Assembly (NCBI RefSeq): GCF_000147715.2
Contig: NC_017934.1
Span: 496,001 to 560,000 of the forward strand
Source of the DNA: Mesotoga prima MesG1.Ag.4.2
GTDB taxonomy: Bacteria > Thermotogota > Thermotogae > Petrotogales > Kosmotogaceae
DNA: 64,000 nt
Direction: 5' to 3'
In this document: in pieces, positions 1-64,000 of the stretch
Layout: each line of letters starts with the position of its first letter
Numbering within the stretch: position 1 is the first letter of the stretch
Position numbers and translations under genes: made by a program
Notes under the pieces: model-generated
Database searches by the model: none
Seen by the model: only the letters and a program-made list of their open reading frames with translations
What the model was told of the DNA's origin: nothing

Positions 1-531
1 GGTCCACAAGGCCGTGGAACTAGTGGAAACCCCATCAACATGGTTCTTCAACATTTCGATTTCCTCAACGCTGTCTATAAGACCTGCAGCAACTATGGTA
101 GTCTCAGGTGCATGAACTCTGATTTTTGGGGCTACCTTCGCTGCGACTATTCCGGGCAGTATCTCAATGTTTCTCACTCCATTGGATACGATCGTTTGAA
201 TTCCCTTTTCAACGGCCCTCGAGTCAAGTACGAAAAACCTCAAAAGGCTCTGATGCATCCCGGCATTTACTGCTTGTTTGAATATTCTAAGCTTAGCAGT
301 GATTATTCCATCGACTCCGCTCTTCTTAAGATAAAGAACGCTATCCTCGTCGCCAGAAAGCCCAGAAACAAAATCAATATCCACGAAGACCTTCTTTCCA
401 GCAGCTTTGAATCGATCGATCCTCTCCTGTATTTCAAAGAGCCCACCATTTAGGAAGAAAACCGTTTCCGGAACAACTGATTCTGGTCTCTCTTTTCTGT
501 TCCATAAAGCCGCAATAATTCCTTTTAGCAT
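1..531 (-). CDS. glpP: GlpP-like glycerol uptake operon antiterminator (partial, 3' end outside window)
   Basis: The minus strand is open for 177 codons from an ATG at 531 to the window edge, so the C-terminus is missing. The translation starts MLKGIIAALWNRKERPESVV and contains FLNGGLFEIQERIDRFKAAG and a VFVDIDFVSGLSGDEDS stretch, typical of the GlpP family of TIM-barrel RNA-binding antiterminators. In Bacillus subtilis GlpP with glycerol-3-phosphate binds the glp leader transcript and prevents termination. A strong ribosome site (AGGAGGGG) lies 6 nt before the ATG. It is divergent from a glycerol-3-phosphate oxidation operon whose leader holds a terminator, which fits its job. The antisense frame at 40-453 is a shadow of this gene. 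Confidence 0.9.
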   Translation of the reverse strand, partial: MLKGIIAALWNRKERPESVVPETVFFLNGGLFEIQERIDRFKAAGKKVFVDIDFVSGLSGDEDSVLYLKKSGVDGIITAKLRIFKQAVNAGMHQSLLRFFVLDSRAVEKGIQTIVSNGVRNIEILPGIVAAKVAPKIRVHAPETTIVAAGLIDSVEEIEMLKNHVDGVSTSSTALWT

Positions 532-638
532 AAAACCCCTCCTAAGTAGAATAATACACTAAGCGCTGATTTCGAAAGAAGGAACCCTCCTGTTCTCTGA
601 AGGGTCACTTTTTTTCCGGCTGAGTGTATGGAATATGA

Positions 639-644
639 TATAAT
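639..644 (+). promoter_or_regulatory. -10 box of the glycerol-3-phosphate oxidation operon
   Basis: TATAAT at 639-644, preceded by ATG-A context (tatgatataat). No good -35 element is seen, so it may be an activator-dependent or extended -10 promoter. A start near 651 would put the first inverted-repeat arm at the very 5' end of the transcript. Confidence 0.7.
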
Positions 645-650
645 TCTTTA

Positions 651-708
651 CACGTGGTAGAGTTTATGAGAGAACCACGCCATTTTTGTATGGCGTGGTT
701 TTCTTTTT
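651..708 (+). promoter_or_regulatory. Leader with intrinsic terminator and competing antiterminator (probable GlpP target)
   Basis: A perfect 11-bp stem (673-683 with 690-700, loop TTTTGT) is followed by a T-rich tract at 699-708, only 12 nt before the glpA-like start codon. CGTGGT at 653-658 can pair with ACCACG at 674-679, which is the 5' arm of the terminator, so the two structures exclude each other. This is the arrangement expected of an antitermination leader. The neighbouring divergent glpP gene supplies the obvious effector. Pairing is read from the sequence; control by GlpP is inferred from the Bacillus paradigm. Confidence 0.8.
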
Positions 709-719
709 GGAGGTGCTGG

Positions 720-2162
720 ATGCAAGCGGTAGTCATTGGAGGTGGAGTTGTCGGGTGTCTAATCGCTCGAGAACTCAGCAGATTTAGAATTAAGGTTGTT
801 CTCGTTGAGAAATTAGAGGATATAGGACAGGGAGTTACTAAAGCAAACTCTGCTATTCTTCACGGTGGCTATGACGATCCGCCAGGAACATTAAGAGCTA
901 GGTTCTGCGCTCCCGGAAATCTAATGTTTGATAAGCTCGCTGAAGAATTGAAATTCCCTGTAAAAAGGACCGGATCGATTGTCGTAGCAAAGGACAGAAA
1001 CGAGCTTCCAAAACTTGAGGAGCTACTTCAAAATGGTATCAACAATGGAGTAAAAGATCTCAGAATCGTTGGCAAAAATGAGCTTAGAGAGCTGGAACCT
1101 CACATTTCAGATGAATTTAATTATGCCCTATTTTGTGGTACTGCTGGAATCACTGAGCCCTGGATGGTGGCGATTGCTTCGGCTATGAATGTTGCCGCAA
1201 ACGGGGGCGAGGTTGTCACAGGTGAAGAAGTCATAGGCGGGAAGATCAATGAAGGAAGGGTCACCGAAGTATTTCTAAGTTCTGGCAGGAAGATTGAAGC
1301 CGACTTGGTAATAAACGCAGCCGGTCTCTTCTACGAAAAGGTTGCTTCAGCCTTTAACGTGAATGTGCCCCCGGTTCATTTGAGAAAGGGTGAGTATATC
1401 CTTTTGGATAAAAAGGCAAGTGAATTAGTAAATATGATAATATTTCCGCTTCCAACCGCTGCAGGAAAGGGAAAATTAGTTGTCCCAACGGTTGATGGAG
1501 GAGTTCTTCTAGGGCCGACTTCAGTTGAACTACCCGAGTTTTCGCCGGAAGATGTTAGCACTACTGATTCTGGGCTGACTTCAGTTAGAGAATCTGGAGA
1601 ATATCTTATCCCGGGAATAGACAATGCAAAGTGGTTCATAAAGTCATTTGCCGGGCTGAGACCTGAAACCGTCCAAAAGGATTTCTACATAAAGAGAGCC
1701 GAAGAACTTGCAAACTTCATCACAGTGGGGGCTATGAGATCTCCAGGTTTGACTGCAGCCCCCGCAATTGCGGAATTCGTAGTTAGTATGATCGTTCCAG
1801 AAACTGGAATCGATCTGGTTAGAAGAGACGATTTTGTTCCGTGTCTTGAAGAGAGAGTAAAGATAAAGGAACTTCCAGCTGGGAAAGTCTCTGAGATGAT
1901 TGATGAAAACCCTGCGTATGGGCGAATCGTCTGTCAATGCAATGAGGTTTCTGAAGCCGAGATAGTCCAGGCCATTCGCGATGGAGCAAGAACAATTGAC
2001 GGTATTAAATTTAGAACTAGAGCGGGTTTTGGAAGATGTCAGGGCGGGTTCTGCAGCTGGAACATTGCGAAGATTCTGGCTAGAGAGCTCAAGAAGGATC
2101 TATCCGAAGTTAGACAGAACAGCGAGGGAAGCTGGATAGTTGATGGGAAGGTGAGACAATGA
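720..2162 (+). CDS. GlpA-like FAD-dependent glycerol-3-phosphate dehydrogenase with C-terminal BFD-type [2Fe-2S] domain
   Basis: A 480-residue flavoprotein. The N-terminus MQAVVIGGGVVGCLIARELS is a Rossmann FAD-binding motif of the DAO/GlpA family. The C-terminal 70 residues carry CQC and, about 33 residues later, CQGGFC, the four cysteines of a BFD-like [2Fe-2S] domain. It probably oxidises glycerol-3-phosphate to dihydroxyacetone phosphate and passes electrons to its partners. The ATG at 720 was chosen because it has GGAGG 6 nt upstream and lies after the leader terminator; an open frame continues back to 654 but only through the terminator hairpin. It overlaps the next gene by 4 nt. Thermotoga maritima has the same neighbourhood order (GlpP-like, two oxidoreductases, DUF1667). 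Confidence 0.88.
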   Translation: MQAVVIGGGVVGCLIARELSRFRIKVVLVEKLEDIGQGVTKANSAILHGGYDDPPGTLRARFCAPGNLMFDKLAEELKFPVKRTGSIVVAKDRNELPKLEELLQNGINNGVKDLRIVGKNELRELEPHISDEFNYALFCGTAGITEPWMVAIASAMNVAANGGEVVTGEEVIGGKINEGRVTEVFLSSGRKIEADLVINAAGLFYEKVASAFNVNVPPVHLRKGEYILLDKKASELVNMIIFPLPTAAGKGKLVVPTVDGGVLLGPTSVELPEFSPEDVSTTDSGLTSVRESGEYLIPGIDNAKWFIKSFAGLRPETVQKDFYIKRAEELANFITVGAMRSPGLTAAPAIAEFVVSMIVPETGIDLVRRDDFVPCLEERVKIKELPAGKVSEMIDENPAYGRIVCQCNEVSEAEIVQAIRDGARTIDGIKFRTRAGFGRCQGGFCSWNIAKILARELKKDLSEVRQNSEGSWIVDGKVRQ

Positions 2163-3394
2163 ACAGACTCACCACAGACGTTCTTATCATAGGTGGCGGA
2201 GCAGCAGGTATGTCATCAGCTCTCAGTGCTGCAAAAACTGGAGCTGACGTTACTCTCCTAGAAAGAGAACCGATTGCAGGAGGTGTCCTAAATCAGTGTA
2301 TTCATAATGGGTTCGGCCTTCAGTTCTACCATGAGGAATTGACAGGTCCGGAATTTGCCTCTCGCCTTCAACGTGAGATGAGTGAAGAAGGGGTGAGCAT
2401 GATTGGTGAATCTTATGTCCGGCACATAGACGTGAGGGAGAAAAAAGCAGTTGTGCTTTCTCCTAAGGGAGCATTTGAAATTTCTGCGAAGGCCCTTGTC
2501 ATATCGAGCGGAGCCAGAGAAAGACCGTTCGGCTCGCTGTTGATACAGGGTTATAGACCGTCAGGAATATTGCCGGCAGGTTTGGCTCAAAGATATGTGA
2601 ATCTAGAGAATTATCTACCAGGAAAAAGAGCGGTTGTACTAGGATCAGGGGATATCGGGTTGATAATGGCAAGAAGACTGACACTTGAAGGTGTGGAAGT
2701 AGTCGCTGTAATAGAACGGATGCCATATCCCGGAGGTCTTACAAGAAACATTGTTCAGTGCCTTGAAGATTATGATATTCCCCTTCTCCTTTCGACAACT
2801 GTGACCAAAGTCTTCGGAAAGGGAAGGCTTGAAGAAGTTGAAATAACTAAGGTCGATGAGAGATTCGTTCCGATACCGGGCACTTCCAGCCGGCTGAAAG
2901 TTGACACTTTAATACTTTCTGCCGGGTTGCTTCCACAGGTTGAGGATTTCGATGATGATTTGACTATCGATCCTATCAATAGAGGTTTTGTTGTTTCAAA
3001 CACAGGTGAAAGCTCCGTAGAGGGTGTTTTTGCGGCGGGAAACAATGTTGCGGTATTCGATCTCGTGGATTATGTAGCCGCCGAGGGCTGGATAGCCGGC
3101 CGTCATGCTGCTCTCTATGCGCTCGGCAAGAATACTTCTGGGGACAGGGTTCCCGTTGTTAGGGGAGATAATGTGGGAGTTGTTGTGCCTGGCATAGTGG
3201 ATATGGATGAGCACGTACGCCTGTATGTAAGATTGAAAAACCCTATGGACAAGGGCACTCTAGTTCTAAAGGAACTAGGGCTCGAGAAGAGTTTCTCTTA
3301 TGGGGTTCCCAGTGAGATGATCCAGATGGTTATTAAAAAAGAGAAGCTGATGCCTCTTATTGACGCAAAACGGTTAACGGTGGAGGTGCACTAA
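2159..3394 (+). CDS. FAD/NAD(P)-dependent oxidoreductase, partner of the GlpA-like enzyme
   Basis: A 411-residue two-dinucleotide-binding-domain flavoprotein. The N-terminal FAD motif is DVLIIGGGAAGMSSALSAAK; a second Rossmann motif, AVVLGSGDIGLIMARRL, lies near residue 160 for NAD(P)H, and FAAGNNVAVFDLVDYVAAEG near residue 290 closes the FAD site. It resembles the small oxidoreductase next to GlpA in Thermotoga and Clostridia. It likely transfers electrons between the glycerol-3-phosphate dehydrogenase and NAD(P) or another carrier; the acceptor cannot be read from the sequence. ATGA overlaps at both ends with its neighbours indicate translational coupling. Confidence 0.85.
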   Translation: MNRLTTDVLIIGGGAAGMSSALSAAKTGADVTLLEREPIAGGVLNQCIHNGFGLQFYHEELTGPEFASRLQREMSEEGVSMIGESYVRHIDVREKKAVVLSPKGAFEISAKALVISSGARERPFGSLLIQGYRPSGILPAGLAQRYVNLENYLPGKRAVVLGSGDIGLIMARRLTLEGVEVVAVIERMPYPGGLTRNIVQCLEDYDIPLLLSTTVTKVFGKGRLEEVEITKVDERFVPIPGTSSRLKVDTLILSAGLLPQVEDFDDDLTIDPINRGFVVSNTGESSVEGVFAAGNNVAVFDLVDYVAAEGWIAGRHAALYALGKNTSGDRVPVVRGDNVGVVVPGIVDMDEHVRLYVRLKNPMDKGTLVLKELGLEKSFSYGVPSEMIQMVIKKEKLMPLIDAKRLTVEVH

Positions 3395-3768
3395 TGGAGA
3401 GACACATAACTTGTGTAATTTGCCCGGTTAGTTGCAAAATTTCAGTTAGAAAAAGCGGAAGCGAGTATGAGATAAGGGGTAACAGATGTCCCAGAGGAAA
3501 AGAATATGCTTTAAATGAATTAATCATGCCGAAGAGAATACTTACAACAAGCGTAAAAGTCATCAACGGGGAGATTCCCCTAGTTTCCGTGAAGACATCT
3601 GGCGCAATTGACAGGTCGATTATAAAGGAGAAAATGGATTTGGTCAGAAAAATTTCAGTTGAAGCTCCTGTACAGATTGGAGACGTCCTTATGGATGATA
3701 TCGATGGCCAGGGGACTGCGCTCATTGCCACGCGTCCTGTGAAGAGAATTCAAACTTTTCTTCCTTAA
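3394..3768 (+). CDS. DUF1667 protein of the glycerol-3-phosphate oxidation operon
   Basis: A 124-residue protein with four N-terminal cysteines (CVICPVSC and, about 24 residues later, NRCPRGKEYA with a single Cys), suggesting a small metal or iron-sulfur site near the N-terminus. DUF1667 proteins regularly follow the two FAD oxidoreductases in this operon type and are presumed to be an electron-transfer or assembly subunit, but no activity is established as far as I know. The start overlaps the preceding gene by one base (TAATG). The gene is followed at once by the tRNA-Asn promoter. Confidence 0.85.
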   Translation: MERHITCVICPVSCKISVRKSGSEYEIRGNRCPRGKEYALNELIMPKRILTTSVKVINGEIPLVSVKTSGAIDRSIIKEKMDLVRKISVEAPVQIGDVLMDDIDGQGTALIATRPVKRIQTFLP

Positions 3769-3777
3769 TCCTACTAC

Positions 3778-3806
3778 TTGAAATAACGTTTGATTCGGGT
3801 TAAAAT
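3778..3806 (+). promoter_or_regulatory. Sigma-70-type promoter of tRNA-Asn
   Basis: TTGAAA at 3778-3783 and TAAAAT at 3801-3806 with a 17-bp spacer. The predicted start falls a few bases before the mature tRNA 5' end at 3818. Confidence 0.75.
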
Positions 3807-3817
3807 AATCATTGTGT

Positions 3818-3892
<75 letters not shown>

Positions 3893-3893
3893 G

Positions 3894-3919
3894 AACTCCC
3901 CCTGTTGGGGGAGTTTTTT
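3894..3919 (+). terminator. Intrinsic terminator of tRNA-Asn
   Basis: Nine-bp stem AACTCCCCC/GGGGGAGTT with loop TGTT, then a run of T. The stop codon of the convergent gene (3918-3920) lies at the end of the T-run. Confidence 0.92.
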
Positions 3920-4856
3920 ATATCCAGCTCTGTCCTGGGACCTTGGGAAAGAGTCTTGTTCTTGAAACGTTGTCTAGAGAACAGACATATCTTGTCAGTC
4001 TTTCGACACCAATTCCACAACCTGCAGTCGGAACAAGCTCTCCTCCTTCTGCGATATCCATGTACCATGAGAGTTCTTCAGGGTCGTTGCCTTTGAAACC
4101 CATTCTTTCAAGGATTCTCTGATGCTCCCATTCTCGTTCTCCTCCGGACAGAGTTTCACCAAATCCATGAGGAAGTATTAGATCCATATCCTTGAGTGTT
4201 CTCTTATCTTCCGACAACAAGTCATAGAATTCCCTCTCCCATATTGGGAAATCAATTAACCAAAACGGCTCGCTAAAACTGGCGGATAGTATCGTTTCAA
4301 AGTCTTTTCCATACTGTTCATAAGCGTCCATGAATTTCACCGTAGCAAAGGGTTTTGAAGGAATCGAAGGATCCGAGGAAAGAAAATCCATTTCTTCGCT
4401 GCAATTTCTCTTTACTGAAAGCATTACTGTAATTATGAGGTCTTCGATGAGAGACATTATTTGCTCTCTCTTTGCGTTCCGGATTTCAAGATCAATTTGA
4501 CTGAACTCAAAGAGATGTCTTCCTGAAAGTGCCTTTTCCGATGTTTCAAGTCTTACATTCGGAGAAACAATGAAGATCCTTTCGAATGATTTACACGCTA
4601 GTTGCTTGTGAAATATCATTGACTGCGTAAGGCGATACTCCTGATCGTAGTAAGTGAACCTTGTGGTGTGAACTTCGTGATTAAGTGGATCGGTGATCGG
4701 AGATACAATAGTAGGAAGTAGCTCGACAAAGTTCTTTCCCCTAAGAAAACTGCTTGCTTCTCCCAGAATTGCAGATTTTACTTTAACTGCCGACTTCACA
4801 ACCGGATCACTAAGGTGCTCCAACACTCTAGAACTGAGTCTCCCGATGCTTTCCAT
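3918..4856 (-). CDS. AsnRS-like class II synthetase core without anticodon domain; probable asparagine synthetase (archaeal AS-AR type)
   Basis: A 312-residue protein made only of a class II aminoacyl-tRNA synthetase catalytic core of the Asp/Asn subgroup. Motif 2 is SPNVRLE (Arg102, Glu104) followed by RHLFEFSQIDLEI; motif 3 is GCGIGVERL (Arg286). The N-terminal OB-fold that binds the anticodon in AspRS and AsnRS (usual length about 430) is absent. Archaeal proteins of this build make free asparagine from aspartate. The family assignment is firm; the reaction is an inference, strongly supported by the Asn-codon leader upstream. AAGGGGTGAG lies 3-4 nt before the ATG. Conversion to an amidated or tRNA-modifying function is an alternative. 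Confidence 0.82.
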   Translation of the reverse strand: MESIGRLSSRVLEHLSDPVVKSAVKVKSAILGEASSFLRGKNFVELLPTIVSPITDPLNHEVHTTRFTYYDQEYRLTQSMIFHKQLACKSFERIFIVSPNVRLETSEKALSGRHLFEFSQIDLEIRNAKREQIMSLIEDLIITVMLSVKRNCSEEMDFLSSDPSIPSKPFATVKFMDAYEQYGKDFETILSASFSEPFWLIDFPIWEREFYDLLSEDKRTLKDMDLILPHGFGETLSGGEREWEHQRILERMGFKGNDPEELSWYMDIAEGGELVPTAGCGIGVERLTRYVCSLDNVSRTRLFPKVPGQSWI

Positions 4857-4869
4857 TTTCTCACCCCTT

Positions 4870-4954
4870 CAAAAATTAAGGCCGATGGATAACCATCGGC
4901 CTTCTAATCTTTTTTGTTGAAACGCAAAGATTAACTGACCGATCCCGGCCAGTT
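4870..4954 (-). promoter_or_regulatory. Ribosome-mediated transcription attenuator (terminator, antiterminator, pause hairpin)
   Basis: Read on the minus strand. Segment 1 AACTGGCC (4947-4954) pairs with segment 2 GGTCAGTT (4933-4940). Segment 2, extended to TAATCTTT (4926-4933), pairs with segment 3: AAAGATTA (4905-4912) perfectly, plus a 7-bp ATCGGTC/GGCCGAT helix. Segment 3 AAGGCCGATGG (4893-4903) pairs with segment 4 CCATCGGCCTT (4878-4888) as a perfect 11-bp terminator followed by AATTTTTG. Segments 1:2, 2:3 and 3:4 are mutually exclusive. Segment 1 includes the third Asn codon of the leader peptide. The terminator ends 14 nt before the AsnRS-like start codon, so expression must come through it. 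Confidence 0.88.
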
Positions 4955-5002
4955 ATTATTAGAAAGTGCTATACTGTATGAAACTAAAATCAATCTTTCC
5001 AT
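4931..5002 (-). CDS. Asn-rich leader peptide of the asparagine synthetase attenuator
   Basis: A 23-codon frame beginning ATG at 5002 with an excellent ribosome site (AGGAGGAAGG, 2-3 nt spacing) and ending TAA at 4931-4933. The peptide is MERLILVSYSIALSNNN followed by WPGSVS. Residues 15-17 are three consecutive asparagines (AAT AAT AAC). The stop codon lies inside segment 2 of the attenuator. When charged tRNA-Asn is scarce, a ribosome stalled on the Asn codons would cover segment 1 and allow the antiterminator; when it is plentiful, the ribosome reaches the stop and frees the terminator. This is the logic of the his, trp and ilv leaders of enteric bacteria. Confidence 0.85.
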   Translation of the reverse strand: MERLILVSYSIALSNNNWPGSVS

Positions 5003-5024
5003 ATTCCTTCCTCCTGAATGATTC

Positions 5025-5053
5025 ATTCTACCATCTGCAAAGTAACACAGAAA
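5025..5053 (-). promoter_or_regulatory. Promoter of the Asn leader transcript
   Basis: On the minus strand, TAGAAT (5025-5030) lies 17 bp after TTTCTG (5048-5053). Transcription would start near 5018, just before the leader ribosome site at about 5005-5014. The -35 match is weak. Confidence 0.5.
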
Positions 5054-5083
5054 GCATTTCGTTTAAGATTTGTTGAAGTATCT

Positions 5084-5113
5084 TTGTTAAATAGTGCTCA
5101 ATCGGTTTATAAT
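5084..5113 (+). promoter_or_regulatory. Promoter of the radical SAM gene, apparently giving a leaderless mRNA
   Basis: TTGTTA (5084-5089), 18-bp spacer, TATAAT (5108-5113). The ATG of the gene is at 5120, 6 nt after the -10 box, so the predicted transcription start coincides with the start codon. No ribosome site is visible. Confidence 0.6.
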
Positions 5114-5119
5114 ACTAGT

Positions 5120-6133
5120 ATGAATATTATTCCAATTTTCGTTCCACATGAGGGTTGCAGAACGCGATGCATATTCTGTAATGAATACTCCGCCACTGGA
5201 GTCACTGGAGTTCCCGATGAGAAAGAGATCGTTTCCACTGTAGAGAAGTATCTTTCATTCTTTAGACATCCAGAGGATGTGGAGCTTGCATTTTATGGTG
5301 GCACATTTACCGGGTTTGGTAATCAGCAGAAGTACCTGGAGGTTGCAACTGAGTTCTTCAAAGCAGGTCAGATAAAGGGGATCAGATTCTCCACCTCTCC
5401 GGGGCTCATATCCGAGAGGTTAGTAGAGTATTTGAAACCTTATCCGGTAAACTTTATCGAGCTTGGAGTCCAGTCTTTTGATGATACTGTTCTGGAGAAA
5501 TCTAACAGAGACCACAACACCAGCGATGTTTATAAAGCAACTCACTTGTTGAATAGCAACGGAATCAAATTTGGCATTCACTTGATGACCGGGCTACCCG
5601 AAGACTCAGAGAGTAAGGACATTCACTCGACCAGAGAGGCTATCAGAGTAGGTGCCTCTTCCGTTAGGCTTCATCCTCTGGTGATTTTGAAGGGTTCTCT
5701 TCTTGAGAATGAATACAAACTTCGTAGATTTTCGCCTCTTGACCTCCAGGAGTCTATTGAGATTCTCTGGAAAATGTACCTTCTGCTCTCGACATCGAAT
5801 GTGAAGATAAACAGGATTGGTATCTGTCTGTATGGAAAGCAGATAGACAACGTGGTGGCCGGTCCATTTCACCCTGCGATTGGAGAACTCGTGCGTGATA
5901 GACTTTTCCTTGAAATCGTCAGGGCATTTTCCGGGGAAATGAAGAGAAACGAGCTAAGACTTCATAATAAATTCAAACCATTTTTCACAGGTCATAAGAA
6001 GGGAATTGTCGAGGAAGCCCGTAAGGAGGGGATTCTTATAGACTTCGCTCACGATGGTGAGGAAATCGATGTTTCTCTTTATATGAGACGGATCAAAGAA
6101 AGGGTTCTGGAGGGAGTTTATGCTGAGGCTTAA
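5120..6133 (+). CDS. Elp3/YhcC-like radical SAM protein
   Basis: A 337-residue protein with the radical SAM cluster motif C-x4-C-x2-C near the N-terminus (EGCRTRCIFCNEYS: ligands in CRTRCIFC) and the AFYGGTFTGF motif of Elp3-like radical SAM enzymes around residue 60. LGVQSFDD near residue 120 is also typical. Substrate unknown; relatives act on RNA or cofactors. In many Firmicutes and Thermotogae a gene of this type precedes smc, as here (14-nt overlap with smc). The ATG at 5120 is preferred because protein similarity starts there (MNIIPIFVPHEGC) and a promoter abuts it; a longer frame from 5018 has no ribosome site. Confidence 0.85.
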   Translation: MNIIPIFVPHEGCRTRCIFCNEYSATGVTGVPDEKEIVSTVEKYLSFFRHPEDVELAFYGGTFTGFGNQQKYLEVATEFFKAGQIKGIRFSTSPGLISERLVEYLKPYPVNFIELGVQSFDDTVLEKSNRDHNTSDVYKATHLLNSNGIKFGIHLMTGLPEDSESKDIHSTREAIRVGASSVRLHPLVILKGSLLENEYKLRRFSPLDLQESIEILWKMYLLLSTSNVKINRIGICLYGKQIDNVVAGPFHPAIGELVRDRLFLEIVRAFSGEMKRNELRLHNKFKPFFTGHKKGIVEEARKEGILIDFAHDGEEIDVSLYMRRIKERVLEGVYAEA

Positions 6134-9100
6134 TTCAGTTTACATAAAAGGATTCAAGAGCTTCGCCATGCCAACTAGATTCGAGGTCTCATCGGGCATG
6201 ACTGCGGTAGTCGGACCCAATGGCAGTGGAAAATCGAATGTTGTTGACGCGATAAGATGGATATTTGGCGAGCAGTCTATGAAAAACATCAGGGCCGACA
6301 GCAGGGAAGATGTCATCTTCAACGGTTCAGAGAGATTTCCACCTTCAAACTCCGCTGAAGTCAAACTTGTATTCGAATCAGAGGAAGGAATCTTTTCAAT
6401 TGCGCGGGAGATATCTAGAGATGGACAGTCGTCTTACAAAGTCAATGACAAACAGTCCAGACTGAAGGATATAAAGGAGCTATTCCAGGGAACCGGTGTT
6501 GGAATGGATATATACTCTATAGTTGGGCAGGGACAGGTCGATAAGGTAGTGACGGCCTCGCCATACGAGCTGAGGGCTCTCATTGAAGAGGCTGCCGGTA
6601 CTGCGGTGTACAAAGAGAGGAAGAAAGAAGCGCTGGGAAAGTTGGCGGCAACGGAAGAAAATCTAAGCAGACTTGAAGACATAATTTTTGAGCTTGGCAA
6701 ACAACGTAAGTCTCTTTATCTAAAAGCAAAAAGGGCTGAGAAGTTCGTTGAGTATTCTGCGAAACAGAAGGAGCTGAAGAATCTCTTCTTCGGCAATATC
6801 GCAAGACTCGAAGAGGAGAAACTTGGGACTCTTAATGGAGATCTAGGAGAGGTTCGTAACGAGTTAAAAGATCTTCAGAAGAAGTTAATTGAAGGCGAGT
6901 CTAAATGGTCAGCTTTAAGGGCAGAGTTCTCAGAAGTTGACAAAGAAATCGAAGGGTTCACGAAACTTCTCGAAGAGTATAAGAAACGGCAAAACGACTT
7001 GTTGGAGCTCAAAGAGATGTACTCAAGAAGACTGAACGAAAAAGAGAATAGATTGATAGAAATCTCAACCCGGATTGACAATTTCAGATCGGAAATCGAG
7101 GATCTCGATAAGAGAAAGGATGAGATTAAGTTAATTATCGAGAGCCTCGAGCAACAGGTTTCAGATGAAGAAACTGCCCTCTCTTTGTCTGAAGAGGAAC
7201 GGGACTCCCTTTTAAAAAATTACAGCGCGAGAGAACGAGAATGGCTCAAGCATCAAGAGACCTTTGAGTCTATTTCGAAGAGGCTTTCAAAGATTGAGAA
7301 TGAGCTCGAGAGACTTGAAAATAGCAGGGAAGACACAAGTAAGAGATTGCGCCTAATCGAAAACCAACTGGAAACGAAAAGAGATAGGTTCGAAACCCTC
7401 AAGGAAGAAACCGAGTCTCTAGCAAAACAGGGCAAGGAAAGTTCAGATAAACAACGAAAAGTTGAAGCGGAAGTAAGCGCCTCGAAAGAAAGACTCGTTG
7501 AGCTGGATGCAGAATTAGAGAAAGCTAGGGATCGTCTTTCAAGCAATGAAAGCGAGTTTAGAAGATCTCAAATGGAAAGGGGCTTACTCCAAAGGCAGCA
7601 AGAAGAATATCAGGGATTCTCCAAAGCAGTCAGAGAAGTCTTCTCGAGAAAGGAGAGCTTTGCGGGACTCAGAGATGTTGTTGCAAACATCATACAGGTA
7701 CCAGAATCCTTTGAAACCGCTATAACAGTTCTTCTAGGATACCGTATGCAGGATATAGTGGTTGACGACTCAATAACCGCAAAGAGAATAATCGAATTCC
7801 TCAAATCGTATAAGATAGGTCGGGTAACCTTGCTTCCCATTGACATGATTGAAGGCAGTTTCAGAAATTTCTCAAGGGTTGAGTCGCATCCAGGCTTCAT
7901 CAACTACGCTGCCAGGCTTGTAGAAATCCCGGATGGTTTCGAGAAACTACCGGTTTACCTTTTCGGAAACTCAATTGTAGCAAGAACCCTTGATGATGCG
8001 ATTGAAATGAGGAGATCAGAAGGTTTCATTGGTAGAATTGTATCCGTCGATGGCCAGTTGTTGAGTAGCGGTGGATCCATTACCGGAGGGTTTATTGGAG
8101 AAGAAACTCGAACCGATCTACTCTCCAGGAAGAGACGGATCCAAGAACTTGTTGAAAGAGAAGACGAACTGGAGAAGCAAATACAGCTCGGTAATAAGCA
8201 GATTGAAAGACTTAGGGACGAGATGACAGAGGTCCGTGGATATCTGAAGGCGCTGCAAGAAGAGCTCAATGAATTGGCTTCAAAGGGGGCGGCAATAAAC
8301 AGAATGATAGCGGAATTGCTGAAATCTGCTCAGGAAGTCGAGGAAGAGATAGCTGAGCTCCAGAAACTTGAAAACGAATATACTAGAAGGATGGAAGAAA
8401 ATTTTAGAAAGAAGGAAGTTCTTGTTGGAGAACAATCTGCTCTCAAAGAAGAGCGCTCTGAACTACAACGCAAAGTTGAAGAGGAATCTGAAGAGCTTAA
8501 GAAACAGAAGAAAGCCCTTGAACAGCTTCAAGAAAAGATTGTCGATACCAGGCTTAGGCTATCCACTCTATACGAGAAGCAGGAACAGTACACAAAGGAA
8601 CACAGTTCCTTAATTCAAAAGAGCAAAGCTGATCAGGAGAACATCGATCTTCTTTCTCGAGAAGTCTCAGAAGTCGAATCGGAGACGGAACGGCTGAGAA
8701 GACAGGTGGCGGATCAGGAAAGAGAGCTAACCTCAGTCAAGAAAGAAACGGAAAACCTCTTTTCGAGCATAAGAAATCAAAGGGAAGGGAAAGAGCAAAG
8801 GTTTTCTGCCCTTCAAGAGGCCGAAGAAGAGATAAATGAAATGAAAGCGGAGAGAGAAAAACTTCGGGACAAATCTCACAAACTTGAGATGCACATTCAA
8901 GAGAGCGAGATGAAACTGTCAAGAGTGAGAGAAGAATTAGATGAAGTCGAAGAAGAGGTCGAGATTCTTTCCGAAGAGAAACTTCAAGACATCAAGGTGG
9001 AACTTGACGATTACGAGAACAAACTAAAGTTTCTTGGAAGCGTTGATCTTGAGGCTATTGATGAGTATGGTGTTGTAGATAGGGAGTATCAAGAACTCGA

Positions 9101-9644
9101 TGAGCAGAGGAAGGATCTAGAAGAAGCTAAAGTAAAACTTATCGAACTGATTGATAAGACAGATGCTAAGGCGAAGAATATCTTCATGGAAACCTTCAAC
9201 AGTGTGAACGAGAACTTCAATCGGTACATTGAGGAGATTTTCGACGGAGGAGAAGGCGAGATAAAGATAATCCCTGGTGAAGACTTACTTGAGACCGGTT
9301 TGGAGATCACAGTCAGGAGACCTGGAAGAAAGATTCAGAAGCTTCAACTCCTATCCGGTGGGGAAAAGGCACTTGTTGGAATAGCCCTTGTTTTCTCGTT
9401 ACTGAGTATAAAACCCAGTCCTTTTTACGTTTTAGATGAAGTTGACGCTCCACTGGATGATTTCAATGCCGAAAGGTTCAGAGTGTTGCTTAGGAAACAT
9501 GCCGCCGACACGCAGTTTCTTGTTGTTACCCATAACAAACTTGTTATGGAGGTTGCAAATGTTCTTCATGGAGTGACAATGACAGACGGTCTTTCAAGAG
9601 TAATCCCTGTCGAACTGCAGTCGGTTGAGACAGTTATCGGTTAG
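6120..9644 (+). CDS. smc: Chromosome partition protein SMC
   Basis: A full-length 1174-residue SMC ATPase. Walker A (GPNGSGKSN) is at residues 32-40. Two long coiled coils rich in Glu, Lys and Arg flank a hinge around residues 500-670 (FAGLRDVVANIIQVPE through GGSITGGFIG). The ABC signature LSGGEKAL is near 1078 and Walker B FYVLDEVDAPLDD near 1100. It forms the condensin ring with ScpA/ScpB to compact and segregate the chromosome. The start overlaps the radical SAM gene. Its 3' end overlaps the convergent transporter gene by 11 nt. Confidence 0.98.
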   Translation: MLRLNSVYIKGFKSFAMPTRFEVSSGMTAVVGPNGSGKSNVVDAIRWIFGEQSMKNIRADSREDVIFNGSERFPPSNSAEVKLVFESEEGIFSIAREISRDGQSSYKVNDKQSRLKDIKELFQGTGVGMDIYSIVGQGQVDKVVTASPYELRALIEEAAGTAVYKERKKEALGKLAATEENLSRLEDIIFELGKQRKSLYLKAKRAEKFVEYSAKQKELKNLFFGNIARLEEEKLGTLNGDLGEVRNELKDLQKKLIEGESKWSALRAEFSEVDKEIEGFTKLLEEYKKRQNDLLELKEMYSRRLNEKENRLIEISTRIDNFRSEIEDLDKRKDEIKLIIESLEQQVSDEETALSLSEEERDSLLKNYSAREREWLKHQETFESISKRLSKIENELERLENSREDTSKRLRLIENQLETKRDRFETLKEETESLAKQGKESSDKQRKVEAEVSASKERLVELDAELEKARDRLSSNESEFRRSQMERGLLQRQQEEYQGFSKAVREVFSRKESFAGLRDVVANIIQVPESFETAITVLLGYRMQDIVVDDSITAKRIIEFLKSYKIGRVTLLPIDMIEGSFRNFSRVESHPGFINYAARLVEIPDGFEKLPVYLFGNSIVARTLDDAIEMRRSEGFIGRIVSVDGQLLSSGGSITGGFIGEETRTDLLSRKRRIQELVEREDELEKQIQLGNKQIERLRDEMTEVRGYLKALQEELNELASKGAAINRMIAELLKSAQEVEEEIAELQKLENEYTRRMEENFRKKEVLVGEQSALKEERSELQRKVEEESEELKKQKKALEQLQEKIVDTRLRLSTLYEKQEQYTKEHSSLIQKSKADQENIDLLSREVSEVESETERLRRQVADQERELTSVKKETENLFSSIRNQREGKEQRFSALQEAEEEINEMKAEREKLRDKSHKLEMHIQESEMKLSRVREELDEVEEEVEILSEEKLQDIKVELDDYENKLKFLGSVDLEAIDEYGVVDREYQELDEQRKDLEEAKVKLIELIDKTDAKAKNIFMETFNSVNENFNRYIEEIFDGGEGEIKIIPGEDLLETGLEITVRRPGRKIQKLQLLSGGEKALVGIALVFSLLSIKPSPFYVLDEVDAPLDDFNAERFRVLLRKHAADTQFLVVTHNKLVMEVANVLHGVTMTDGLSRVIPVELQSVETVIG

Positions 9645-10539
9645 TGTTGTCGTGTGAAACTAGCCGCCTGTATTCCCTTCCTATAACCAATAACATTCCT
9701 GCTCCGACCAGTGCAGAGCCTGTAAAAAACAACATGGAAGGTGAATTCCCGAGAAAAACAATGTCGGCGATTACGGTGAAAACGGGGATTGTGTAGACCC
9801 ATAGAGTAGCCGCCTTTCCTCCCCAAAGATCTATTCCCTTGTTCCACATTATGTATCCCAGAGCCGATGCAAAAATCCCTAAGAACAAAATGCCTGAGAC
9901 CGCACCGAAAGAAAAGACGACGGGTCTTTTGAAAAGAAGGATTTCTGAAAGAGCAAAGGGCGCGGAAAAGAGAAGTCCCCAGAGCATTATTTCTAGAGTT
10001 GTCCATATCGAGCTGTTGTGAATCTTCTCATAAAAGTAAGTGTATGCCGTCCAGGAGACTGCTGCACCGAAAGAGAAGAGATTTCCTGTTACGCTAGAGC
10101 CATCGGCAAATCTTCCCGAATAAATAATCACTGAGAGTCCCGAGAAAGCTACGAGACCCCCCAAGTATTCGAAGAGATCGTACTTTTTTCTTATTAGGTC
10201 ATAAAGAAGTATTGTGAGTATGGGAGCCGTGGATACAATCAAAGAAGCGTCAGCGGCATTCGTCATTGTCAAACCATAATTTTCAAAGAAAAAATAAAAT
10301 GTGATTCCTGAGAGACCTGCTAAAGCCGCATTCTTGTGATCTACGGTATTGAAAGAACCCCTCTTATTTAAGGATATGGGAAACAGAATAACGACTGCAA
10401 TTGCAAAACGAAGAAAAGCTAGCAGCATTGGAGGAAGTGAACTGACGGCCACCTTGGTAAAAATATATGATCCACCCCAAATCACTGCCGTTGTTGCCAG
10501 AATAACAAGACCTAGGGATCTTCTATCAGTCTCTTTCAT
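9634..10539 (-). CDS. EamA/DMT-family transporter
   Basis: A 301-residue hydrophobic protein with about ten membrane segments and two EamA repeats (first starting LVILATTAVIWGGSYIFTK, second about residue 150 with a SFGAAVSWTAYTYFYEK segment). Drug/metabolite superfamily members export or import small metabolites; the substrate cannot be predicted here. It is the last gene of a three-gene minus operon (transglycosylase, GH13 enzyme, this gene) and its ATG overlaps the GH13 stop codon (ATGA). Confidence 0.88.
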   Translation of the reverse strand: MKETDRRSLGLVILATTAVIWGGSYIFTKVAVSSLPPMLLAFLRFAIAVVILFPISLNKRGSFNTVDHKNAALAGLSGITFYFFFENYGLTMTNAADASLIVSTAPILTILLYDLIRKKYDLFEYLGGLVAFSGLSVIIYSGRFADGSSVTGNLFSFGAAVSWTAYTYFYEKIHNSSIWTTLEIMLWGLLFSAPFALSEILLFKRPVVFSFGAVSGILFLGIFASALGYIMWNKGIDLWGGKAATLWVYTIPVFTVIADIVFLGNSPSMLFFTGSALVGAGMLLVIGREYRRLVSHDNTNR

Positions 10540-12023
10540 AATCTTTTATACGGTGAATAATGAAGATCTGATCTGATAATCAAAGGCTCCATAATCAGCG
10601 CCTCAAACGGTCCGAGATCAACAGATACCGTTCCGAACGACACTTTAAATGCTCTTCCAGTCAACAGATCCTTCATTTCTGTCCCGTTCATAAGGAAACC
10701 CTCCTGCAAAAAAACTCTCGATTTTATGTTGTTTGCAGTAGGGTTGACTACGCAAAGAACCATATCTTCCACAATTTCGCCAGTTCTCTTGAAGGATATG
10801 AGTGAACTATCGGAAGAAATCAAGGGTTTGAAATTACCCGCTCGAAGTGATGCTTTTGTTTCTCGAATTGCGTTCAGCTTCTTAAAAAGGATCCGCGTCT
10901 CTGTTTCCTTCGAAACACTTTGCCAATCCATCGGAGCCCTGTTCTCAGGATCATTGCCTCCATCCATTTCTATTTCCTCGCCATAATAGATCAAGGGAAT
11001 CCCGGGAAGACAATACTGAAGAACAAGCGCTGCTTTTACCCTCTGGAAGGATCCGAGCTCGTTCTTAAGCCTGGGTACGTCGTGTGAAGAGAGAATAGTC
11101 CAGGAATTAGAAATGAAAGTCAAGCCGGCCTCTTTAATAGCCTCATCGATGATTTTCAGTGCGTCATGTCCGGAAAGATAACCGTTGAGAGTCTCCCAGA
11201 TTACCAGTCGAAAGTAGTAATTCATCAGCCCGTCCAGATGCGATTGCTCGGGCCAACCACCGGGATAGTTCCAGATTTCCCCGATAACAACCGCGTCACT
11301 TCTGACCGATTTGGTGGTCGCAACTATTTCTTTCAAGATTCGTGGTCCAAGATCATAGGCAACATCTAACCTCCAGCCATCTATGCCCTTCTTAAGCCAG
11401 TGAGCTACAACTGAGTCAGTGCCTCTAAAAACCATGTTTGAAAGGATCGGATTCTCAAGATTGAGTTCAAGAAGATTACATGAGTCCATCCAGCCTCTTA
11501 AACCCTTTTTTCCTTCGAAGAAGTACTTTCTGAATTCCTCATTTCCCTGGAGGGCACCTGGTTCCTCGAATAGCTCAAGAGAGTTGGCCCATTTTCCCGA
11601 AGCTCCAACGTGATTGAAAACTCCGTCCAGTATTATACTGAGCCCCTTCGAATGAGCAGTCTCGACAAGTAGAAGGAATTCTTCTTCCGTACCAAAGTCA
11701 GGATCTATCTTAAAATAATCAACAGTGTCATACTTATGATTCGTGTGTCCCCAGAATATTGGATTCAAATAAAGAGTGTTCGCGCCAAGGTCTCTTATGT
11801 AATCTAGCTCTTCGGTTATTCCCGCAAGATCACCTCCCCAGAAATCATATTGATGACTACCGTCTACGGAAGCAACGGGTTTTTCTCCCCAATCTCTAAC
11901 GTCTTGCTTTGGAAGCTGATAATGACCTTGTTCGCGTTTTTGAAATACGTTCTTTCCATAGCCAATCTTGAATCTATCTGGGAATATCTGATAGACGATA
12001 GAATCTCTTTGCCAGTCTTTCAT
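10536..12023 (-). CDS. GH13 alpha-glucan hydrolase (cyclomaltodextrinase/neopullulanase-like)
   Basis: A 495-residue GH13 enzyme with the conserved regions DGVFNHVG (region I), GWRLDVAYD (region II, nucleophile Asp), VIGEIWNYPG (region III, acid Glu) and SHDVPR (region IV, with transition-state Asp). It begins directly with the catalytic barrel (RDSIVYQIFPDRF) and lacks the N-terminal CBM34-type domain of classic neopullulanases. There is no signal peptide, so it is cytoplasmic and likely degrades maltodextrins or cyclodextrins taken up by the cell. GGAGGAG precedes the ATG; start and stop overlap both neighbours by 4 nt. Confidence 0.88.
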   Translation of the reverse strand: MKDWQRDSIVYQIFPDRFKIGYGKNVFQKREQGHYQLPKQDVRDWGEKPVASVDGSHQYDFWGGDLAGITEELDYIRDLGANTLYLNPIFWGHTNHKYDTVDYFKIDPDFGTEEEFLLLVETAHSKGLSIILDGVFNHVGASGKWANSLELFEEPGALQGNEEFRKYFFEGKKGLRGWMDSCNLLELNLENPILSNMVFRGTDSVVAHWLKKGIDGWRLDVAYDLGPRILKEIVATTKSVRSDAVVIGEIWNYPGGWPEQSHLDGLMNYYFRLVIWETLNGYLSGHDALKIIDEAIKEAGLTFISNSWTILSSHDVPRLKNELGSFQRVKAALVLQYCLPGIPLIYYGEEIEMDGGNDPENRAPMDWQSVSKETETRILFKKLNAIRETKASLRAGNFKPLISSDSSLISFKRTGEIVEDMVLCVVNPTANNIKSRVFLQEGFLMNGTEMKDLLTGRAFKVSFGTVSVDLGPFEALIMEPLIIRSDLHYSPYKRL

Positions 12024-12832
12024 CTTTTCTCCTCCAGGAATTCATTGGCATAAGCAAGATAGACCATTCCAAGGAAAATGTTGTTTCTGATGGACCAGAG
12101 CTCTTGGGGTTTAATATTTATCCTGGATTGCTTCAACCAAGAATTCAAAGTCCAAAGCGTCATCTCGTAGATTTGCATCAGCCCCCTTGAATGCACATAG
12201 TCAGAAAATGATTCATCAATACTTCTTTCTTCCATCAAAGCAAAGGGATTCAAAGAGGATTCAACTACCATGATTGATAGTACAACTTCCGGGTCCAGTC
12301 TAGACAAATCTAGAGTCTTAATTTCGCCTCCAACTATAATATCAACTTTCACATTTGCAAATTCCATTAAGGCATTGTAAATCTCCTCTGATAGGCGATT
12401 CTTAAAGATTGCGGATCTGTCAGAAAGTAAACTGCTGGACTCAATTAACGAAGCTATCTTAGTTTCTAAGTAGGGACATTTCCTCTTTGCATTTTGCTGT
12501 GAAAGATCTGATATTGTTTGGTTGCAAACGAAAAGATCGTTCTCCGAAACATTGTGCATCTTTACTGAACTGCTCAATCTATAATTCAGTGAGCCGCTCT
12601 TGTCAGTGAAATATCTGTATGCTTCAACCACACGGTCATCGTACTGGTAAGATGGGCTTTCAAGAATGGACTTATAATCGGCTCCAAGGCCTGCATTATA
12701 AAGCACGGAGAGAGCTGCAACTCTGTCAAGTCTGTTCTTTGCGCTAAGGGAAGTAAGTATCAATGAAAAAATGATGATCGATGCAAGGAGAATCGAAAGC
12801 ACGATCATGTCAATTTTCTTACCCTTGTCCAT
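12020..12832 (-). CDS. Membrane-anchored lytic transglycosylase-like (SLT domain) protein
   Basis: A 270-residue protein with an N-terminal membrane anchor (about residues 8-29) and a C-terminal SLT lysozyme-like domain: VVESSLNPFA holds the probable catalytic Glu, and SRGLMQIYEMT is the usual Gly-Leu-Met-Gln motif, followed by NIFLGMVYLAY. The middle segment (about 35-170) is not recognised. It probably cleaves peptidoglycan in the periplasm. Pairing with a sugar hydrolase and a transporter in one operon is unusual and may simply share a promoter. The ATG has GAGGTGGA upstream. Confidence 0.75.
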   Translation of the reverse strand: MDKGKKIDMIVLSILLASIIIFSLILTSLSAKNRLDRVAALSVLYNAGLGADYKSILESPSYQYDDRVVEAYRYFTDKSGSLNYRLSSSVKMHNVSENDLFVCNQTISDLSQQNAKRKCPYLETKIASLIESSSLLSDRSAIFKNRLSEEIYNALMEFANVKVDIIVGGEIKTLDLSRLDPEVVLSIMVVESSLNPFALMEERSIDESFSDYVHSRGLMQIYEMTLWTLNSWLKQSRINIKPQELWSIRNNIFLGMVYLAYANEFLEEKR

Positions 12833-12847
12833 ATTCCACCTCGCGGC

Positions 12848-12853
12848 AATTAT
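12848..12853 (-). promoter_or_regulatory. -10 box of the transglycosylase-GH13-EamA operon
   Basis: TATAAT on the minus strand 15 nt before the ATG region, immediately after the terminator of the upstream NuoF-like gene. No clear -35 box. Confidence 0.55.
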
Positions 12854-12858
12854 AGCAG

Positions 12859-12880
12859 AGAAAAAGCCGGGTTGCCCCGG
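12859..12880 (-). terminator. Terminator of the NuoE/NuoF-like operon
   Basis: On the minus strand, GCCGGG-GCAA-CCCGGC followed by TTTTT. Confidence 0.85.
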
Positions 12881-12897
12881 CCTCTTGATTATTGACT

Positions 12898-14520
12898 CTA
12901 CCTCTTTTTCTTCTCGGGTTTATCGAACTCACAAACACCAACCGGACATCCCGGAGAGTTTAGATGAGAGAGAAACTCGTCCTTAAACCTGTCGAGTATA
13001 GATCGCAATGGAATTGGGACAGACTGGCCGAGGCCGCAGAAAGATGATTCTTCCATTGTCTCAGATATGTCATATAACTGGTTGAACATCTCCACAGTTC
13101 CTCTTCCCTTTGAGAACTCATCAAGAATGTACACGATTACACGGGTTCCTTCCCTGCAAGGAGAACACTTTCCGCAGGATTCGTGAGCGAAGAACTCCAT
13201 GAGATTCTTTGCGATATCAACTGCGCAATGAGTTTCATCGATCGCGAGGATTACTCCGGATCCCAGGGATGCACCAGATTTCTTGAAGGAATCAAAATCC
13301 AGCTCAGCATCCATCTCTTCTGGTTTAATGAAGGTTCCCGCAGCGCCGCCTGTTTGTACCATTTTTAGGGTTCTGCCCTTGGGGATGCCTCCCCCAAATT
13401 TGTGAACAAGATCTCTCACGGAAGTTCCCATGGGCACTTCAACTATTCCTCTCTTAACAAGATCCCCGCACAAAGAAAATACCTTTGTTCCCGGTGATGA
13501 TTGTGTCCCTATCGACCGGAACCAACCTGCTCCCTTATCTATTATTGGTGGAACACAGGCAAAAGTCTCGACATTATTGACTACTGTTGGCTTGCCGTAT
13601 AGACCGCTAACTGGAGGATAAGGGGGTTTCAGCCTAGGTCTTCCCGACTTGCCTTCTATAGACTCTATAAGAGCAGTCTCTTCGCCACAAACGTATGCTC
13701 CTGCACCCAGTCTGACAGAAAGATCGAATGAAAACTCCGTTCCGAGAACTGACTGTCCCAAAAGCCCGTATTCATACGCCTTGCTTATCGCGTCCCTTAG
13801 ACTAGATACAGATTCGAAGTATTCTCCCCTGATATAAATGTATCCCTTACTTGCACCTACAGCGTATCCAGCAATAACCATGCCTTCTATAACTGAATGG
13901 GGATCACCCTCCATGATTAACCGATCCTTAAATGTCCCCGGTTCGCCTTCGTCAGCGTTACAGATCACGAACTTCTCATCGGATCTGACTTTCTGAGTAA
14001 ACTCCCATTTCAGTCCCGTTGGAAAGCCGGCCCCTCCTCTTCCTCTGAGGTTGCTCTTCTTCAGCTCTTCTATGACTTCCTCAGGAGTCATTCTCAATGC
14101 CTTTGCGAGGCCCTGATATCCATCTAGCGCAATGTACTCTTCAAGATTTCGCGGATCGATAGAACCGGCGTTTCTCAGGACGATTCTCACTTCACTCGTT
14201 GATTTGGTAGCTTCAACACTTCCTCCAGAATCGAAATCCGCAACGACCAGATCTCTTACTTTTCGACCCTTTAGAAGGTGTTCCAGGACAATTTTCTCAA
14301 TGTCTACTTCGGACTTTGCAGAATACATTACATCATCGGGGAGTACAAGAAAGAGAACCCCTCTTCCATACTCACCGAAAGAGCCAGTTTCAAGAATCTC
14401 TACCATGGAACTCAGGTTGTAATTCTCGACCAGAGTATTGAGATAGTTCTTTAAGTGCCTGGCACCTAGGAGCAAGCTGTTCGAATCTATAGATACGAGA
14501 ACCGTGATTGGTTTGCTCAT
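12898..14520 (-). CDS. Reduced NuoF/HndC-like flavoprotein lacking terminal iron-sulfur domains
   Basis: A 540-residue NuoF-type subunit. The FMN/NAD core is intact (LRGRGGAGFPTGLKWEF and NADEGEPGTFKDR near residues 160-200), as is the N3 [4Fe-4S] site (ESCGKCSPCREGT and a later SSFCGLGQ). The N-terminal thioredoxin-like domain has lost its cysteines: where the paralogue downstream on the map has ETGCMGACDLG this one has ETGSFGEYGRG. The C-terminal two-[4Fe-4S] ferredoxin domain is also missing, leaving only a short tail with PGCPVGVC. It should still oxidise NADH but with a shortened electron path. It follows its NuoE partner by 2 nt. Confidence 0.85.
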   Translation of the reverse strand: MSKPITVLVSIDSNSLLLGARHLKNYLNTLVENYNLSSMVEILETGSFGEYGRGVLFLVLPDDVMYSAKSEVDIEKIVLEHLLKGRKVRDLVVADFDSGGSVEATKSTSEVRIVLRNAGSIDPRNLEEYIALDGYQGLAKALRMTPEEVIEELKKSNLRGRGGAGFPTGLKWEFTQKVRSDEKFVICNADEGEPGTFKDRLIMEGDPHSVIEGMVIAGYAVGASKGYIYIRGEYFESVSSLRDAISKAYEYGLLGQSVLGTEFSFDLSVRLGAGAYVCGEETALIESIEGKSGRPRLKPPYPPVSGLYGKPTVVNNVETFACVPPIIDKGAGWFRSIGTQSSPGTKVFSLCGDLVKRGIVEVPMGTSVRDLVHKFGGGIPKGRTLKMVQTGGAAGTFIKPEEMDAELDFDSFKKSGASLGSGVILAIDETHCAVDIAKNLMEFFAHESCGKCSPCREGTRVIVYILDEFSKGRGTVEMFNQLYDISETMEESSFCGLGQSVPIPLRSILDRFKDEFLSHLNSPGCPVGVCEFDKPEKKKR

Positions 14521-14522
14521 GA

Positions 14523-15020
14523 TTACTCACTCCTTTCCCTTGAGACGATCTCGCGTATTATTTCGGAGACTCTTTTTGGGGTAAGGTTTCCATATGCCTC
14601 ATCATTTATCATCATAACGGGGGAGACTCCGCAGAGACCGAGACAACTAGTTTCTTCCAGCGTAAACAAGCCATCTTCAGTAGTCTCACCGAAGCCTATC
14701 TCAAGCGTATTTTTCAAAGAATCTATCACCGCCTGCCCACCTGTTACATGGCAAGGAAGGCTCTTGCAAACCCTGACGACGTACTTGCCTCTCTTGTGAG
14801 TTGAGAACATCGTGTAAAATGTAAGAACCTCATAAATCCTGGAAAGAGGTGTCCCAGTCAATTCCTTCAACACTTCTGCCGCTTCGATTGGAATAAAGTT
14901 GCCGTAATGATCTTGAATTGCGTGAAGAGTATTTATTAGTACGTCTCCCTTCTCAAGGCTCTGACCACTTATATCTTCATAGATTCTTGTTACAGTCAAA
15001 CGGACATCTTCAGCAGACAT
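14523..15020 (-). CDS. NuoE/HndA-like [2Fe-2S] subunit (second copy)
   Basis: A 165-residue thioredoxin-like [2Fe-2S] protein with ligands in VCKSLPCHVTGG and ETSCLGLCGVSP. The helical N-terminus (INTLHAIQDHYGNFIPIEAA) is typical of NuoE. It partners the NuoF-like protein encoded next. The ATG at 15020 has GGGAGGAAC upstream; a longer frame to 15137 runs through the terminator-like hairpin and is unlikely. Its operon continues from a first NuoE/HndB/NuoF set, making this a tandem duplicate. Confidence 0.88.
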   Translation of the reverse strand: MSAEDVRLTVTRIYEDISGQSLEKGDVLINTLHAIQDHYGNFIPIEAAEVLKELTGTPLSRIYEVLTFYTMFSTHKRGKYVVRVCKSLPCHVTGGQAVIDSLKNTLEIGFGETTEDGLFTLEETSCLGLCGVSPVMMINDEAYGNLTPKRVSEIIREIVSRERSE

Positions 15021-15059
15021 ATAAGTTCCTCCCTTCAATCCTCTTCGAAGTAGCAAAGA

Positions 15060-15079
15060 AACCCCCGATGAAGGGGGTT
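15060..15079 (-). terminator. Weak terminator or processing hairpin between the two Nuo-like sets
   Basis: AACCCCC/GGGGGTT stem with a 6-nt loop, followed on the minus strand by TCTTTG. The T-run is poor, so partial read-through into the second NuoE-NuoF pair is likely. Confidence 0.5.
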
Positions 15080-15088
15080 CCAAAAAGT

Positions 15089-16888
15089 TCACGGAGATAC
15101 TTTGCTGATCGCTCCAAATCTGCAGACTGCAAGACAACTACCGCATCTAGTGCAGATTTCCGGATCTATTTCATGGGGTTTTCTTACCGAACCGCTTATC
15201 GCTTCCACAGGGCAAACTCTTGAGCAAGCGGTACAACCCACGCATTTTTCTTTGTCTATCACTACACGTGTCAGAGATTTGCACTTCTTGGCGGGGCATC
15301 TTCCGTCCTTCACATGTGCTTCGTATTCGTTCCAGAAATAACGCATCGTCGATATTACCGGCTGTGGAGCCGTCTGGCCAAGTCCACAAAGAGAAGTTGC
15401 CATGATGTTCTCGCCAAGATCTTTCAGAAGTTGGAGATCTTCCATAGTACCTTCCCCACTAGTAATTCTTTCAAGGATTTCAAGCATCCTTCTCGTTCCA
15501 TCTCGACAAGGCGTACACTGACCGCATGACTCTTCGACCGTGAACTCAAGGAAGTATTTTGCAACATCGACCATACAGCTGTCTTCATCCATTACAATCA
15601 TTCCACCGGAACCGATTATAGTTCCCAGTTTCTTCATGTTGTCGTATGTTATTGGGGTATCGATCAGTTCTAAAGGAATGCATCCTCCGCTTGGTCCTCC
15701 GGTCTGGATTGCTTTCAGTTTCTTCCCACCGGGCACGCCCCCGCCTATTTCGAATATCAGCTTTCTCAAAGTGATTCCCATAGGTACTTCGACCAGGCCC
15801 GTGTTTTTAACATTCCCGGCAAGGGCGAAGACCTTGGTTCCTCTCGACCCTTCTACCCCAAACTGGCTGAACCATTCGCCGCCATTATTGATTATGGGTG
15901 GTATATTGGCAAAAGTCTCTACGTTGTTCAGAAGGGTAGGTTTTTGCCAGAGTCCTTTATTTGCGGGAAAGGGAGGTTTAACTCTTGGTATTCCCCTCTT
16001 CCCTTCAATCGAATTGATCAGTGCAGTTTCCTCGCCGCAAACAAATGCGCCTGCTCCGATTCTGATCTCGAGGTCGAATGAAAAGTCAGTACCAAGAATG
16101 TTTTCGCCCAGGAAACCATATTCTCTAGCCATTTTCATAGCGTGAGTAAGCCTTTCGATTGCCAGCGGATATTCAGCTCGTACATACACGAAACCCTTCT
16201 GAGCACCAACAACTCGTGCAGCAATAGTCATGGCTTCAACTATCGAGTGGGGGTCACCCTCAAGGACCGCTCTATCCATGAATGCGCCAGGGTCACCTTC
16301 ATCCGCGTTACAAATAACGTATTTTGTGTCACCTTCCGCCTTTTTAGTGAAGTCCCACTTCATCCAGGTTGGAAATCCTGCTCCGCCCCTGCCCTTAAGT
16401 TCACTCTTCCTGAGTATTTCGATTACATCGTCAATACCAATTTCAAAAAGGACTTTATGCAGCGCGAAGTATCCATCTCTAGCAATGTACTCATCTATGG
16501 AAAGAGGATCGATTACTCCCAGGTTTCTGGTCGCAATTCTCACCTGCTCTGTGAAAAAGGGCAGTTCCTCCTGAGGTCTCTCTCTTAGATCCCCCGCATC
16601 TCCTCTGTAAAGTAGATCTTCAACTACTCTACCCTTTAGAATATGCTCTTCTACAATTCGAGACGCGTTTTCTGGAGTGATCTTCTGATAGAAGACACCT
16701 TCAGGGTAAATCACAAGCATTGGGCCGAGGTCGCAAGCGCCCATGCATCCAGTTTCTACAACTCTGACAACGTTATCTAGCGAATACTTTCTCAGGGTTT
16801 CCTCAAAAATGCCTTTGACACTCTTCTCGCCTGCCGAAATGCAGGCCCCTCCAGCACAGATCAGCACCGTGTTTTCAACTGCGGGCAC
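15089..16888 (-). CDS. NuoF/HndC/HydB-like flavoprotein with N-terminal [2Fe-2S] and C-terminal 2[4Fe-4S] domains
   Basis: A 599-residue subunit of complete architecture. An N-terminal thioredoxin-like domain carries CAGGAC and ETGCMGACDLGP ligands; the FMN/NAD core has LKGRGGAGFPTWMKWDF and NADEGDPGAFMDR; N3 ligands are ESCGQCTPCRDGT and TSLCGLGQ; the C-terminal ferredoxin domain has CVGCTACSRVCPVEAI and CTRCGSCLAVCRFGAI. This is the NADH-binding subunit of electron-bifurcating hydrogenases, NADP-reducing hydrogenases or related complexes. No HydA catalytic subunit is in the window. GTG start with GAGGTGATTACGG upstream. Confidence 0.92.
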   Translation of the reverse strand: MPAVENTVLICAGGACISAGEKSVKGIFEETLRKYSLDNVVRVVETGCMGACDLGPMLVIYPEGVFYQKITPENASRIVEEHILKGRVVEDLLYRGDAGDLRERPQEELPFFTEQVRIATRNLGVIDPLSIDEYIARDGYFALHKVLFEIGIDDVIEILRKSELKGRGGAGFPTWMKWDFTKKAEGDTKYVICNADEGDPGAFMDRAVLEGDPHSIVEAMTIAARVVGAQKGFVYVRAEYPLAIERLTHAMKMAREYGFLGENILGTDFSFDLEIRIGAGAFVCGEETALINSIEGKRGIPRVKPPFPANKGLWQKPTLLNNVETFANIPPIINNGGEWFSQFGVEGSRGTKVFALAGNVKNTGLVEVPMGITLRKLIFEIGGGVPGGKKLKAIQTGGPSGGCIPLELIDTPITYDNMKKLGTIIGSGGMIVMDEDSCMVDVAKYFLEFTVEESCGQCTPCRDGTRRMLEILERITSGEGTMEDLQLLKDLGENIMATSLCGLGQTAPQPVISTMRYFWNEYEAHVKDGRCPAKKCKSLTRVVIDKEKCVGCTACSRVCPVEAISGSVRKPHEIDPEICTRCGSCLAVCRFGAISKVSP

Positions 16889-16905
16889 CCGTAATCACCT
16901 CTTCG

Positions 16906-17283
16906 TTATAGTTCTCCTCTTTTCACTATAAGATCTCCGACAACTTTTCCCCCGACTATGTGTTGTTCGACCACTCTTTTTGCCTGAGCCGGGGTAACAT
17001 GTCCATATATTATTGGATCGGATCCTTCAAGATGAACCTCTATTGTTGGTTCAGCATCGCAGAGACCAAAACAACCTGACTGAACGACGGAGACATCGTC
17101 GATTCCCTTTTCTTCAAGTGAATCAACTATTGCCCTAAGCGTATCCTTTGCACCCGCAGCAATTCCACACGTACCCATTGCCACTATCACTTTTCCTCTT
17201 TTGCCTGAGTTACGCATCTTAAGGCCCTTCATTGCGTTCTCTTTGATTTTCATAAGTTCCTCAAGGCTCTTAATCTTCGCCAT
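16906..17283 (-). CDS. HndB-like thioredoxin-fold [2Fe-2S] protein
   Basis: A 125-residue protein with VIVAMGTCGIAAGAKDTL and VVQSGCFGLCDAEP, the cysteine pattern of small Trx-like ferredoxins found as HndB in NADP-reducing hydrogenase operons and as domains in NuoF relatives. A fourth ligand is not obvious. It lies between NuoE-like and NuoF-like genes and probably shuttles electrons in the same complex. Its ATG overlaps the preceding stop codon (TAATG). Confidence 0.85.
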   Translation of the reverse strand: MAKIKSLEELMKIKENAMKGLKMRNSGKRGKVIVAMGTCGIAAGAKDTLRAIVDSLEEKGIDDVSVVQSGCFGLCDAEPTIEVHLEGSDPIIYGHVTPAQAKRVVEQHIVGGKVVGDLIVKRGEL

Positions 17284-17777
17284 TACTCGGCCCTCCTGTA
17301 TTTGTCCAGAATCTTGGAAACCTCGTCTGGGCTGACTCTTCCGTAGTAATCATCTTCGCCAATCAAGACAACCGGGGCCATACTGCAAGCACCCAGACAT
17401 CTGACAGCATGAATCGAAAAAAGCCCATCGGAGGTTGGTTCGTTCATTTCAACATTCAGTTCGTCTTGAAGTCTTTCGAGAATTTTATCTGCACCCTTAA
17501 CATAGCAGGCAGTTCCCAGGCAGACTTTTATTTGATTTTTCCCCTTTGGTTTCATGCTGAAGAAGTTATAAAAAGTAACGACTCCATATACCTGACTCAA
17601 AGGAATATCTAGTTTCTCTGACACGTGTTGCTGGAGTTCTTCGGACAAGTACCCGAAGATCTCCTGTGCTTTGTGGAGTACATTAATTAATACCCCCGTG
17701 TTGCCTTTCACCGAGTCTATGTACTCGTCAAGCTCTTTATAGAGCTGCTGGCATTCCGGGCAATTAACAAGAGACAA
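17283..17777 (-). CDS. NuoE/HndA/HydC-like [2Fe-2S] subunit (first copy), TTG start
   Basis: A 164-residue NuoE-type subunit with ligands CLGTACYVKG and VRCLGACSMAP. The TTG at 17777 is chosen because AAAGGAGG lies 7 nt upstream. An in-frame ATG at 17822 would extend it by 15 residues, but that ATG lies upstream of the transcription start predicted from the TATAAT at 17825-17830. First gene of the minus-strand Nuo-like operon. Confidence 0.85.
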   Translation of the reverse strand: MSLVNCPECQQLYKELDEYIDSVKGNTGVLINVLHKAQEIFGYLSEELQQHVSEKLDIPLSQVYGVVTFYNFFSMKPKGKNQIKVCLGTACYVKGADKILERLQDELNVEMNEPTSDGLFSIHAVRCLGACSMAPVVLIGEDDYYGRVSPDEVSKILDKYRRAE

Positions 17778-17824
17778 ACCATGCACCTCCTTTGAGGAAA
17801 GAATGTTATTTATTTCACACATGC

Positions 17825-17830
17825 ATTATA
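17825..17830 (-). promoter_or_regulatory. -10 box of the Nuo-like operon
   Basis: TATAAT on the minus strand, flanked by TGCAT/ATGCA arms that form a small inverted repeat around it (a possible operator). No convincing -35 box. Confidence 0.55.
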
Positions 17831-17907
17831 ACATGCACCTAGAGAAATGGGCTGATTCCTGTGTTAAAATAACCCATGTTCAAGGAGCCTTATGAGGAGG
17901 AGATTAG

Positions 17908-18420
17908 ATGGATCTAGAATCCTTTGTCCGTGATGTTCCAAACTTTCCTAAGGAAGGTGTAGTTTTCAAAGACGTCACTCCATTGTTAAAGGATCCGTTG
18001 GCTTTTAGAGAGTGTATATTGAGGTTGTCGGAAAAAGCGATGAAAGTTGATTTCAATATAATGGTGGCTCCGGAAGCAAGAGGTTTCATTTTTGCGGCTC
18101 CTCTTGCTTTTGAGATAGGAAAGGCCCTTGTACCGGTTAGAAAACCGGGGAAGCTTCCATATAAAACAAAGGAAATCGAGTATGAATTAGAGTATGGTAG
18201 AGCCACTCTTCAAATGCACGTAGATGCAATCAACAGAGGAGACAGAGTTCTTATTGTAGACGATATCCTGGCCACAGGTGGAACCATGCAGGCGATTGCT
18301 GAAATGATCGAGGAAAGCGGAGGAGAAGTCGTTGAAATTCTTTGCCTGGCAGAACTTGGATTTCTTGAACCTAGAAAGAGGCTATCCAGGTACAGTGTGG
18401 AGACTCTTATTACTTACTAG
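17908..18420 (+). CDS. apt: Adenine phosphoribosyltransferase
   Basis: A 170-residue type I phosphoribosyltransferase. DVPNFPKEGVVFKDVTPLL at the N-terminus is diagnostic for Apt, EARGFIFAAPLA is the conserved purine-side loop, and VLIVDDILATGGTM (about residues 113-126) is the PRPP-binding motif. It salvages adenine to AMP in the cytoplasm. GAGGAGG lies before the ATG. It is followed after 14 nt by pgi, suggesting co-transcription. Confidence 0.97.
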   Translation: MDLESFVRDVPNFPKEGVVFKDVTPLLKDPLAFRECILRLSEKAMKVDFNIMVAPEARGFIFAAPLAFEIGKALVPVRKPGKLPYKTKEIEYELEYGRATLQMHVDAINRGDRVLIVDDILATGGTMQAIAEMIEESGGEVVEILCLAELGFLEPRKRLSRYSVETLITY

Positions 18421-18434
18421 TGGAGGTTTGAAGA

Positions 18435-19799
18435 ATGCTTAAATATGACTTCTCATTTGCGTTTAAGGAAACTCTTGAGAGCGGGTTGTCCTTTGATGAG
18501 ATATTTGATATTGGGAAAGCTTTATCTGCCAACTTTGAAAAGGTTTTTCAGCCACTTCCTGGTTTTCTTAGGATTCTTGACGATGACGAGATCCTTGAAG
18601 AAGTTGGGGCTCTCAAGTCTTGGCTTCAGAGGTTCGAGAACTTTGTCGTCATAGGAATAGGAGGATCGGCCTTGGGAAATCAAGCCCTTCATTCCTCGCT
18701 CAAACCAATCAACTGGAACTCTCTTAGTAATGAAAAGAGGGGAGGAAAGGCTCGGATTTTCCTTCTGGACAACGTAGATCCAGACCTGATAGCCTCTGTT
18801 CTTGGAGAACTTGATCTTGCTCACACGGTGTTCAACGTAATATCAAAGTCGGGAACAACTGCCGAAAGTATGGCCAACTATCTGGTTGTCAGGGGTTTAC
18901 TCGAAAAACTAGACCTTCCTGTCAAAGAGCATTTCATATTTACGACCGACAAGGATAATGGTGTTTTAAGACAAATCGCAGACAATGAAGGGGTAAGATC
19001 TCTGACGATTCCAGATGATGTAGGTGGGCGTTTCAGCGTTCTTACCCCCGTTGGATTGCTTTCTGCAGTCGCTGAGGGAATAGATATTGAGCAAATCTAC
19101 GAGGGTGCAAGGTTTGGCAAGGAAAGGTATCTGAGGGATGATTTGAAATCAAACCCAGCCGCTGTTTGTGCTCTTATTCATTACGCGTACTTGAAAAAGG
19201 GGCACAATATCTCAGTAATGATGCCTTATTCAAATAGGTTATACACTCTCGCTGATTGGTACAGGCAATTGTGGGCAGAATCTTTGGGAAAGAAATTCGA
19301 TCTTTCCGGAAGAATTGTCCATACTGGTCAAACCCCTGTGAAATCTTTGGGCGCGATCGACCAGCACTCTCAAGTTCAGCTTTATAATGAGGGGCCAAAA
19401 GATAAGGTTGTTACACTGGTGAAGGTTGAAGACTTCGTGAATCAACTTACAATACCTTTCATCCATTCCGATATCGAAGCTCTATCGTATCTTAATGGAA
19501 TCGGGGTTGGGGAGCTTTTAAATGCAGAACTCAGGGCAACTTCTATTGCTCTCGTTGCAAACGGTGTGCCGAACATGACGATTATCTTCCCTCAGATAGA
19601 CGAAGTTCATGTAGGCGAGTTTATTATATCTTATGAGATACAGACGGCTATCATGGGGTTTTTGCTGAAAGTAAATCCATATGACCAGCCAGGAGTGGAA
19701 CTGGGAAAGAAACTTACATACGCTCTTATGGGAAGAAAGGGTTACGAGGAAATAAGGGATAGATATGAGGAGAAAACCTCATGGAGGTTTGAACTATGA
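18435..19799 (+). CDS. pgi: Glucose-6-phosphate isomerase
   Basis: A 454-residue bacterial-length phosphoglucose isomerase. VIGIGGSALGNQALH near residue 75, NVISKSGTTAESMANY near 135, DDVGGRFSVLTPVGL near 195 and GAIDQHSQVQLYNEGP near 305 are the sugar-phosphate and catalytic segments of the family. It interconverts glucose-6-phosphate and fructose-6-phosphate. TGGAGG precedes the ATG, and the stop overlaps the next start (ATGA). Confidence 0.97.
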   Translation: MLKYDFSFAFKETLESGLSFDEIFDIGKALSANFEKVFQPLPGFLRILDDDEILEEVGALKSWLQRFENFVVIGIGGSALGNQALHSSLKPINWNSLSNEKRGGKARIFLLDNVDPDLIASVLGELDLAHTVFNVISKSGTTAESMANYLVVRGLLEKLDLPVKEHFIFTTDKDNGVLRQIADNEGVRSLTIPDDVGGRFSVLTPVGLLSAVAEGIDIEQIYEGARFGKERYLRDDLKSNPAAVCALIHYAYLKKGHNISVMMPYSNRLYTLADWYRQLWAESLGKKFDLSGRIVHTGQTPVKSLGAIDQHSQVQLYNEGPKDKVVTLVKVEDFVNQLTIPFIHSDIEALSYLNGIGVGELLNAELRATSIALVANGVPNMTIIFPQIDEVHVGEFIISYEIQTAIMGFLLKVNPYDQPGVELGKKLTYALMGRKGYEEIRDRYEEKTSWRFEL

Positions 19800-20053
19800 A
19801 GTCAGAGCTATTAAGAGTTCTTGAGGGTTTTTCAGTTGAGGAAGTCTTCTACACTTCGGGAGAACCAATACCTACCTTTGTGATAGTTTCGATGGAATCT
19901 GAGGATCTTTTGAAGAAGATTGGAGAAATGGAGGAAATCGAGGCAGACATCATAGTGATAAGCCCTGAAGAGAAGAAAGAGCTGAAGAATGCAAGCAGTG
20001 AGTTGTCAAGAGTCGTGCTGAATGTTATCGAGTCGGGAGAAAAGCTTCTGTAA
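19796..20053 (+). CDS. Small conserved-looking protein of unknown function
   Basis: An 85-residue acidic, Glu/Ile-rich soluble protein. It has no recognised motif; the pattern of alternating beta-like (TFVIVSM, ADIIVISP) and helical segments suggests a small alpha/beta fold. It is translationally coupled on both sides: its ATG overlaps the pgi stop (ATGA) and its TAA overlaps the coaE start (TAATG). That tight packing makes it a real gene. No function is proposed. Confidence 0.75.
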   Translation: MKSELLRVLEGFSVEEVFYTSGEPIPTFVIVSMESEDLLKKIGEMEEIEADIIVISPEEKKELKNASSELSRVVLNVIESGEKLL

Positions 20054-20625
20054 TGATTGTTGGTCTTGTGGGAAAAGCGGGGAGTGGCAAGTCAACGGCT
20101 GCAGAGCGTCTGGCCAAATCAAAAATGGAGTTAATCTCCCTCGATAAGCTCGGACACGACGCGCTGAGAGAAGAACAAGAAAGCCTGGTCAACTCCTTTG
20201 GGAGAGGCATTTTGACGTGCGGTAACGTTGATAGAAAGAAGCTGTCCAGAATAGTCTTCGAAAACTCCGATCTTCTTACAAAGCTGAATAAGATAGTCCA
20301 TCCTGTGATAAAGCGAAAAGCCCTGGAGATCGTCGGTAAGGATTTTTCAGATCACTATATCTTTGACGGAGCCCTTATCCATGAAATTGGACTCGCTGAG
20401 TATTGCGACAAAATCATATGGTTTGAATGCCCGAACGAGATAGCGATCGAGAGACTTATGAAGAGAGGAATGAGCAAATCACGTGCAGAATCGATTCTGG
20501 CCTCACAGCAATACCTCGATTCGATAAAAGAGTCTGTAGATGCTGTAGTTACTACATTAGGCAGTAGTGAAGAGACTTTCGAGAAACTGAGATCGATTCT
20601 TTTTGAGTGGGGCATAGTGGTATAA
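20053..20625 (+). CDS. coaE: Dephospho-CoA kinase
   Basis: A 190-residue P-loop kinase: MIVGLVGKAGSGKSTAAERL gives the Walker A at residues 7-15, LISLDKLGHDAL the conserved Asp, and LNKIVHP the CoaE signature; the LID region has RLMKRGMSKSRAESILASQ. It phosphorylates dephospho-CoA to coenzyme A, the last step of CoA synthesis. Length is usual. Confidence 0.92.
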   Translation: MIVGLVGKAGSGKSTAAERLAKSKMELISLDKLGHDALREEQESLVNSFGRGILTCGNVDRKKLSRIVFENSDLLTKLNKIVHPVIKRKALEIVGKDFSDHYIFDGALIHEIGLAEYCDKIIWFECPNEIAIERLMKRGMSKSRAESILASQQYLDSIKESVDAVVTTLGSSEETFEKLRSILFEWGIVV

Positions 20626-20626
20626 T
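20621..20626 (+). promoter_or_regulatory. -10 box before the sugar-binding protein gene
   Basis: TATAAT overlapping the coaE stop codon, 38 nt before the next ATG. The -35 region is weak. Confidence 0.5.
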
Positions 20627-20663
20627 TGGGTTACTTAGAAATCCTTTATAAGGAGGTAGGGAA

Positions 20664-21929
20664 ATGCGCAAGAGACTGATTCTCGCTTTGTTGATTGTAT
20701 CTTTTGCTGTTTTTACCTTTGCTGTGACGGAGATCGAATTCTGGCACGCGATGGGCGGCGCGCAGGGAACAACAGTCAATGAAATTGTAGCATCCTTCAA
20801 CGAGGCCAACCCTGATATCTTGGTGAAGGCAATCTATGTTGGTAACTACAGTGCTTTGCAGCAGAAACTCCTGGTAAGTGCGGAAAGCAAGACATTACCT
20901 GCTCTTTCTCAGGCTTACGGGAACTGGACTGCCAGACTTATACCTCGAGATGCTGTTCAAGAACTGAATTCCTTGATTTCCGATCCCGAAGTTGGCTTGA
21001 CGGATGAGGAATGGGATGCCATTTGGAATCCTTTCAAGAAAATGGTCACCTGGGGTGATACAGTATATGCCCTTCCTTTCAACAAAAGTACTTACGTCCT
21101 TTATTACAACACTGACCTCTTTGAGCAATATGGGCTTGAGGTTCCTAAGACAATGGACGATCTTCTGTTTGCAGCGATGATGCTTACTGAGGACAAGAAC
21201 AACGACGGTCAGATTGATCAATATGGCTTTGGTTTCAGAACCACGATCGATCATTTCATGATATTCCTGAGAGCCAATGGTGGAGAAGCAATCGATATAA
21301 AGCCCGATGGCTCGGTTGAAGTAACTATCAATTCTCCTGAAGCAAAAGAGGCTCTTCAGTTGATGTACGATATGGCTCATACCTACAACGTCGCCCTTTT
21401 CCAGGGTGGTTACCTGGACGCACCATTCGGGGACGGCCAGATAGCAATGTTTGTAGAGACTATTGCGTCGGCTTCTTACGTTGATTCAGGTTCCAGAGGA
21501 AAGCACGGCTGGGCATGGGCTCCCGTTCCAATGTGGAAAGTCCAGGCTCCTCCTTTTGCCGGAACAGATGTAGTGATGTTCAAAGGGATTTCTCCTGAAC
21601 AGAAGGCTGCTGCTTGGAAATTCATGAAGTATCTCATAAGCCCGGAAATACAGGCTTATTGGTCGGTTAAGACAGGATATATGCCTGTTACCGAAATTGC
21701 TTTGACAACCCCTCAATGGAAGGCCTACGAGGAACAGAACCCGACTGTAATGGTTCCTATTAGTCAGATCCCTTACGGTTCGGTTGATCCTAATGTTGCT
21801 CTTTGGGATGACGTAAGAAACATTCTTGGAACAATGGTAGGAGATGTAATCAACCAGAAGAGAACCGTGGAAGAAGGGCTGGCATGGGCAGAGCAGGAAA
21901 TTCTCTTGAAAGTTGCTGAGCAACAATAA
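20664..21929 (+). CDS. Extracellular sugar-binding protein of an ABC transporter (orphan)
   Basis: A 421-residue family 1 solute-binding protein. The signal peptide is residues 1-19 (MRKRLILALLIVSFAVFTF). TEIEFWHAMGGAQG and the ALSQAYGNW and NKSTYVLYYNTDLF stretches are typical of sugar and glycerol-phosphate binders. AAGGAGG precedes the ATG. No permease or ATPase gene follows; a terminator comes 15 nt after the stop, so it must work with membrane parts encoded elsewhere. Confidence 0.9.
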   Translation: MRKRLILALLIVSFAVFTFAVTEIEFWHAMGGAQGTTVNEIVASFNEANPDILVKAIYVGNYSALQQKLLVSAESKTLPALSQAYGNWTARLIPRDAVQELNSLISDPEVGLTDEEWDAIWNPFKKMVTWGDTVYALPFNKSTYVLYYNTDLFEQYGLEVPKTMDDLLFAAMMLTEDKNNDGQIDQYGFGFRTTIDHFMIFLRANGGEAIDIKPDGSVEVTINSPEAKEALQLMYDMAHTYNVALFQGGYLDAPFGDGQIAMFVETIASASYVDSGSRGKHGWAWAPVPMWKVQAPPFAGTDVVMFKGISPEQKAAAWKFMKYLISPEIQAYWSVKTGYMPVTEIALTTPQWKAYEEQNPTVMVPISQIPYGSVDPNVALWDDVRNILGTMVGDVINQKRTVEEGLAWAEQEILLKVAEQQ

Positions 21930-21944
21930 ACAAAGCATTGAGTA

Positions 21945-21969
21945 GGGAGGCCTATGGCCTCCCTTTTTT
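21945..21969 (+). terminator. Intrinsic terminator after the sugar-binding protein gene
   Basis: GGGAGGCC-TAT-GGCCTCCC followed by TTTTTT. Confidence 0.92.
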
Positions 21970-22172
21970 GTTGAATTCAGAAGAATGAAAGCAGAGGTTC
22001 AGGATCTAGTTTGGAATAATCAGTTCTTGAACTCATGAACAAGAACAGACAGAATTTCATTTCGGTTCGGAGATTATTTTCATCGGCTGTATGTGGAGTT
22101 CTACCCTCTTAAGGTAGAATTGTCTCGAATGTTTTCAATTTCCGGGGTACCATCTTTGAGAGGCGGGAGTAA

Positions 22173-23351
22173 ATGAAAAAGTACTTTCATGTATTCAACT
22201 TCTACGCGTTTTCGTTCTCAATACTACTTTACTTACTAAATTCATCGATCAACACTAAAGCGGCCGAATGGGGTCTGTCATATATGGTAATTGGTTTGAT
22301 CAACTTCATTGGCTGTGTTTTTTACGTAATCTCTGCCCTGGTATTCGGAAGAATGGGGGACAGAACCGGTTTTAAGCGAAGTTTGTCAATTGGCATGTTT
22401 ATCATGACAATCGCTCTTTTTCTTGGTTTCTTCTGGAGCCGACCTGTAGATATAGTGATAGCAGCCATTGGGGTGAATCTCTTTTTTGGATTCTTTTTCC
22501 CGTCACTAGAAGGGTTGCTTTCGAAGTCGGAAAAGAGTATTGGAATTGATTCGGCTTCGACCGTTGTTCGTTTTGTCCTCTCGTGGAGTGCAGGTAACAT
22601 TGTTGGAATGGCTTTTGGGCCATTTCTTATCCAGAGGTTCCCGGCAGCTATCTTTTCTTACGGAATTGCTCTCTGTGGACTCGGTAGCATACATGTGAGA
22701 TCACATCTCAAAAGACACGGCGAATCCCTTCCCGGTTCTTTTGCCGAAACATTCAGTTCGTCATTCAGTGAGATTGATCTCCCAAGGCTAGAGGAGTACA
22801 GAAAAGTTTACAGATTTACTTTCTTGCTCGCAGGTATAATCTATACAAGTGGAATGGCACTTTTCCCTAAGCTAATATCTTCAACAGGCATACAGCTCCA
22901 GAATGTGGGTTTCTTGACAGTAGGTGCAAACGTCGGGGTCTTCCTTTCTTTTGTCTTCCTGAGCCTCTTTCGTTTTTGGGTTGGTAGTCCTGAATTATCC
23001 TTCATTACCATGATAACTGTCTTTGGAGCGGCCGTTGCCACATTTTTCCTTCCAGAGAGTCCAGTCACGTTCTTCCTTGCCACTCTGTTTTCAGGTGCAA
23101 CCTATGCGGTTCCCTACATATTTGCAATCTTCTACGGCCTTACCTCGAAGGAAGACGATCATGGTAAGCAGGGAGGCATTCACGAGTCTATGGTAGGTAT
23201 TATTTTCGGTGTCGGACCGCTATTGGGAGGGTATTTTCTCCAGTTATGGCCCTCTTTGAAGAGCGTAGGTCTAATGTCGATAGGTTTGATAACGGTAATT
23301 ATTATCAGTCAAATGACCTTCTTGTTTAAGAATAATGTTAAGCGGCAGTGA
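22173..23351 (+). CDS. MFS-type transporter
   Basis: A 392-residue integral membrane protein with about 12 hydrophobic segments and an MFS loop motif in GRMGDRTGFKRSL (residues about 59-71), between segments 2 and 3. Substrate unknown. GGGAG lies before the ATG. A TAGAAT at about 22114 may be its -10 box. It stands alone between a terminator and a 288-nt gap. Confidence 0.82.
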   Translation: MKKYFHVFNFYAFSFSILLYLLNSSINTKAAEWGLSYMVIGLINFIGCVFYVISALVFGRMGDRTGFKRSLSIGMFIMTIALFLGFFWSRPVDIVIAAIGVNLFFGFFFPSLEGLLSKSEKSIGIDSASTVVRFVLSWSAGNIVGMAFGPFLIQRFPAAIFSYGIALCGLGSIHVRSHLKRHGESLPGSFAETFSSSFSEIDLPRLEEYRKVYRFTFLLAGIIYTSGMALFPKLISSTGIQLQNVGFLTVGANVGVFLSFVFLSLFRFWVGSPELSFITMITVFGAAVATFFLPESPVTFFLATLFSGATYAVPYIFAIFYGLTSKEDDHGKQGGIHESMVGIIFGVGPLLGGYFLQLWPSLKSVGLMSIGLITVIIISQMTFLFKNNVKRQ

Positions 23352-23639
23352 ACTTCAATAAGTGGTTGTCGCAAATTATAATTGTCTTCAAATCAAGTTC
23401 TTAAGTTAAGTCAATCTTCACGAACCAACCTTGCGTTGTGAGAAATAGCTTTCCAGTATGTGGTATAGTATACTAGTTATGGTAGTCTTGTGTTTGAATA
23501 ATTCTGGTTAGGATCTTGACACAACCATCTCTATCTACTTGAGCAAAGAAAAATCTTTAGTCAGAAACTTAATACTCGTTCATAAGAAAGGGTCTTAACC
23601 GTACTCCATTTTTTTGGCCGATTATGGAAGGAGAGATTT
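23352..23639. other. Gene-free spacer before the osmolyte uptake operon
   Basis: About 290 bases of AT-rich sequence. TATAGTATACT near 23460 and TTGACA near 23517 look promoter-like but neither has a matching partner element at normal spacing. No hairpin terminator or leader ORF was recognised. Confidence 0.4.
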
Positions 23640-24302
23640 ATGGGTTTCTTTGAGTATCTGGGACGGAATTACGATTTGGTTCTTATTGAGTTACTCAATC
23701 ACATAAAGATAATTGCTATAGCTATCCCGATCGCGATTGGGATTGGTGTTCCCATCGGGATTGTGGTTTCGAGGAGCAAAAGGGCTTCTTCTATTGCCCT
23801 ATATGGAGCCGGAATTCTTATGACAATTCCCAGTCTTGCGCTGTTCGGTTATATGGTAGTCCTCTTAGCGCCACTTAAGGCTGGAATAGGTGTTACGCCA
23901 GCTGTGATTGCTTTAGTAATTTACTCATTTCTTCCCGTAATAAGGAACACGGTTGTTGCTGTGAATTCAGTGGATCCCAGAATGATTGAAGCAGCCAGAG
24001 GAATGGGGATGACCAACTGGCAGATCCTCTTCAGGGTAAGACTTCCGCTCACTATACCGATTATAATGGCAGGCGTAAGAAACGCTGCTGTTATGGGTGT
24101 AAGTGTAGCCACTATCGCGTACCTTATCGGCGCAAGAGGACTTGGGTACTTCATCTTCTCAGGGCTAGGCAGGTCAAATTTCAATATGGTTCTTCTGGGA
24201 GCTCTGATAGTTTCCATACTGGGAATAGGAACAAACTATGGTTTGCTCGCTCTAGAAGAGATCATCACTCCCAGAGGACTGAAAATCGAGAGGGAAAAGT
24301 GA
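23640..24302 (+). CDS. OpuC-type osmoprotectant ABC transporter permease (first)
   Basis: A 220-residue membrane protein with five to six segments and the permease EAA-like loop VDPRMIEAARGMGMTNWQIL. It matches the OpuBB/OpuCB permeases of glycine betaine, choline and carnitine uptake. First gene of a four-gene operon (permease, ATPase, permease, binding protein), with GGAAGGAG before the ATG. Confidence 0.9.
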   Translation: MGFFEYLGRNYDLVLIELLNHIKIIAIAIPIAIGIGVPIGIVVSRSKRASSIALYGAGILMTIPSLALFGYMVVLLAPLKAGIGVTPAVIALVIYSFLPVIRNTVVAVNSVDPRMIEAARGMGMTNWQILFRVRLPLTIPIIMAGVRNAAVMGVSVATIAYLIGARGLGYFIFSGLGRSNFNMVLLGALIVSILGIGTNYGLLALEEIITPRGLKIEREK

Positions 24303-24314
24303 GGTGGAACATAG

Positions 24315-25442
24315 ATGTCTATAGAATTCAAAAATGTCGTTAAAGAATACGAAGAAGGATTCAAAGCAGTCGACAACCTCAGTATTACCTTTGAGGACAA
24401 GAAGTTGACAATACTAATAGGTCCCTCCGGCTGTGGGAAGACAACCACTTTGAAGATGATAAATAGGTTAATTGAGAAAACCGATGGAGAAATTGTCGTT
24501 GACGGGACATCGCTTGATGAAATCGATCCGATTAGACTGAGAAGAAGCATCGGATACGTAATCCAAGAGATTGGTCTTTTTCCTCACATGACAGTTTTCG
24601 ATAATATTGCTGTCACTCCAAGACTGATGAAGTGGGATGAATCAAGAATCAAGAAACATGTTTTTGAATTGCTGGACCTTGTAAACCTCGAACCTTCCGA
24701 CTATGCAGAGAAATACCCAGCCCAACTTTCGGGAGGACAACGTCAAAGAGTAGGAGTAGCAAGAGGTCTAGCTTCCGATCCAAAAATAGTTCTTATGGAC
24801 GAACCTTTCGGAGCAATAGATCCGATTAACCGTGAAAAGCTTCAGGACGGGTTTCTCGAAATTCAGTCGAAGATAGAGAAGACAATTATCTTCGTAACTC
24901 ACGATATCAGGGAAGCAATCAAGCTGGGTGACAAGATAGCGATTCTAGACGACGGAAAACTGGTGCAATATGCCGATACAATGACGGTGGTTCAGGAACC
25001 GGCTAATGAGTTTGTTGAAGATCTTCTTGGCGCAGATAGAGCGTTGAAGGGTCTTGAACTCGTGCGAGTAAGGGAGACTTACGTTCCTGGCGGAAAGTGG
25101 ATCGAAGACACAGGTGATTGCAAGGTAAAAAAGGCAAAGGATTTTCTCGTTAACGAGGGAAGAAAATTCGCCTACGTTGTTGATGGAAGCAAAAGACTCA
25201 AGGGGTATGTTATGTTGAAACAGCTAAGCAAGGCGTCTGATGAAGAGCCCCTAAAGAAGTACTTGAGATCTATCGAGACCATACAACCTCTTTCGAATTT
25301 GATGGAGGCGATGTCATTGATCATGAATACCGGGCTTTCCTCGCTGCCGGTCGTCGACGATAAGGAGAGGCTACTTGGAATCTTGAGGTTCAAGGATCTT
25401 GTAAACCTCGTAGGCTCTTATGAGTCGTCTGATGAGGAGTGA
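24315..25442 (+). CDS. OpuC-type osmoprotectant ABC transporter ATPase with CBS domains
   Basis: A 375-residue ATPase: Walker A GPSGCGKTTTLKM near residue 37, signature LSGGQRQRVGVARGL near 134, Walker B IVLMDEPFGAIDP near 155. The ISPREKLQDGFLEI-like region INREKLQDGF is characteristic of quaternary-amine ATPases. Residues from about 250 contain two CBS-type repeats, which in OpuA sense ionic strength. It energises betaine-type osmolyte import. Confidence 0.93.
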   Translation: MSIEFKNVVKEYEEGFKAVDNLSITFEDKKLTILIGPSGCGKTTTLKMINRLIEKTDGEIVVDGTSLDEIDPIRLRRSIGYVIQEIGLFPHMTVFDNIAVTPRLMKWDESRIKKHVFELLDLVNLEPSDYAEKYPAQLSGGQRQRVGVARGLASDPKIVLMDEPFGAIDPINREKLQDGFLEIQSKIEKTIIFVTHDIREAIKLGDKIAILDDGKLVQYADTMTVVQEPANEFVEDLLGADRALKGLELVRVRETYVPGGKWIEDTGDCKVKKAKDFLVNEGRKFAYVVDGSKRLKGYVMLKQLSKASDEEPLKKYLRSIETIQPLSNLMEAMSLIMNTGLSSLPVVDDKERLLGILRFKDLVNLVGSYESSDEE

Positions 25443-25446
25443 GATC

Positions 25447-26088
25447 ATGGAAGTCTTAGAATATATGTTCGAGAATTCTGGCTACATTATGGAAAGGCTT
25501 CTTGAGCACATTTTCATCTTCCTTACTTCCTGGAGCATGGCAGTAGTGGCAGGGGTTGCAATTGCGATTTTTGTTACCAGGCCAGGGCACAGAAAAGCGG
25601 GCAAACTGGTTCTGTCGATCACCGGAGCAACTCAGGCCGTTCCCAGTATCGCAGTGATCGCTCTTGTTTTCCTGTTCATGGGAATTGGAGCCGCTCCAGC
25701 CGTAGTTGCTCTCTTCCTTTATAGTCTAGTACCGGTAGTCTTCAATACTGCATCCGGCTTGATGAATGTCTCGATGATGATGAAAGAGGCGGCTAAGGGA
25801 ATGGGAATGACTAACAGGCAGATATTGTGGAAGGTAGAAATGCCTGTAACGGTTCCGACAATGTTATCTGGAATTAGGAGTTCGGCGACGATAAATATTG
25901 GTACTGCTGCGATTGCCGCATCAATTGGAGCGGGTGGTCTGGGAGAGATCATCTTTACTGGCCTTCGTATGACAAGGGGTCCAATGATAATTGCAGGAGC
26001 CATTCCTGTAACGATTTTGGCGATAGCAGTAGACATAATCCTAGGTTTTTCGGAGAAGGCTCTGACTTCGAAAGGCCTCAAAATTTAG
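25447..26088 (+). CDS. OpuC-type osmoprotectant ABC transporter permease (second)
   Basis: A 213-residue permease paralogous to the first, with the loop MKEAAKGMGMTNRQIL. The ATG at 25447 follows GAGGAGTGAG at usual spacing and starts 4 nt after the ATPase stop; an in-frame ATG-like start at 25420 lies inside the ATPase gene and has no ribosome site. Confidence 0.9.
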   Translation: MEVLEYMFENSGYIMERLLEHIFIFLTSWSMAVVAGVAIAIFVTRPGHRKAGKLVLSITGATQAVPSIAVIALVFLFMGIGAAPAVVALFLYSLVPVVFNTASGLMNVSMMMKEAAKGMGMTNRQILWKVEMPVTVPTMLSGIRSSATINIGTAAIAASIGAGGLGEIIFTGLRMTRGPMIIAGAIPVTILAIAVDIILGFSEKALTSKGLKI

Positions 26089-26109
26089 GAAACATGGAGG
26101 TGTTTAGTT

Positions 26110-26994
26110 TTGAAAAGACTATTTCTTATTACGTTGGTAGTATTGATGGCAACGGTTATGTCATTCGGTCAGACAAGACTGAATGTTGGAGCAAAGAACT
26201 TTACAGAGCAGTACATTGTCAGTAGCATGATTTCGCAGCTTCTGGAAGATGCCGGGTTCAGAGTGACCGAGAATTTTGGGATGAGCTCATTTGTTGCAAG
26301 AAGTGCACTCGAAACCGGGCAGATTGACCTTTATGCTGACTACACAGGTACGGCCTGGCCAACATATTTGGGCCACGAAAAGATGATTAGAGATCCTCAT
26401 GAACTTTACGAGGCAGTAAAGGCCGAAGATCTCGAAAATGGTATTGTATGGCTCGACATGGCAAATTTCAACAACACTTATGCCCTTGCCGTTAGAAGAG
26501 ATTTCGCTGCTGAGCATGGGCTCACAACACTCGAAGATCTGGCTGAGCTGACTCATGAAGATCCGGATCTTCTCTTTGGAATTGTATACGAGTTCCTTGA
26601 AAGAGACGATGGATTTTGGCCTATGAGTGAGGCATATGGTTTTGCCGTGGAGAAGAGACAAGTCAAGACAATGGAAATCGGACTGACATATGAGGCACTA
26701 GACAAGAACCAAATCGATGTTGCAATGGTCTTTTCTACTGATGGAAAATTGGAGAAGTACAATCTTCTAGTGCTTGAAGATACTAAGAGTTTCTTCCCAT
26801 CATACAACCTAGCTGTTACAGTACGGAAGGAAATATTAGAAAACAATCCCGAAATTGAGGAGATCTTGAGGCCAATCTCTGTCTATCTTACTGAACCAAT
26901 AATGACAAGGCTTAATTATCTGGTTGACGCTGCAGGTTATGAGCCTGATGAAGTTGCTGAAGGATTCCTAAAAGGATTGGGCCTTATAGATTGA
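26110..26994 (+). CDS. OpuC-type osmoprotectant-binding protein, TTG start
   Basis: A 294-residue OpuAC-like periplasmic binding protein with signal peptide MKRLFLITLVVLMATVMSFG. LNVGAKNFTEQYIVSSMI and LYADYTGTAWPTYL are the hallmark segments of the glycine betaine/choline/carnitine subfamily. TTG start with ATGGAGGTG upstream. Last gene of the operon, followed by a terminator. Confidence 0.92.
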   Translation: MKRLFLITLVVLMATVMSFGQTRLNVGAKNFTEQYIVSSMISQLLEDAGFRVTENFGMSSFVARSALETGQIDLYADYTGTAWPTYLGHEKMIRDPHELYEAVKAEDLENGIVWLDMANFNNTYALAVRRDFAAEHGLTTLEDLAELTHEDPDLLFGIVYEFLERDDGFWPMSEAYGFAVEKRQVKTMEIGLTYEALDKNQIDVAMVFSTDGKLEKYNLLVLEDTKSFFPSYNLAVTVRKEILENNPEIEEILRPISVYLTEPIMTRLNYLVDAAGYEPDEVAEGFLKGLGLID

Positions 26995-27015
26995 GTTGTT
27001 TTTCGTTAAGAATTA

Positions 27016-27045
27016 AGAGCCGCCAAAAGGCGGCTCTGTTCTTTA
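27016..27045 (+). terminator. Terminator of the osmoprotectant operon
   Basis: AGAGCCGCC-AAAA-GGCGGCTCT followed by GTTCTTT. Confidence 0.88.
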
Positions 27046-27133
27046 GGAGGGTACTGAAAGAATCAAATCCATGATTTTCTGCCCTATGGAAAGAGAAAGG
27101 TATGGTTCAAGAGACGTTCACCATTAGAGAGAC

Positions 27134-27168
27134 AGCTAAACACCCCGTATGTTTAGCTATGATATAAT
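27134..27168 (+). promoter_or_regulatory. Operator-like inverted repeat and -10 box of ppdK
   Basis: AGCTAAACA (27134-27142) and TGTTTAGCT (27150-27158) form a perfect 9-bp inverted repeat with a 7-nt centre. TATAAT follows at 27163-27168, so the repeat covers the -35 region. This is where a repressor would act; the protein is unknown. Confidence 0.65.
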
Positions 27169-27203
27169 CAGTCGAATATGCTTTCAGGAAGGGAGGAAAG
27201 AAA

Positions 27204-29846
27204 GTGTCAGAGAAATTTGTGTACTATTTTGGAAAGAAAAAGGCCGAAGGCGATGCGAAGATGAAAAACCTTCTCGGTGGAAAGGGAGCCAATCTAGCTG
27301 AAATGGTTAAAATAGGAATTCCCGTCCCCCCAGGGTTCACTATCTCTGCTGAAGTCTGCAAGTACTACTATGAGCATGGTAATAAATATCCGGAAAGCCT
27401 TGAGAATGAAGTGAAAGAGGCTGTAAGACTTTTGGAAGAAGAAACCGGAAAGGGATTTGGTTCTAATGAGAGACCATTGCTCGTTTCTGTGAGGTCAGGA
27501 GCAGCAATTTCGATGCCTGGCATGATGGATACTATTCTAAATCTTGGTCTCAATGACGAGACGGTAGATGGAATGATCAAAGAATCAGGTAATCCTAGGT
27601 TCTGTTACGATGCCTACAGAAGATTTCTTCAGATGTTTGGGGATGTCGTTCTCAAGATCGAGCATTCAGAATTTGAAGGTGCGCTTTCTAGTATAAAGAA
27701 AGAGAAGGGCGTCAAACTTGATACTGAACTCGATGCAGATGATATGAAGGAAGTGGTGAAGAGATATCTTGAGGTCTATAGCAAGGCTGGAAAAGAGTTC
27801 CCACAGGATCCTTGGAAACAATTGTGGATGGCTACCGACGCAGTATTTGGAAGTTGGATGAATGAAAGGGCGATAAAGTATCGTGCCCTCAATGGAATAA
27901 GAGAGGGAGAACTCCTGGGAACTGCGGTTAACGTTGTGGCAATGGTTTTTGGCAACACGGGAGAAGATAGTGGAACGGGAGTTGCATTCACGAGAGATCC
28001 TAATACCGGCGAGAAGCAATTTTATGGAGAGTATTTGCCTAACGCTCAGGGAGAGGACGTTGTTGCCGGAACGCGTACACCATTCCCTCTAACAAAACTC
28101 CAGGATATTAATCCGGCAGTTTACGATCAGTTGCTAGATATCTTCAGCAAACTGGAGAATCATTATCGAGACATGCAGGACATTGAATTTACTGTTGAAC
28201 ACGGGGTTCTGTATTTGCTTCAGACTCGTAATGGAAAGCGGACTCCTTACGCAAGCGTCAAGATCGCGGTTGATCTCGCTGATGAAAAGAGAATTTCCAA
28301 AGAAGAAGCAGTTATGAGAGTCACTCCCGAACATATTGAGACTCTTCTTCACCCCTATTTCACCAAAGAGACTATGGAGAGTGCAGAGCTTCTAGCTAAG
28401 GGAATTGCTGCTTCTCCCGGAGCCGCTTCAGGTGCAGTTGCTTTTGACCCAGAAACGGCTGAAAAGATGGCTAGAGAAGAAGGTAAGGCGGTTATCCTTG
28501 TCAGACCTGAGACTTCGCCTGAGGATATTGCCGGAATGGCAGCCGCTCAGGGAATTCTGACTTCTACGGGAGGTAAGACCTCACATGCGGCGGTGGTTGC
28601 GAGAGGTATGGGCAAAACCTGTATAGTAGGTTGCGAAGCCGTAGAGGTAGATCAGAAGACAAGGACAATGAGAGTAAATGGAAAGACCATAAATGAGGGC
28701 GAATGGATTAGCATTGACGGTACTTCAGGCGAAGTATTCATGGGTAAACTCGATTCAGTTAAGCCTCAGGGTCTCGAAGGACCGCTTGCGAAACTGCTTG
28801 GCTGGGCCGATGAAATCAGGAAGCTCGGTATAAGAACGAATGCCGATACTCCTAGAGATGCCAAGATTGCCAGGGAGTTCGGGGCTGAAGGAATTGGTCT
28901 CACCAGAACGGAACATATGTTCTTCCAGGAAGACAGGATTTTTGCGGTTCGTCAGATGATTACTTCCAGTACCAGAGAGCAGAGAGAAAAAGCTCTCAAT
29001 AAGCTTCTTCCAATGCAAGAAGAGGATTTCTACGGAATATTCAAAGCTATGGAAGGTCTGCCCGTCACCATTAGGCTCCTGGATCCTCCACTTCATGAAT
29101 TCCTTCCCAAAGAAGACGAAGATGTCAAAGAACTGGCTGAGGAGATGGGAATGACCTATGAGGAATTGAAGACAACAGTTGAAGATCTTCATGAGTTCAA
29201 TCCCATGATGGGGTTCAGGGGTTGCAGACTTGCAGTTGTATACCCCGAAATTGCCGAGATGCAAACGAAAGCGATAATTGGAGCTGCTCTAAAGTTGGTT
29301 GAGGAAGGAAAGTCAGTGGTTCCAGAGATCATGATTCCGCTAATCGTTGAGCTGGAAGAGCTTAAGTTTGTAAAATCGGTGATAGTAAAAGCGGCAGACG
29401 AACTCATTTCAAAATCTGGATTGAAGCTGGATTACAAAGTAGGTACGATGATAGAAGTTCCAAGAGCTGCCCTTACTGCCGATGAAATTGCAAAAGAAGC
29501 TGAATTCTTCAGCTTTGGAACGAATGATCTTACGCAGATGACTTACGGTTTCAGTAGAGATGACTATGGAAAGTTCGTTGGACACTATATGGAAAAAGGT
29601 ATTCTGGAAAACGATCCATTCCAGAAGCTTGATAGAGTGGGTGTTGGCCAGCTCGTGAAGATGGGAACTGAAAAGGGCCGCTCCAGCAGGCCAGATCTGA
29701 AGGTAGGAATATGTGGTGAACACGGCGGCGAACCTTCGTCAGTTGAGTTTTGTCACATCGTGGGTCTGAACTATGTCAGTTGTTCGCCCTACAGGGTTCC
29801 AGTAGCGAGATTGTCCGCAGCTCAAGCAGTAGTAAAGAATAGATAG
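27204..29846 (+). CDS. ppdK: Pyruvate, phosphate dikinase
   Basis: A full-length 880-residue PPDK. The N-terminal nucleotide domain starts FGKKKAEGDAKMKNLLGGKG and contains VSVRSGAAISMPGMMDT. The phosphohistidine domain has GGKTSHAAVVARGMGK, with the carrier His near residue 461. The C-terminal PEP/pyruvate barrel ends with GICGEHGGEPSS (catalytic Cys). It interconverts pyruvate, ATP and phosphate with PEP, AMP and pyrophosphate, working in glycolysis or gluconeogenesis of anaerobes. GTG start with GGGAGG upstream. Confidence 0.97.
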   Translation: MSEKFVYYFGKKKAEGDAKMKNLLGGKGANLAEMVKIGIPVPPGFTISAEVCKYYYEHGNKYPESLENEVKEAVRLLEEETGKGFGSNERPLLVSVRSGAAISMPGMMDTILNLGLNDETVDGMIKESGNPRFCYDAYRRFLQMFGDVVLKIEHSEFEGALSSIKKEKGVKLDTELDADDMKEVVKRYLEVYSKAGKEFPQDPWKQLWMATDAVFGSWMNERAIKYRALNGIREGELLGTAVNVVAMVFGNTGEDSGTGVAFTRDPNTGEKQFYGEYLPNAQGEDVVAGTRTPFPLTKLQDINPAVYDQLLDIFSKLENHYRDMQDIEFTVEHGVLYLLQTRNGKRTPYASVKIAVDLADEKRISKEEAVMRVTPEHIETLLHPYFTKETMESAELLAKGIAASPGAASGAVAFDPETAEKMAREEGKAVILVRPETSPEDIAGMAAAQGILTSTGGKTSHAAVVARGMGKTCIVGCEAVEVDQKTRTMRVNGKTINEGEWISIDGTSGEVFMGKLDSVKPQGLEGPLAKLLGWADEIRKLGIRTNADTPRDAKIAREFGAEGIGLTRTEHMFFQEDRIFAVRQMITSSTREQREKALNKLLPMQEEDFYGIFKAMEGLPVTIRLLDPPLHEFLPKEDEDVKELAEEMGMTYEELKTTVEDLHEFNPMMGFRGCRLAVVYPEIAEMQTKAIIGAALKLVEEGKSVVPEIMIPLIVELEELKFVKSVIVKAADELISKSGLKLDYKVGTMIEVPRAALTADEIAKEAEFFSFGTNDLTQMTYGFSRDDYGKFVGHYMEKGILENDPFQKLDRVGVGQLVKMGTEKGRSSRPDLKVGICGEHGGEPSSVEFCHIVGLNYVSCSPYRVPVARLSAAQAVVKNR

Positions 29847-29857
29847 TCTTCATTTTG

Positions 29858-29890
29858 GGCCGCGCCTGTTGGTGCGGCCTTTATTCTTTT
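29858..29890 (+). terminator. Terminator of ppdK
   Basis: GGCCGCGCC-TGTT-GGTGCGGCC (one G-T pair) followed by TTTATTCTTTT. Confidence 0.9.
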
Positions 29891-29905
29891 GGAGGTAAGC
29901 CTTTC

Positions 29906-31027
29906 ATGTCAACGTTGATCTCGGGATATATGGCACAGACAGGATTAGCCACGGTAAGCTGGGAAAACTGGGTTATGTTTGCAATTGCAGGTCTCCTGGT
30001 TTATCTAGCGGTTGCAAAAGATGCTGAACCACTTCTTCTTGTACCCATAGCGTTTGGTATGGTTATCGCCAATATTCCGCCCGAGGCTACGGGTGTCTTC
30101 ACTCCTGGTACGGGTATAATGTGGATCTTACAACAGGGATTGATGTTGGGAATTTATCCACCTCTAATATTTCTGGGGATAGGAGCGGTGACGGATTTTT
30201 CTTTTGTTCTTGCAAATCCCAAGACGCTTTTTTTGGGGGCAGCTGCTCAAATTGGCATTTTTATAACATTCCTCGCAGCTAATTTGATGGGTTTCTCCCT
30301 TTCAGATGCAGCCGCCATATCGATAATTGGCGGAGCAGATGGACCGACTTCAATATACGTTGCAAGTATTCTCAAGTCTCAGTTTCTACCGATCATTGCT
30401 ATAGCTTCTTACTCCTATATTGCTCTGATTCCGGTTCTTCAACCTCCCATTATGAAGCTTCTAACTACTCACAAGGAGAGAGCAATAACAATGGGCAAGA
30501 AGCTGAGAAGAGTCTCGAAGCTCGAAAGGATTGTTTTTCCAGTAGTTGCGACGATTGCGATCTCGTTGATAGTTCCTCAAGCGCTCCCACTAGTGGGAAT
30601 GCTCATGTTGGGCAATCTTTTGAGAGAGAATGGGAAGACAAAGCGGCTCGTCGAGGCTTCTGGAAAATACATTTCGGACACCGTGATTATTTTGCTCTGC
30701 GTCTCCGTTGGCGCAAAAGCGGACGGTAAGATATTTCTCACGATTGAGAGTATAATGGTTTTGGCATTGGGCTGCGCCGCCTTTGTTGTTGCAACAGCTT
30801 CGGGAATTCTATTTGCAAAGTTGATGAATCTGTTCTCCGCAAACAAAGTAAATCCGTTAATAGGTGCGGCCGGGGTTTCGGCGGTCCCTACTGCCGCAAG
30901 AGTTGCCCAGAAAATTGCCTCGGAGGAAGATCCGACTAATTTTGTCTTAATGCATGCAATGGGACCGAACATAGCAGGTGTAATTGGTTCTGCAGTTGCG
31001 GCCGGAGTATTCCTTTCAATAATATGA
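29906..31027 (+). CDS. Sodium-translocating decarboxylase beta subunit (OadB/GcdB family)
   Basis: A 373-residue membrane protein with the family segments FLGIGAVTDFSFVLANP, SIIGGADGPTSIYVAS (the conserved GGADGPT) and a C-terminal ANKVNPLIGAAGVSAVPTAA. Beta subunits couple decarboxylation of a biotin-bound carboxyl group to sodium export. No carboxyltransferase, biotin carrier or gamma subunit is adjacent, so partners must lie elsewhere. The ATG at 29906 with GGAGG upstream is chosen; the frame extends back to 29855 only through the ppdK terminator. Confidence 0.9.
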   Translation: MSTLISGYMAQTGLATVSWENWVMFAIAGLLVYLAVAKDAEPLLLVPIAFGMVIANIPPEATGVFTPGTGIMWILQQGLMLGIYPPLIFLGIGAVTDFSFVLANPKTLFLGAAAQIGIFITFLAANLMGFSLSDAAAISIIGGADGPTSIYVASILKSQFLPIIAIASYSYIALIPVLQPPIMKLLTTHKERAITMGKKLRRVSKLERIVFPVVATIAISLIVPQALPLVGMLMLGNLLRENGKTKRLVEASGKYISDTVIILLCVSVGAKADGKIFLTIESIMVLALGCAAFVVATASGILFAKLMNLFSANKVNPLIGAAGVSAVPTAARVAQKIASEEDPTNFVLMHAMGPNIAGVIGSAVAAGVFLSII

Positions 31028-31049
31028 TAGCCTGGAACGGGAGGGTGTA

Positions 31050-31274
31050 ATGGCTGTAAGAAAGCAGTACAAAGTAAATATCAATTTGGCTCTGTGCAAG
31101 AGTTGTGGAATATGCTACTGGATCTGCCCGACGAAAACGATTACTAAAGGGGAGCTTGGCAGGCCAAAAGTGGTTGATCACAAGACATGCATAGGTTGTC
31201 TGATGTGCGAGAACGCATGCCCTGACTTTGCGATTGATGTGCGGGAAGTGGAGGCGGTGAAAGAGGATGCGTGA
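31050..31274 (+). CDS. korD: 2-oxoacid:ferredoxin oxidoreductase delta-type subunit (2[4Fe-4S] ferredoxin)
   Basis: A 74-residue dicluster ferredoxin with CKSCGICYWICP and CIGCLMCENACP, the KorD/PorD pattern. It carries electrons away from the oxidoreductase. GGGAGG precedes the ATG. It overlaps the next gene (alpha subunit) by 8 nt, so they are co-translated. Confidence 0.9.
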   Translation: MAVRKQYKVNINLALCKSCGICYWICPTKTITKGELGRPKVVDHKTCIGCLMCENACPDFAIDVREVEAVKEDA

Positions 31275-32421
31275 GTTCGTTCTTCTTCAGGGTGACGAGG
31301 CATGTGCGCTTGGAGCAATCAAGGCCGGGTGCAGGTTCTTCGCAGGTTATCCAATTACTCCGGCTACTGAGATTGCCGAAACCATGGCGAGGGAGCTCCC
31401 AAAAGTTGGTGGAACCTTTATTCAGATGGAGGATGAGATTGGAAGTGCTGCTGCAATAATCGGTGCCTCTCTTGCAGGCGAAAAATCGATGACTGCAACG
31501 AGTGGACCTGGTTTTTCGCTAATGCAGGAAGCGATTGGCTATGCGGCGATGACTGAGGCTCCAACAGTAATAGTGAATGTTCAACGAGGAGGCCCCTCCA
31601 CCGGTATGCCCACAAAACCGGCGCAGGGGGATATTATGCAGGCAAGATGGGGAACCCATGGAGATCACCAGATCATCGCAATCTACCCCTCAAATGTTGA
31701 AGAAGTCTATAAGTACATTATAACTGCGTTCAATTATGCTGAACTGTATAGAACACCAGTGATATTTCTAATGGACGAGATCCTTGGCCATATGCGCGAG
31801 AGTGTTTACCTCCCGTACGATTCGGAGATAATGGAAGTACAAAGAGTCGGTGAGGCCGAAATTGCAGAAGAAGATATCTTCCATCCATTTGAAGGTGACG
31901 ATCAGATGATGGCAACTCCACTTGTTAGGATGGGTAAGTCGAGGTTTCATGTCTCGGGTCTGGTCCACGATGAATCGGGTTTCCCGGTTGGTTCTCCTTC
32001 CGATTCGGAAAGGCTTTTGAGAAGACTTGACAACAAGATAAGATTGCACAGCGACGAGATAGTAATATATGATGAATATATGACTGAAGATGCAGAGATA
32101 CTGGTCCTCGCATATGGTTCCGTTGCCAGGAGCGCCATTAAGGCTGTGAAAATGGCAAGAGAGGATAAGATCAATGTGGGTCTTTTCAAGCCGGTTACAA
32201 TTTGGCCGTTTCCCAGTACGAGGCTAAGACAGCTGCTAAAAAAGGTGAGCGCCGTGATTGTTGCTGAGATGAATCTTGGGCAAATTCTCTATGAAGTTTC
32301 TAGACTGAACAAACGAGGCGCAAAGATCGAGCATGTGAGCAAGGTCAGTGGCGAGTTGATTACTCCACAAGAAGTTCTTGATGCAATATCAAAAGTCAAG
32401 TCTGAAATAATGGATCTGTAG
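31267..32421 (+). CDS. korA: 2-oxoacid:ferredoxin oxidoreductase alpha subunit
   Basis: A 384-residue KorA-type subunit: GCRFFAGYPITPATEIAE at the N-terminus, QMEDEIGSAAAIIGASLAG, TSGPGFSLMQEAIGYA and QRGGPSTGMPTKPAQGD are hallmark segments of the pyrimidine-side TPP domain. It should decarboxylate a 2-oxoacid to an acyl-CoA with the beta (TPP-binding) subunit. That beta subunit and the gamma subunit, normally directly downstream, are absent; the region after the stop has no coding frame and leads to spoVS. Confidence 0.9.
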   Translation: MREFVLLQGDEACALGAIKAGCRFFAGYPITPATEIAETMARELPKVGGTFIQMEDEIGSAAAIIGASLAGEKSMTATSGPGFSLMQEAIGYAAMTEAPTVIVNVQRGGPSTGMPTKPAQGDIMQARWGTHGDHQIIAIYPSNVEEVYKYIITAFNYAELYRTPVIFLMDEILGHMRESVYLPYDSEIMEVQRVGEAEIAEEDIFHPFEGDDQMMATPLVRMGKSRFHVSGLVHDESGFPVGSPSDSERLLRRLDNKIRLHSDEIVIYDEYMTEDAEILVLAYGSVARSAIKAVKMAREDKINVGLFKPVTIWPFPSTRLRQLLKKVSAVIVAEMNLGQILYEVSRLNKRGAKIEHVSKVSGELITPQEVLDAISKVKSEIMDL

Positions 32422-32475
32422 AACCTCAATCAGTAACGATCCTTCCTTCTTTTTGCAAACGATGTGTTAAAACTT

Positions 32476-32505
32476 TTGCTAATTAAGCGGCCTCTGTGGT
32501 AGAAT
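32476..32505 (+). promoter_or_regulatory. Promoter of spoVS
   Basis: TTGCTA (32476-32481), 18-bp spacer, TAGAAT (32500-32505), 35 nt before the ATG. Confidence 0.6.
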
Positions 32506-32540
32506 TACAGCGAAATTACCTGCAAAAGGAGGAAATCTCA

Positions 32541-32816
32541 ATGGAAATCCTGAAGGTCAGTTCGAAATCGAATCCGAACAAGGTAGCAGGTGCCATAGCC
32601 GGAGTTATCTCAAAGAACGAGCAAGTAGAGCTTCAGGCCATTGGCGCTGGTGCTGTGAATCAGGCTGTGAAAGCAGTTGCCATCGCTTCTAGATTCCTCA
32701 GAGAACAGGGTACGAAAGTGTACATGGTCCCTGGATTTGTGGAGATTCAGATTGGAGAAGAGATGAGAACGGGAATTACCATTAAGATCGTTTCGGAGAA
32801 AGACGAAATCAAATAA
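32541..32816 (+). CDS. spoVS: Stage V sporulation protein S homologue
   Basis: A 91-residue Alba-like protein covering the whole SpoVS family: MEILKVSSKSNPNKVAGAIA, the Gly-Ala-Gly-Ala-Val-Asn segment (AIGAGAVNQAVKAVAIA) and VPGFVEIQIGEEMRTGI. SpoVS homologues occur in many bacteria that do not sporulate and probably bind nucleic acid. AAGGAGG lies before the ATG at 32541; a longer frame from 32496 runs through the promoter. Followed by a terminator, so monocistronic. Confidence 0.95.
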   Translation: MEILKVSSKSNPNKVAGAIAGVISKNEQVELQAIGAGAVNQAVKAVAIASRFLREQGTKVYMVPGFVEIQIGEEMRTGITIKIVSEKDEIK

Positions 32817-32842
32817 TTGGGGTTCGGTAATCTCTGAAAGTG

Positions 32843-32870
32843 GGGGGAGGTCATTGATCTCTTCCTTTTT
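32843..32870 (+). terminator. Terminator of spoVS
   Basis: A 10-bp stem with G-T pairs (32843-32852 with 32856-32865, loop ATT) followed by TTTTT. Confidence 0.75.
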
Positions 32871-32921
32871 CATTTTGAGAGTCTCGAATAATCGAAATCA
32901 GCTTTGACAAGGAGGTTGCAT

Positions 32922-33365
32922 GTGATCACAGTAGGTGACATGTTAGACATAGCTCTGAGAATTGAGAGTGTCGGTTATAGTTATTATCAGAAACTCAGCG
33001 AGAAAACTTCGGGCGAAGTGAAATCGTTGTTTGTAAAACTTGCCACGCAGGAAAGAGAGCATGCAGCAGTATTCAGGAAGATGTTGAAAGACGCCGACAA
33101 CTCTCTAATAGCTAAAGATTGGGAAGATAATGTTGGTTATTTGAAGTCCTATGCAGAGATATCTATATTTCCACGAACTGAATCGATTGATGTTCCAGAC
33201 AACATTAACAAAGCAATTAGCAGTGCAGTGGAAGTAGAAAAAGACAGTATAATATTCTATTCAGATCTTTCTTCTTTCATACCTGACTGCAAGGAACTGA
33301 AGGATATTATCGAGGAGGAACGAAGACATCTTCATGATCTAGTGAAGTTGTATGGTTCTATATAA
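32922..33365 (+). CDS. Ferritin-like/rubrerythrin-family protein, GTG start
   Basis: A 147-residue four-helix protein. Metal ligands are visible as E-x-x-x-Y-x-x (RIESVGYSYYQKL), TQEREHAAVF (ExxH), VEVEKDSIIFY and IIEEERRHLHDL (ExxxRH), the two ExxH pairs of a di-iron site. It lacks the C-terminal rubredoxin domain of true rubrerythrin. It probably handles peroxide or iron in an anaerobe. The GTG at 32922 has AGGAGG 6 nt upstream. Confidence 0.82.
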   Translation: MITVGDMLDIALRIESVGYSYYQKLSEKTSGEVKSLFVKLATQEREHAAVFRKMLKDADNSLIAKDWEDNVGYLKSYAEISIFPRTESIDVPDNINKAISSAVEVEKDSIIFYSDLSSFIPDCKELKDIIEEERRHLHDLVKLYGSI

Positions 33366-33569
33366 CTAATGGGATGTTTCAAGATTCGGGTGGTCGTCAG
33401 GAATATTGCTTAATTTCGATTATCTGTCCTTCATAAGGGGGATTTCCGTTGATTTAAAGTCGTGCTATGTTTTTTCTCCGTTTTTCCGCTCAGCGATTTG
33501 CTGAGTAATCTATACGAAAAGATTTACTGAATGAAACAATTGGGCATCTGAGGAGAAATCTGTGTTCTT

Positions 33570-33596
33570 TGTGATAAAATGATCTTTGGATAAATT
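33570..33596 (+). promoter_or_regulatory. Candidate promoter of the uracil permease leader
   Basis: TTGTGA (33569-33574) with TAAATT (33591-33596) at 16 bp; TAAAAT at 33575-33580 is an alternative -10 box. Either would start transcription just before the leader ribosome site near 33600. Confidence 0.4.
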
Positions 33597-33614
33597 CTTG
33601 GGAGAGTGAGCTAT

Positions 33615-33782
33615 ATGTGCCTGGCTTTGTATGAAGAGTGGAAGATCTCTCTTTTTAATCGACACAGAGCTCTTTTTTCCCCCCGTAAAAGCCCTTTGTC
33701 TTCTTTCCGTACAGTTCAAAGGGTGATGATCAAAATCACAAAAGACATAGATTCTGCAGTTACACCTCACGAGATATCGTGA
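33615..33782 (+). CDS. Leader ORF upstream of uracil permease, ending inside the terminator
   Basis: A 55-codon frame from ATG 33615, with GGGAGAGTGAG upstream, to TGA at 33780-33782. It starts MCLALYEEWKISLFNRH and ends KDIDSAVTPHEIS; no similarity is recognised. The RNA is unusually U-rich in bursts (CTCTCTTTTTAAT, GCTCTTTTTTCCCCCC, CCCTTTGTCTTCTTTCC). The stop codon lies in the 3' arm of the terminator hairpin, so a ribosome closely following RNA polymerase would prevent the hairpin. This is the design of the pyrBI leader of Escherichia coli, which senses UTP. A plain small gene with its own terminator is the alternative. Confidence 0.6.
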   Translation: MCLALYEEWKISLFNRHRALFSPRKSPLSSFRTVQRVMIKITKDIDSAVTPHEIS

Positions 33783-33793
33783 GGTTTTTTTTT
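33764..33793 (+). terminator. Leader terminator (attenuator) of uracil permease
   Basis: ACCTCACGA-GATA-TCGTGAGGT, a perfect 9-bp stem, followed by nine T. The permease start is 38 nt further on and no separate promoter is evident between them. Confidence 0.9.
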
Positions 33794-33830
33794 GCTATGT
33801 GGACAAATTTATATCTTGAGGAGGGATTTT

Positions 33831-35138
33831 GTGAGTAGTGAGAATTCAGCTTACCAGGAGGTAAGGGAACAGGAAGACAGAAGCAAGAATCTGGGTAGAG
33901 GAGGACTTTTAGTACTCGGCCTGCAACACGCATTCACAATGTTCGGAGCAACTGTTCTTGTTCCTTATCTGACAGGCGTTCCTGTGAATGTTGCCTTATT
34001 CACGGCAGGTATAGGCACACTTCTTTTCCATCTGCTTACGAAGTGGAAGGTGCCGGTCTTTCTAGGTTCAAGCTTTGCCTACATTGCGCCAATCAATGCA
34101 GTAATTCTCTATCATGCAAATGCACCGGAAATCTATGAATCTGTTCCTGAAGCTATTGCAGCCGGATTCTCCATAACTCCGGACATGATAGCGTATGCCA
34201 CAGGTGGAATACTGATTGCTGGCCTTGTTCAGGTAGCAATTGCGATGCTCATCAAGAGACTTGGAGTTAGCATGTTTGAAAAGATCTTTCCACCTGCCGT
34301 TGCGGGAACGATCATTGCAGTCATCGGTCTAAATCTCGCTCCGACTGCGATAAGCATGGCAAGTTCGAACTGGTGGATTGCAATCGTATCTCTGGGAACG
34401 GCTGTTCTTGTCAGGCTTTACGCAAAGGGTTTTACGAGATTAATCCCTGTTATGTGTGGCATTGTTGTGGGGTACGTCGTGGCTGCAATAACAGGCAATG
34501 TAACACTCGATGCAGTCAGTCAGGCGAGCTGGGTCGGCCTGCCTCAGTTTGTTCTTCCGAAGTTCTCATTCTACTCTTTGACAGTGCTTGTCCCTGTTGC
34601 TCTAGCACCCACGATTGAGCACTTCGGGGATATTTTCGCAGTATCAGCTGTTGTCGGGAAGAAGTACTATGAAGATCCAGGCATTCACAGAACACTTGCC
34701 GGGGATGGAATTGCGACGGCAGTCGCGGGTTTTTTCGGAGGTCCGGCGAATACAACCTATAGTGAAAACACGGGAGTCCTTGCTATCACCAAAGTTTTCA
34801 ATCCCATAGTGATGAGGATTGCTGCTGTATTCGCAATCATTCTGTCATTTGTTCCCAAAGTCGGCGCTCTTATACAGTCGATTCCTACGGCAGTAATGGG
34901 TGGAATCGAAATACTCTTGTTCGGTATGATTGCTGCAATAGGAATGAAAACGCTTATTGAGAACAGAGTTAAGGTAGATGGCAAGAATCTAATAATTGTC
35001 TCTGTGATGCTAGTTGTGGGAATTGGAGGCGCGGCCATTGGAATAGGCCCTGTAAGGTTCGAAGGCATAGGTCTGGCTGCTCTAGTCGGACTACTTCTTA
35101 ACGGCATTTTCGTAATGACAAAGGCTCCTGAGGAATAA
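33831..35138 (+). CDS. uraA: Uracil/xanthine permease (NCS2 family)
   Basis: A 435-residue membrane protein of the nucleobase-ascorbate transporter family. LGLQHAFTMFGATVLVPYLTG is the N-terminal UraA signature and LAPTIEHFGDIFAVS contains the conserved Glu that binds the nucleobase; GPANTTYSENTGVLAITKV is the second half-helix motif. UraA-type proteins import uracil with protons. The GTG at 33831 has GAGGAGGG 5 nt upstream; the frame extends back to 33792 but without a ribosome site. Expression probably depends on read-through of the leader terminator. Confidence 0.92.
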   Translation: MSSENSAYQEVREQEDRSKNLGRGGLLVLGLQHAFTMFGATVLVPYLTGVPVNVALFTAGIGTLLFHLLTKWKVPVFLGSSFAYIAPINAVILYHANAPEIYESVPEAIAAGFSITPDMIAYATGGILIAGLVQVAIAMLIKRLGVSMFEKIFPPAVAGTIIAVIGLNLAPTAISMASSNWWIAIVSLGTAVLVRLYAKGFTRLIPVMCGIVVGYVVAAITGNVTLDAVSQASWVGLPQFVLPKFSFYSLTVLVPVALAPTIEHFGDIFAVSAVVGKKYYEDPGIHRTLAGDGIATAVAGFFGGPANTTYSENTGVLAITKVFNPIVMRIAAVFAIILSFVPKVGALIQSIPTAVMGGIEILLFGMIAAIGMKTLIENRVKVDGKNLIIVSVMLVVGIGGAAIGIGPVRFEGIGLAALVGLLLNGIFVMTKAPEE

Positions 35139-35143
35139 AAAGA

Positions 35144-35190
35144 GCGGCAATTTGCAGGGGGGGTGCCTGCTACTAGGCGCCGCCCTTTTT
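35144..35190 (+). terminator. Terminator of uracil permease
   Basis: Outer stem GCGGC/GCCGC (35144-35148 with 35179-35183) and inner GCCT/AGGC, followed by CCTTTTT. Confidence 0.75.
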
Positions 35191-35220
35191 GTTATACTAT
35201 CCCAAATGGGGGTGATGAAA

Positions 35221-35766
35221 GTGTTGAAGGGGCGAAAGGTCTATCTTAGAGAATACCGGAAGGAGGACATTGTACTGGCTCATGAATATATAAACGACTA
35301 TGAAGTCAAAAGAATGCTGGTGCCAGGGATTCCTTTTCCGTTGAGACTGGAAGAGGAGGAAAAGTGGTACGATTCCCAAAGCTCTTCTAAAGACACTTAT
35401 AGCTTTGCCATTGCAAAGATAGAAGACAATGAATATATCGGAGGGTGCGGCATCAACGAAGTCGACTGGAAGAATAGTGTAGTAACGCTTGGAATATTCA
35501 TCGCAAAGAAGTTCTGGAACGAAGGTTATGGAACCGATGCAATGAGAATCCTTCTAAGATTCGTCTTTGAACAGATGAACATCAATAGAGCAAAATTAAA
35601 TGTCTATTCATTCAACAGGAGAGCGATCAGGTCATATCAAAAATGTGGATTCAGAATCGAAGGAACCTTGAGACAGGAAATTTTCCGGGATGGATCATTC
35701 CATGACGAGATCATTATGGGTATTTTGAAGGACGAGTTTGGAAGAAACGATCAAACTTCGTTGTAA
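35221..35766 (+). CDS. GNAT-family N-acetyltransferase (RimJ/RimL-like)
   Basis: About 181 residues. YLREYRKEDIVLAHEYIND at the N-terminus, IGGCGINEVDWKN in the middle, LGIFIAKKFWNEGYGTDAMR (acetyl-CoA loop) and LNVYSFNRRAIRSYQKCGF at the end match the RimJ/RimL group that acetylates protein or small-molecule amines. Start choice is uncertain: GTG 35221 follows GGGGGTG, ATG 35215 and 35206 are in frame, and a TATACT 7 nt before 35206 would allow a leaderless start. It overlaps the convergent gene by 16 nt. Confidence 0.82.
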   Translation: MLKGRKVYLREYRKEDIVLAHEYINDYEVKRMLVPGIPFPLRLEEEEKWYDSQSSSKDTYSFAIAKIEDNEYIGGCGINEVDWKNSVVTLGIFIAKKFWNEGYGTDAMRILLRFVFEQMNINRAKLNVYSFNRRAIRSYQKCGFRIEGTLRQEIFRDGSFHDEIIMGILKDEFGRNDQTSL

Positions 35767-36482
35767 ATCTCGACGAATTCCACTTCAAGCGAGAATCTCT
35801 CTCTAAGCAGCTCTCCGAGATTAATCACACCGAATCTTTCGCTTGCGTAGTGCCCTACCCAGAAGAAGTTGATACCTGTCTCTCTTGCAATCTCCCGAGT
35901 CGGTTCACCAACTTCCCCTGAAATGAAGGTGTCTGCTGTGCCTTCAAGCTCCCTCAGATTTGATGAAGAACCGCCGGATATTATGCATACTCTTCCAGCG
36001 AAATCGGAGTTCTTGAATAGGCCAACCTCTTGACGTGGGAAAATCCTACATAAGGAATTCCTCAACTCAGACACGAGAATGTTTTCCGGATGAGTTCCTA
36101 TAAAGCCTACATCATATCTCTCGAGGTTGACGAGTCCTATCTCTTCAGCAATTGAATAGTTGTTGCCATATGGCTCATTGGCGTCGAGCGGCAGGTGATA
36201 TCCGAACAGTGTGATGCCCAAACTCAATACTCTCTCAACCCTTTTCTTTAGATACCCTGAAAGTCTGAAGAATTCCTTTCCGAAGATTCCGTGGTGAACA
36301 AGAATAGCGTCCGCTCCGGCTGTGACCGCTTTTTCAACCAAAGCATCGCTGAAAGAGACACCAGTAACCACCTTGTTTATCTCCTTGCTTCCTTCTATTT
36401 GAATTCCATTGAAGCAATAATCGTCGAATTCTTCCGGATGTAGAACCGAATTCAGAAAACTCTCGATATCTTCAGGTTTCAT
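35751..36482 (-). CDS. Nif3/DUF34-family dinuclear metal protein
   Basis: A 243-residue protein of the Nif3-like family. FNGIQIEGSKEINKVVTGV, AILVHHGIFGKEF (metal-binding HHG), FGYHLPLDANEPYGNN (HxPLDA) and, near the end, FFWVGHYASERFGV (GHxxxE) give the usual metal ligands. Members form toroidal hexamers; proposed roles include GTP cyclohydrolase-like or metallochaperone activity, none settled. The ATG at 36482 has GGAGG upstream. Confidence 0.93.
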   Translation of the reverse strand: MKPEDIESFLNSVLHPEEFDDYCFNGIQIEGSKEINKVVTGVSFSDALVEKAVTAGADAILVHHGIFGKEFFRLSGYLKKRVERVLSLGITLFGYHLPLDANEPYGNNYSIAEEIGLVNLERYDVGFIGTHPENILVSELRNSLCRIFPRQEVGLFKNSDFAGRVCIISGGSSSNLRELEGTADTFISGEVGEPTREIARETGINFFWVGHYASERFGVINLGELLRERFSLEVEFVEIYNEV

Positions 36483-36528
36483 AAGTGTCCTCCAACAATA
36501 TTGAACTGATAGCATCGGGTTTCGAGAA

Positions 36529-36534
36529 ATTATA
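36529..36534 (-). promoter_or_regulatory. -10 box of the Nif3-like gene
   Basis: TATAAT on the minus strand about 46 nt before the ATG, downstream of the hairpin terminator at 36572-36596, so the two belong to different transcripts. Confidence 0.6.
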
Positions 36535-36571
36535 CCACGTCCAGAAAACAAACATAAAATGAAATATAAGC

Positions 36572-36694
36572 AAAAAAATGTGGCGCTTTGCGCCACTAAA
36601 CGTCCACATCTCTAAACAAAGGGTTTATCTACTTGAATAACAGCGATTCAAATTAATTATATATCATTCTTAATCACAAATTACAAAATAAACA
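36572..36694 (-). ncRNA. Candidate small RNA bounded by its own promoter and terminator
   Basis: On the minus strand, TTGATT (36724-36729), a 17-bp spacer and TATATT (36701-36706) form a good promoter. About 100 nt downstream lies GTGGCGC-AAA-GCGCCAC followed by TTTTTTT (36572-36596). No coding frame of note lies between them, and the next gene has its own promoter, so the unit would yield an RNA of about 120 nt. The sequence is AT-rich (which raises the chance of a spurious promoter) and resembles no known RNA family I recognise. Confidence 0.35.
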
Positions 36695-36876
36695 TTGAAT
36701 AATATAGCATGGAAATCAAATAAAATCAATATGTAATTGAGTTATTTCACAAGTATAATTTTACTTTGCTTCCCGGGTTTTCAAAGAGAGTTGGTTCTTA
36801 TTGTTCGCCAGGTCTTTTAAACTATTGAACTGCATGGTAGACTATATAGTACGGATTCCTTACTGTGGAGGCGTTG

Positions 36877-38265
36877 ATGTCTTACAGCCTATTCAAGTCT
36901 TATCTAAACGATGAAGAAGCAAAGGAGATTCGAGGTTCCCTTCTTGTGATGGCCATTCCTGCTATGGCAGAAAACGTACTCCAGATGCTGCTTGGAATTT
37001 CAGATACCGCTTTCCTCGGCCATTATGACTGGAGAATTATGACCGCTGTCGGTACCGCAAATCAGGTTGTCTTCATATTTCAGGCAGTCCTAGTAGCGAT
37101 TTCAACAGGTTCGATGGTGTTGCTTTCTAACAGTTATGGTGCAAACAATCACAGAAGAGTAGATTTGATTGCATGGCATGCGATCTATCTTAGCATTGCT
37201 GCTGGTTTGATTCTTTCTTTTGGGTCTTTTTTCTCTGATAGCTTGTTGTCAGTTCTCTTTCCTTCTAGCGACTCGTTGATGCAGATGAACGGAAGCAAAT
37301 ATCTCCAAATCATCATGGCAGGTTTCCCTGCAATGAGCATAATGATTGTTCTTGGTGCGGCTTTGAGAGGAGCGGGAGACACGAAATCGCCGCTGATAGT
37401 AGCCGCTGTTGCAAATGTACTGAATGTCTTTCTTGATTACTCAATGATCTTTGGAAAGTTTGGGTTCCCCGAGATGGGTGCCTTTGGGGCCGCACTTGCA
37501 ACAGTCTTGTCGAGAGTCGTAGGTTCAGTGATAATTATTGTTTTGCTGTTTCGAAATCGAAGAATTTCGATGTCAAGGAAGCCCCGGAGATTCTCTAAGT
37601 GGCTCTTCAAAGAGATCTTTGTTCTAGGTCTTCCAGCTTCCATCGAAAACTTTAGATTCTCTCTTGGAGTTCTTGTCTTCGCAAATATCCTCTTTATTTC
37701 CGGTCCACAGGCGTATGCTGCCCACAGAATCGGTATTCAGGTAGAATCTCTCTCCTTCATGCCTGCTTGGGGTATGGGAGTTGCTATAACCGCCTTAGTC
37801 GGAATCTACAATGGTGGCAGGCAAAGAAGAATGTCGATTGGTGTAGTTAGACAGGGTTGGTTCATTGCCCTCGCAATCTCCTCTGCGATTGGATTAACCA
37901 TTACGTTGTTTCCGGACCTTTTCATCTCTCTTTTCACAAATGAGCCGTCGCTCATAGAAGAGGGACGACTGCCAGTGAGAATTATCGGGCTCTTTCAGGT
38001 AGTGATGGGGACCGATTACGTGGTCACCGGGGCTTTGAGAGGCATGGGTGACACTTCTTTTCCAATGAAGACCTCGCTTGTGGCAATGTGGTTCTTGAGA
38101 CTTCCCATTGGCTACGTGCTTGTAAGATATTTCGGTCTCGGTCTATTTGGTGCTTGGATAGGAATTATGGCCGATATGGCCTTCAGGACAACACTGAAGT
38201 TTATCAGGTTCTACTCTGGGAAATGGGAAAGCACGGCCGATTCAATACAGGCGCGTTCCGGCTGA
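36877..38265 (+). CDS. MATE-family multidrug/sodium exporter
   Basis: A 462-residue protein with about 12 membrane segments. AMAENVLQMLLGISDTAFLGH is the N-terminal MATE motif, and RGAGDTKSPL and its partner RGMGDTSFPM mark the two repeated halves. It exports organic cations in exchange for sodium or protons. The ATG at 36877 has GGAGG 6 nt upstream. Confidence 0.92.
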   Translation: MSYSLFKSYLNDEEAKEIRGSLLVMAIPAMAENVLQMLLGISDTAFLGHYDWRIMTAVGTANQVVFIFQAVLVAISTGSMVLLSNSYGANNHRRVDLIAWHAIYLSIAAGLILSFGSFFSDSLLSVLFPSSDSLMQMNGSKYLQIIMAGFPAMSIMIVLGAALRGAGDTKSPLIVAAVANVLNVFLDYSMIFGKFGFPEMGAFGAALATVLSRVVGSVIIIVLLFRNRRISMSRKPRRFSKWLFKEIFVLGLPASIENFRFSLGVLVFANILFISGPQAYAAHRIGIQVESLSFMPAWGMGVAITALVGIYNGGRQRRMSIGVVRQGWFIALAISSAIGLTITLFPDLFISLFTNEPSLIEEGRLPVRIIGLFQVVMGTDYVVTGALRGMGDTSFPMKTSLVAMWFLRLPIGYVLVRYFGLGLFGAWIGIMADMAFRTTLKFIRFYSGKWESTADSIQARSG

Positions 38266-38357
38266 GATCTCTTGTACAAAAGAAAGTTATTCGTAAAAAA
38301 TCTATATGCACGGGCTTACAATCTCAAAGGTTCTTTTTATCAGAAGTGGCGATATCT

Positions 38358-38386
38358 TTGTTCCTAATTGGAGCTTTTGGTAAGAT
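38358..38386 (+). promoter_or_regulatory. Promoter of the CoA-transferase operon
   Basis: TTGTTC (38358-38363), 17-bp spacer, TAAGAT (38381-38386). An inverted repeat (ATATGCCT/AGGCATAAT, about 38391-38412) lies at the predicted start of transcription and could be an operator or a 5' stabilising hairpin; it has no T-run. Confidence 0.5.
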
Positions 38387-38449
38387 AATCATATGCCTTT
38401 ATCAGGCATAATTCGAAAGACTTACTAATACTCCGAAGGAGGTATTTCT

Positions 38450-39106
38450 TTGAAAGTCGTGGGAATGAAAAAGATCGTCTCACTGATTGAAAAAGGTTCA
38501 TCTGTGATGATAGGAGGGTTTCTAGGTTGTGGTTCTCCAGACTCAATTATCGATGAGATCGTTAAGAACGAAATCTCTGGTTTGACTCTTGTAGCAAACG
38601 ATACTGCCTTTCCAGAAACGGGGATAGGAAAACTCATTGTCAACAAGTGTGCTTCCAAGATTGTTGTCTCTCATATAGGAACAAATCCTGAGACACAACG
38701 TCAGATGATTGACGGAGAGCTGGAGGTAGAGCTTGTTCCGCAGGGTACTCTGGCCGAGAGAATTAGAGCCGGTGGTGTAGGCTTAGGAGGCGTTCTGACG
38801 CCAACAGGTGTCGGGACTGTGGTTCAGGATGGAAAAAAGGTTTTAACAGTGGATGGCAGAGATTACCTGATGGAACTTCCTCTAAGAGCCGATTTTGCTT
38901 TGGTGAAGGCCAAGAAAGCCGATTACTTCGGAAATCTGGTATTCTCTTTGACTGCAAGGAATTTCAACCCTCTGATGGTCCTAGCATGTGATACGGTGCT
39001 TGTAGAGGTTGAAGAAATCGTTCCAATTGGTTCCCTGTCGCCGGATGAAATTCATATTCCTGGAGTTTTCGTTCATTACATTGTTGTCGGAGGTAGAGTG
39101 CAATGA
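38450..39106 (+). CDS. 3-oxoacid CoA-transferase subunit A
   Basis: A 218-residue family I CoA-transferase alpha subunit: SSVMIGGFLGCGSPDSIID (the GGF loop) and VELVPQGTLAERIRAGG (VPQGT) are typical of AtoD/ScoA. With subunit B it moves CoA between acetoacetate or butyrate-type acids and acyl-CoA. TTG start with GGAGG upstream. Its stop overlaps the next ATG. Confidence 0.93.
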   Translation: MKVVGMKKIVSLIEKGSSVMIGGFLGCGSPDSIIDEIVKNEISGLTLVANDTAFPETGIGKLIVNKCASKIVVSHIGTNPETQRQMIDGELEVELVPQGTLAERIRAGGVGLGGVLTPTGVGTVVQDGKKVLTVDGRDYLMELPLRADFALVKAKKADYFGNLVFSLTARNFNPLMVLACDTVLVEVEEIVPIGSLSPDEIHIPGVFVHYIVVGGRVQ

Positions 39107-39753
39107 TGGACCCAAAAGAGAGAATAGCAAGAAGAATTGGACGGGAACTGGGTGACGGAGATCTGGTAAATCTGGGGATTGGAATTCCCACCCTGGTCTC
39201 AAACTATATACCAGCGGGTATAAGGGTGTTTTTTCAATCAGAAAATGGCATCATCGGCATGGGACCATTACCGGAAGAAGGAATGGAGAATAGAGATCTT
39301 ACAAATGCCGGGGGTCAATATGTAACGGCTCTACCGGGTTCGGCAGTTTTCGACAGTGCCATGTCTTTTTCAATAATCAGAGGTGGACATCTCGACGTCA
39401 CTGTCCTAGGAGGTCTTCAGGTCGATGAGCGTGGGATTCTGGCTAACTGGATGGTCCCTGGCAAGATGGTGCCAGGTATGGGCGGTGCAATGGACCTAGT
39501 GACTGGAGCTAAACGTGTTATTGTCGCCATGACACATACATCTAGGGGAAATCCGAAAATCGTGAAACAATGCACTCTTCCCATAACTTCAAACAGACGA
39601 GTAGACCTTATTGTTACAGAGTTAGCGGTAATCGAACCCTTTGCCGGAGGACTTCTGTTGAAAGAGAAGGCAAGTGAGGTGACAGTTGACGAGGTACAGT
39701 CTCTAACAGAGGCTCGGCTATTTGTCGCTGAGGATCTTAAGGACATGATCTAG
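39103..39753 (+). CDS. 3-oxoacid CoA-transferase subunit B
   Basis: A 216-residue beta subunit. NLGIGIPTLVSNY and SENGIIGMGP carry the conserved ENG with the catalytic Glu that forms the CoA thioester; VTVLGGLQVDERGILANW and GAMDLVTGAKRVIVAMTH follow as in AtoA/ScoB. Translationally coupled to subunit A. No acetoacetyl-CoA thiolase or decarboxylase is adjacent. Confidence 0.93.
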   Translation: MMDPKERIARRIGRELGDGDLVNLGIGIPTLVSNYIPAGIRVFFQSENGIIGMGPLPEEGMENRDLTNAGGQYVTALPGSAVFDSAMSFSIIRGGHLDVTVLGGLQVDERGILANWMVPGKMVPGMGGAMDLVTGAKRVIVAMTHTSRGNPKIVKQCTLPITSNRRVDLIVTELAVIEPFAGGLLLKEKASEVTVDEVQSLTEARLFVAEDLKDMI

Positions 39754-40259
39754 AGGTAATTTTGGAGTCTCGAGCGGCCAGAAATGTCCATTCTCTGAAG
39801 ATGAAATGATGTATCATTACTATTCGTTGTCTTAGATCTACAGTGATGTTTTGTTCGAATGATTTTTCTATGAAGAATTTCGTGGAGCTTGAAGGAAATA
39901 GTAACAACCGATTCACTGGCTGTACTGCAGAGAGTAGAGCAAATCTGTAGGTGCGTCTTCTTAAAAAGGTCCCGGTTCGCTCAGAAGGAAATGCAGTACA
40001 GTTCCTAAGATTACGGTTCATTGTCGCTTTTAGTTTGTTCGTATTGCGAAGTAGATTTCGCACGAAAGTCTGAGTCTCGCAGCGATTTTCGAGATTAATT
40101 GCCTATCTTTGGTTCCTATTCGGCTACAGAAAGCAGCGTTAAAGAGATGTTAGTGTGGTATATTCTCCTAGAATGTATATTCACCGTAAGGCACTTTTGG
40201 AAGGTGATTTTCTTTTCATTGTATTTGATCTTCACTTTCATAATTCGGGAGGCAAAATC
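39754..40259. other. Gene-free stretch of about 500 bases
   Basis: No convincing coding frame on either strand. An inverted repeat TGCGAA-GTAGAT-TTCGCA lies near 40045-40062. TATATT near 40155 may be the -10 box of the DUF6305 operon, leaving a leader of roughly 100 nt. Nothing else was recognised. Confidence 0.5.
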
Positions 40260-40862
40260 ATGAGAAAGGTATTGATTGTGGTCTTACTAAGCATGGTTCT
40301 ATTCACAACTGGTCTATTTGCGGTTGTATCTGGAGACCCAGTAGTTGAGGGTCAACTACCGTTTCTTCTCACCAACGCGGGGCAGGGTCCCGGCGGCAAA
40401 ATGGCAAGGCTTCTAATATGGCAGAGCGGAGCAATTGAAGACACGGATTTCGATTACAATGCAGAACCACTTAAAGAAAATCCGAACGATCTTACTGCGA
40501 GAGAATACAAGATGCTTTTCGTTATCATCGGTTCTTCTGCAAAGGGCCTTGGCGCATCGGGTATAACTATTGATGAAGAGATAGTGAGACTCAACAAGAT
40601 GATAGAAGAAGCCAAGAGACTCAACATGTTTATTATTGCCGCTCACATTGAAGGAAAGGCAAGAAGGGGAAATCCCGGAAGTGCAGACGAACGGTCAATT
40701 GATGCGATTGCACCATATGCAGACTACCTAATTGTGATGAAAGAGGGAAACTTAGATGGTAAATTCACTAGGATAGCTGAAGAGAAAGATATCCCCCTCA
40801 CTCTCATCGACAACACGATTGATTTCATGCAGGTAATTAAATTGATGTTCCCGGCCGAATGA
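40260..40862 (+). CDS. DUF6305-family secreted protein
   Basis: A 200-residue protein with a signal peptide (MRKVLIVVLLSMVLFTTGLF). LLTNAGQGPGGKMARLL, MLFVIIGSSAKGLGASGI and NMFIIAAHIEGKARRG are the segments I associate with DUF6305. Function unknown. It is the first gene of a cluster with a DctM-like permease, a small membrane protein, an M14 enzyme and two C69 peptidases, suggesting a role as an exported substrate-binding or sensing partner. The ATG at 40260 has GGGAGG upstream. Confidence 0.75.
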   Translation: MRKVLIVVLLSMVLFTTGLFAVVSGDPVVEGQLPFLLTNAGQGPGGKMARLLIWQSGAIEDTDFDYNAEPLKENPNDLTAREYKMLFVIIGSSAKGLGASGITIDEEIVRLNKMIEEAKRLNMFIIAAHIEGKARRGNPGSADERSIDAIAPYADYLIVMKEGNLDGKFTRIAEEKDIPLTLIDNTIDFMQVIKLMFPAE

Positions 40863-40903
40863 TGGCGTTCTAGCCAGATCGCCGCTTCTTTGGAGGAGTA
40901 AAA

Positions 40904-42205
40904 ATGTATCTTCAGACAACGATTATCGCAATAATTATGGTTGCTACTTTTGCTCTTGCAAGCTGGAAGTTGAAATCGCCGGAGATATCCATGGTAATTA
41001 CCGCCATTGTTGGTGCGTTAGTGGGTGGGTTTGGATTTCCCTCGAGGCTTCTAGTGGAGGGTATGTTTACATATTTTGATGTTGGAATGATTTTTCTAAC
41101 CGCATCGATTTTTATCAATATTTACTCTGAGACAGGGGCTATGAATGCCCTGGTTCGATGGATTGTGAAGCAGTTTTACGACAGAAAGTGGCTAATGTTA
41201 GTGCTACTGGGAATATTGATGATCATTCCTGGTGCTTTGACTGGAGCGGGGAGCGTATCGATATTTGTCGTAGGAGGCCTAGTAGCTTCAGTCATGAGCT
41301 ACATGGGGTTTTCGAAGAGGCGTGTGGCGGCCTTCATATACTTGTTTGCAATGCTTGCTGCCGTTTCACCTCCTATAAACCTATGGGCAATGTTGATGGC
41401 AGCTCAGGCTAACATGCCATATGTTGGTTTCAATGTGGTACTGCTTGTACCAATAGTAATTATTGCCTTGTTTACAATAGTCTATACTGGCACTAGCAAG
41501 ACGCCGGAGAGAAAGAGCAAAGAACACATCCTTTCCGAACTTCCACTTCCACCTGAAGGGATGAATTGGTTCAAGATCATAACTCCTTTTGCTGTTCTGC
41601 TTGTGTTGATTCTACTATCTAAATTCGCGGCATTTTCTATTCCCGTTCTTGGCCTTCCGCTTACATTTGTGATATGTGCTTTTGCCTCTGCCATGATGGA
41701 CAGGAAGAGGTGGGATGTTCGCAAATGGTTCGATGTGATGGTAAAGACTATGGATCAGGTGTTTCCGCTACTAGCAACGGTTATAAGCGTAGGTGCCCTT
41801 GTAAATATCATGACGGCAACTGGTGTCAGAGGCTTGCTTGCTATCACTTTCATTACTCTACCGATGGTTTTCATCTACATTACCGCGCTGCTTTTTGCAC
41901 CTTTCGCCCAAGGAGCGCTCAGCTACGGAAGTGCAATTATCCTCGGTACGCCAATAATCTTCCTATTCAATTCGGTTGGACTGAATGTCACAGTTACTGC
42001 TGCTGCCCTCAGTCTCCTTTTCCCATTGGGCGACTGTCTGCCTCCATCGAGAATAGTGGGAAGGCTTACTGTTGAGACGGTAGGATATGAAGGCAGCTAC
42101 ATGTCTTTCCTCAAAGCGATAGCTATACCGTGGCTTTTCATGGGTGCTATCGGGCTGCTGATGCTTATTTTCCCCAACCAGTTAGATTTCCTTGTAGTCT
42201 ATTGA
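40904..42205 (+). CDS. DctM/CitM-like secondary transporter
   Basis: A 433-residue membrane protein with about 11-12 segments. PGALTGAGSVSIFVVGGLV and AVSPPINLWAMLMAAQ resemble the helical-hairpin motifs of TRAP large permeases and related ion-transporter superfamily carriers of carboxylates. It lacks the normal TRAP small subunit and a DctP-type binding protein; instead DUF6305 precedes it and a 58-residue membrane protein follows. GGAGGAG precedes the ATG. Substrate unknown; the cluster suggests peptides or acylated amino acids. Confidence 0.8.
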   Translation: MYLQTTIIAIIMVATFALASWKLKSPEISMVITAIVGALVGGFGFPSRLLVEGMFTYFDVGMIFLTASIFINIYSETGAMNALVRWIVKQFYDRKWLMLVLLGILMIIPGALTGAGSVSIFVVGGLVASVMSYMGFSKRRVAAFIYLFAMLAAVSPPINLWAMLMAAQANMPYVGFNVVLLVPIVIIALFTIVYTGTSKTPERKSKEHILSELPLPPEGMNWFKIITPFAVLLVLILLSKFAAFSIPVLGLPLTFVICAFASAMMDRKRWDVRKWFDVMVKTMDQVFPLLATVISVGALVNIMTATGVRGLLAITFITLPMVFIYITALLFAPFAQGALSYGSAIILGTPIIFLFNSVGLNVTVTAAALSLLFPLGDCLPPSRIVGRLTVETVGYEGSYMSFLKAIAIPWLFMGAIGLLMLIFPNQLDFLVVY

Positions 42206-42218
42206 TGGAGGTGAGGAC

Positions 42219-42395
42219 ATGTTGGTCTTAATGGATACGATTATTCACTATTTTTACTTCGTAATGACTGGGTTCTTTGCAATCCTTCTGCTAAAGAATC
42301 TTTTCAAAAGAGAAAGGCGAAAAGGCCTTGTCTATGACATAGTCTATTCCTACGTTATCATGGTCTTCATACTAAGAGTAATCGGGATTAAGTGA
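42219..42395 (+). CDS. Small two-segment membrane protein
   Basis: A 58-residue protein beginning MLVLMDTIIHYFYFVMTGF with two hydrophobic helices separated by a basic loop (KNLFKRERRKG). TGGAGGTGAGG precedes the ATG and it sits between the permease (13-nt gap) and the M14 gene (8-nt gap), so it is a true member of the operon. It may be an accessory subunit of the transporter; no family is recognised. Confidence 0.75.
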   Translation: MLVLMDTIIHYFYFVMTGFFAILLLKNLFKRERRKGLVYDIVYSYVIMVFILRVIGIK

Positions 42396-42403
42396 GGTGT
42401 GAG

Positions 42404-43597
42404 ATGAAGAATCCACTGTATCTAAAAATCCTATTCCTGGTTCTTTCGGGCGTACTCGGCCTTTTAGCTGGAATAGAGTTCTGGGAACTCCGGCATTACA
42501 AAGAAACGGTCGTCGTTTCAGAAGACTTCTCTGAAAAGATTATGCTTAGCCAGTATCTTCCAAGTCTCAAGAATACTTGGGGAGATACACCTATTTATAT
42601 CTATGACTCCGGAGTACCGGGAGGCTCGATGCTTGTTCTCGGTGGAACCCATCCATATGAGCCGGCGACGACACTCGCGACCTACGTTATGATGGAAAAC
42701 ATCGACGTGACATCGGGGAAAGTCTATATAATTCCTCATGCAAATATGAGTGCCTCTACATTGGGAATGCTTGGCAACGCATACATAAAGTACTACCATA
42801 TAGAGACTCCATGGGGTCAGAAGAAGTATAGAGTCGGTGACCGAGGAACTAATCCACTAGATCAGTGGCCAGACCCTTTCACCTACGTTCACTACCCATC
42901 AACCCAGAATTTGGCTTACCAGGACATCAGGAATTTGAACAGGACTTTTCCTGGAAGACCGGATGGAACGCTTACGGAGAGAATATCCTATGCGATTATG
43001 GAGTTGATTCGGAATGAGGACATTGACATTTTCTTCGATTTTCACGAGGCATCACTGATGTACCCGGTGGTAAGTACTTACGTGGCACACGACAGGTCAA
43101 TGGATATTGCCATGATGGCCGCAATGATGCTAAGCGCCACTCAGTTCCCGATGAAGTGCGAGGCCTCGCCAAAAAACTTGAGAGGTCTGACACATAGAGA
43201 AGTGGGCGACTTCAGCAATACGTTGGCAATATTGATGGAGACGCCCGAAGCCTTTATCGACAGAGTCGTTGGGCGCATGTCAGAGGAACTTATGCTAGAG
43301 GGTAAAGATGAATTCCTTCAGACAGCTGCAGAAAAGGGTCTAGTTTACTGCGATTACGACATATACGAAGGTTTTCCGGATGCTCTTGGAAACATGATTA
43401 TTGGTACACCGATGGATTACAGAGTCGGTAGGCACCTATCAGGAACGCTAGAGGCCTTGAACTGGATGAATCAGTTCTTCCCTGACAAGGCAATTAGCGT
43501 GACTTTTCCGAACTACGTCGATGTTATGAGTAATGGGTCGGGGTACTATCTACATGATCCAAGCAAAGCCGACCCATCCAGAGTCTTCCAGAACTGA
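42404..43597 (+). CDS. Membrane-anchored M14 succinylglutamate desuccinylase/aspartoacylase-like enzyme
   Basis: A 397-residue zinc enzyme. Residues about 6-25 form a membrane anchor. Zinc ligands appear as GGTHPYEPAT (HxxE) and FFDFHEAS (His), and NLNRTFPGRPDGTLTERI provides the substrate Arg region typical of the AstE/AspA group. These enzymes remove an acyl group from N-acyl amino acids. The anchored form would act outside the membrane. The ATG at 42404 follows GAGGTGTGAG. Confidence 0.85.
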   Translation: MKNPLYLKILFLVLSGVLGLLAGIEFWELRHYKETVVVSEDFSEKIMLSQYLPSLKNTWGDTPIYIYDSGVPGGSMLVLGGTHPYEPATTLATYVMMENIDVTSGKVYIIPHANMSASTLGMLGNAYIKYYHIETPWGQKKYRVGDRGTNPLDQWPDPFTYVHYPSTQNLAYQDIRNLNRTFPGRPDGTLTERISYAIMELIRNEDIDIFFDFHEASLMYPVVSTYVAHDRSMDIAMMAAMMLSATQFPMKCEASPKNLRGLTHREVGDFSNTLAILMETPEAFIDRVVGRMSEELMLEGKDEFLQTAAEKGLVYCDYDIYEGFPDALGNMIIGTPMDYRVGRHLSGTLEALNWMNQFFPDKAISVTFPNYVDVMSNGSGYYLHDPSKADPSRVFQN

Positions 43598-43656
43598 AAG
43601 TCTGAAGATCAACTGATACAGGAAGGCACCACAATCCTTTTTCTAGGGGGCAAAAC

Positions 43657-45213
43657 GTGAAATTGAAGCTGAAAGCGTTCCTGGTACTTGTGATTTTGCT
43701 GGTCTTCTTGAGTAGTACCGCGCTTACCTGTACCATACTTGCCGTTGGCAAGGATGCATCGGTGGATGGTTCGACAATTGTTACCCACAACGACGATTCC
43801 AGTTCGGCCGACTTCAGGCTGTGGATAATCCCGGCTATAGACTGGCCGGAAGGTTCGATGAGAGATATCGTGATCGATTCTCACAACTACATTGATTACG
43901 GTGACTTTCCCTTCGTTGATGTTGGTGACAAGGGAGTAGTTGTGGGACAGATTCCTCAGGTGGAGCACACCTACCAGTATTTCCACTCCAGATACTCGTT
44001 TATCAAAGAAATGGGAGTTGCAATGGGTGAGTCCACTGCCGGAGTTAGAAGGGAACTGAGAGAGGCCAGAGGTTGGATCGACTGCTGGACGGCTCAGGAT
44101 ATCGCTCTCGAGAGGGCCTCCACGGCAAGAGAAGCGGTCAGAATCATGGGGGATCTTGTCGAGCAGTACGGTTGGTACGGTTCAGGCGAGATAATGAACG
44201 TAACTGATGGAGATGAGGTCTGGATAGCCGAATTCTACGGACGTGATCTCTGGGTTGCAGTGAGGATGCCGGACGACTGTGTTTTCGTCGGTGCAAACAC
44301 GATGAGAATTCGAGATGTCGATTTTGAAGACACTGAAAATGTGATGTACTCCCCGAATCTTATTTCTTATGCGGTTGAACAGGGATGGTACGATCCAAAT
44401 TCCGGAGAACCCTTCAGACCGGCAGATGTGTATGCCCCGAGGAGCAGCGGAAACATTCGCGAATGGAGAGCATTCAGCTTGATGGCTCCATCCATGGGGT
44501 ACGAGTACCTAGATGTCCACTACCCTCTCTGGATAAAACCCGATAAGAAACTTTCCGTTTGGGACATTTTCACAATTTCTGGAGATTGGTACGAAGGAAC
44601 GGAATTCGACCTGACTAAAGGAATTGGTGCCGGGCCTTTTGGCGATCCATTTGCAAGCTACAGAGTCGGAGGAAGGCAGAGACCCATAGGTATCTACTTG
44701 AGTTGTTATGTTCAGATCAGTCAGATCAAGAACTGGTTGCCGCCTGTAATTGGATCAGTAGTATGGTTTGGATATGGTGGAGGCGGCACACAGTACCATA
44801 CTCCTCTTTGGCCGGCAATGTCTGAGCTGCCAGAGTTCTATCAGGTTGGCTCGAGATATGAAGACTTCAGAAGAGATTCTGGATGGTGGACAAGTACATA
44901 TGTACAGGAAATGACTAGACTGAGATTCAAAGATGCCATTGTTGATCTAAGAAACTTCAGGGATCCAAAGATGCAGGCAGTGTATCAGACGGTGCCAAAG
45001 ATTCAAGAACTTGCCACAGAACTATACGAGACCGATAAGGATGCCGCGCTTGCTATCATAAGTGATTATGCTTACAATACGGCGGTTGCATGGCAGGCCG
45101 ACTGGCTAAAGTTTGGAGATTACTTGGTGGGCAAATACTGTGCAGACAGGATTAACTTTGGAACAGGTCTGCCTAAAGAATGGGGCGAACTTCTGGACTC
45201 TTTGAACAACTAG
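43657..45213 (+). CDS. Secreted C69-family peptidase (first copy)
   Basis: A 518-residue N-terminal-nucleophile hydrolase. A hydrophobic signal (residues about 6-24) ends directly at Cys25 in TCTILAVGKDASVDGST, the position of the catalytic nucleophile in dipeptidase A (C69) enzymes, so signal removal would expose the active Cys. THNDDSSSADFRLW and IDCWTAQDIALERASTAREA follow, as in the family. It probably cleaves dipeptides outside the membrane. GTG start with AGGGGG upstream. Closely similar to the next gene. Confidence 0.88.
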   Translation: MKLKLKAFLVLVILLVFLSSTALTCTILAVGKDASVDGSTIVTHNDDSSSADFRLWIIPAIDWPEGSMRDIVIDSHNYIDYGDFPFVDVGDKGVVVGQIPQVEHTYQYFHSRYSFIKEMGVAMGESTAGVRRELREARGWIDCWTAQDIALERASTAREAVRIMGDLVEQYGWYGSGEIMNVTDGDEVWIAEFYGRDLWVAVRMPDDCVFVGANTMRIRDVDFEDTENVMYSPNLISYAVEQGWYDPNSGEPFRPADVYAPRSSGNIREWRAFSLMAPSMGYEYLDVHYPLWIKPDKKLSVWDIFTISGDWYEGTEFDLTKGIGAGPFGDPFASYRVGGRQRPIGIYLSCYVQISQIKNWLPPVIGSVVWFGYGGGGTQYHTPLWPAMSELPEFYQVGSRYEDFRRDSGWWTSTYVQEMTRLRFKDAIVDLRNFRDPKMQAVYQTVPKIQELATELYETDKDAALAIISDYAYNTAVAWQADWLKFGDYLVGKYCADRINFGTGLPKEWGELLDSLNN

Positions 45214-45332
45214 AATCCAAAAACCCTTTCTTGTTCAGTGAATCTATACGGGAGGTGGGATCAGTCAGACAACGTAGTAGTAATGTTTCAAAAGCAACAA
45301 CAAATCTAATCTAGATGGGGTGATGTACTCTT

Positions 45333-46946
45333 ATGAAGAAAGTTTTAATAATTCTGATTGTGGCATTGATAAGTTTCGCAAGTGCAGCCGTTGCATGTAC
45401 TATCCTTGGAGTCGGCAAGGATGCAATGGTTAATGGTTCAACTATCATTACGCACAACGATGATTCAACCAGTGCGGATTTCCGTCTGTGGATTATCCCT
45501 GCGATGGATTGGCCGGAAGGTTCAATGAGAGATATCGTGCTCGATTCTCACAACTACATCGATTACGGCAACTATCCCGAAGTGAACATTGGTTCGAAGG
45601 GGACTCTCATAGGACAGATTCCTCAGGTTCCTCACACCTATCAGTACTTCCACTCAAGATACTCCTTCATGAACGAGAAAGGAGTTGCCGTAAGCGAATC
45701 AACATTTGGTATCGACACCAGTACCGATTATGGCAAGGAAGTAAGAAAGGTTCTCTGGACGGACTCTAAGGGAATCATTGACTGCTGGACGGCACAGGAT
45801 ATTGCTCTCGAGAGAGCCGCGACCGCGAGAGAAGCTGTAAGGATCATGGGTGATCTCGTCGAGCAGTATGGATGGAGCACGGTTGGTGGCGGCGGAGAGA
45901 CAATGACCGTTGCCGACGGCGAAGAGACCTGGATCGTTGAGTTCTACGGAAGAGATATTTGGGCTGGTGTAAGGATTCCAAGTGACCACTTCACAGTTGC
46001 AGCAAATAGAGCAAGAATCATGGAAGTTGATCTCGAGGATACAGAAAACGTTATGGCTTCCCCGAACATAGTGTCCTTTGCCGTGGAACAGGGATGGTAT
46101 GATCCCAGTTCAGGCAAGCCATTCAACATAGCCGAGATTTACGCTCCGAACGACAGCCTTTACGCAACAAGAAGAGAGTGGAGAGCATTCGACCTCGTAG
46201 CTCCTTCTCTGGGACTCAGCCCACACGACTTGAGATTCCCGCTTTCTGTTAAGCCCGACAGACTTCTCACCGTACATGATATCTTTGCGATCAAGGGTGA
46301 TTACTATCAGGGAACGGATTACGACCTGACAGTTGGACTGGCTGCGGGCCCCTGGGGAGATCCTCTAAGATATGCCAATACTGGTAAGACGGGTTCTTGG
46401 GAGAGAAGTATCAATATGCACAGAACCTGCTATGTCCACATAGGCGAGACAAACTCTGCCTATGCAGAACCGTTCAAGGGAATCAGCTGGTTTGGTTACG
46501 GCGCGCCTGATACAAGCTACATAGTTCCATTGTGGCCGATAATGAGAGAGCTTCCCAAGTTCTACGAGACCGGTAGCAGATACGAAGAGTTCAGAAGAGA
46601 CTCTGGTTGGTGGGTCAACTCTTATGTGCAGCAGATGGCCGAACTTCACTATAACCTCGCTATCCAGGATATCAGGAACTACAGGGATCCTAAACTGGAA
46701 GTTCTCTACAAGGTTACACCGGAAGTTCAGAAGATAGCTACTGATATGTATGAGACGGATCCAGAAGCTGCCATAGATTTCGTCTCCAACTATGCTTTCA
46801 TGAACGCGGTTGCATGGCACGAAGAATGGAAACTTCTTGGTGACAGGCTTCTTGGAAACTACGCACTCGGATATGTCAATTTCAAATCCTCACCATATCC
46901 CGATTGGTGGAACGAAGCAATCGGTTATGGCTTCCCAGAGAGATAG
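45333..46946 (+). CDS. Secreted C69-family peptidase (second copy)
   Basis: A 537-residue paralogue of the preceding gene; many blocks are identical (for example DWPEGSMRDIV and QYFHSRYSFM). The signal ends at Cys22 in VACTILGVGKDAMVNGST, the likely nucleophile. The segment AVAC before it resembles a lipobox loosely, but retaining a free Cys fits an Ntn hydrolase better. It has a longer insert after STFGIDTS compared with copy one. Ends with a strong terminator, closing the cluster. Confidence 0.88.
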   Translation: MKKVLIILIVALISFASAAVACTILGVGKDAMVNGSTIITHNDDSTSADFRLWIIPAMDWPEGSMRDIVLDSHNYIDYGNYPEVNIGSKGTLIGQIPQVPHTYQYFHSRYSFMNEKGVAVSESTFGIDTSTDYGKEVRKVLWTDSKGIIDCWTAQDIALERAATAREAVRIMGDLVEQYGWSTVGGGGETMTVADGEETWIVEFYGRDIWAGVRIPSDHFTVAANRARIMEVDLEDTENVMASPNIVSFAVEQGWYDPSSGKPFNIAEIYAPNDSLYATRREWRAFDLVAPSLGLSPHDLRFPLSVKPDRLLTVHDIFAIKGDYYQGTDYDLTVGLAAGPWGDPLRYANTGKTGSWERSINMHRTCYVHIGETNSAYAEPFKGISWFGYGAPDTSYIVPLWPIMRELPKFYETGSRYEEFRRDSGWWVNSYVQQMAELHYNLAIQDIRNYRDPKLEVLYKVTPEVQKIATDMYETDPEAAIDFVSNYAFMNAVAWHEEWKLLGDRLLGNYALGYVNFKSSPYPDWWNEAIGYGFPER

Positions 46947-46966
46947 TTGTATTTCTCTGAGTTCAG

Positions 46967-46998
46967 AGGCGGCCGTTTCGGCCGCTTCTTTTTTTTGT
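46967..46998 (+). terminator. Terminator of the DUF6305-C69 cluster
   Basis: AGGCGGCC-GTTTC-GGCCGCTT followed by CTTTTTTTT. Confidence 0.92.
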
Positions 46999-47196
46999 GT
47001 TTCAGATCTCCCAAATCATCAGTATTTCTTTCGTTGCTTTTGAGCAAGACTGAAGCGACGGAAAAATCGGTTGATCACGAAGGCGTAATTCTAGAGTCTT
47101 CAGGATCGAAAGCATGCTCCTTTCACTATACAAAACTCCACTAAGTTGTGATAACATCTGTCAGTATAGAAGTCAAACCCGAAAGGAGTGGCAAAG

Positions 47197-47469
47197 GTGC
47201 AGAACATAGAGAAGATCATCGATCTAGTTGAAGAGCTTTTCGATGAACTTGAGAATGTTGATGTCCAGGAGCTTACCGAGGCTCTGCCGGATATGGAACA
47301 GGATGAAGTGACGGAATTAAGATCAAGCATTGAAGACTGGGTTGATGGACTTGACGAGATCATTGCACGTCTACCCGAGCTTCAAGCATCGATCCTCGAA
47401 CTGAAAGGTGATCTTGAAAGGCTCAACGATTCAGTTGTGGAGATGGAAGAGGATTTCGAGGAGGACTGA
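47197..47469 (+). CDS. Acidic coiled-coil protein of unknown function
   Basis: About 90 residues, strongly acidic, with heptad-like spacing of Leu, Ile and Val throughout (for example LPELQASILELKGDLERLN), predicting a helical bundle or coiled coil. No domain recognised. GTG at 47197 follows AAAGGAG at 8 nt; GTG at 47188 overlaps the ribosome site and is less likely. It has its own terminator and stands alone. Confidence 0.65.
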   Translation: MQNIEKIIDLVEELFDELENVDVQELTEALPDMEQDEVTELRSSIEDWVDGLDEIIARLPELQASILELKGDLERLNDSVVEMEEDFEED

Positions 47470-47484
47470 ATTAGATTCATTTTT

Positions 47485-47515
47485 GGGGGGTTCAATTGCC
47501 CCCTTTTCTCTTTTA
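47485..47515 (+). terminator. Terminator of the coiled-coil gene
   Basis: GGGGG/CCCCC stem (47485-47489 with 47499-47503) followed by TTTTCTCTTTT. Confidence 0.75.
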
Positions 47516-47543
47516 CATAATGGGTGTTTTGCTCGTAGGGGGT

Positions 47544-49667
47544 TTAGGAGTCAGCATCTGTTACCATTACGGCTTCAGACAGTTCCTTCAGTAAGAGGGA
47601 GTCGAAGAATCTGTGTATTACATACTTTACAAGGAGTTGTTGAGGAACGAATCTATCGAGTTTTTCGCCTAAGAGTTCGTACAGTTTCTTTAGCTCATTC
47701 GGGTTTTCTCTGAGATAGGTTGAGAGAATCCCTTTGATTTCATTTTCTTCCATTCTTGAAATCGCGAGCAACATTTCGTGTAGCTCATCGATATCGATTC
47801 CGTCCTTTACTATTACGCTGTGCCAGCTAGAGCTAATCTTCTTGATACCGGAAACTGCCTTTATGCACAGAGAGAGAAAGATGTTTGACATATCGCCCGC
47901 GAAGGTTTCGATTATTACACTTTTTCTTGAGTTTCGAAGGGAAATTGAAATAGATGATGCCCTGTGATTATCGATGAAGTCAAGAAGCGTTTGTGAAGCG
48001 TCCTGTGAGAGAACTACTCCATCAGGAATCTTTATCTCTGCCAGAGAAGACTTTATGGCCCTTGCGAACTCCTTTGTCATCAACGAACTGCTTCCAAACC
48101 AAGAAGGCGGTTTGCCGCTGTCACCTAAAACAACATGAACTGTCTTCCTGGCAGGACTGACTTCTTTTACAAGGAATGATCTTCCCCCCAGAAGAAAACT
48201 GACTTCATCGTCAGAGGAAGTGCTAAGAACTGCAGGGTGAATCTTTCCAATTTCGTGTCCGTTGAAAATAACGGAGTAATCAAATCCCCCGGGAAAGAGG
48301 ACAACAAAGTCCATCTTTTCCTTTCCGCTTCCGATCATCTCGGCGGTAGCAGCCCCCGAAGTTATCGCATTTCCTCTTCTTGCCAGGAAGGATTCCTTAA
48401 CGAGGTGATCCAAAACGATTTCGAAATCCGCGCTGCCGATTTGTCGGAAAGGGAAGGCTCTCTTGAGCACTGTAAGATCTTCCTTGCACAAAGAACCGGC
48501 AGTCTTGGTTAGGCCGATCAACTGATGGCCCAGCAAAGGAAGATGAAAACTGCTAGGCTTGAGTAGCTCAACGGATCCTTCTTCTAGCATATCGAGTATT
48601 CCCAGAAGATTATAGAGACTTTGAGGATCCTCTATGAAAACGGATATTGTGGATTTGTTCTTCTTTCTTCCGGCACGGCCAGCTCTTTGAAGGAATGAAG
48701 CCGCTGATGGAGGTATCTCAAGAAAGATCACCCTATCTATATCGCCTATGTCTATGCCCATTTCCAGCGTCGAAGTGGCTACAATAGCCCTCAGTTTCTT
48801 GTCCCTCTTAAACTCCTCCTCAATCTCTACCCTTAAGCTCTTTGATACGGAACTGTGGTGAACCGGAATAGCCAGTCCTAACGCTTTTGCAGAAGCTGCA
48901 AAATCCTCGGCTTTCGCTCGCGAGTAAGAAAAGAGTAGAATCTTGTCGTCAGTCTCCTCAAGGAGCCTTGCGAGGTATTCGGCTGGAGAGATCTCTCCTT
49001 CCGTGAGAACCTCAATGGTTCTCTTGCTCTTGCTGTCGTCAGTTACTATTTCGGATTCTCTGTTTGAGCTCCCACTAAGCCATTCCATAAGGAGTTCGGG
49101 GTTTCCAACAGTTGCGGACATTGCAATTCTCTGTTGATCAATACCAGAGAGAATCTTAATTCTCTCCATTAAAGAAGCAAGCTGAGCGCCTCTTGGAGAA
49201 TCGATGAAAGCATGCACCTCATCTATTATCACGAATTCTATCTTTGAAAGCAAATCTATATTCTCACTCAAAAAGATACCTTCAACTGATTCAGGTGTCG
49301 TTACGAGTATGGAGGCCTCCTTCGCAGTAGAGAACTTCTCTGATTTTGTGAGATCACCGTGCCACTTCCCCACTACCATACCAAAAGGTCTCAGAATGAG
49401 TTCAAGTCGAGAAGCCACGTCGTTGATCAAAGATTTCAGTGGAGCGAAGTAAATGCATTTCAGACCAGCCGAAAGCTCAAGTAGTCTATTAACTACGGGT
49501 ATCATTACTGCTTCCGTTTTTCCTGAAGCCGTACCCGCAATCAGCAACAAGTTCTTTCCATCCAGCACAGGGGGAATAGTTTTGCTCTGAATCTCTCTCA
49601 AGCTCTGCCAGCGATATCTATAAGAGAAGAGATCCACAAGCTTCTGATTTAGTCTGGGATCAATCAC
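47544..49667 (-). CDS. SF2 DEAD/DEAH helicase, Lhr/BrxHI-like
   Basis: A 707-residue superfamily 2 helicase. Walker A AGTASGKTEA is near residue 45, motif II IIDEVHAF near 145, motif III SAT near 190, motif IV-V region ATSTLEMGIDIGDIDRVI and motif VI QRAGRAGR near 330. The C-terminal 350 residues lack recognised domains. It resembles Lhr-type and BREX BrxHI helicases that pair with BrxD ATPases. GTG start overlapping the upstream stop (GTGA), without its own ribosome site, so it depends on translation of the ATPase gene. Confidence 0.85.
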   Translation of the reverse strand: MIDPRLNQKLVDLFSYRYRWQSLREIQSKTIPPVLDGKNLLLIAGTASGKTEAVMIPVVNRLLELSAGLKCIYFAPLKSLINDVASRLELILRPFGMVVGKWHGDLTKSEKFSTAKEASILVTTPESVEGIFLSENIDLLSKIEFVIIDEVHAFIDSPRGAQLASLMERIKILSGIDQQRIAMSATVGNPELLMEWLSGSSNRESEIVTDDSKSKRTIEVLTEGEISPAEYLARLLEETDDKILLFSYSRAKAEDFAASAKALGLAIPVHHSSVSKSLRVEIEEEFKRDKKLRAIVATSTLEMGIDIGDIDRVIFLEIPPSAASFLQRAGRAGRKKNKSTISVFIEDPQSLYNLLGILDMLEEGSVELLKPSSFHLPLLGHQLIGLTKTAGSLCKEDLTVLKRAFPFRQIGSADFEIVLDHLVKESFLARRGNAITSGAATAEMIGSGKEKMDFVVLFPGGFDYSVIFNGHEIGKIHPAVLSTSSDDEVSFLLGGRSFLVKEVSPARKTVHVVLGDSGKPPSWFGSSSLMTKEFARAIKSSLAEIKIPDGVVLSQDASQTLLDFIDNHRASSISISLRNSRKSVIIETFAGDMSNIFLSLCIKAVSGIKKISSSWHSVIVKDGIDIDELHEMLLAISRMEENEIKGILSTYLRENPNELKKLYELLGEKLDRFVPQQLLVKYVIHRFFDSLLLKELSEAVMVTDADS

Positions 49668-50857
49668 CAAAGTTGATCAGCAGCTTTAACTGAATCTGCG
49701 TCTCCATTTCCTTCTTGTCCTTTGCCTTGCCTGAGAGAATCGAGGAACTCTACGGTGAGCTTGGCAACTTCTCTAACGGAGGGTCTGAGTTTTCCATCAA
49801 TTCCTGTGTACTGCTTAACCAGGGACTGCAGTGTGGTCTCTTCGAAGGACGAGTCTGCAGTGTATGAATAGCAGCTGGCGTAAAGCGTCTTTAACCGCCT
49901 GATCAGCTGTCTCAAATCTTCTTTTCCCAACGGTTCTAGATTCAGGATAATGGTCTTTCCACTATTATCCCCGGAGATGTTTTTCATCCTGTCGTAAAGC
50001 GCATGGTAGGATGCGATTCCTCTGTGTTTGTTTTCGAACCAAACATCTGTTCCAAGCCACAAAAAGTAAGTCTTTTGGAGGAACCCCGCAGACATCTTGT
50101 CGATGATTTCCCTTAGTTGATTGAAGGTCCTATCCCTTACATCTCTTCTTCTGTTCATTGTGGATTCGAGCTCATCCATTATTATTACCAGCCCTGGGAC
50201 CTGTAAAGTATCCATCAAAGAAGTGAAAGACTTCAGGAAGTTCCAACCATCATCCTGGAGAAAATGGTATATGCCGTGTTTTTTCATCGTTCTTTTGTCA
50301 ACACTATCTCCAACGAGATACGCATAAAACTCTTCACCCGGGGCTCCCTGTCCAGCGCTTGCCACATATGCGGCGCAGAAATGAGAAAACATGCCATCGG
50401 GGTCATAATTGTCTCTCGTTGATAGGTATTCTCTCACTGAGTTCACATCGTCAGACGGAATTCTCAGTTCCTCAAGCTCGCCGAGCGTCTTTTCGGCCCA
50501 GGCCCTGAGGAATATCTTCAAAGGATTCCCGTTTATTCCCACCATTGTCATGTTCTTCATTATTGATCTAAAGAATTCGTCCTGTTTGTGTAGTGTGTCG
50601 TAATCCTTTTCGGAAAGGCAGGATATCATCATTCCTTTTTCCCTGGACACGTATTCCGCGTATCTGGCAAGAGTTGTCTTTCCCAGTCCGTATTCTCCCA
50701 GAAAGACTCTCACCTTGCTTCTCCCAGTCAGAATGTAGTTGATATCGTTCTCAATCTCTTGAACGTATTTTTCTCGGCCTGTGAGTATCTCGGTGACGAA
50801 ATCAACCGGGACGGCAGTTCCGGCTCTTATGGCCTCAAACATCGGATGGTAATCCAC
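49664..50857 (-). CDS. BrxD-like (DUF2791) P-loop ATPase
   Basis: A 397-residue ATPase. Walker A is GEYGLGKTTLARYAEYVS near residue 54, followed by CLSEKDYDTL, and Walker B is GLVIIMDELESTMNRRRDVR near 220, with NQLREIIDKM after it; C-terminal helices follow. This build matches the DUF2791/BrxD family that is paired with BrxHI helicases in BREX type 2 loci. No PglZ, PglX or other BREX gene is present here. GTG start with AAGGAG 7 nt upstream; 23-nt gap from the upstream gene and 4-nt overlap with the helicase. Confidence 0.8.
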   Translation of the reverse strand: MDYHPMFEAIRAGTAVPVDFVTEILTGREKYVQEIENDINYILTGRSKVRVFLGEYGLGKTTLARYAEYVSREKGMMISCLSEKDYDTLHKQDEFFRSIMKNMTMVGINGNPLKIFLRAWAEKTLGELEELRIPSDDVNSVREYLSTRDNYDPDGMFSHFCAAYVASAGQGAPGEEFYAYLVGDSVDKRTMKKHGIYHFLQDDGWNFLKSFTSLMDTLQVPGLVIIMDELESTMNRRRDVRDRTFNQLREIIDKMSAGFLQKTYFLWLGTDVWFENKHRGIASYHALYDRMKNISGDNSGKTIILNLEPLGKEDLRQLIRRLKTLYASCYSYTADSSFEETTLQSLVKQYTGIDGKLRPSVREVAKLTVEFLDSLRQGKGQEGNGDADSVKAADQLW

Positions 50858-50880
50858 GGAAAACTCCTTTCAGCTTTGTG

Positions 50881-52920
50881 TCAATCATCTGATGCGAACC
50901 TCGCTTTCAGCAGTTCCCTAGTTTCTTCATCGAAATTGTTTCCCCAGACAAGCCTGGGTACATCACCACTAATAACTTCTATAAGGGGTTTACCGCCACT
51001 TGTCACTTTGGGTGCCACTACAAAGACACTCCAGAATGTTAGCCCAAGTTCTTGAAGCGAATACTCTCTTTCGGGTTCACATGAAAGGATTTTACAGACA
51101 GTTCTTTTTGTTTTCCCCGACAGGGCTTCTATTTTTACTTCAAGCTCTCTGAATCCAGTAATCTCTTCTTGTACAGGATTTTCAGTTTTTATTTCTTCTT
51201 CCTTTTTTTCCCTCTCCGGAAAGAAATATGTCCACTCTACCTCATTCATCCTTTTGGTTGACCATTCAAGTTCGTAATGAAGAGAGTTGATCTTTTCAAG
51301 CAATTCTGCAGATATAGGGACCGCTGAAACCTCTTTTGTCTCTTCGATTTCCGATTCGTCACTCTCTTCGACCATATTTCGTATTATGAGTTCCCCGACT
51401 GTTTTATGGTTAGCCTCTCCAGGATTAATCTGGTCTTCAGACTCAGATCGATTCTTTGTTTTTGCTTTTAGCGGAGCGGGGAGCCCATTCTGCGGATACT
51501 CTTTCCACGAAGACATTATCCGCGCTTCTTTCAAGAACTCAATGAAAGTTCTTGCGCTTTCCTCTCTTGCAAAAAACAGCTTTATCAAAGGGACACCGAA
51601 ACCCGTTGCCGAAACTGTTACACAGTAATAGTTGAAGCACTCTATTCGCTCGTTGTTTTTGGCCTCCTTGTCTGGCCCCCCACCGGGAAGTAAGTACTTC
51701 CAAGTATATCCGACAAAAATCGCATCTTTGCTGTCCAAAAAGGCTTCGCGAGAGAGCCTCAACTCCTCTAGCTGAGTTCTTATAGAGTTGAACGGAAAGC
51801 TTCTTTCACCCTTCTTGAGACCCGACGAAGTTATCATCAATTCGTCGACAGAACATAGATCAAAAACGCCGCTGCTTTCTTCACATTTAATAATCCTAAA
51901 CTCGCTCCTTCTAGCAGAGTAACGCATAGTTTCGCCCGCATGGGCTAAAGGGTCCTTTATCTGTCGTTCTTCAATAATCGTCCAGCAAGCCCAGCCGGCC
52001 ATTGCCTTCTGAAAAGAGGGTAGAATTCTGCTAGATATCTTTTCGAAATACCACCTTCTTGCTTGTTCCCAATGACTCTGACCAAGTCCATACTCGGTCC
52101 TCGCTTCCTTTATACCTTCAAGCCATGTTGCAATTGTCCCGTATCTTCTAAAACCCTTTTCGAGATATGAAACGAAGAGGTTATCGGGAACGGTAAGCCA
52201 TTTCATGAAGGTTAAAGAATATCTCTTTATTTCTTTGATTATAGTCTCCAATCTCGAAAGCTGAACCTCCACACTACTTTCATCGTATTCACCTACAGCA
52301 AGCCCAATCTGATTGTCCAGGAATTTAGAAGCCCCCTCTTCATCGGGAGGGAATTTTGAAAGGAAATCAACAAGATCTGATTCAAGCATAGGGAGTAATG
52401 GGCATTCGAGGCTAAACAACCTCGAAACAATTTCATTCAAAGCGAGATTCAGTCCAAATTGATCGGCCCTTCTCCGCACCCTTTCGTGCAAATTCTTGAG
52501 TTCTCTTAGACTCGTTAAGAGAGAGTCGGATTTATCCGCGATCAAAGAGGAATAGTGAAGTACGATCTTTTCTAGAATTTGAGGAGCCTCCTTGAAGTAG
52601 TCCAAAAAAACGAAGAAACTATCATCTAGAGTCTGTCGCTCAGTTGCCGCTTGAAACAGAGTGTCGACAAGATCAGAGAGCTTCTCTGAACTCGAGGAGA
52701 TCAATTCATCCTCTACACTTCTGTAAATGAAAGCGTACTTGGTTTCAAAGAACTTCTTGAAGAAACTTGCGACCAGTGGAGTCTTCAAAGAAATCAATGC
52801 AGCATTTGAGGTCTCAGCTAGCGGTTTCCAGTTCTTACCCTCAAGACTCTCATTGGCTTTTTCGATAACATCTTCGGCCGATAAAAATGAAATGAATTCC
52901 CGTTGACGAGAATCAGACAA
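50881..52920 (-). CDS. Large protein of unknown function in the BrxD/helicase operon, TTG start
   Basis: A 679-residue soluble protein that I do not recognise. The N-terminal half is helical with charged and Leu-rich stretches; a central region (ARRWYFEKISSRILPSFQKA, GWACWTIIEE) is followed by beta-rich segments, a low-complexity acidic linker near residues 500-540 (ESEDQINPGE, EESDESEIEETKE) and a C-terminal domain starting near IEALSGKTKRTVCKIL. No TerB, PglZ, methylase or nuclease motif was found. The TTG at 52920 has GAGGG 8 nt upstream; an upstream extension to 53013 passes through a -10 box (52955-52960). Probably the substrate- or DNA-recognition component of the trio, by inference only. 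Confidence 0.75.
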   Translation of the reverse strand: MSDSRQREFISFLSAEDVIEKANESLEGKNWKPLAETSNAALISLKTPLVASFFKKFFETKYAFIYRSVEDELISSSSEKLSDLVDTLFQAATERQTLDDSFFVFLDYFKEAPQILEKIVLHYSSLIADKSDSLLTSLRELKNLHERVRRRADQFGLNLALNEIVSRLFSLECPLLPMLESDLVDFLSKFPPDEEGASKFLDNQIGLAVGEYDESSVEVQLSRLETIIKEIKRYSLTFMKWLTVPDNLFVSYLEKGFRRYGTIATWLEGIKEARTEYGLGQSHWEQARRWYFEKISSRILPSFQKAMAGWACWTIIEERQIKDPLAHAGETMRYSARRSEFRIIKCEESSGVFDLCSVDELMITSSGLKKGERSFPFNSIRTQLEELRLSREAFLDSKDAIFVGYTWKYLLPGGGPDKEAKNNERIECFNYYCVTVSATGFGVPLIKLFFAREESARTFIEFLKEARIMSSWKEYPQNGLPAPLKAKTKNRSESEDQINPGEANHKTVGELIIRNMVEESDESEIEETKEVSAVPISAELLEKINSLHYELEWSTKRMNEVEWTYFFPEREKKEEEIKTENPVQEEITGFRELEVKIEALSGKTKRTVCKILSCEPEREYSLQELGLTFWSVFVVAPKVTSGGKPLIEVISGDVPRLVWGNNFDEETRELLKARFASDD

Positions 52921-52954
52921 AACATATCCCTCACTTAAAGTGACTTCCAAGAAG

Positions 52955-52960
52955 ATTATA
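52955..52960 (-). promoter_or_regulatory. -10 box of the BrxD/helicase operon
   Basis: TATAAT on the minus strand, about 35 nt before the TTG start. The -35 region is poor. Confidence 0.5.
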
Positions 52961-53002
52961 CTACACTTGTTGAAACCGATTGGAGGATCGCAAAAGGAAA
53001 GG

Positions 53003-53485
53003 CTAACGCTCAATTTCCCGATCTATCAGCTCGGCAAGATCCATTAGTCTATCGACTACTAGTGCCTTATTCTGGCATGCTCGCAAGAATCTCTCGTCGA
53101 ATTTCATCGATGAGAGGTTCTTACCGACCTTCTCGAGTCTGGAAATCGCGAGAAGGAGGTATGCTCCATCGATGAGCTTCCTTATCAGGCACGGCAGTCT
53201 CTCTTCTCTTTTATCTGAAGCAGCTCTTTCAATATCGGAGAACAGAAAGTTTATCGATTCCAGTATAACTCTGAAAGAGAAGAGAAGAATGTCTTCCTTT
53301 GTTTCCAGAGGCAAGCTTTCCAGCCTTCTTAGCTCAGTCTTGATCTCTGCGACGGCAAGCTTCGACCGTGAAGGGTCTTCGAGATAATTCTCTAACCTTT
53401 CTGCGGTAATTCCAAAGAGATCGGCTATCTCGTCTGCACTTCGCCCTTCTGAAAGAATCCTTTTAAGGAACTCCTTCTTACTCAT
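53003..53485 (-). CDS. Small protein with N-terminal helix-turn-helix-like segment
   Basis: A 160-residue, mostly helical protein. Residues about 14-38 (GRSADEIADLFGITAERLEN) resemble a helix-turn-helix of the resolvase or sigma-like kind, followed by a four-helix-like body. GAGGTGATC precedes the ATG, and a TATAAT lies at 53505-53510 on the minus strand. It ends 82 nt before the BrxD/helicase operon start and reads in the same direction, so it could be its regulator or just a neighbour. Confidence 0.65.
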   Translation of the reverse strand: MSKKEFLKRILSEGRSADEIADLFGITAERLENYLEDPSRSKLAVAEIKTELRRLESLPLETKEDILLFSFRVILESINFLFSDIERAASDKREERLPCLIRKLIDGAYLLLAISRLEKVGKNLSSMKFDERFLRACQNKALVVDRLMDLAELIDREIER

Positions 53486-53636
53486 AAGATCACCTCTCTA
53501 TTCAATTATATTACTTGTTTCTTCTGGGGAAAAATCTAATTTCCAATCTTGAAACCACCAAAAAGTCAGTCTTGTGTCGTTAGACAGGAGCCTTGTTTAT
53601 TTGATGGTGTATTAGAATAGTCTTGGGGGTGGAAAA

Positions 53637-54605
53637 ATGAGAAGAGTGATTCTCTTAGGGATCGTTTCCTTTTTCTCTTCTATTTCACTCGCTAGTGGGT
53701 TCTACATTGGATCTGGATTTAACGGTCTAGTCGAAGTCATTGCCGGGAATCAGGAGTGGAATATGAGAGTCATACCTGTCACCTCGTTATCGAGTGGAGG
53801 AATAGTTGCCGGTAAACTGATCTTCAATGTCCTTAGAGACAAAGGCTTTGCGGTGATTCCCGCTCTTCAACCGGAGGGTTATAGGGTGGTTGATACTTTT
53901 CATTGCGAAGCAATCGAAGTTAATATTGAGAGACTGGAAGTCTTTGTAGCCGACGGGACACACGGGGTAGAAGTCTTTAAGTTCTATGGATCGTCCTTTT
54001 ATAAACACATTCAGACAATGCCATTGAAAGGCTGGGTAAACTCCCTAGCGTACCTGGATGACTACTTGTTGGTTGGAAGCGAGCTTGATGGGCTTTTCGT
54101 GATTCGGAGAGGGGAGAATGGATTCGAGCTAATCGATCACATTTATCCCAGGTATGTGAGTGATCTGGAAGAGGGAGTAATAGTAAACGCCATTGCAGCC
54201 TGGGAAGACTCGTTTTATGTTGCAGCAGGAGAAAGAGGAGTAATAACTTTTGAAATTGGTGACTCTGCGTTCGTCAAGAAAGCCGAAATTAAGGTTGGCT
54301 ACGCAATGGATGTTTCAGTTAGTGATGGGGATTTGTTTGTGGTCGACTCGAGGGTTGATGAAATACTGGTTTTTGACACAGACGACTTATCTCTTAAAGA
54401 AAGACACGTCGTAAACGGCAAATTAAGAGAGGCAGTGCCGATAGTTGACTGGCAAAACCACAATAAGCTCCTCGTATGTCGGCTTGATGATTCGGTCGCC
54501 GTAATTGACAGAAACACCTCTCAGGAGATTTTTTCCCTTAAAGGCAGCTTTTTTGGACTTGTTGAGGCTAGGTACTTCCTAGGTCACCCCTTTCTCGATG
54601 AATGA
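53637..54605 (+). CDS. Secreted beta-propeller-like protein
   Basis: A 322-residue protein with a signal peptide (MRRVILLGIVSFFSSISLAS) and repeated hydrophobic blade-like units of about 45 residues, such as LEVFVADGTHGVEVFKF, DDYLLVGSELDGLFVI, DSFYVAAGERGVITFEI and GDLFVVDSRVDEILVF. This is the pattern of LVIVD or YVTN-type beta-propellers. Binding partner unknown. It overlaps the convergent ABC permease gene by 22 nt. Confidence 0.7.
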   Translation: MRRVILLGIVSFFSSISLASGFYIGSGFNGLVEVIAGNQEWNMRVIPVTSLSSGGIVAGKLIFNVLRDKGFAVIPALQPEGYRVVDTFHCEAIEVNIERLEVFVADGTHGVEVFKFYGSSFYKHIQTMPLKGWVNSLAYLDDYLLVGSELDGLFVIRRGENGFELIDHIYPRYVSDLEEGVIVNAIAAWEDSFYVAAGERGVITFEIGDSAFVKKAEIKVGYAMDVSVSDGDLFVVDSRVDEILVFDTDDLSLKERHVVNGKLREAVPIVDWQNHNKLLVCRLDDSVAVIDRNTSQEIFSLKGSFFGLVEARYFLGHPFLDE

Positions 54606-55435
54606 AGAGACGCTCCACTGACGAAATACTTAGAGAGCGCAAGAAAGAGAATCAGCATGGGAATGCTCGCTATTGCTGCAGCCGCCATCATCGCTCCCTC
54701 GTTAGTGTGTTTCTCCATGGCAAACTTCACAATGTACAGTGGGATTGTCTTCATTTCTTCACTCTGTGAAATCAAGAGAGGCCAAAGCAGGTTGTCCCAC
54801 TGACTTCGAAATGTAAGGATAGCAAGTGTAGCAACTGCCGGAGCACTATTTGGCAGTATTATCTTCCAGAAGATGCTAAACTCGCCTGAACCATCTATTC
54901 TGGCGGCATCAATTATTTCATCGGGAAACGTTATCAAATACTGCCTCATCAGGAATATTCCAAAAGCATTAACCATAAAGGGGAGTATCAGTCCGACATA
55001 TGAGTCCTGGATCTTGAGTGATGTTGCAACGAGATACAGAGGAATCATAATGGCTTCGAAGGGGATCATCATGGTAGCCATGATCAAAAGGAACACCAGA
55101 TTTCTCCCTTTAAAGGGAAACTTAGCCAGACCATATCCCGTTAACGCGGAAAGGAATACGGTAGAAAGTGAAACAGCTCCCGCAACTATGAATGAGTTGA
55201 GTATGTTCCTGGGGTAGATGAAACTGCCATCATTCCCCCTTATTGCCTGCCAGTAATTATCTATGTAGAGATCCTTCGGGATCCAGGAATACGGCATCTT
55301 CAGGATATCTTTCGAGGGCATAAGCGAGGCCGTGAACATAAAGACTATGGGTGCAAGAATCACGATGGCTGTCACTATAAGGAAGGCCCATATCAAGACA
55401 TCAACAACCACGGATTGTTTTCGAATTGTCTTCAC
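54584..55435 (-). CDS. Carbohydrate ABC transporter permease, MalG/UgpE-like
   Basis: A 283-residue membrane protein with about six segments and the permease loop IIDAARIDGSGEFSIFWKI. Signature of the MalG class is also seen in LIMATMMIPFEAIMIPLY. The GTG at 55435 with AGGAGG upstream is chosen; the frame continues upstream to 55465 but overlaps the previous gene. Last gene of a binding protein-permease-permease operon without an ATPase, as is common where one ATPase serves several systems. Confidence 0.92.
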   Translation of the reverse strand: MKTIRKQSVVVDVLIWAFLIVTAIVILAPIVFMFTASLMPSKDILKMPYSWIPKDLYIDNYWQAIRGNDGSFIYPRNILNSFIVAGAVSLSTVFLSALTGYGLAKFPFKGRNLVFLLIMATMMIPFEAIMIPLYLVATSLKIQDSYVGLILPFMVNAFGIFLMRQYLITFPDEIIDAARIDGSGEFSIFWKIILPNSAPAVATLAILTFRSQWDNLLWPLLISQSEEMKTIPLYIVKFAMEKHTNEGAMMAAAAIASIPMLILFLALSKYFVSGASLHSSRKG

Positions 55436-55445
55436 AAGACACCTC

Positions 55446-56357
55446 CTAATAGTCGACTTCTCCACCTGATTTGCTTACTCTGAATTGAAGCCAGGTAAAG
55501 AAGAGCATTATGCCGAAGAGGATAATACTCATGGCGCTTGCTCTGCCAATGTCATGGTCTCTGATCGCCGTGTTGTATATGTTAAGGGTTATTACGTTTA
55601 TTGGCTGGGTGGGAGCTCCCGATTGCGTGAAGAGATACTGGGTGCTGAATGTTTTCAGACACTGAAGCATAGACATGATCGACACCAGAACGGTTGTCGG
55701 TTTCAGCAAAGGGAGGGTGATGTGCCAAAAGTCCTTCCAGCCGTTTGCACCATCGATTTGTGCCGCTTCGTGTAGGCTCTGAGGTATGGATGCCAATCCT
55801 GTAATATAAATAATCGTGAAGTAGCCTATGTACTTCCAGAAATATACCAGGATTGTCGACAACCTTACCATTCCCGCCGTTGCCAACCACTTATAATCTT
55901 TGCCGACGGTTCCGAGCAAAGTGTTCATGGTGGTATTCGCCAGACCTCGCGGATCGAATATCAACAACCAGATGGCTGCAGCAACTACTGAAGAGAGAAC
56001 GGCTGGTGAGTAGTACACCATCTGGAAGAACTTTTGGAACCTTCGCCTTGACATGATGAAGACCGCGAGCAGAAGGCTGAATACCACAATTGGAATGAAC
56101 GTTCCCAGTGTGAAGATAGAGGTTGCCTTGACTGAATTCCAGAAATCGGGCGATTTGAGAAGATACTCATAGTTTGCAAAGCCTATAAACTTTGGGGGCC
56201 GCAGATCTAGGAGTCTTTTTCTGAAAAGGCTGGTGTAAAAAGCATTAATTATTGGATAGAAAGAAAAGACGGCAAAAAAGGCAAGCGATGGGATCACAAA
56301 TAACCAGCCCCACCTTGCTTTTTTGTGTTCTATGCCCCTGTTAAAAACACGTCTCAA
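55446..56357 (-). CDS. Carbohydrate ABC transporter permease, MalF/UgpA-like
   Basis: A 303-residue membrane protein with six segments; AFYTSLFRKRLLDLRPPKFI and the loop LHEAAQIDGANGWKDFWHI are typical of the MalF class. TTG start; AAGGAG lies somewhat far (about 12 nt). A strong hairpin separates it from the binding-protein gene. Confidence 0.92.
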   Translation of the reverse strand: MRRVFNRGIEHKKARWGWLFVIPSLAFFAVFSFYPIINAFYTSLFRKRLLDLRPPKFIGFANYEYLLKSPDFWNSVKATSIFTLGTFIPIVVFSLLLAVFIMSRRRFQKFFQMVYYSPAVLSSVVAAAIWLLIFDPRGLANTTMNTLLGTVGKDYKWLATAGMVRLSTILVYFWKYIGYFTIIYITGLASIPQSLHEAAQIDGANGWKDFWHITLPLLKPTTVLVSIMSMLQCLKTFSTQYLFTQSGAPTQPINVITLNIYNTAIRDHDIGRASAMSIILFGIMLFFTWLQFRVSKSGGEVDY

Positions 56358-56384
56358 AGGTAAGGCTCACTCCTTTCTGAAAGG

Positions 56385-56412
56385 AATTTGCCCGCCGCGT
56401 GGCGGGCAAATT
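56385..56412 (-). other. Intergenic hairpin after the binding-protein gene
   Basis: AATTTGCCCGCC and GGCGGGCAAATT form a perfect 12-bp stem with a 4-nt loop, without a T-run. Such hairpins after binding-protein genes protect the upstream mRNA and set its excess over the permeases. Confidence 0.75.
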
Positions 56413-56414
56413 AA

Positions 56415-57692
56415 TCAATACTGATCGTCCAAAACCTCTTGAACCTTTCTTCTCAGTGTATCGAGTGCATCACGAGAGCTTGTTCCGCTAAGCATAACAG
56501 ATTCTACAGCTTCCTTTATTAGAGACTGAATCTTTGCTGAGCTTTCAGAGAAATACACAACCGTCGATTTTTCAAGATCGGAGATAAAGACGTCTGAATA
56601 TGGATAATTCTTGAACGTCTCTGACTCCAGTAGTTCGTTTGTCGGTATTATGATTGCAACCTTTTCAAGATACTCCTCTGCATGACTCAGCATGTAAGAG
56701 ATGAACTTCCAGGCCATTTCCTGATTCTCCTTTGGTTTCTGGGAGTTCACCATGTAGTAGTGTCCATAATAATGGGCTGGCACGTAATTTACAGCATCTT
56801 CGAACTGAGGGAAGGGAACGACCATGAATTCTCCACTGTCATAAAATTCCGGATTGTCGGCCTTTATTCTCGCGAGTTGATATAGACCGGTTGTACACAT
56901 ACCAATGTCGTTGTTGTCCATATTGAACAAACTGCGGGCATTCTTGTAAGTTGGAGAACCGAGATTTCTTCCATTCGGTCCCCATTCTGCCATATAGTCA
57001 AGGAAGTTTAGCCAAGCTTCGTCATTTATAATCGCGGTCTTTCCGTCGTCACTTACGAGTTTTCCGCCCATTTGCTCGACCAATGGCATGAATGCTACGA
57101 GATAGTACGGGTACCTGAAATCAAAGCCCCTACGGGTAATTATCTCACCCTCTCTTATTGTGAGCTTTTCAGATACTTCCATCATCTCTTCCCATGTTTT
57201 TGGGTAGTCGATTTCCGGATCTAGACCGGCATCTCTGAATACTTTCTTATTAAGCAAGATGCACCAGTTGGTAATTTCGAGAGGAAGCCCATAAATCTCG
57301 CCTTCATACTTCACAGGATCTAGAGTTCCGGGAAGGAATGATGCCAGTAAATCCTCCATGTCTTTGTAACCTGCGGCTTCATAATCAACGGGAGCGACTC
57401 TTCCATTAGCAATGTATGCAAATTCGTCTTCAATTGACATGTTGAAGATATCCGGACCCTGATTAGCGGCGAAAGCCGTCAGTATGAGCTCTTGTATCTT
57501 GGAGGAAGACTGTGTAACCCTTTTGATAACTACGTTTGGGTACATTTTCTGGAATTCCTCAATGAAACGTTCCTCAAGCGGAGTTCTGTTTGGGTCTTCG
57601 TGAGTCCAGAACTCCAATTCAATCGTGTTGGCAACAAGAATCGAAAGGGAAAGAAGGACCATTAAAAGAACAAAAACTAAACGCCTGTTCAT
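56415..57692 (-). CDS. Extracellular sugar-binding protein
   Basis: A 425-residue family 1 solute-binding protein with signal peptide MNRRLVFVLLMVLLSLSILV. ELEFWTHEDPNRTPLEERFI, AANQGPDIFNMSIEDEF and LEITNWCILLNKKVFRDAG are typical sugar-binder segments. Sugar unknown. GGGGAGGTG precedes the ATG. First gene of the operon, with a possible operator at 57715-57728. Confidence 0.9.
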   Translation of the reverse strand: MNRRLVFVLLMVLLSLSILVANTIELEFWTHEDPNRTPLEERFIEEFQKMYPNVVIKRVTQSSSKIQELILTAFAANQGPDIFNMSIEDEFAYIANGRVAPVDYEAAGYKDMEDLLASFLPGTLDPVKYEGEIYGLPLEITNWCILLNKKVFRDAGLDPEIDYPKTWEEMMEVSEKLTIREGEIITRRGFDFRYPYYLVAFMPLVEQMGGKLVSDDGKTAIINDEAWLNFLDYMAEWGPNGRNLGSPTYKNARSLFNMDNNDIGMCTTGLYQLARIKADNPEFYDSGEFMVVPFPQFEDAVNYVPAHYYGHYYMVNSQKPKENQEMAWKFISYMLSHAEEYLEKVAIIIPTNELLESETFKNYPYSDVFISDLEKSTVVYFSESSAKIQSLIKEAVESVMLSGTSSRDALDTLRRKVQEVLDDQY

Positions 57693-57714
57693 CTAAACAC
57701 CTCCCCATTTAATT

Positions 57715-57728
57715 GGAGCGATTGCTCC
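57715..57728 (-). promoter_or_regulatory. Operator-like palindrome before the sugar ABC operon
   Basis: GGAGC-GATT-GCTCC, 22 nt upstream of the binding-protein start, in the region of the expected transcription start. It could be a LacI/ROK/GntR-type site; no regulator gene is adjacent. Confidence 0.4.
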
Positions 57729-57880
57729 TATTAAAAAGATACATCTCTGAAGGTAAATACAGAAGGATACTCATGGCTTATTTGAGGCGTTGAAGACGAT
57801 TCTTTGAATTATAGCGGCTCAGAATTAACCTGTGCAAACAAATCTGCGAAATTGCATGTCTTACAAGAAGGAGGTGAAAT

Positions 57881-58687
57881 ATGAAGAAGTTGATTATTGT
57901 GTTCATTGCCATTGTTCTTCTTTCCCCTTTTCTGGTCGCTTTTCAGGTAGACTACACGGAGCTTTCAAGTTACGAGCCGCTCGTACTCGATGAAAGCACA
58001 GGAAGTAGAAAAAAGAGCGTTGATTTCTCCGTTCTTTCTGCAAGCGATTCCAATAAAGTTGTGATTATTGCTTCAGGTTGGCTCTTCGATCCTGAAAGCG
58101 AAGAGCAGGAACGGGAGGCATCAATTCAGCTGAAAGTAAATGGTGAATGCTATGAGAAGATAGTTTCCTTGGCTAGACAGGGGCTTTATTTTGTAATGAA
58201 GCCGTTTTTGTTATCATTTGAAAGAGGGTATTCGTTGTCCGTAATGGAATTAGTACTTGACTATGAATCGGTTTTGGAGGATGCGGTGAAAAAGCTTGAG
58301 TATGAATGCCTTGCAGTGGAGATAGAGAGGAGCATTGAAGCAGGAATTTTGATTGGTGTTGTGGAAGAAAAAGGGTTCAGAGAAACCTCAGTAATATCAG
58401 GCGAACCGGTCCTGGTAATACAAGCTGGAGAAAAACCTACAGGAGGATATGAGATAGAAGTGACAAGCGTTCTCCTTATTGAGACTAGAACCATAAAAGT
58501 ATACGCCACGCTCCACTCACCGGGTAGCGGGGAATTTGTTACTCAGGCCTTCACATACCCAAGAAAGGCGATCAAGATTCTTGGCCTTGTCCCAGGCACT
58601 TATGACTTAATAGTTGAACTGGAAGTAATGAAAGATGAAAGAGTAACTGATACTGAAGTTTTCAGTTCGTCACTTTCTGTCGAATGA
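57881..58687 (+). CDS. Secreted protein with PrcB_C-like domain
   Basis: A 268-residue protein with signal peptide MKKLIIVFIAIVLLSPFLVA. The C-terminal part (from about residue 165) contains VIQAGEKPTGGYEIEVTSV and VYATLHSPGSGEFVTQAFTY, the motif of the PrcB C-terminal domain, which occurs in exported proteins of unclear role. The N-terminal half is unrecognised. GAAGGAGG precedes the ATG. It overlaps the convergent photolyase gene by 18 nt. Confidence 0.75.
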   Translation: MKKLIIVFIAIVLLSPFLVAFQVDYTELSSYEPLVLDESTGSRKKSVDFSVLSASDSNKVVIIASGWLFDPESEEQEREASIQLKVNGECYEKIVSLARQGLYFVMKPFLLSFERGYSLSVMELVLDYESVLEDAVKKLEYECLAVEIERSIEAGILIGVVEEKGFRETSVISGEPVLVIQAGEKPTGGYEIEVTSVLLIETRTIKVYATLHSPGSGEFVTQAFTYPRKAIKILGLVPGTYDLIVELEVMKDERVTDTEVFSSSLSVE

Positions 58688-60019
58688 CAGATTATCGATT
58701 CTTTTGACGTAGGAATCGATATCGAATTTCCTTTTGAGACCGTTTGAGTTCATATATCTGACCTTACCATAGATCTCGCGTTCAGACCACGCTCTGTCGT
58801 GTTTTCCAAAGCACCAAAGGATACCGGCGTATCCGTTTGGGTCCCGTCCGTCCAGTTCATACTTGTCGTTAAGGTATATTGCCGAGCAAATAGCGCTTTC
58901 GGGATCGGAGCTCCATTCAAGGAGCTTCTTTCCCCAGTACATTCTCATATAACCATGCATTTTCCCGGTAAGAGACATTTCCTTTTGAGCTGCATTCCAG
59001 TAAGGATCATCGGTCTTACCGCTTTCAAGTTCGGAAAGTGAGAAGGATCGAACTCTCTTGTCCTTCCGGTGTTCATTGAGAGTCTTCTGAGCCCACTGAG
59101 GCAGTGCTTCAAAGGAATCGTATTTGGAATTATAGAAGACGAAGTTAACGCCCAGTTCTCTCCTGACCACCAGTTCTTCGATATACGCATTTTTCCCCTT
59201 TGAACAGGAATCAATTACTCTTCGTGCGATGTAAGAAGGTGAAATGTGTCCAAAGTGAAGAAAGGGGCTCATTTCTGACAGGCAACCGGAATTCGGATCA
59301 TTTCTCTCTTCTTCAAACCGGTCTAAATTCTTCGAGAGAAATACTTCAAGTCTTCTCTTGGCTTCTTTCTGCCCCCCATGGAAATCGGAGACAACGGAAA
59401 CGCTCTGGTCAAGGTCGGAAAGATCAACGTCTTCAATACCCGTAGCGCCTTCAAATTCAGCAAGCGAAGCTCTGGATCTTAGTTCCACAGCTTCGAAATC
59501 ATTTACGAATTCAGCAAAATGCTTCATAACCTTCTTCCTGAAAGTCGCTGCGCTGTATTCTTCTTTACAGCTTGCCGTTCTTACAGGAACTACCACGTTA
59601 CTTTCAACAGAAAGAAACGGACATTCTAGTTTTTCAGCGATCCTCTTCCTCCAGTCTATCTGGTGTCGTAGATAACCTACGTCTGTTACCACCAGAGCAC
59701 AACGTTTAGATACTTTGGGGACTATATCGACCGGATCTCCCTTAAAAATCACGAAGCGGATTCCCTGTTCTTCGAGCTCCGATTTCACATCTCTCAAACC
59801 GTCGAACATGAAGGAAAAACTCCGCAGGTTTCCAGAGGGGTAATTAGCGTTCAGAACGAAAAGCACAGCAAGTGGAACATCAAGTTCTTTCGCTTCTTGT
59901 TTAGCAAGTTCAAGAGCATGATTCTCTTCAGTTCTCTGTGAAGCTTGCATCCAGTATAAAACAAAATTCCCGCGTCGATCATTGCTCTTATTCAACTTGT
60001 GAGCCCTATCTGCTCTCAT
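58670..60019 (-). CDS. Deoxyribodipyrimidine photolyase, class II-like
   Basis: A 449-residue photolyase. The N-terminal domain (FVLYWMQASQRTEENHALEL) and the C-terminal FAD domain (ELVVRRELGVNFVFYN, GYMRMYWGKKLLEW, LNDKYELDGRDPNGYAG and HDRAWSEREIYGKVRYM) match class II CPD photolyases. It repairs UV-induced pyrimidine dimers with light. Its ATG overlaps the DUF523-DUF1722 stop codon, forming an operon reminiscent of the ybgA-phrB pair of Escherichia coli. Confidence 0.92.
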   Translation of the reverse strand: MRADRAHKLNKSNDRRGNFVLYWMQASQRTEENHALELAKQEAKELDVPLAVLFVLNANYPSGNLRSFSFMFDGLRDVKSELEEQGIRFVIFKGDPVDIVPKVSKRCALVVTDVGYLRHQIDWRKRIAEKLECPFLSVESNVVVPVRTASCKEEYSAATFRKKVMKHFAEFVNDFEAVELRSRASLAEFEGATGIEDVDLSDLDQSVSVVSDFHGGQKEAKRRLEVFLSKNLDRFEEERNDPNSGCLSEMSPFLHFGHISPSYIARRVIDSCSKGKNAYIEELVVRRELGVNFVFYNSKYDSFEALPQWAQKTLNEHRKDKRVRSFSLSELESGKTDDPYWNAAQKEMSLTGKMHGYMRMYWGKKLLEWSSDPESAICSAIYLNDKYELDGRDPNGYAGILWCFGKHDRAWSEREIYGKVRYMNSNGLKRKFDIDSYVKRIDNLSFDRK

Positions 60020-60984
60020 TTTCCTGATCTGCCCTTTCCAGAATCCGTTATTTCGACGAGGTCTTCTGGATAAGGCTCGAAGAAAGTCTGCCGCGCGAGA
60101 TATTCGCTTTCAAATGCAACGACGTAAGAACGTAAAATATATAGAGGGACGCTCAGCGGAATCTTTCCCTCCCTATATCTTTCGAGTGTATCGAGAAAGA
60201 ATCTCTTTTCCGAAGACGATATGTACTTTGAAAAGTAACCCAGTCCATGCATCAAGACATTGATATGAGAGGTGTGTCTTGGTGGGGTTGACATCGTTTT
60301 GTAGAAATGAGAGGAATACTCGTCATAGACTTCTCTAATATCTCTGGAATCCATCTTCCCCACAATTGCACCCATAATCCTCATTTCTTTTTGATTGTAC
60401 GACATGAATAACAGCTTGTTGTCAGATTGAAAATCCACCAGCCCTTTCCTGGTAAGATTATTTGAGAGTTCTCTGAATCGGGAGACCGTAAAAAGTTTGG
60501 TCAAGAAGTGTTCTCTTATTATGAAGTTTGATAGCCTTCCATCGTCTTCAACTGGGAGGAAGTTGAACCTCTCAATAACGATTCCTCCAAAAAAACCAGA
60601 GTCTCTACCGGATGACATTACCTTACCTTCCCCGGGATACACTTTCACATCTTTTATGCCACAGGTTGGCGATGCAGATTTGAGAATGAAACCGTCAACT
60701 CCGCTCAAACCATCGAGAAACCTGTGAGAGTAATCTGTAAGACGCTCTGTAACATCGTTACCTGTCAAAGGTTGAATTAACCTTATTTCATCTGACTTTC
60801 TTACCATTCTTACAGGGGCTCGCGGTGCCCCAAGTCCGATGTCGAATTCGGGACACACGGTAAAGTACTGGACGTATTTCTTCAGCCTTTTGACGAATTT
60901 GCTTGGAATCATCTGGCCGTTGTATCTGCAGGTATCGAATCCGAGACATCTACTGACCACGACTTGCGGTCTAGAGTGTATCAA
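60016..60984 (-). CDS. DUF523-DUF1722 (YbgA-like) protein
   Basis: About 322 residues. The N-terminal half begins with VVSRCLGFDTCRYNGQMI and FTVCPEFDIGLGAPRAPVRM and contains SPTCGIKDVKVYPG, a conserved cysteine set of DUF523; the C-terminal half (from about 190) is DUF1722/YbgA, with MRIMGAIVGKMDSRD and HINVLMHGLGYFSKYIS. Function unknown, but this fusion co-occurs with photolyase genes. The TTG at 60984 has GAGGAGG 8 nt upstream; the open frame extends to 61077 but overlaps the previous gene. Confidence 0.85.
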   Translation of the reverse strand: MIHSRPQVVVSRCLGFDTCRYNGQMIPSKFVKRLKKYVQYFTVCPEFDIGLGAPRAPVRMVRKSDEIRLIQPLTGNDVTERLTDYSHRFLDGLSGVDGFILKSASPTCGIKDVKVYPGEGKVMSSGRDSGFFGGIVIERFNFLPVEDDGRLSNFIIREHFLTKLFTVSRFRELSNNLTRKGLVDFQSDNKLLFMSYNQKEMRIMGAIVGKMDSRDIREVYDEYSSHFYKTMSTPPRHTSHINVLMHGLGYFSKYISSSEKRFFLDTLERYREGKIPLSVPLYILRSYVVAFESEYLARQTFFEPYPEDLVEITDSGKGRSGK

Positions 60985-61000
60985 AGTCGTGTCCTCCTCT

Positions 61001-61915
61001 TTATTCGAGGAAAGAGAGAATTTCTTCAGCCACCCTTTCGGGTTTGTCGATGAAGGGAGCGTGCCCTCTTCCCTCAATTATCTTGAGAGTACTTCCAGGA
61101 ATCTCTTCAGAAATCTTTTTTGCATAATCTAAAGGAAGTATTTCATCCCTTTCTCCCCAGATTATTAATACATTCAGATCGATTTCTCCAAGCATTCCTG
61201 AAAGAGAACCGCCATCACTGTCCTTAATGAACTCACTAAGGAATTGTATAGACATACGATCTACGAGAGCAAAATACTTTCCGAACTCCTCATGGACGAA
61301 GTAACTTTTGTCTCCCAGTCTTTTAGTATAGAGATACCTCTGAACAGGATAGGTCTGATAATAGAATCGCATTGCAATCCATGTCAACACTTTGCTACTA
61401 GAAATGAAATCAGGCACGAGTTTCTGTTCGGTGAATGCATAAGAATCTATAAGGATGAGATTCTCTACTCTTTCTGAATAGTAGTAGCCGATGTTGAGCG
61501 CGATCTCTCCTCCGAGGGAGTGCCCTATTATATCTGCTTTTTCAATGTTCAGAAGATTCATCAAATCTACAAGAAGCTCTGCGTATCCTTTTCTTGAGTA
61601 GTCTCCTTTGCTTGACGCTTCAGATAAGCCTGATCCAGGGAGGTCTACTAGGTAGACTTTTCTATTTGAAGAGAGAAGCTTGGCCAGTTCTGAAAAATCA
61701 AGATGCGATCCGGGAAATCCGTGAATCATAAGCATCGGTTTTCCTTCGCCGAGAACCTTCAGAAAAAGCTCTTCCTCACCGACCTTCAAGTACCTACCTT
61801 CTCTTTCAATCCTGTTCAAAAAAATCCTCGCCATTGTCACACTGAAAATTCCGTTGACAACTGCAACCGCAATGACAATAAGCAGAACCAGAAAGAGCGT
61901 CCTAACTATTTTCAT
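61001..61915 (-). CDS. Membrane-anchored alpha/beta hydrolase
   Basis: A 304-residue protein with an N-terminal membrane anchor (residues 1-25). MLMIHGFPGSHLDF supplies the oxyanion loop, GHSLGGEIAL the nucleophile Ser, WGERDEILPL the Asp and GRGHAPFIDKPE the His. Substrate unknown. AAAGGGGTG precedes the ATG at 61915. It heads the operon with the DUF523-DUF1722 and photolyase genes (16-nt gap). TATATT about 25 nt upstream of the ribosome site may be its promoter. Confidence 0.85.
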   Translation of the reverse strand: MKIVRTLFLVLLIVIAVAVVNGIFSVTMARIFLNRIEREGRYLKVGEEELFLKVLGEGKPMLMIHGFPGSHLDFSELAKLLSSNRKVYLVDLPGSGLSEASSKGDYSRKGYAELLVDLMNLLNIEKADIIGHSLGGEIALNIGYYYSERVENLILIDSYAFTEQKLVPDFISSSKVLTWIAMRFYYQTYPVQRYLYTKRLGDKSYFVHEEFGKYFALVDRMSIQFLSEFIKDSDGGSLSGMLGEIDLNVLIIWGERDEILPLDYAKKISEEIPGSTLKIIEGRGHAPFIDKPERVAEEILSFLE

Positions 61916-62080
61916 TCGCGACACCCCTTTACAGAAGTTGTCGAGCAACAATAATATACCATTTTTCGCATAATGATCTTCAAACTCTCTTATGGTCTAA
62001 AATTTGAGAAGAATTATCATCTGCCGGTGCTATGTGAAGTATCTTGACAACAAATTCTGTTGGCATGAATCCATCTGCTA

Positions 62081-62454
62081 TTATCTTCCCTTTTTCATGT
62101 TGTTCAGAAGCTGAGCGACCTCTTCATTGTTAGTTCAACTCTTCGAGCTTCTTGATTATTTTGGATGCTTTGCGAACTTGACGGTTGGCAACTTCGGATC
62201 CGGGACCGGTTACCAGTTATTCCAGTTTTGCTTCTAGCTGTAGAGTACGGAATATTTAACTCTTTTCGAAACTCTGAGAGATTCCTTCTGTTCTTGATGA
62301 AGGCCTTCAAAAACGCAAGAAGCTCTTCTGGCAAAGATGAAAGTTCTCCCTGCGAAAATGATCCGATTATCTTTGCCTTGCAGTTCTGATAGGCATACTC
62401 AGTTATCTGCAAGTCTGTACCGCAGCTTGGACATTTGTCGAGTCGTTTCTTCAT
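62081..62454 (-). pseudogene. Decayed DUF2089-family gene
   Basis: The frame from ATG 62454 (GGAGGGG upstream) encodes MKKRLDKCPSCGTDLQIT through LNIPYSTARSK, a clear DUF2089 N-terminus with zinc-ribbon CPSC; the second CxxC of the family appears as YQNC, so one ligand is lost. After STARSK the frame carries on as unrelated residues. Removing one A restores SKLE but then meets TAA, and past it the same frame reads KASKIIKKLEELN; a further shift gives NNEEVAQLLNNMKKGR and a stop, the normal family end. At least two shifts and one stop therefore interrupt the gene. Relatives are short zinc-binding, possibly regulatory proteins. Confidence 0.7.
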
Positions 62455-62830
62455 TTGGAACCCCTCCAACAGATCATAAACTGCGATAATGAAAAGAATA
62501 AAAGCAGTAAACGAAGTGACAAGCCAACATGACCAATCTCAGTGGTTTGATGAAATCAATTATTGATGCTATAAATTCAACTCGACAATAACTAGAGTGG
62601 ATACAGATTTCAGTAATTGGATGAATCTTGTCCATCCTTATTTACTTCATTACAAGTTTTCGATGTCGAAAGATGGGCAGGTTGCTTCGGAGTAGAGAGA
62701 ACTGCCGCGAGTGCTCAGAAATCATAAATAGCAGTAATCCTGACTATTTGAGACAGATTCTTCTTCTCGAGAAGACAACTATTGGTTCACTCCCCAACAA
62801 TGATGATCCTGTCGATTAGCTCCTTGCCCA
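62455..62830. other. Gene-free spacer
   Basis: About 375 bases between the decayed gene and the MFS gene. Short open frames exist but none has a ribosome site or recognisable product; no terminator-like hairpin was found. Confidence 0.45.
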
Positions 62831-64000
62831 TCACTCGATGATCGCCTGTTTTGTTTCAACGCCCATTTTGGATACGATTATCGCAGCAAACAAACTCAGG
62901 GCAGCCATGAATATCATCACTACAAACACGCTGCCTGTACCTCCCATAACCAAATTCGTGAAGAAGGGAGCGACAATTCCAGCTGCTCTTGCCATCACTC
63001 CAGATGCACCGTTTCCAAGCGCACGCATTTCAGTTGGATATAATTCGGGTGTATATGCGTATACCATTCCCCATGCTCCAAGCACAAAGAGCGAAATCAA
63101 AACGCTCGCAACGAGAAGAAGAGCTGAACTATTCACCAGTGCCATGACGATTGACGAAACCGCCATTCCTCCAAAAAAGAATGTTAGTGATGGTTTTCTC
63201 CCAATTCTTTCAATGAGGATCACTGCGGTCAGATAGCCAGGCAGTTGCATGATCAACATGAAAAAGGTATACCACAGGGAAGAAACGGGCGTCAGTCCCT
63301 TGGACATGAAGATCTTTGGCGCCCACGTGTAGATTCCATAATAGACAAAACTTACGGAAAACCAGCTGATCCAGATCATTATTGTCCTTCTAGCCAGATC
63401 ACCTTTGAACAATCCGAGAATTGGTTGCTTAGACTGTTTATGCATCTCTATCTCTTCATCAATTTCTTTTCCCAGTATTTTCTCCAGTGCGACTTTGCCC
63501 TTTTTCATGAACTGATACTTGGGGCTTTCAGGAAGAAAGAAGGAAATTAGCAAGAGTGGTACACTGAATAATGCAAGAAAGTAGAAGGACCACCGCCATC
63601 CAAGGCTGTTCAAAGTCAACATGGTAAATCCACCAGTGATTATGCTTCCAACCGCCCAGCTCGATTCAAGAAGAGCGAGATATAAACCACGGATCCTTAT
63701 CGATGAGAATTCAGTAAGGTATGCGTTGACTACGGGAAGCAGACCACCATAACCGATTCCAGCCACAAATCTCCCAACTGAGAAAGTTCTCATTGAAACC
63801 GATGCGCCGGTAAACCCGGTTGAAAGACCTGCAATTAGCAACAAGATGAGATTTGTCCACTTCCTACCGAACCTATCGGAGATCATTCCGGAAAACAACG
63901 CACCGAGCAGCATTCCCACGAATACCGAACTTGCCATCATACTCTGACTGCCTGTAGTACCGGCAAGATCTTCCACGATTGAAGGAAGTGTCAAAGAGGT
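62831..64000 (-). CDS. MFS transporter, sugar/metabolite-porter type (partial, 5' end outside window)
   Basis: The frame is open to the window edge, giving at least 390 residues with about 11 membrane segments; the first segment and the start codon are missing. SDRFGRKWTNLILL is the MFS loop 2-3 motif, and a second copy (ERIGRKPSLTFFFG) marks the start of the second half. ALFSVPLLLISFFLPESPKY (PESPKY) is typical of sugar porters and related aromatic-acid carriers. An in-frame ATG or TTG at 63994 is probably not the start because similarity runs past it. Confidence 0.82.
   Translation of the reverse strand, partial: TSLTLPSIVEDLAGTTGSQSMMASSVFVGMLLGALFSGMISDRFGRKWTNLILLLIAGLSTGFTGASVSMRTFSVGRFVAGIGYGGLLPVVNAYLTEFSSIRIRGLYLALLESSWAVGSIITGGFTMLTLNSLGWRWSFYFLALFSVPLLLISFFLPESPKYQFMKKGKVALEKILGKEIDEEIEMHKQSKQPILGLFKGDLARRTIMIWISWFSVSFVYYGIYTWAPKIFMSKGLTPVSSLWYTFFMLIMQLPGYLTAVILIERIGRKPSLTFFFGGMAVSSIVMALVNSSALLLVASVLISLFVLGAWGMVYAYTPELYPTEMRALGNGASGVMARAAGIVAPFFTNLVMGGTGSVFVVMIFMAALSLFAAIIVSKMGVETKQAIIE

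Follow-up and report, generated by a model that had tools for sequence, protein, structure and literature searches.

The gene for an asparagine synthetase related to asparaginyl-tRNA synthetase (AsnRS) in Mesotoga prima is preceded by a short open reading frame with consecutive Asn codons and by an intrinsic terminator. Does this leader sense charged tRNA-Asn and act as a ribosome-mediated transcription attenuator? Leader-peptide attenuation is known for other amino acids, as in the trp, his, leu, ilv, thr, and phe leaders of Proteobacteria, Actinobacteria, and some Firmicutes. T-boxes control Asn genes in Firmicutes, among them in some cases the gene for Asn tRNA ligase. A survey in 2008 detected no T-box in the Fusobacteria and Thermotogae genomes that it examined (PMC2494555). 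According to PMC2965389, leader peptides had been demonstrated only in Proteobacteria and Actinobacteria before its own report in bacilli. Asparagine is unmentioned in four surveys of attenuators or cis-acting RNAs (PMC1262725, PMC2965389, PMC3766115, and PMC8632094).

The window is the whole stretch of DNA analysed here, 64,000 nucleotides in length, and coordinates at the M. prima locus refer to it.

The Controlled Gene

The product of the gene, hereafter AS-AR, matches NF005054, the NCBIfam equivalog for AsnRS-like asparagine synthetase A (Table 1). Among proteins of solved structure, the best hit is the archaeal asparagine synthetase A 3p8t (E 3e-57). Pfam detects only tRNA-synt_2, the class II core, and the anticodon-binding domain is absent. 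The archaeal AS-AR of Pyrococcus (PDB 3p8t) shares the NF005054 match, the AsnRS catalytic core, and the lack of the anticodon-binding domain. The M. prima protein differs in being bacterial and is ~37-39% identical to its relatives from Thermoplasmata, whose genes have no Asn leader upstream. Two closer relatives, with protein identities of 94% and 82%, come from a Kosmotogaceae MAG and a Mesotoga sp. Judged from its sequence, AS-AR is a putative asparagine synthetase of the ammonia type.

A true AsnRS is encoded in the same genome (449 aa; TIGR00457, 466 bits), and through it free Asn can set the charging of tRNA-Asn. The genome also encodes GatB, so part of the Asn-tRNA could arise by transamidation, uncoupled from free Asn. 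Two asnB-like genes are present as well (L094; C1:171617-172375 and C1:181676-182443), one of them barely over the family cut-off. This marginal gene begins with MSG, not MCG, and the usual N-terminal glutaminase cysteine (Cys2) is therefore missing; its product could be an asparagine synthetase with a dead glutaminase, or could serve in some other role. Since asnB has no match in most other genomes of the order, AS-AR is the sole asparagine synthetase detected there.

Structure of the Leader

Leader, 1:2 hairpin, antiterminator, and terminator were all confirmed on the minus strand at 5033-4857 (Table 1). A preliminary description of this DNA had reported a 23-codon leader with a strong ribosome site and three consecutive Asn codons, found again here at 5014-4931, as well as an antiterminator of 8 bp plus 7 bp and a pre-emptor hairpin. 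The mutually exclusive pairings and the position of the leader stop in segment 2 are also as described there. The perfect 11-bp terminator was borne out, but not its distance of 14 nt from the structural gene: 21 nt separate the hairpin from the AS-AR start at 4856, and a count of 14 nt is obtained only when counting begins where the U-tract ends. Behind the U-tract lie a Shine-Dalgarno (SD) sequence and the AS-AR gene.

Table 1. Features of the AS-AR leader and gene of M. prima (positions in the window).
Feature	Position	Strand	Remarks
Extended -10 promoter element TGGTAGAAT	5025..5033	-	TGGTAnAAT kept in each of the 10 leaders aligned from the genus
Shine-Dalgarno GGAGG of leader ORF	5014-5010	-	Anti-SD duplex -10.3 kcal/mol
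Leader peptide ORF MERLILVSYSIALSNNNWPGSVS, then stop	5002-4931	-	23 codons; ATG 5002-5000, stop 4933-4931
Putative regulatory Asn codons AAU AAU AAC (N15-N17)	4960-4952	-	S14-N17 are the codons where a modelled ribosome forces the antiterminator
1:2 (pre-emptor) hairpin UAACUGGCCG/CGGUCAGUUA	4955-4946 with 4941-4932	-	10 bp, loop GGAU, -14.5 kcal/mol
Antiterminator helix, 7-bp part AUCGGUC/GGCCGAU	4943-4937 with 4901-4895	-	
Antiterminator helix, 8-bp part UAAUCUUU/AAAGAUUA	4933-4926 with 4912-4905	-	
Antiterminator 5' strand (segment 2), AUCGGUC + UAAUCUUU	4926..4943	-	Leader stop inside
Antiterminator 3' strand (segment 3), AAAGAUUA + GGCCGAU	4895..4912	-	Overlaps terminator 5' arm
Intrinsic terminator hairpin (segments 3:4) AAGGCCGAUGG/CCAUCGGCCUU	4878..4903	-	11 bp, -19.8 kcal/mol
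Terminator U-tract, U5	4871..4875	-	
AsnRS-like (AS-AR type) asparagine synthetase gene	3918..4856	-	312 aa; NF005054 370 bits, cut-off 309

Transcription is predicted to start around 5018. A second in-frame ATG lies upstream at 5026; because it overlaps the conserved -10 element, 5002 is likely to be the leader start. A radical SAM gene is encoded divergently on the plus strand at 5120-6133. The terminator thus sits between divergently transcribed genes and belongs to the AS-AR transcript only, not to the end of another transcript. The folded leader has a z of -4.9, and none of 200 shuffles is equally stable.

The pattern of SD, ATG, and Asn run was searched for in the 2.98-Mb genome. It matches five times, in frame at the AS-AR leader alone (frames judged by eye); the reversed-pattern control gives two matches. 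No second in-frame Asn leader was found in M. prima by this pattern search. Among 10 leaders of the genus, the leader ORF is free of indels and the spacer from the stop to the terminator contains them. The Asn run in the genus is often just two codons after Asp (DNN), and elsewhere it is NNN.

The anatomy of the element places it among the ribosome-mediated transcription attenuators. With the trp, his, leu, ilv, thr, and phe attenuators it shares an SD-led leader ORF, cognate codons, the 1:2, 2:3, and 3:4 helices, a U-tract terminator, and the stop codon in segment 2. The cognate codons, which are Asn, precede a gene for an asparagine synthetase. Unlike in those attenuators, the cognate amino acid is asparagine, the host belongs to Thermotogota, and the target is a synthetase derived from AsnRS.

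These features suggest the following mechanism. RNA polymerase would start near 5018, and a ribosome would begin the 23-codon leader. When Asn-tRNA is plentiful, the ribosome would reach the stop codon and cover segment 2, so that segment 3 could pair with segment 4 into the terminator and transcription would end near 4871. When Asn-tRNA is scarce, the ribosome would stall at AAU AAU AAC and cover segment 1. The 1:2 hairpin could then not form, segments 2 and 3 would pair, the terminator would be blocked, and the synthetase gene would be transcribed. If the leader is not translated, the 1:2 hairpin would compete with 2:3 and the terminator would be favored.

Conservation across Thermotogota

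AS-AR is present in five families of Thermotogota (f1, f2, f4, f7, and f11) and has no match in the remaining genomes searched, including those of f8. An SD-preceded leader with Asn codons and a terminator is found upstream of AS-AR at all 46 distinct loci analysed, which represent the five families. The Asn codons number 2-9 in a run at these loci, with the exception of L058 (Asn-Asp-Asn). The intrinsic terminator lies 11-40 nt past the leader stop at every one of them. The leader sequences are almost wholly different between loci, and the Asn codons, the position of the stop, and the mutually exclusive helices are kept. Examples from other AS-AR loci are MGRIITKFEKFILNNNNWPGSVG, MKNCPFNDLFLNNNNNNNNNWPIPVIFFV, MKTLKVLSTSKKVNNNNNTQRR, MLNIKFIKIENLNNNNNNNNIQRWCNAR, MSKFLNLISKINNNNNNNSIGIGRLG, and MAERNLWISIISELVNNNNNNGPGPVCP, each ending at a stop codon. 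At L015 the leader is ~700 nt upstream of AS-AR and has a long Asn run. The weakest runs are those of L058 (NDN) and of several species of the genus of M. prima (DNN). Two further loci outside the 46 agree, one in G023 (covariance model R2) and one in G102 (read directly); the contig-edge loci of G037 and G046 are outside the count.

Under a strict automatic rule (Asn run of at least three within 300 nt), 36 of 51 AS-AR ORFs pass. Among other ORFs 4 of 180 pass, all of them amtB loci preselected by a covariance model. No Asn leader of this kind is seen at the asnB and asnS loci examined.

One assembly (G007) contains two AS-AR copies, both with a leader (L029 and L042, on contigs C316 and C178); this pair is either a duplication or a case of mixed strains. 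At one locus of family f2 (L045; G023 C12:117741-118651), the AS-AR frame is broken by stops and the leader is intact. The broken frame is either a pseudogene or an assembly error.

A terminator with an alternative structure before an amino-acid gene is also the layout of T-boxes and riboswitches, and an RNA binding tRNA or a metabolite could work via the same terminator with the ORF untranslated. No T-box sequence had been seen in the preliminary description, and indeed the leader matches no Rfam family at the gathering score, and a permissive E adds nothing but sRNA noise below threshold. Identity with a T-box or a known riboswitch is rejected on this ground. What is conserved is codons, SD, and stop, not a fixed aptamer, and such an RNA would need a longer leader and one less variable between families. 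An RNA of this type, whether T-box or an unknown riboswitch, is very unlikely.

Folding of Leaders with a Ribosome

Each leader transcript was cut before segment 4 and folded with a ribosome footprint, assumed to be ~30 nt, masked. In this model, the number of segment 3 nucleotides paired to segment 2 is 14.8 on average with the ribosome at the first Asn and 1.3 with the ribosome at the stop. A switch to the antiterminator on the Asn codons, and not at the stop, is predicted for 45 of the 46 leaders. When the M. prima leader is scanned codon by codon, the full antiterminator (14 nt) is formed at S14, N15, N16, and N17 only; it falls to 2 nt at W18 and to 0 at the stop. The last codon that gives the antiterminator lies, as a median over the leaders, two codons after the last Asn. 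The attenuation logic proposed in the preliminary description is therefore supported at the sequence level: in the folding model, antitermination is forced by a ribosome located just where the Asn codons are.

For roughly half of the leaders, the RNA is predicted to pair 2:3 to the same extent without a ribosome as with a stalled one, which indicates that the 1:2 protector is weak there, part of f2 included. The state without translation may, as the model suggests, differ among lineages.

This tendency of ribosome-free RNA toward 2:3 fits another explanation, in which leader ORF and terminator are real, the signal is the general translation status or a cue other than Asn-tRNA, and the A+T-rich repeat of Asn codons is incidental. 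AAU accounts for 197 of the 267 leader Asn codons, and AAU repeats are cheap in A+T-rich genomes. However, the run is in frame with the SD and ATG at every locus, and the case in the M. prima genome is the single one in frame. It is missing from the asnB and asnS loci and from other ORFs. Moreover, the run is located at the boundary between the ON and OFF states, and Asn is also what the gene product is predicted to make. These facts make an incidental repeat unlikely, and sensing of tRNA-Asn is the preferred reading.

Compensatory Changes in the Helices

The arms of the 2:3 and 3:4 helices change in sequence between families, and the pairing persists. Covariation is almost absent inside the genus of M. 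prima because the core pairs are invariant there, and other families were therefore used. In family f2, the antiterminator has five pairs with 18 cells changed on both sides, and the terminator has five compensatory pairs with 19 cells (0 of 500 shuffles). The 1:2 hairpin of family f7 is 97.4% paired with six cells changed on both sides, and the terminator of this family also shows compensatory changes. Because shuffle counts overstate significance for related sequences, duplexes within loci and across families were compared as well: the mean for a leader's own 2:3 duplex is -16.2 kcal/mol, versus -10.1 for segments paired across families. A shuffle of segment 2 with free composition is weaker, with 20 of 46 loci at p<0.01, because G+C-rich arms pair by composition and the segment limits clip the helix in some loci (e.g., L028).

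The preliminary description had proposed to look in relatives for conserved Asn codons and alternative pairings. Both are kept in every analysable AS-AR leader of the five families, and the compensatory changes are seen in two families other than that of M. prima. These changes also bear on the idea that the terminator, which is very strong in M. prima, is constitutive and merely insulates or damps AS-AR. On that idea, all of segment 2 and the upstream half of segment 3 would not need to covary with the terminator arm, yet their pairing survives sequence change in two families, and nearly all leaders are predicted to switch. A terminator without switching is hardly credible. Taken together, the sequence elements, conservation, covariation, and predicted switching make it very likely that the leader is a ribosome-mediated transcription attenuator which senses charged tRNA-Asn and controls AS-AR.

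Related Leaders in Thermotogota

Relatives of the element were sought by covariance-model searches, and the loci were then read; each extra case comes from one genome or one genus. Three matches (L114, L116, and L130) were rejected as terminators behind ordinary genes with no Asn leader.

In L113:2343-2901 (minus strand; G100 C97:68873-68964), an Asn leader, MRKIWKAYNCYSISANAANNNWPGSACSMP (ending in ...ANAANNNWPGSACSMP and a stop), with a near-perfect antiterminator and a terminator stands directly before glnA, which encodes glutamine synthetase (TIGR00653, 590 bits). In five species of genus g11 (L118-L122, e.g., L122:400-690), the glutamate synthase small subunit has the Asn run NNNNNKQRR as its C-terminal tail (...YLISSNNNNNKQRRLKTL, then stop). 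This tail is beyond the end of the TIGR01317 profile and is followed by a terminator, amtB, and PII. It appears, from the arrangement of the sequence, to be an attenuator whose leader is the end of a normal enzyme.

A second attenuator of the f1 type with Asn codons (L112:420-800; G002 C1:791988-792079) precedes a conserved 589-aa gene with no Pfam match. Orthologues of this gene are directly downstream of AS-AR in G003-G005, so L112 may be a relic of the AS-AR operon.

Other amino acids are also represented. Before thrS in G037 and G036 (L126:460-650 and L127:460-650, respectively), there is a TTTT leader, MLKYKLSITTTTN(S/N)AGKRRCKF followed by a stop, with a terminator; it is a probable threonine attenuator. 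Before the gene for a non-discriminating AspRS (NF003483, 466 bits) in L128 (minus strand; G036 C222:34304-34382), there is a DDD leader, MSVLSFKKVDDDIIAP with its stop, and behind it a terminator. The search for AS-AR gave no match in this genome (G036). The leader is a possible Asp attenuator. A repertoire of Asn, Asp, and Thr attenuation is likely in Thermotogota.

It can be speculated that an ancient asparagine regulon of Thermotogota works by leader-peptide attenuation, and we lean slightly toward this view. AS-AR would be its core, joined in some lineages by glnA (L113) and by amtB via the gltD tail (L118-L122), with an Asp-codon leader before AspRS where AS-AR was not found (L128).

Discussion

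AS-AR of M. prima is very probably made only when asparagine is short. If so, transcriptional read-through would be governed by tRNA charging, as in the T-boxes on Asn genes of Firmicutes; the AS-AR leader differs from these in having no T-box. The cysS and aroF uORF candidates (PMC8632094) likewise have a leader ORF before an amino-acid or tRNA-ligase gene. They concern other amino acids and other phyla, and no Asn case is mentioned among them. The preliminary description knew of no Asn-sensing peptide attenuator in Thermotogota. In agreement with it, the open-access literature searched contains no relevant Asn-specific attenuator, which does not by itself prove priority. The preliminary description also took the leader as strong functional evidence that the AsnRS-like protein makes asparagine; the evidence is strong and circumstantial, short of proof.

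The element is a new specificity, asparagine, of ribosome-mediated transcription attenuation, in a phylum for which the literature searched describes no such attenuator; the response to the charging of tRNA-Asn is what we infer from the leader. Asparagine would thereby join the few amino acids to which leader-peptide attenuators respond, with the predicted mechanism kept over five families of Thermotogota. Regulatory evidence independently ties an enzyme derived from AsnRS to the supply of asparagine. The case of the gltD tail suggests that the end of a normal enzyme can serve as a leader peptide. The orthologous leaders, with 2-9 Asn codons and differing helices, are a natural series in which codon number and hairpin strength can be set against the sensitivity of attenuation.
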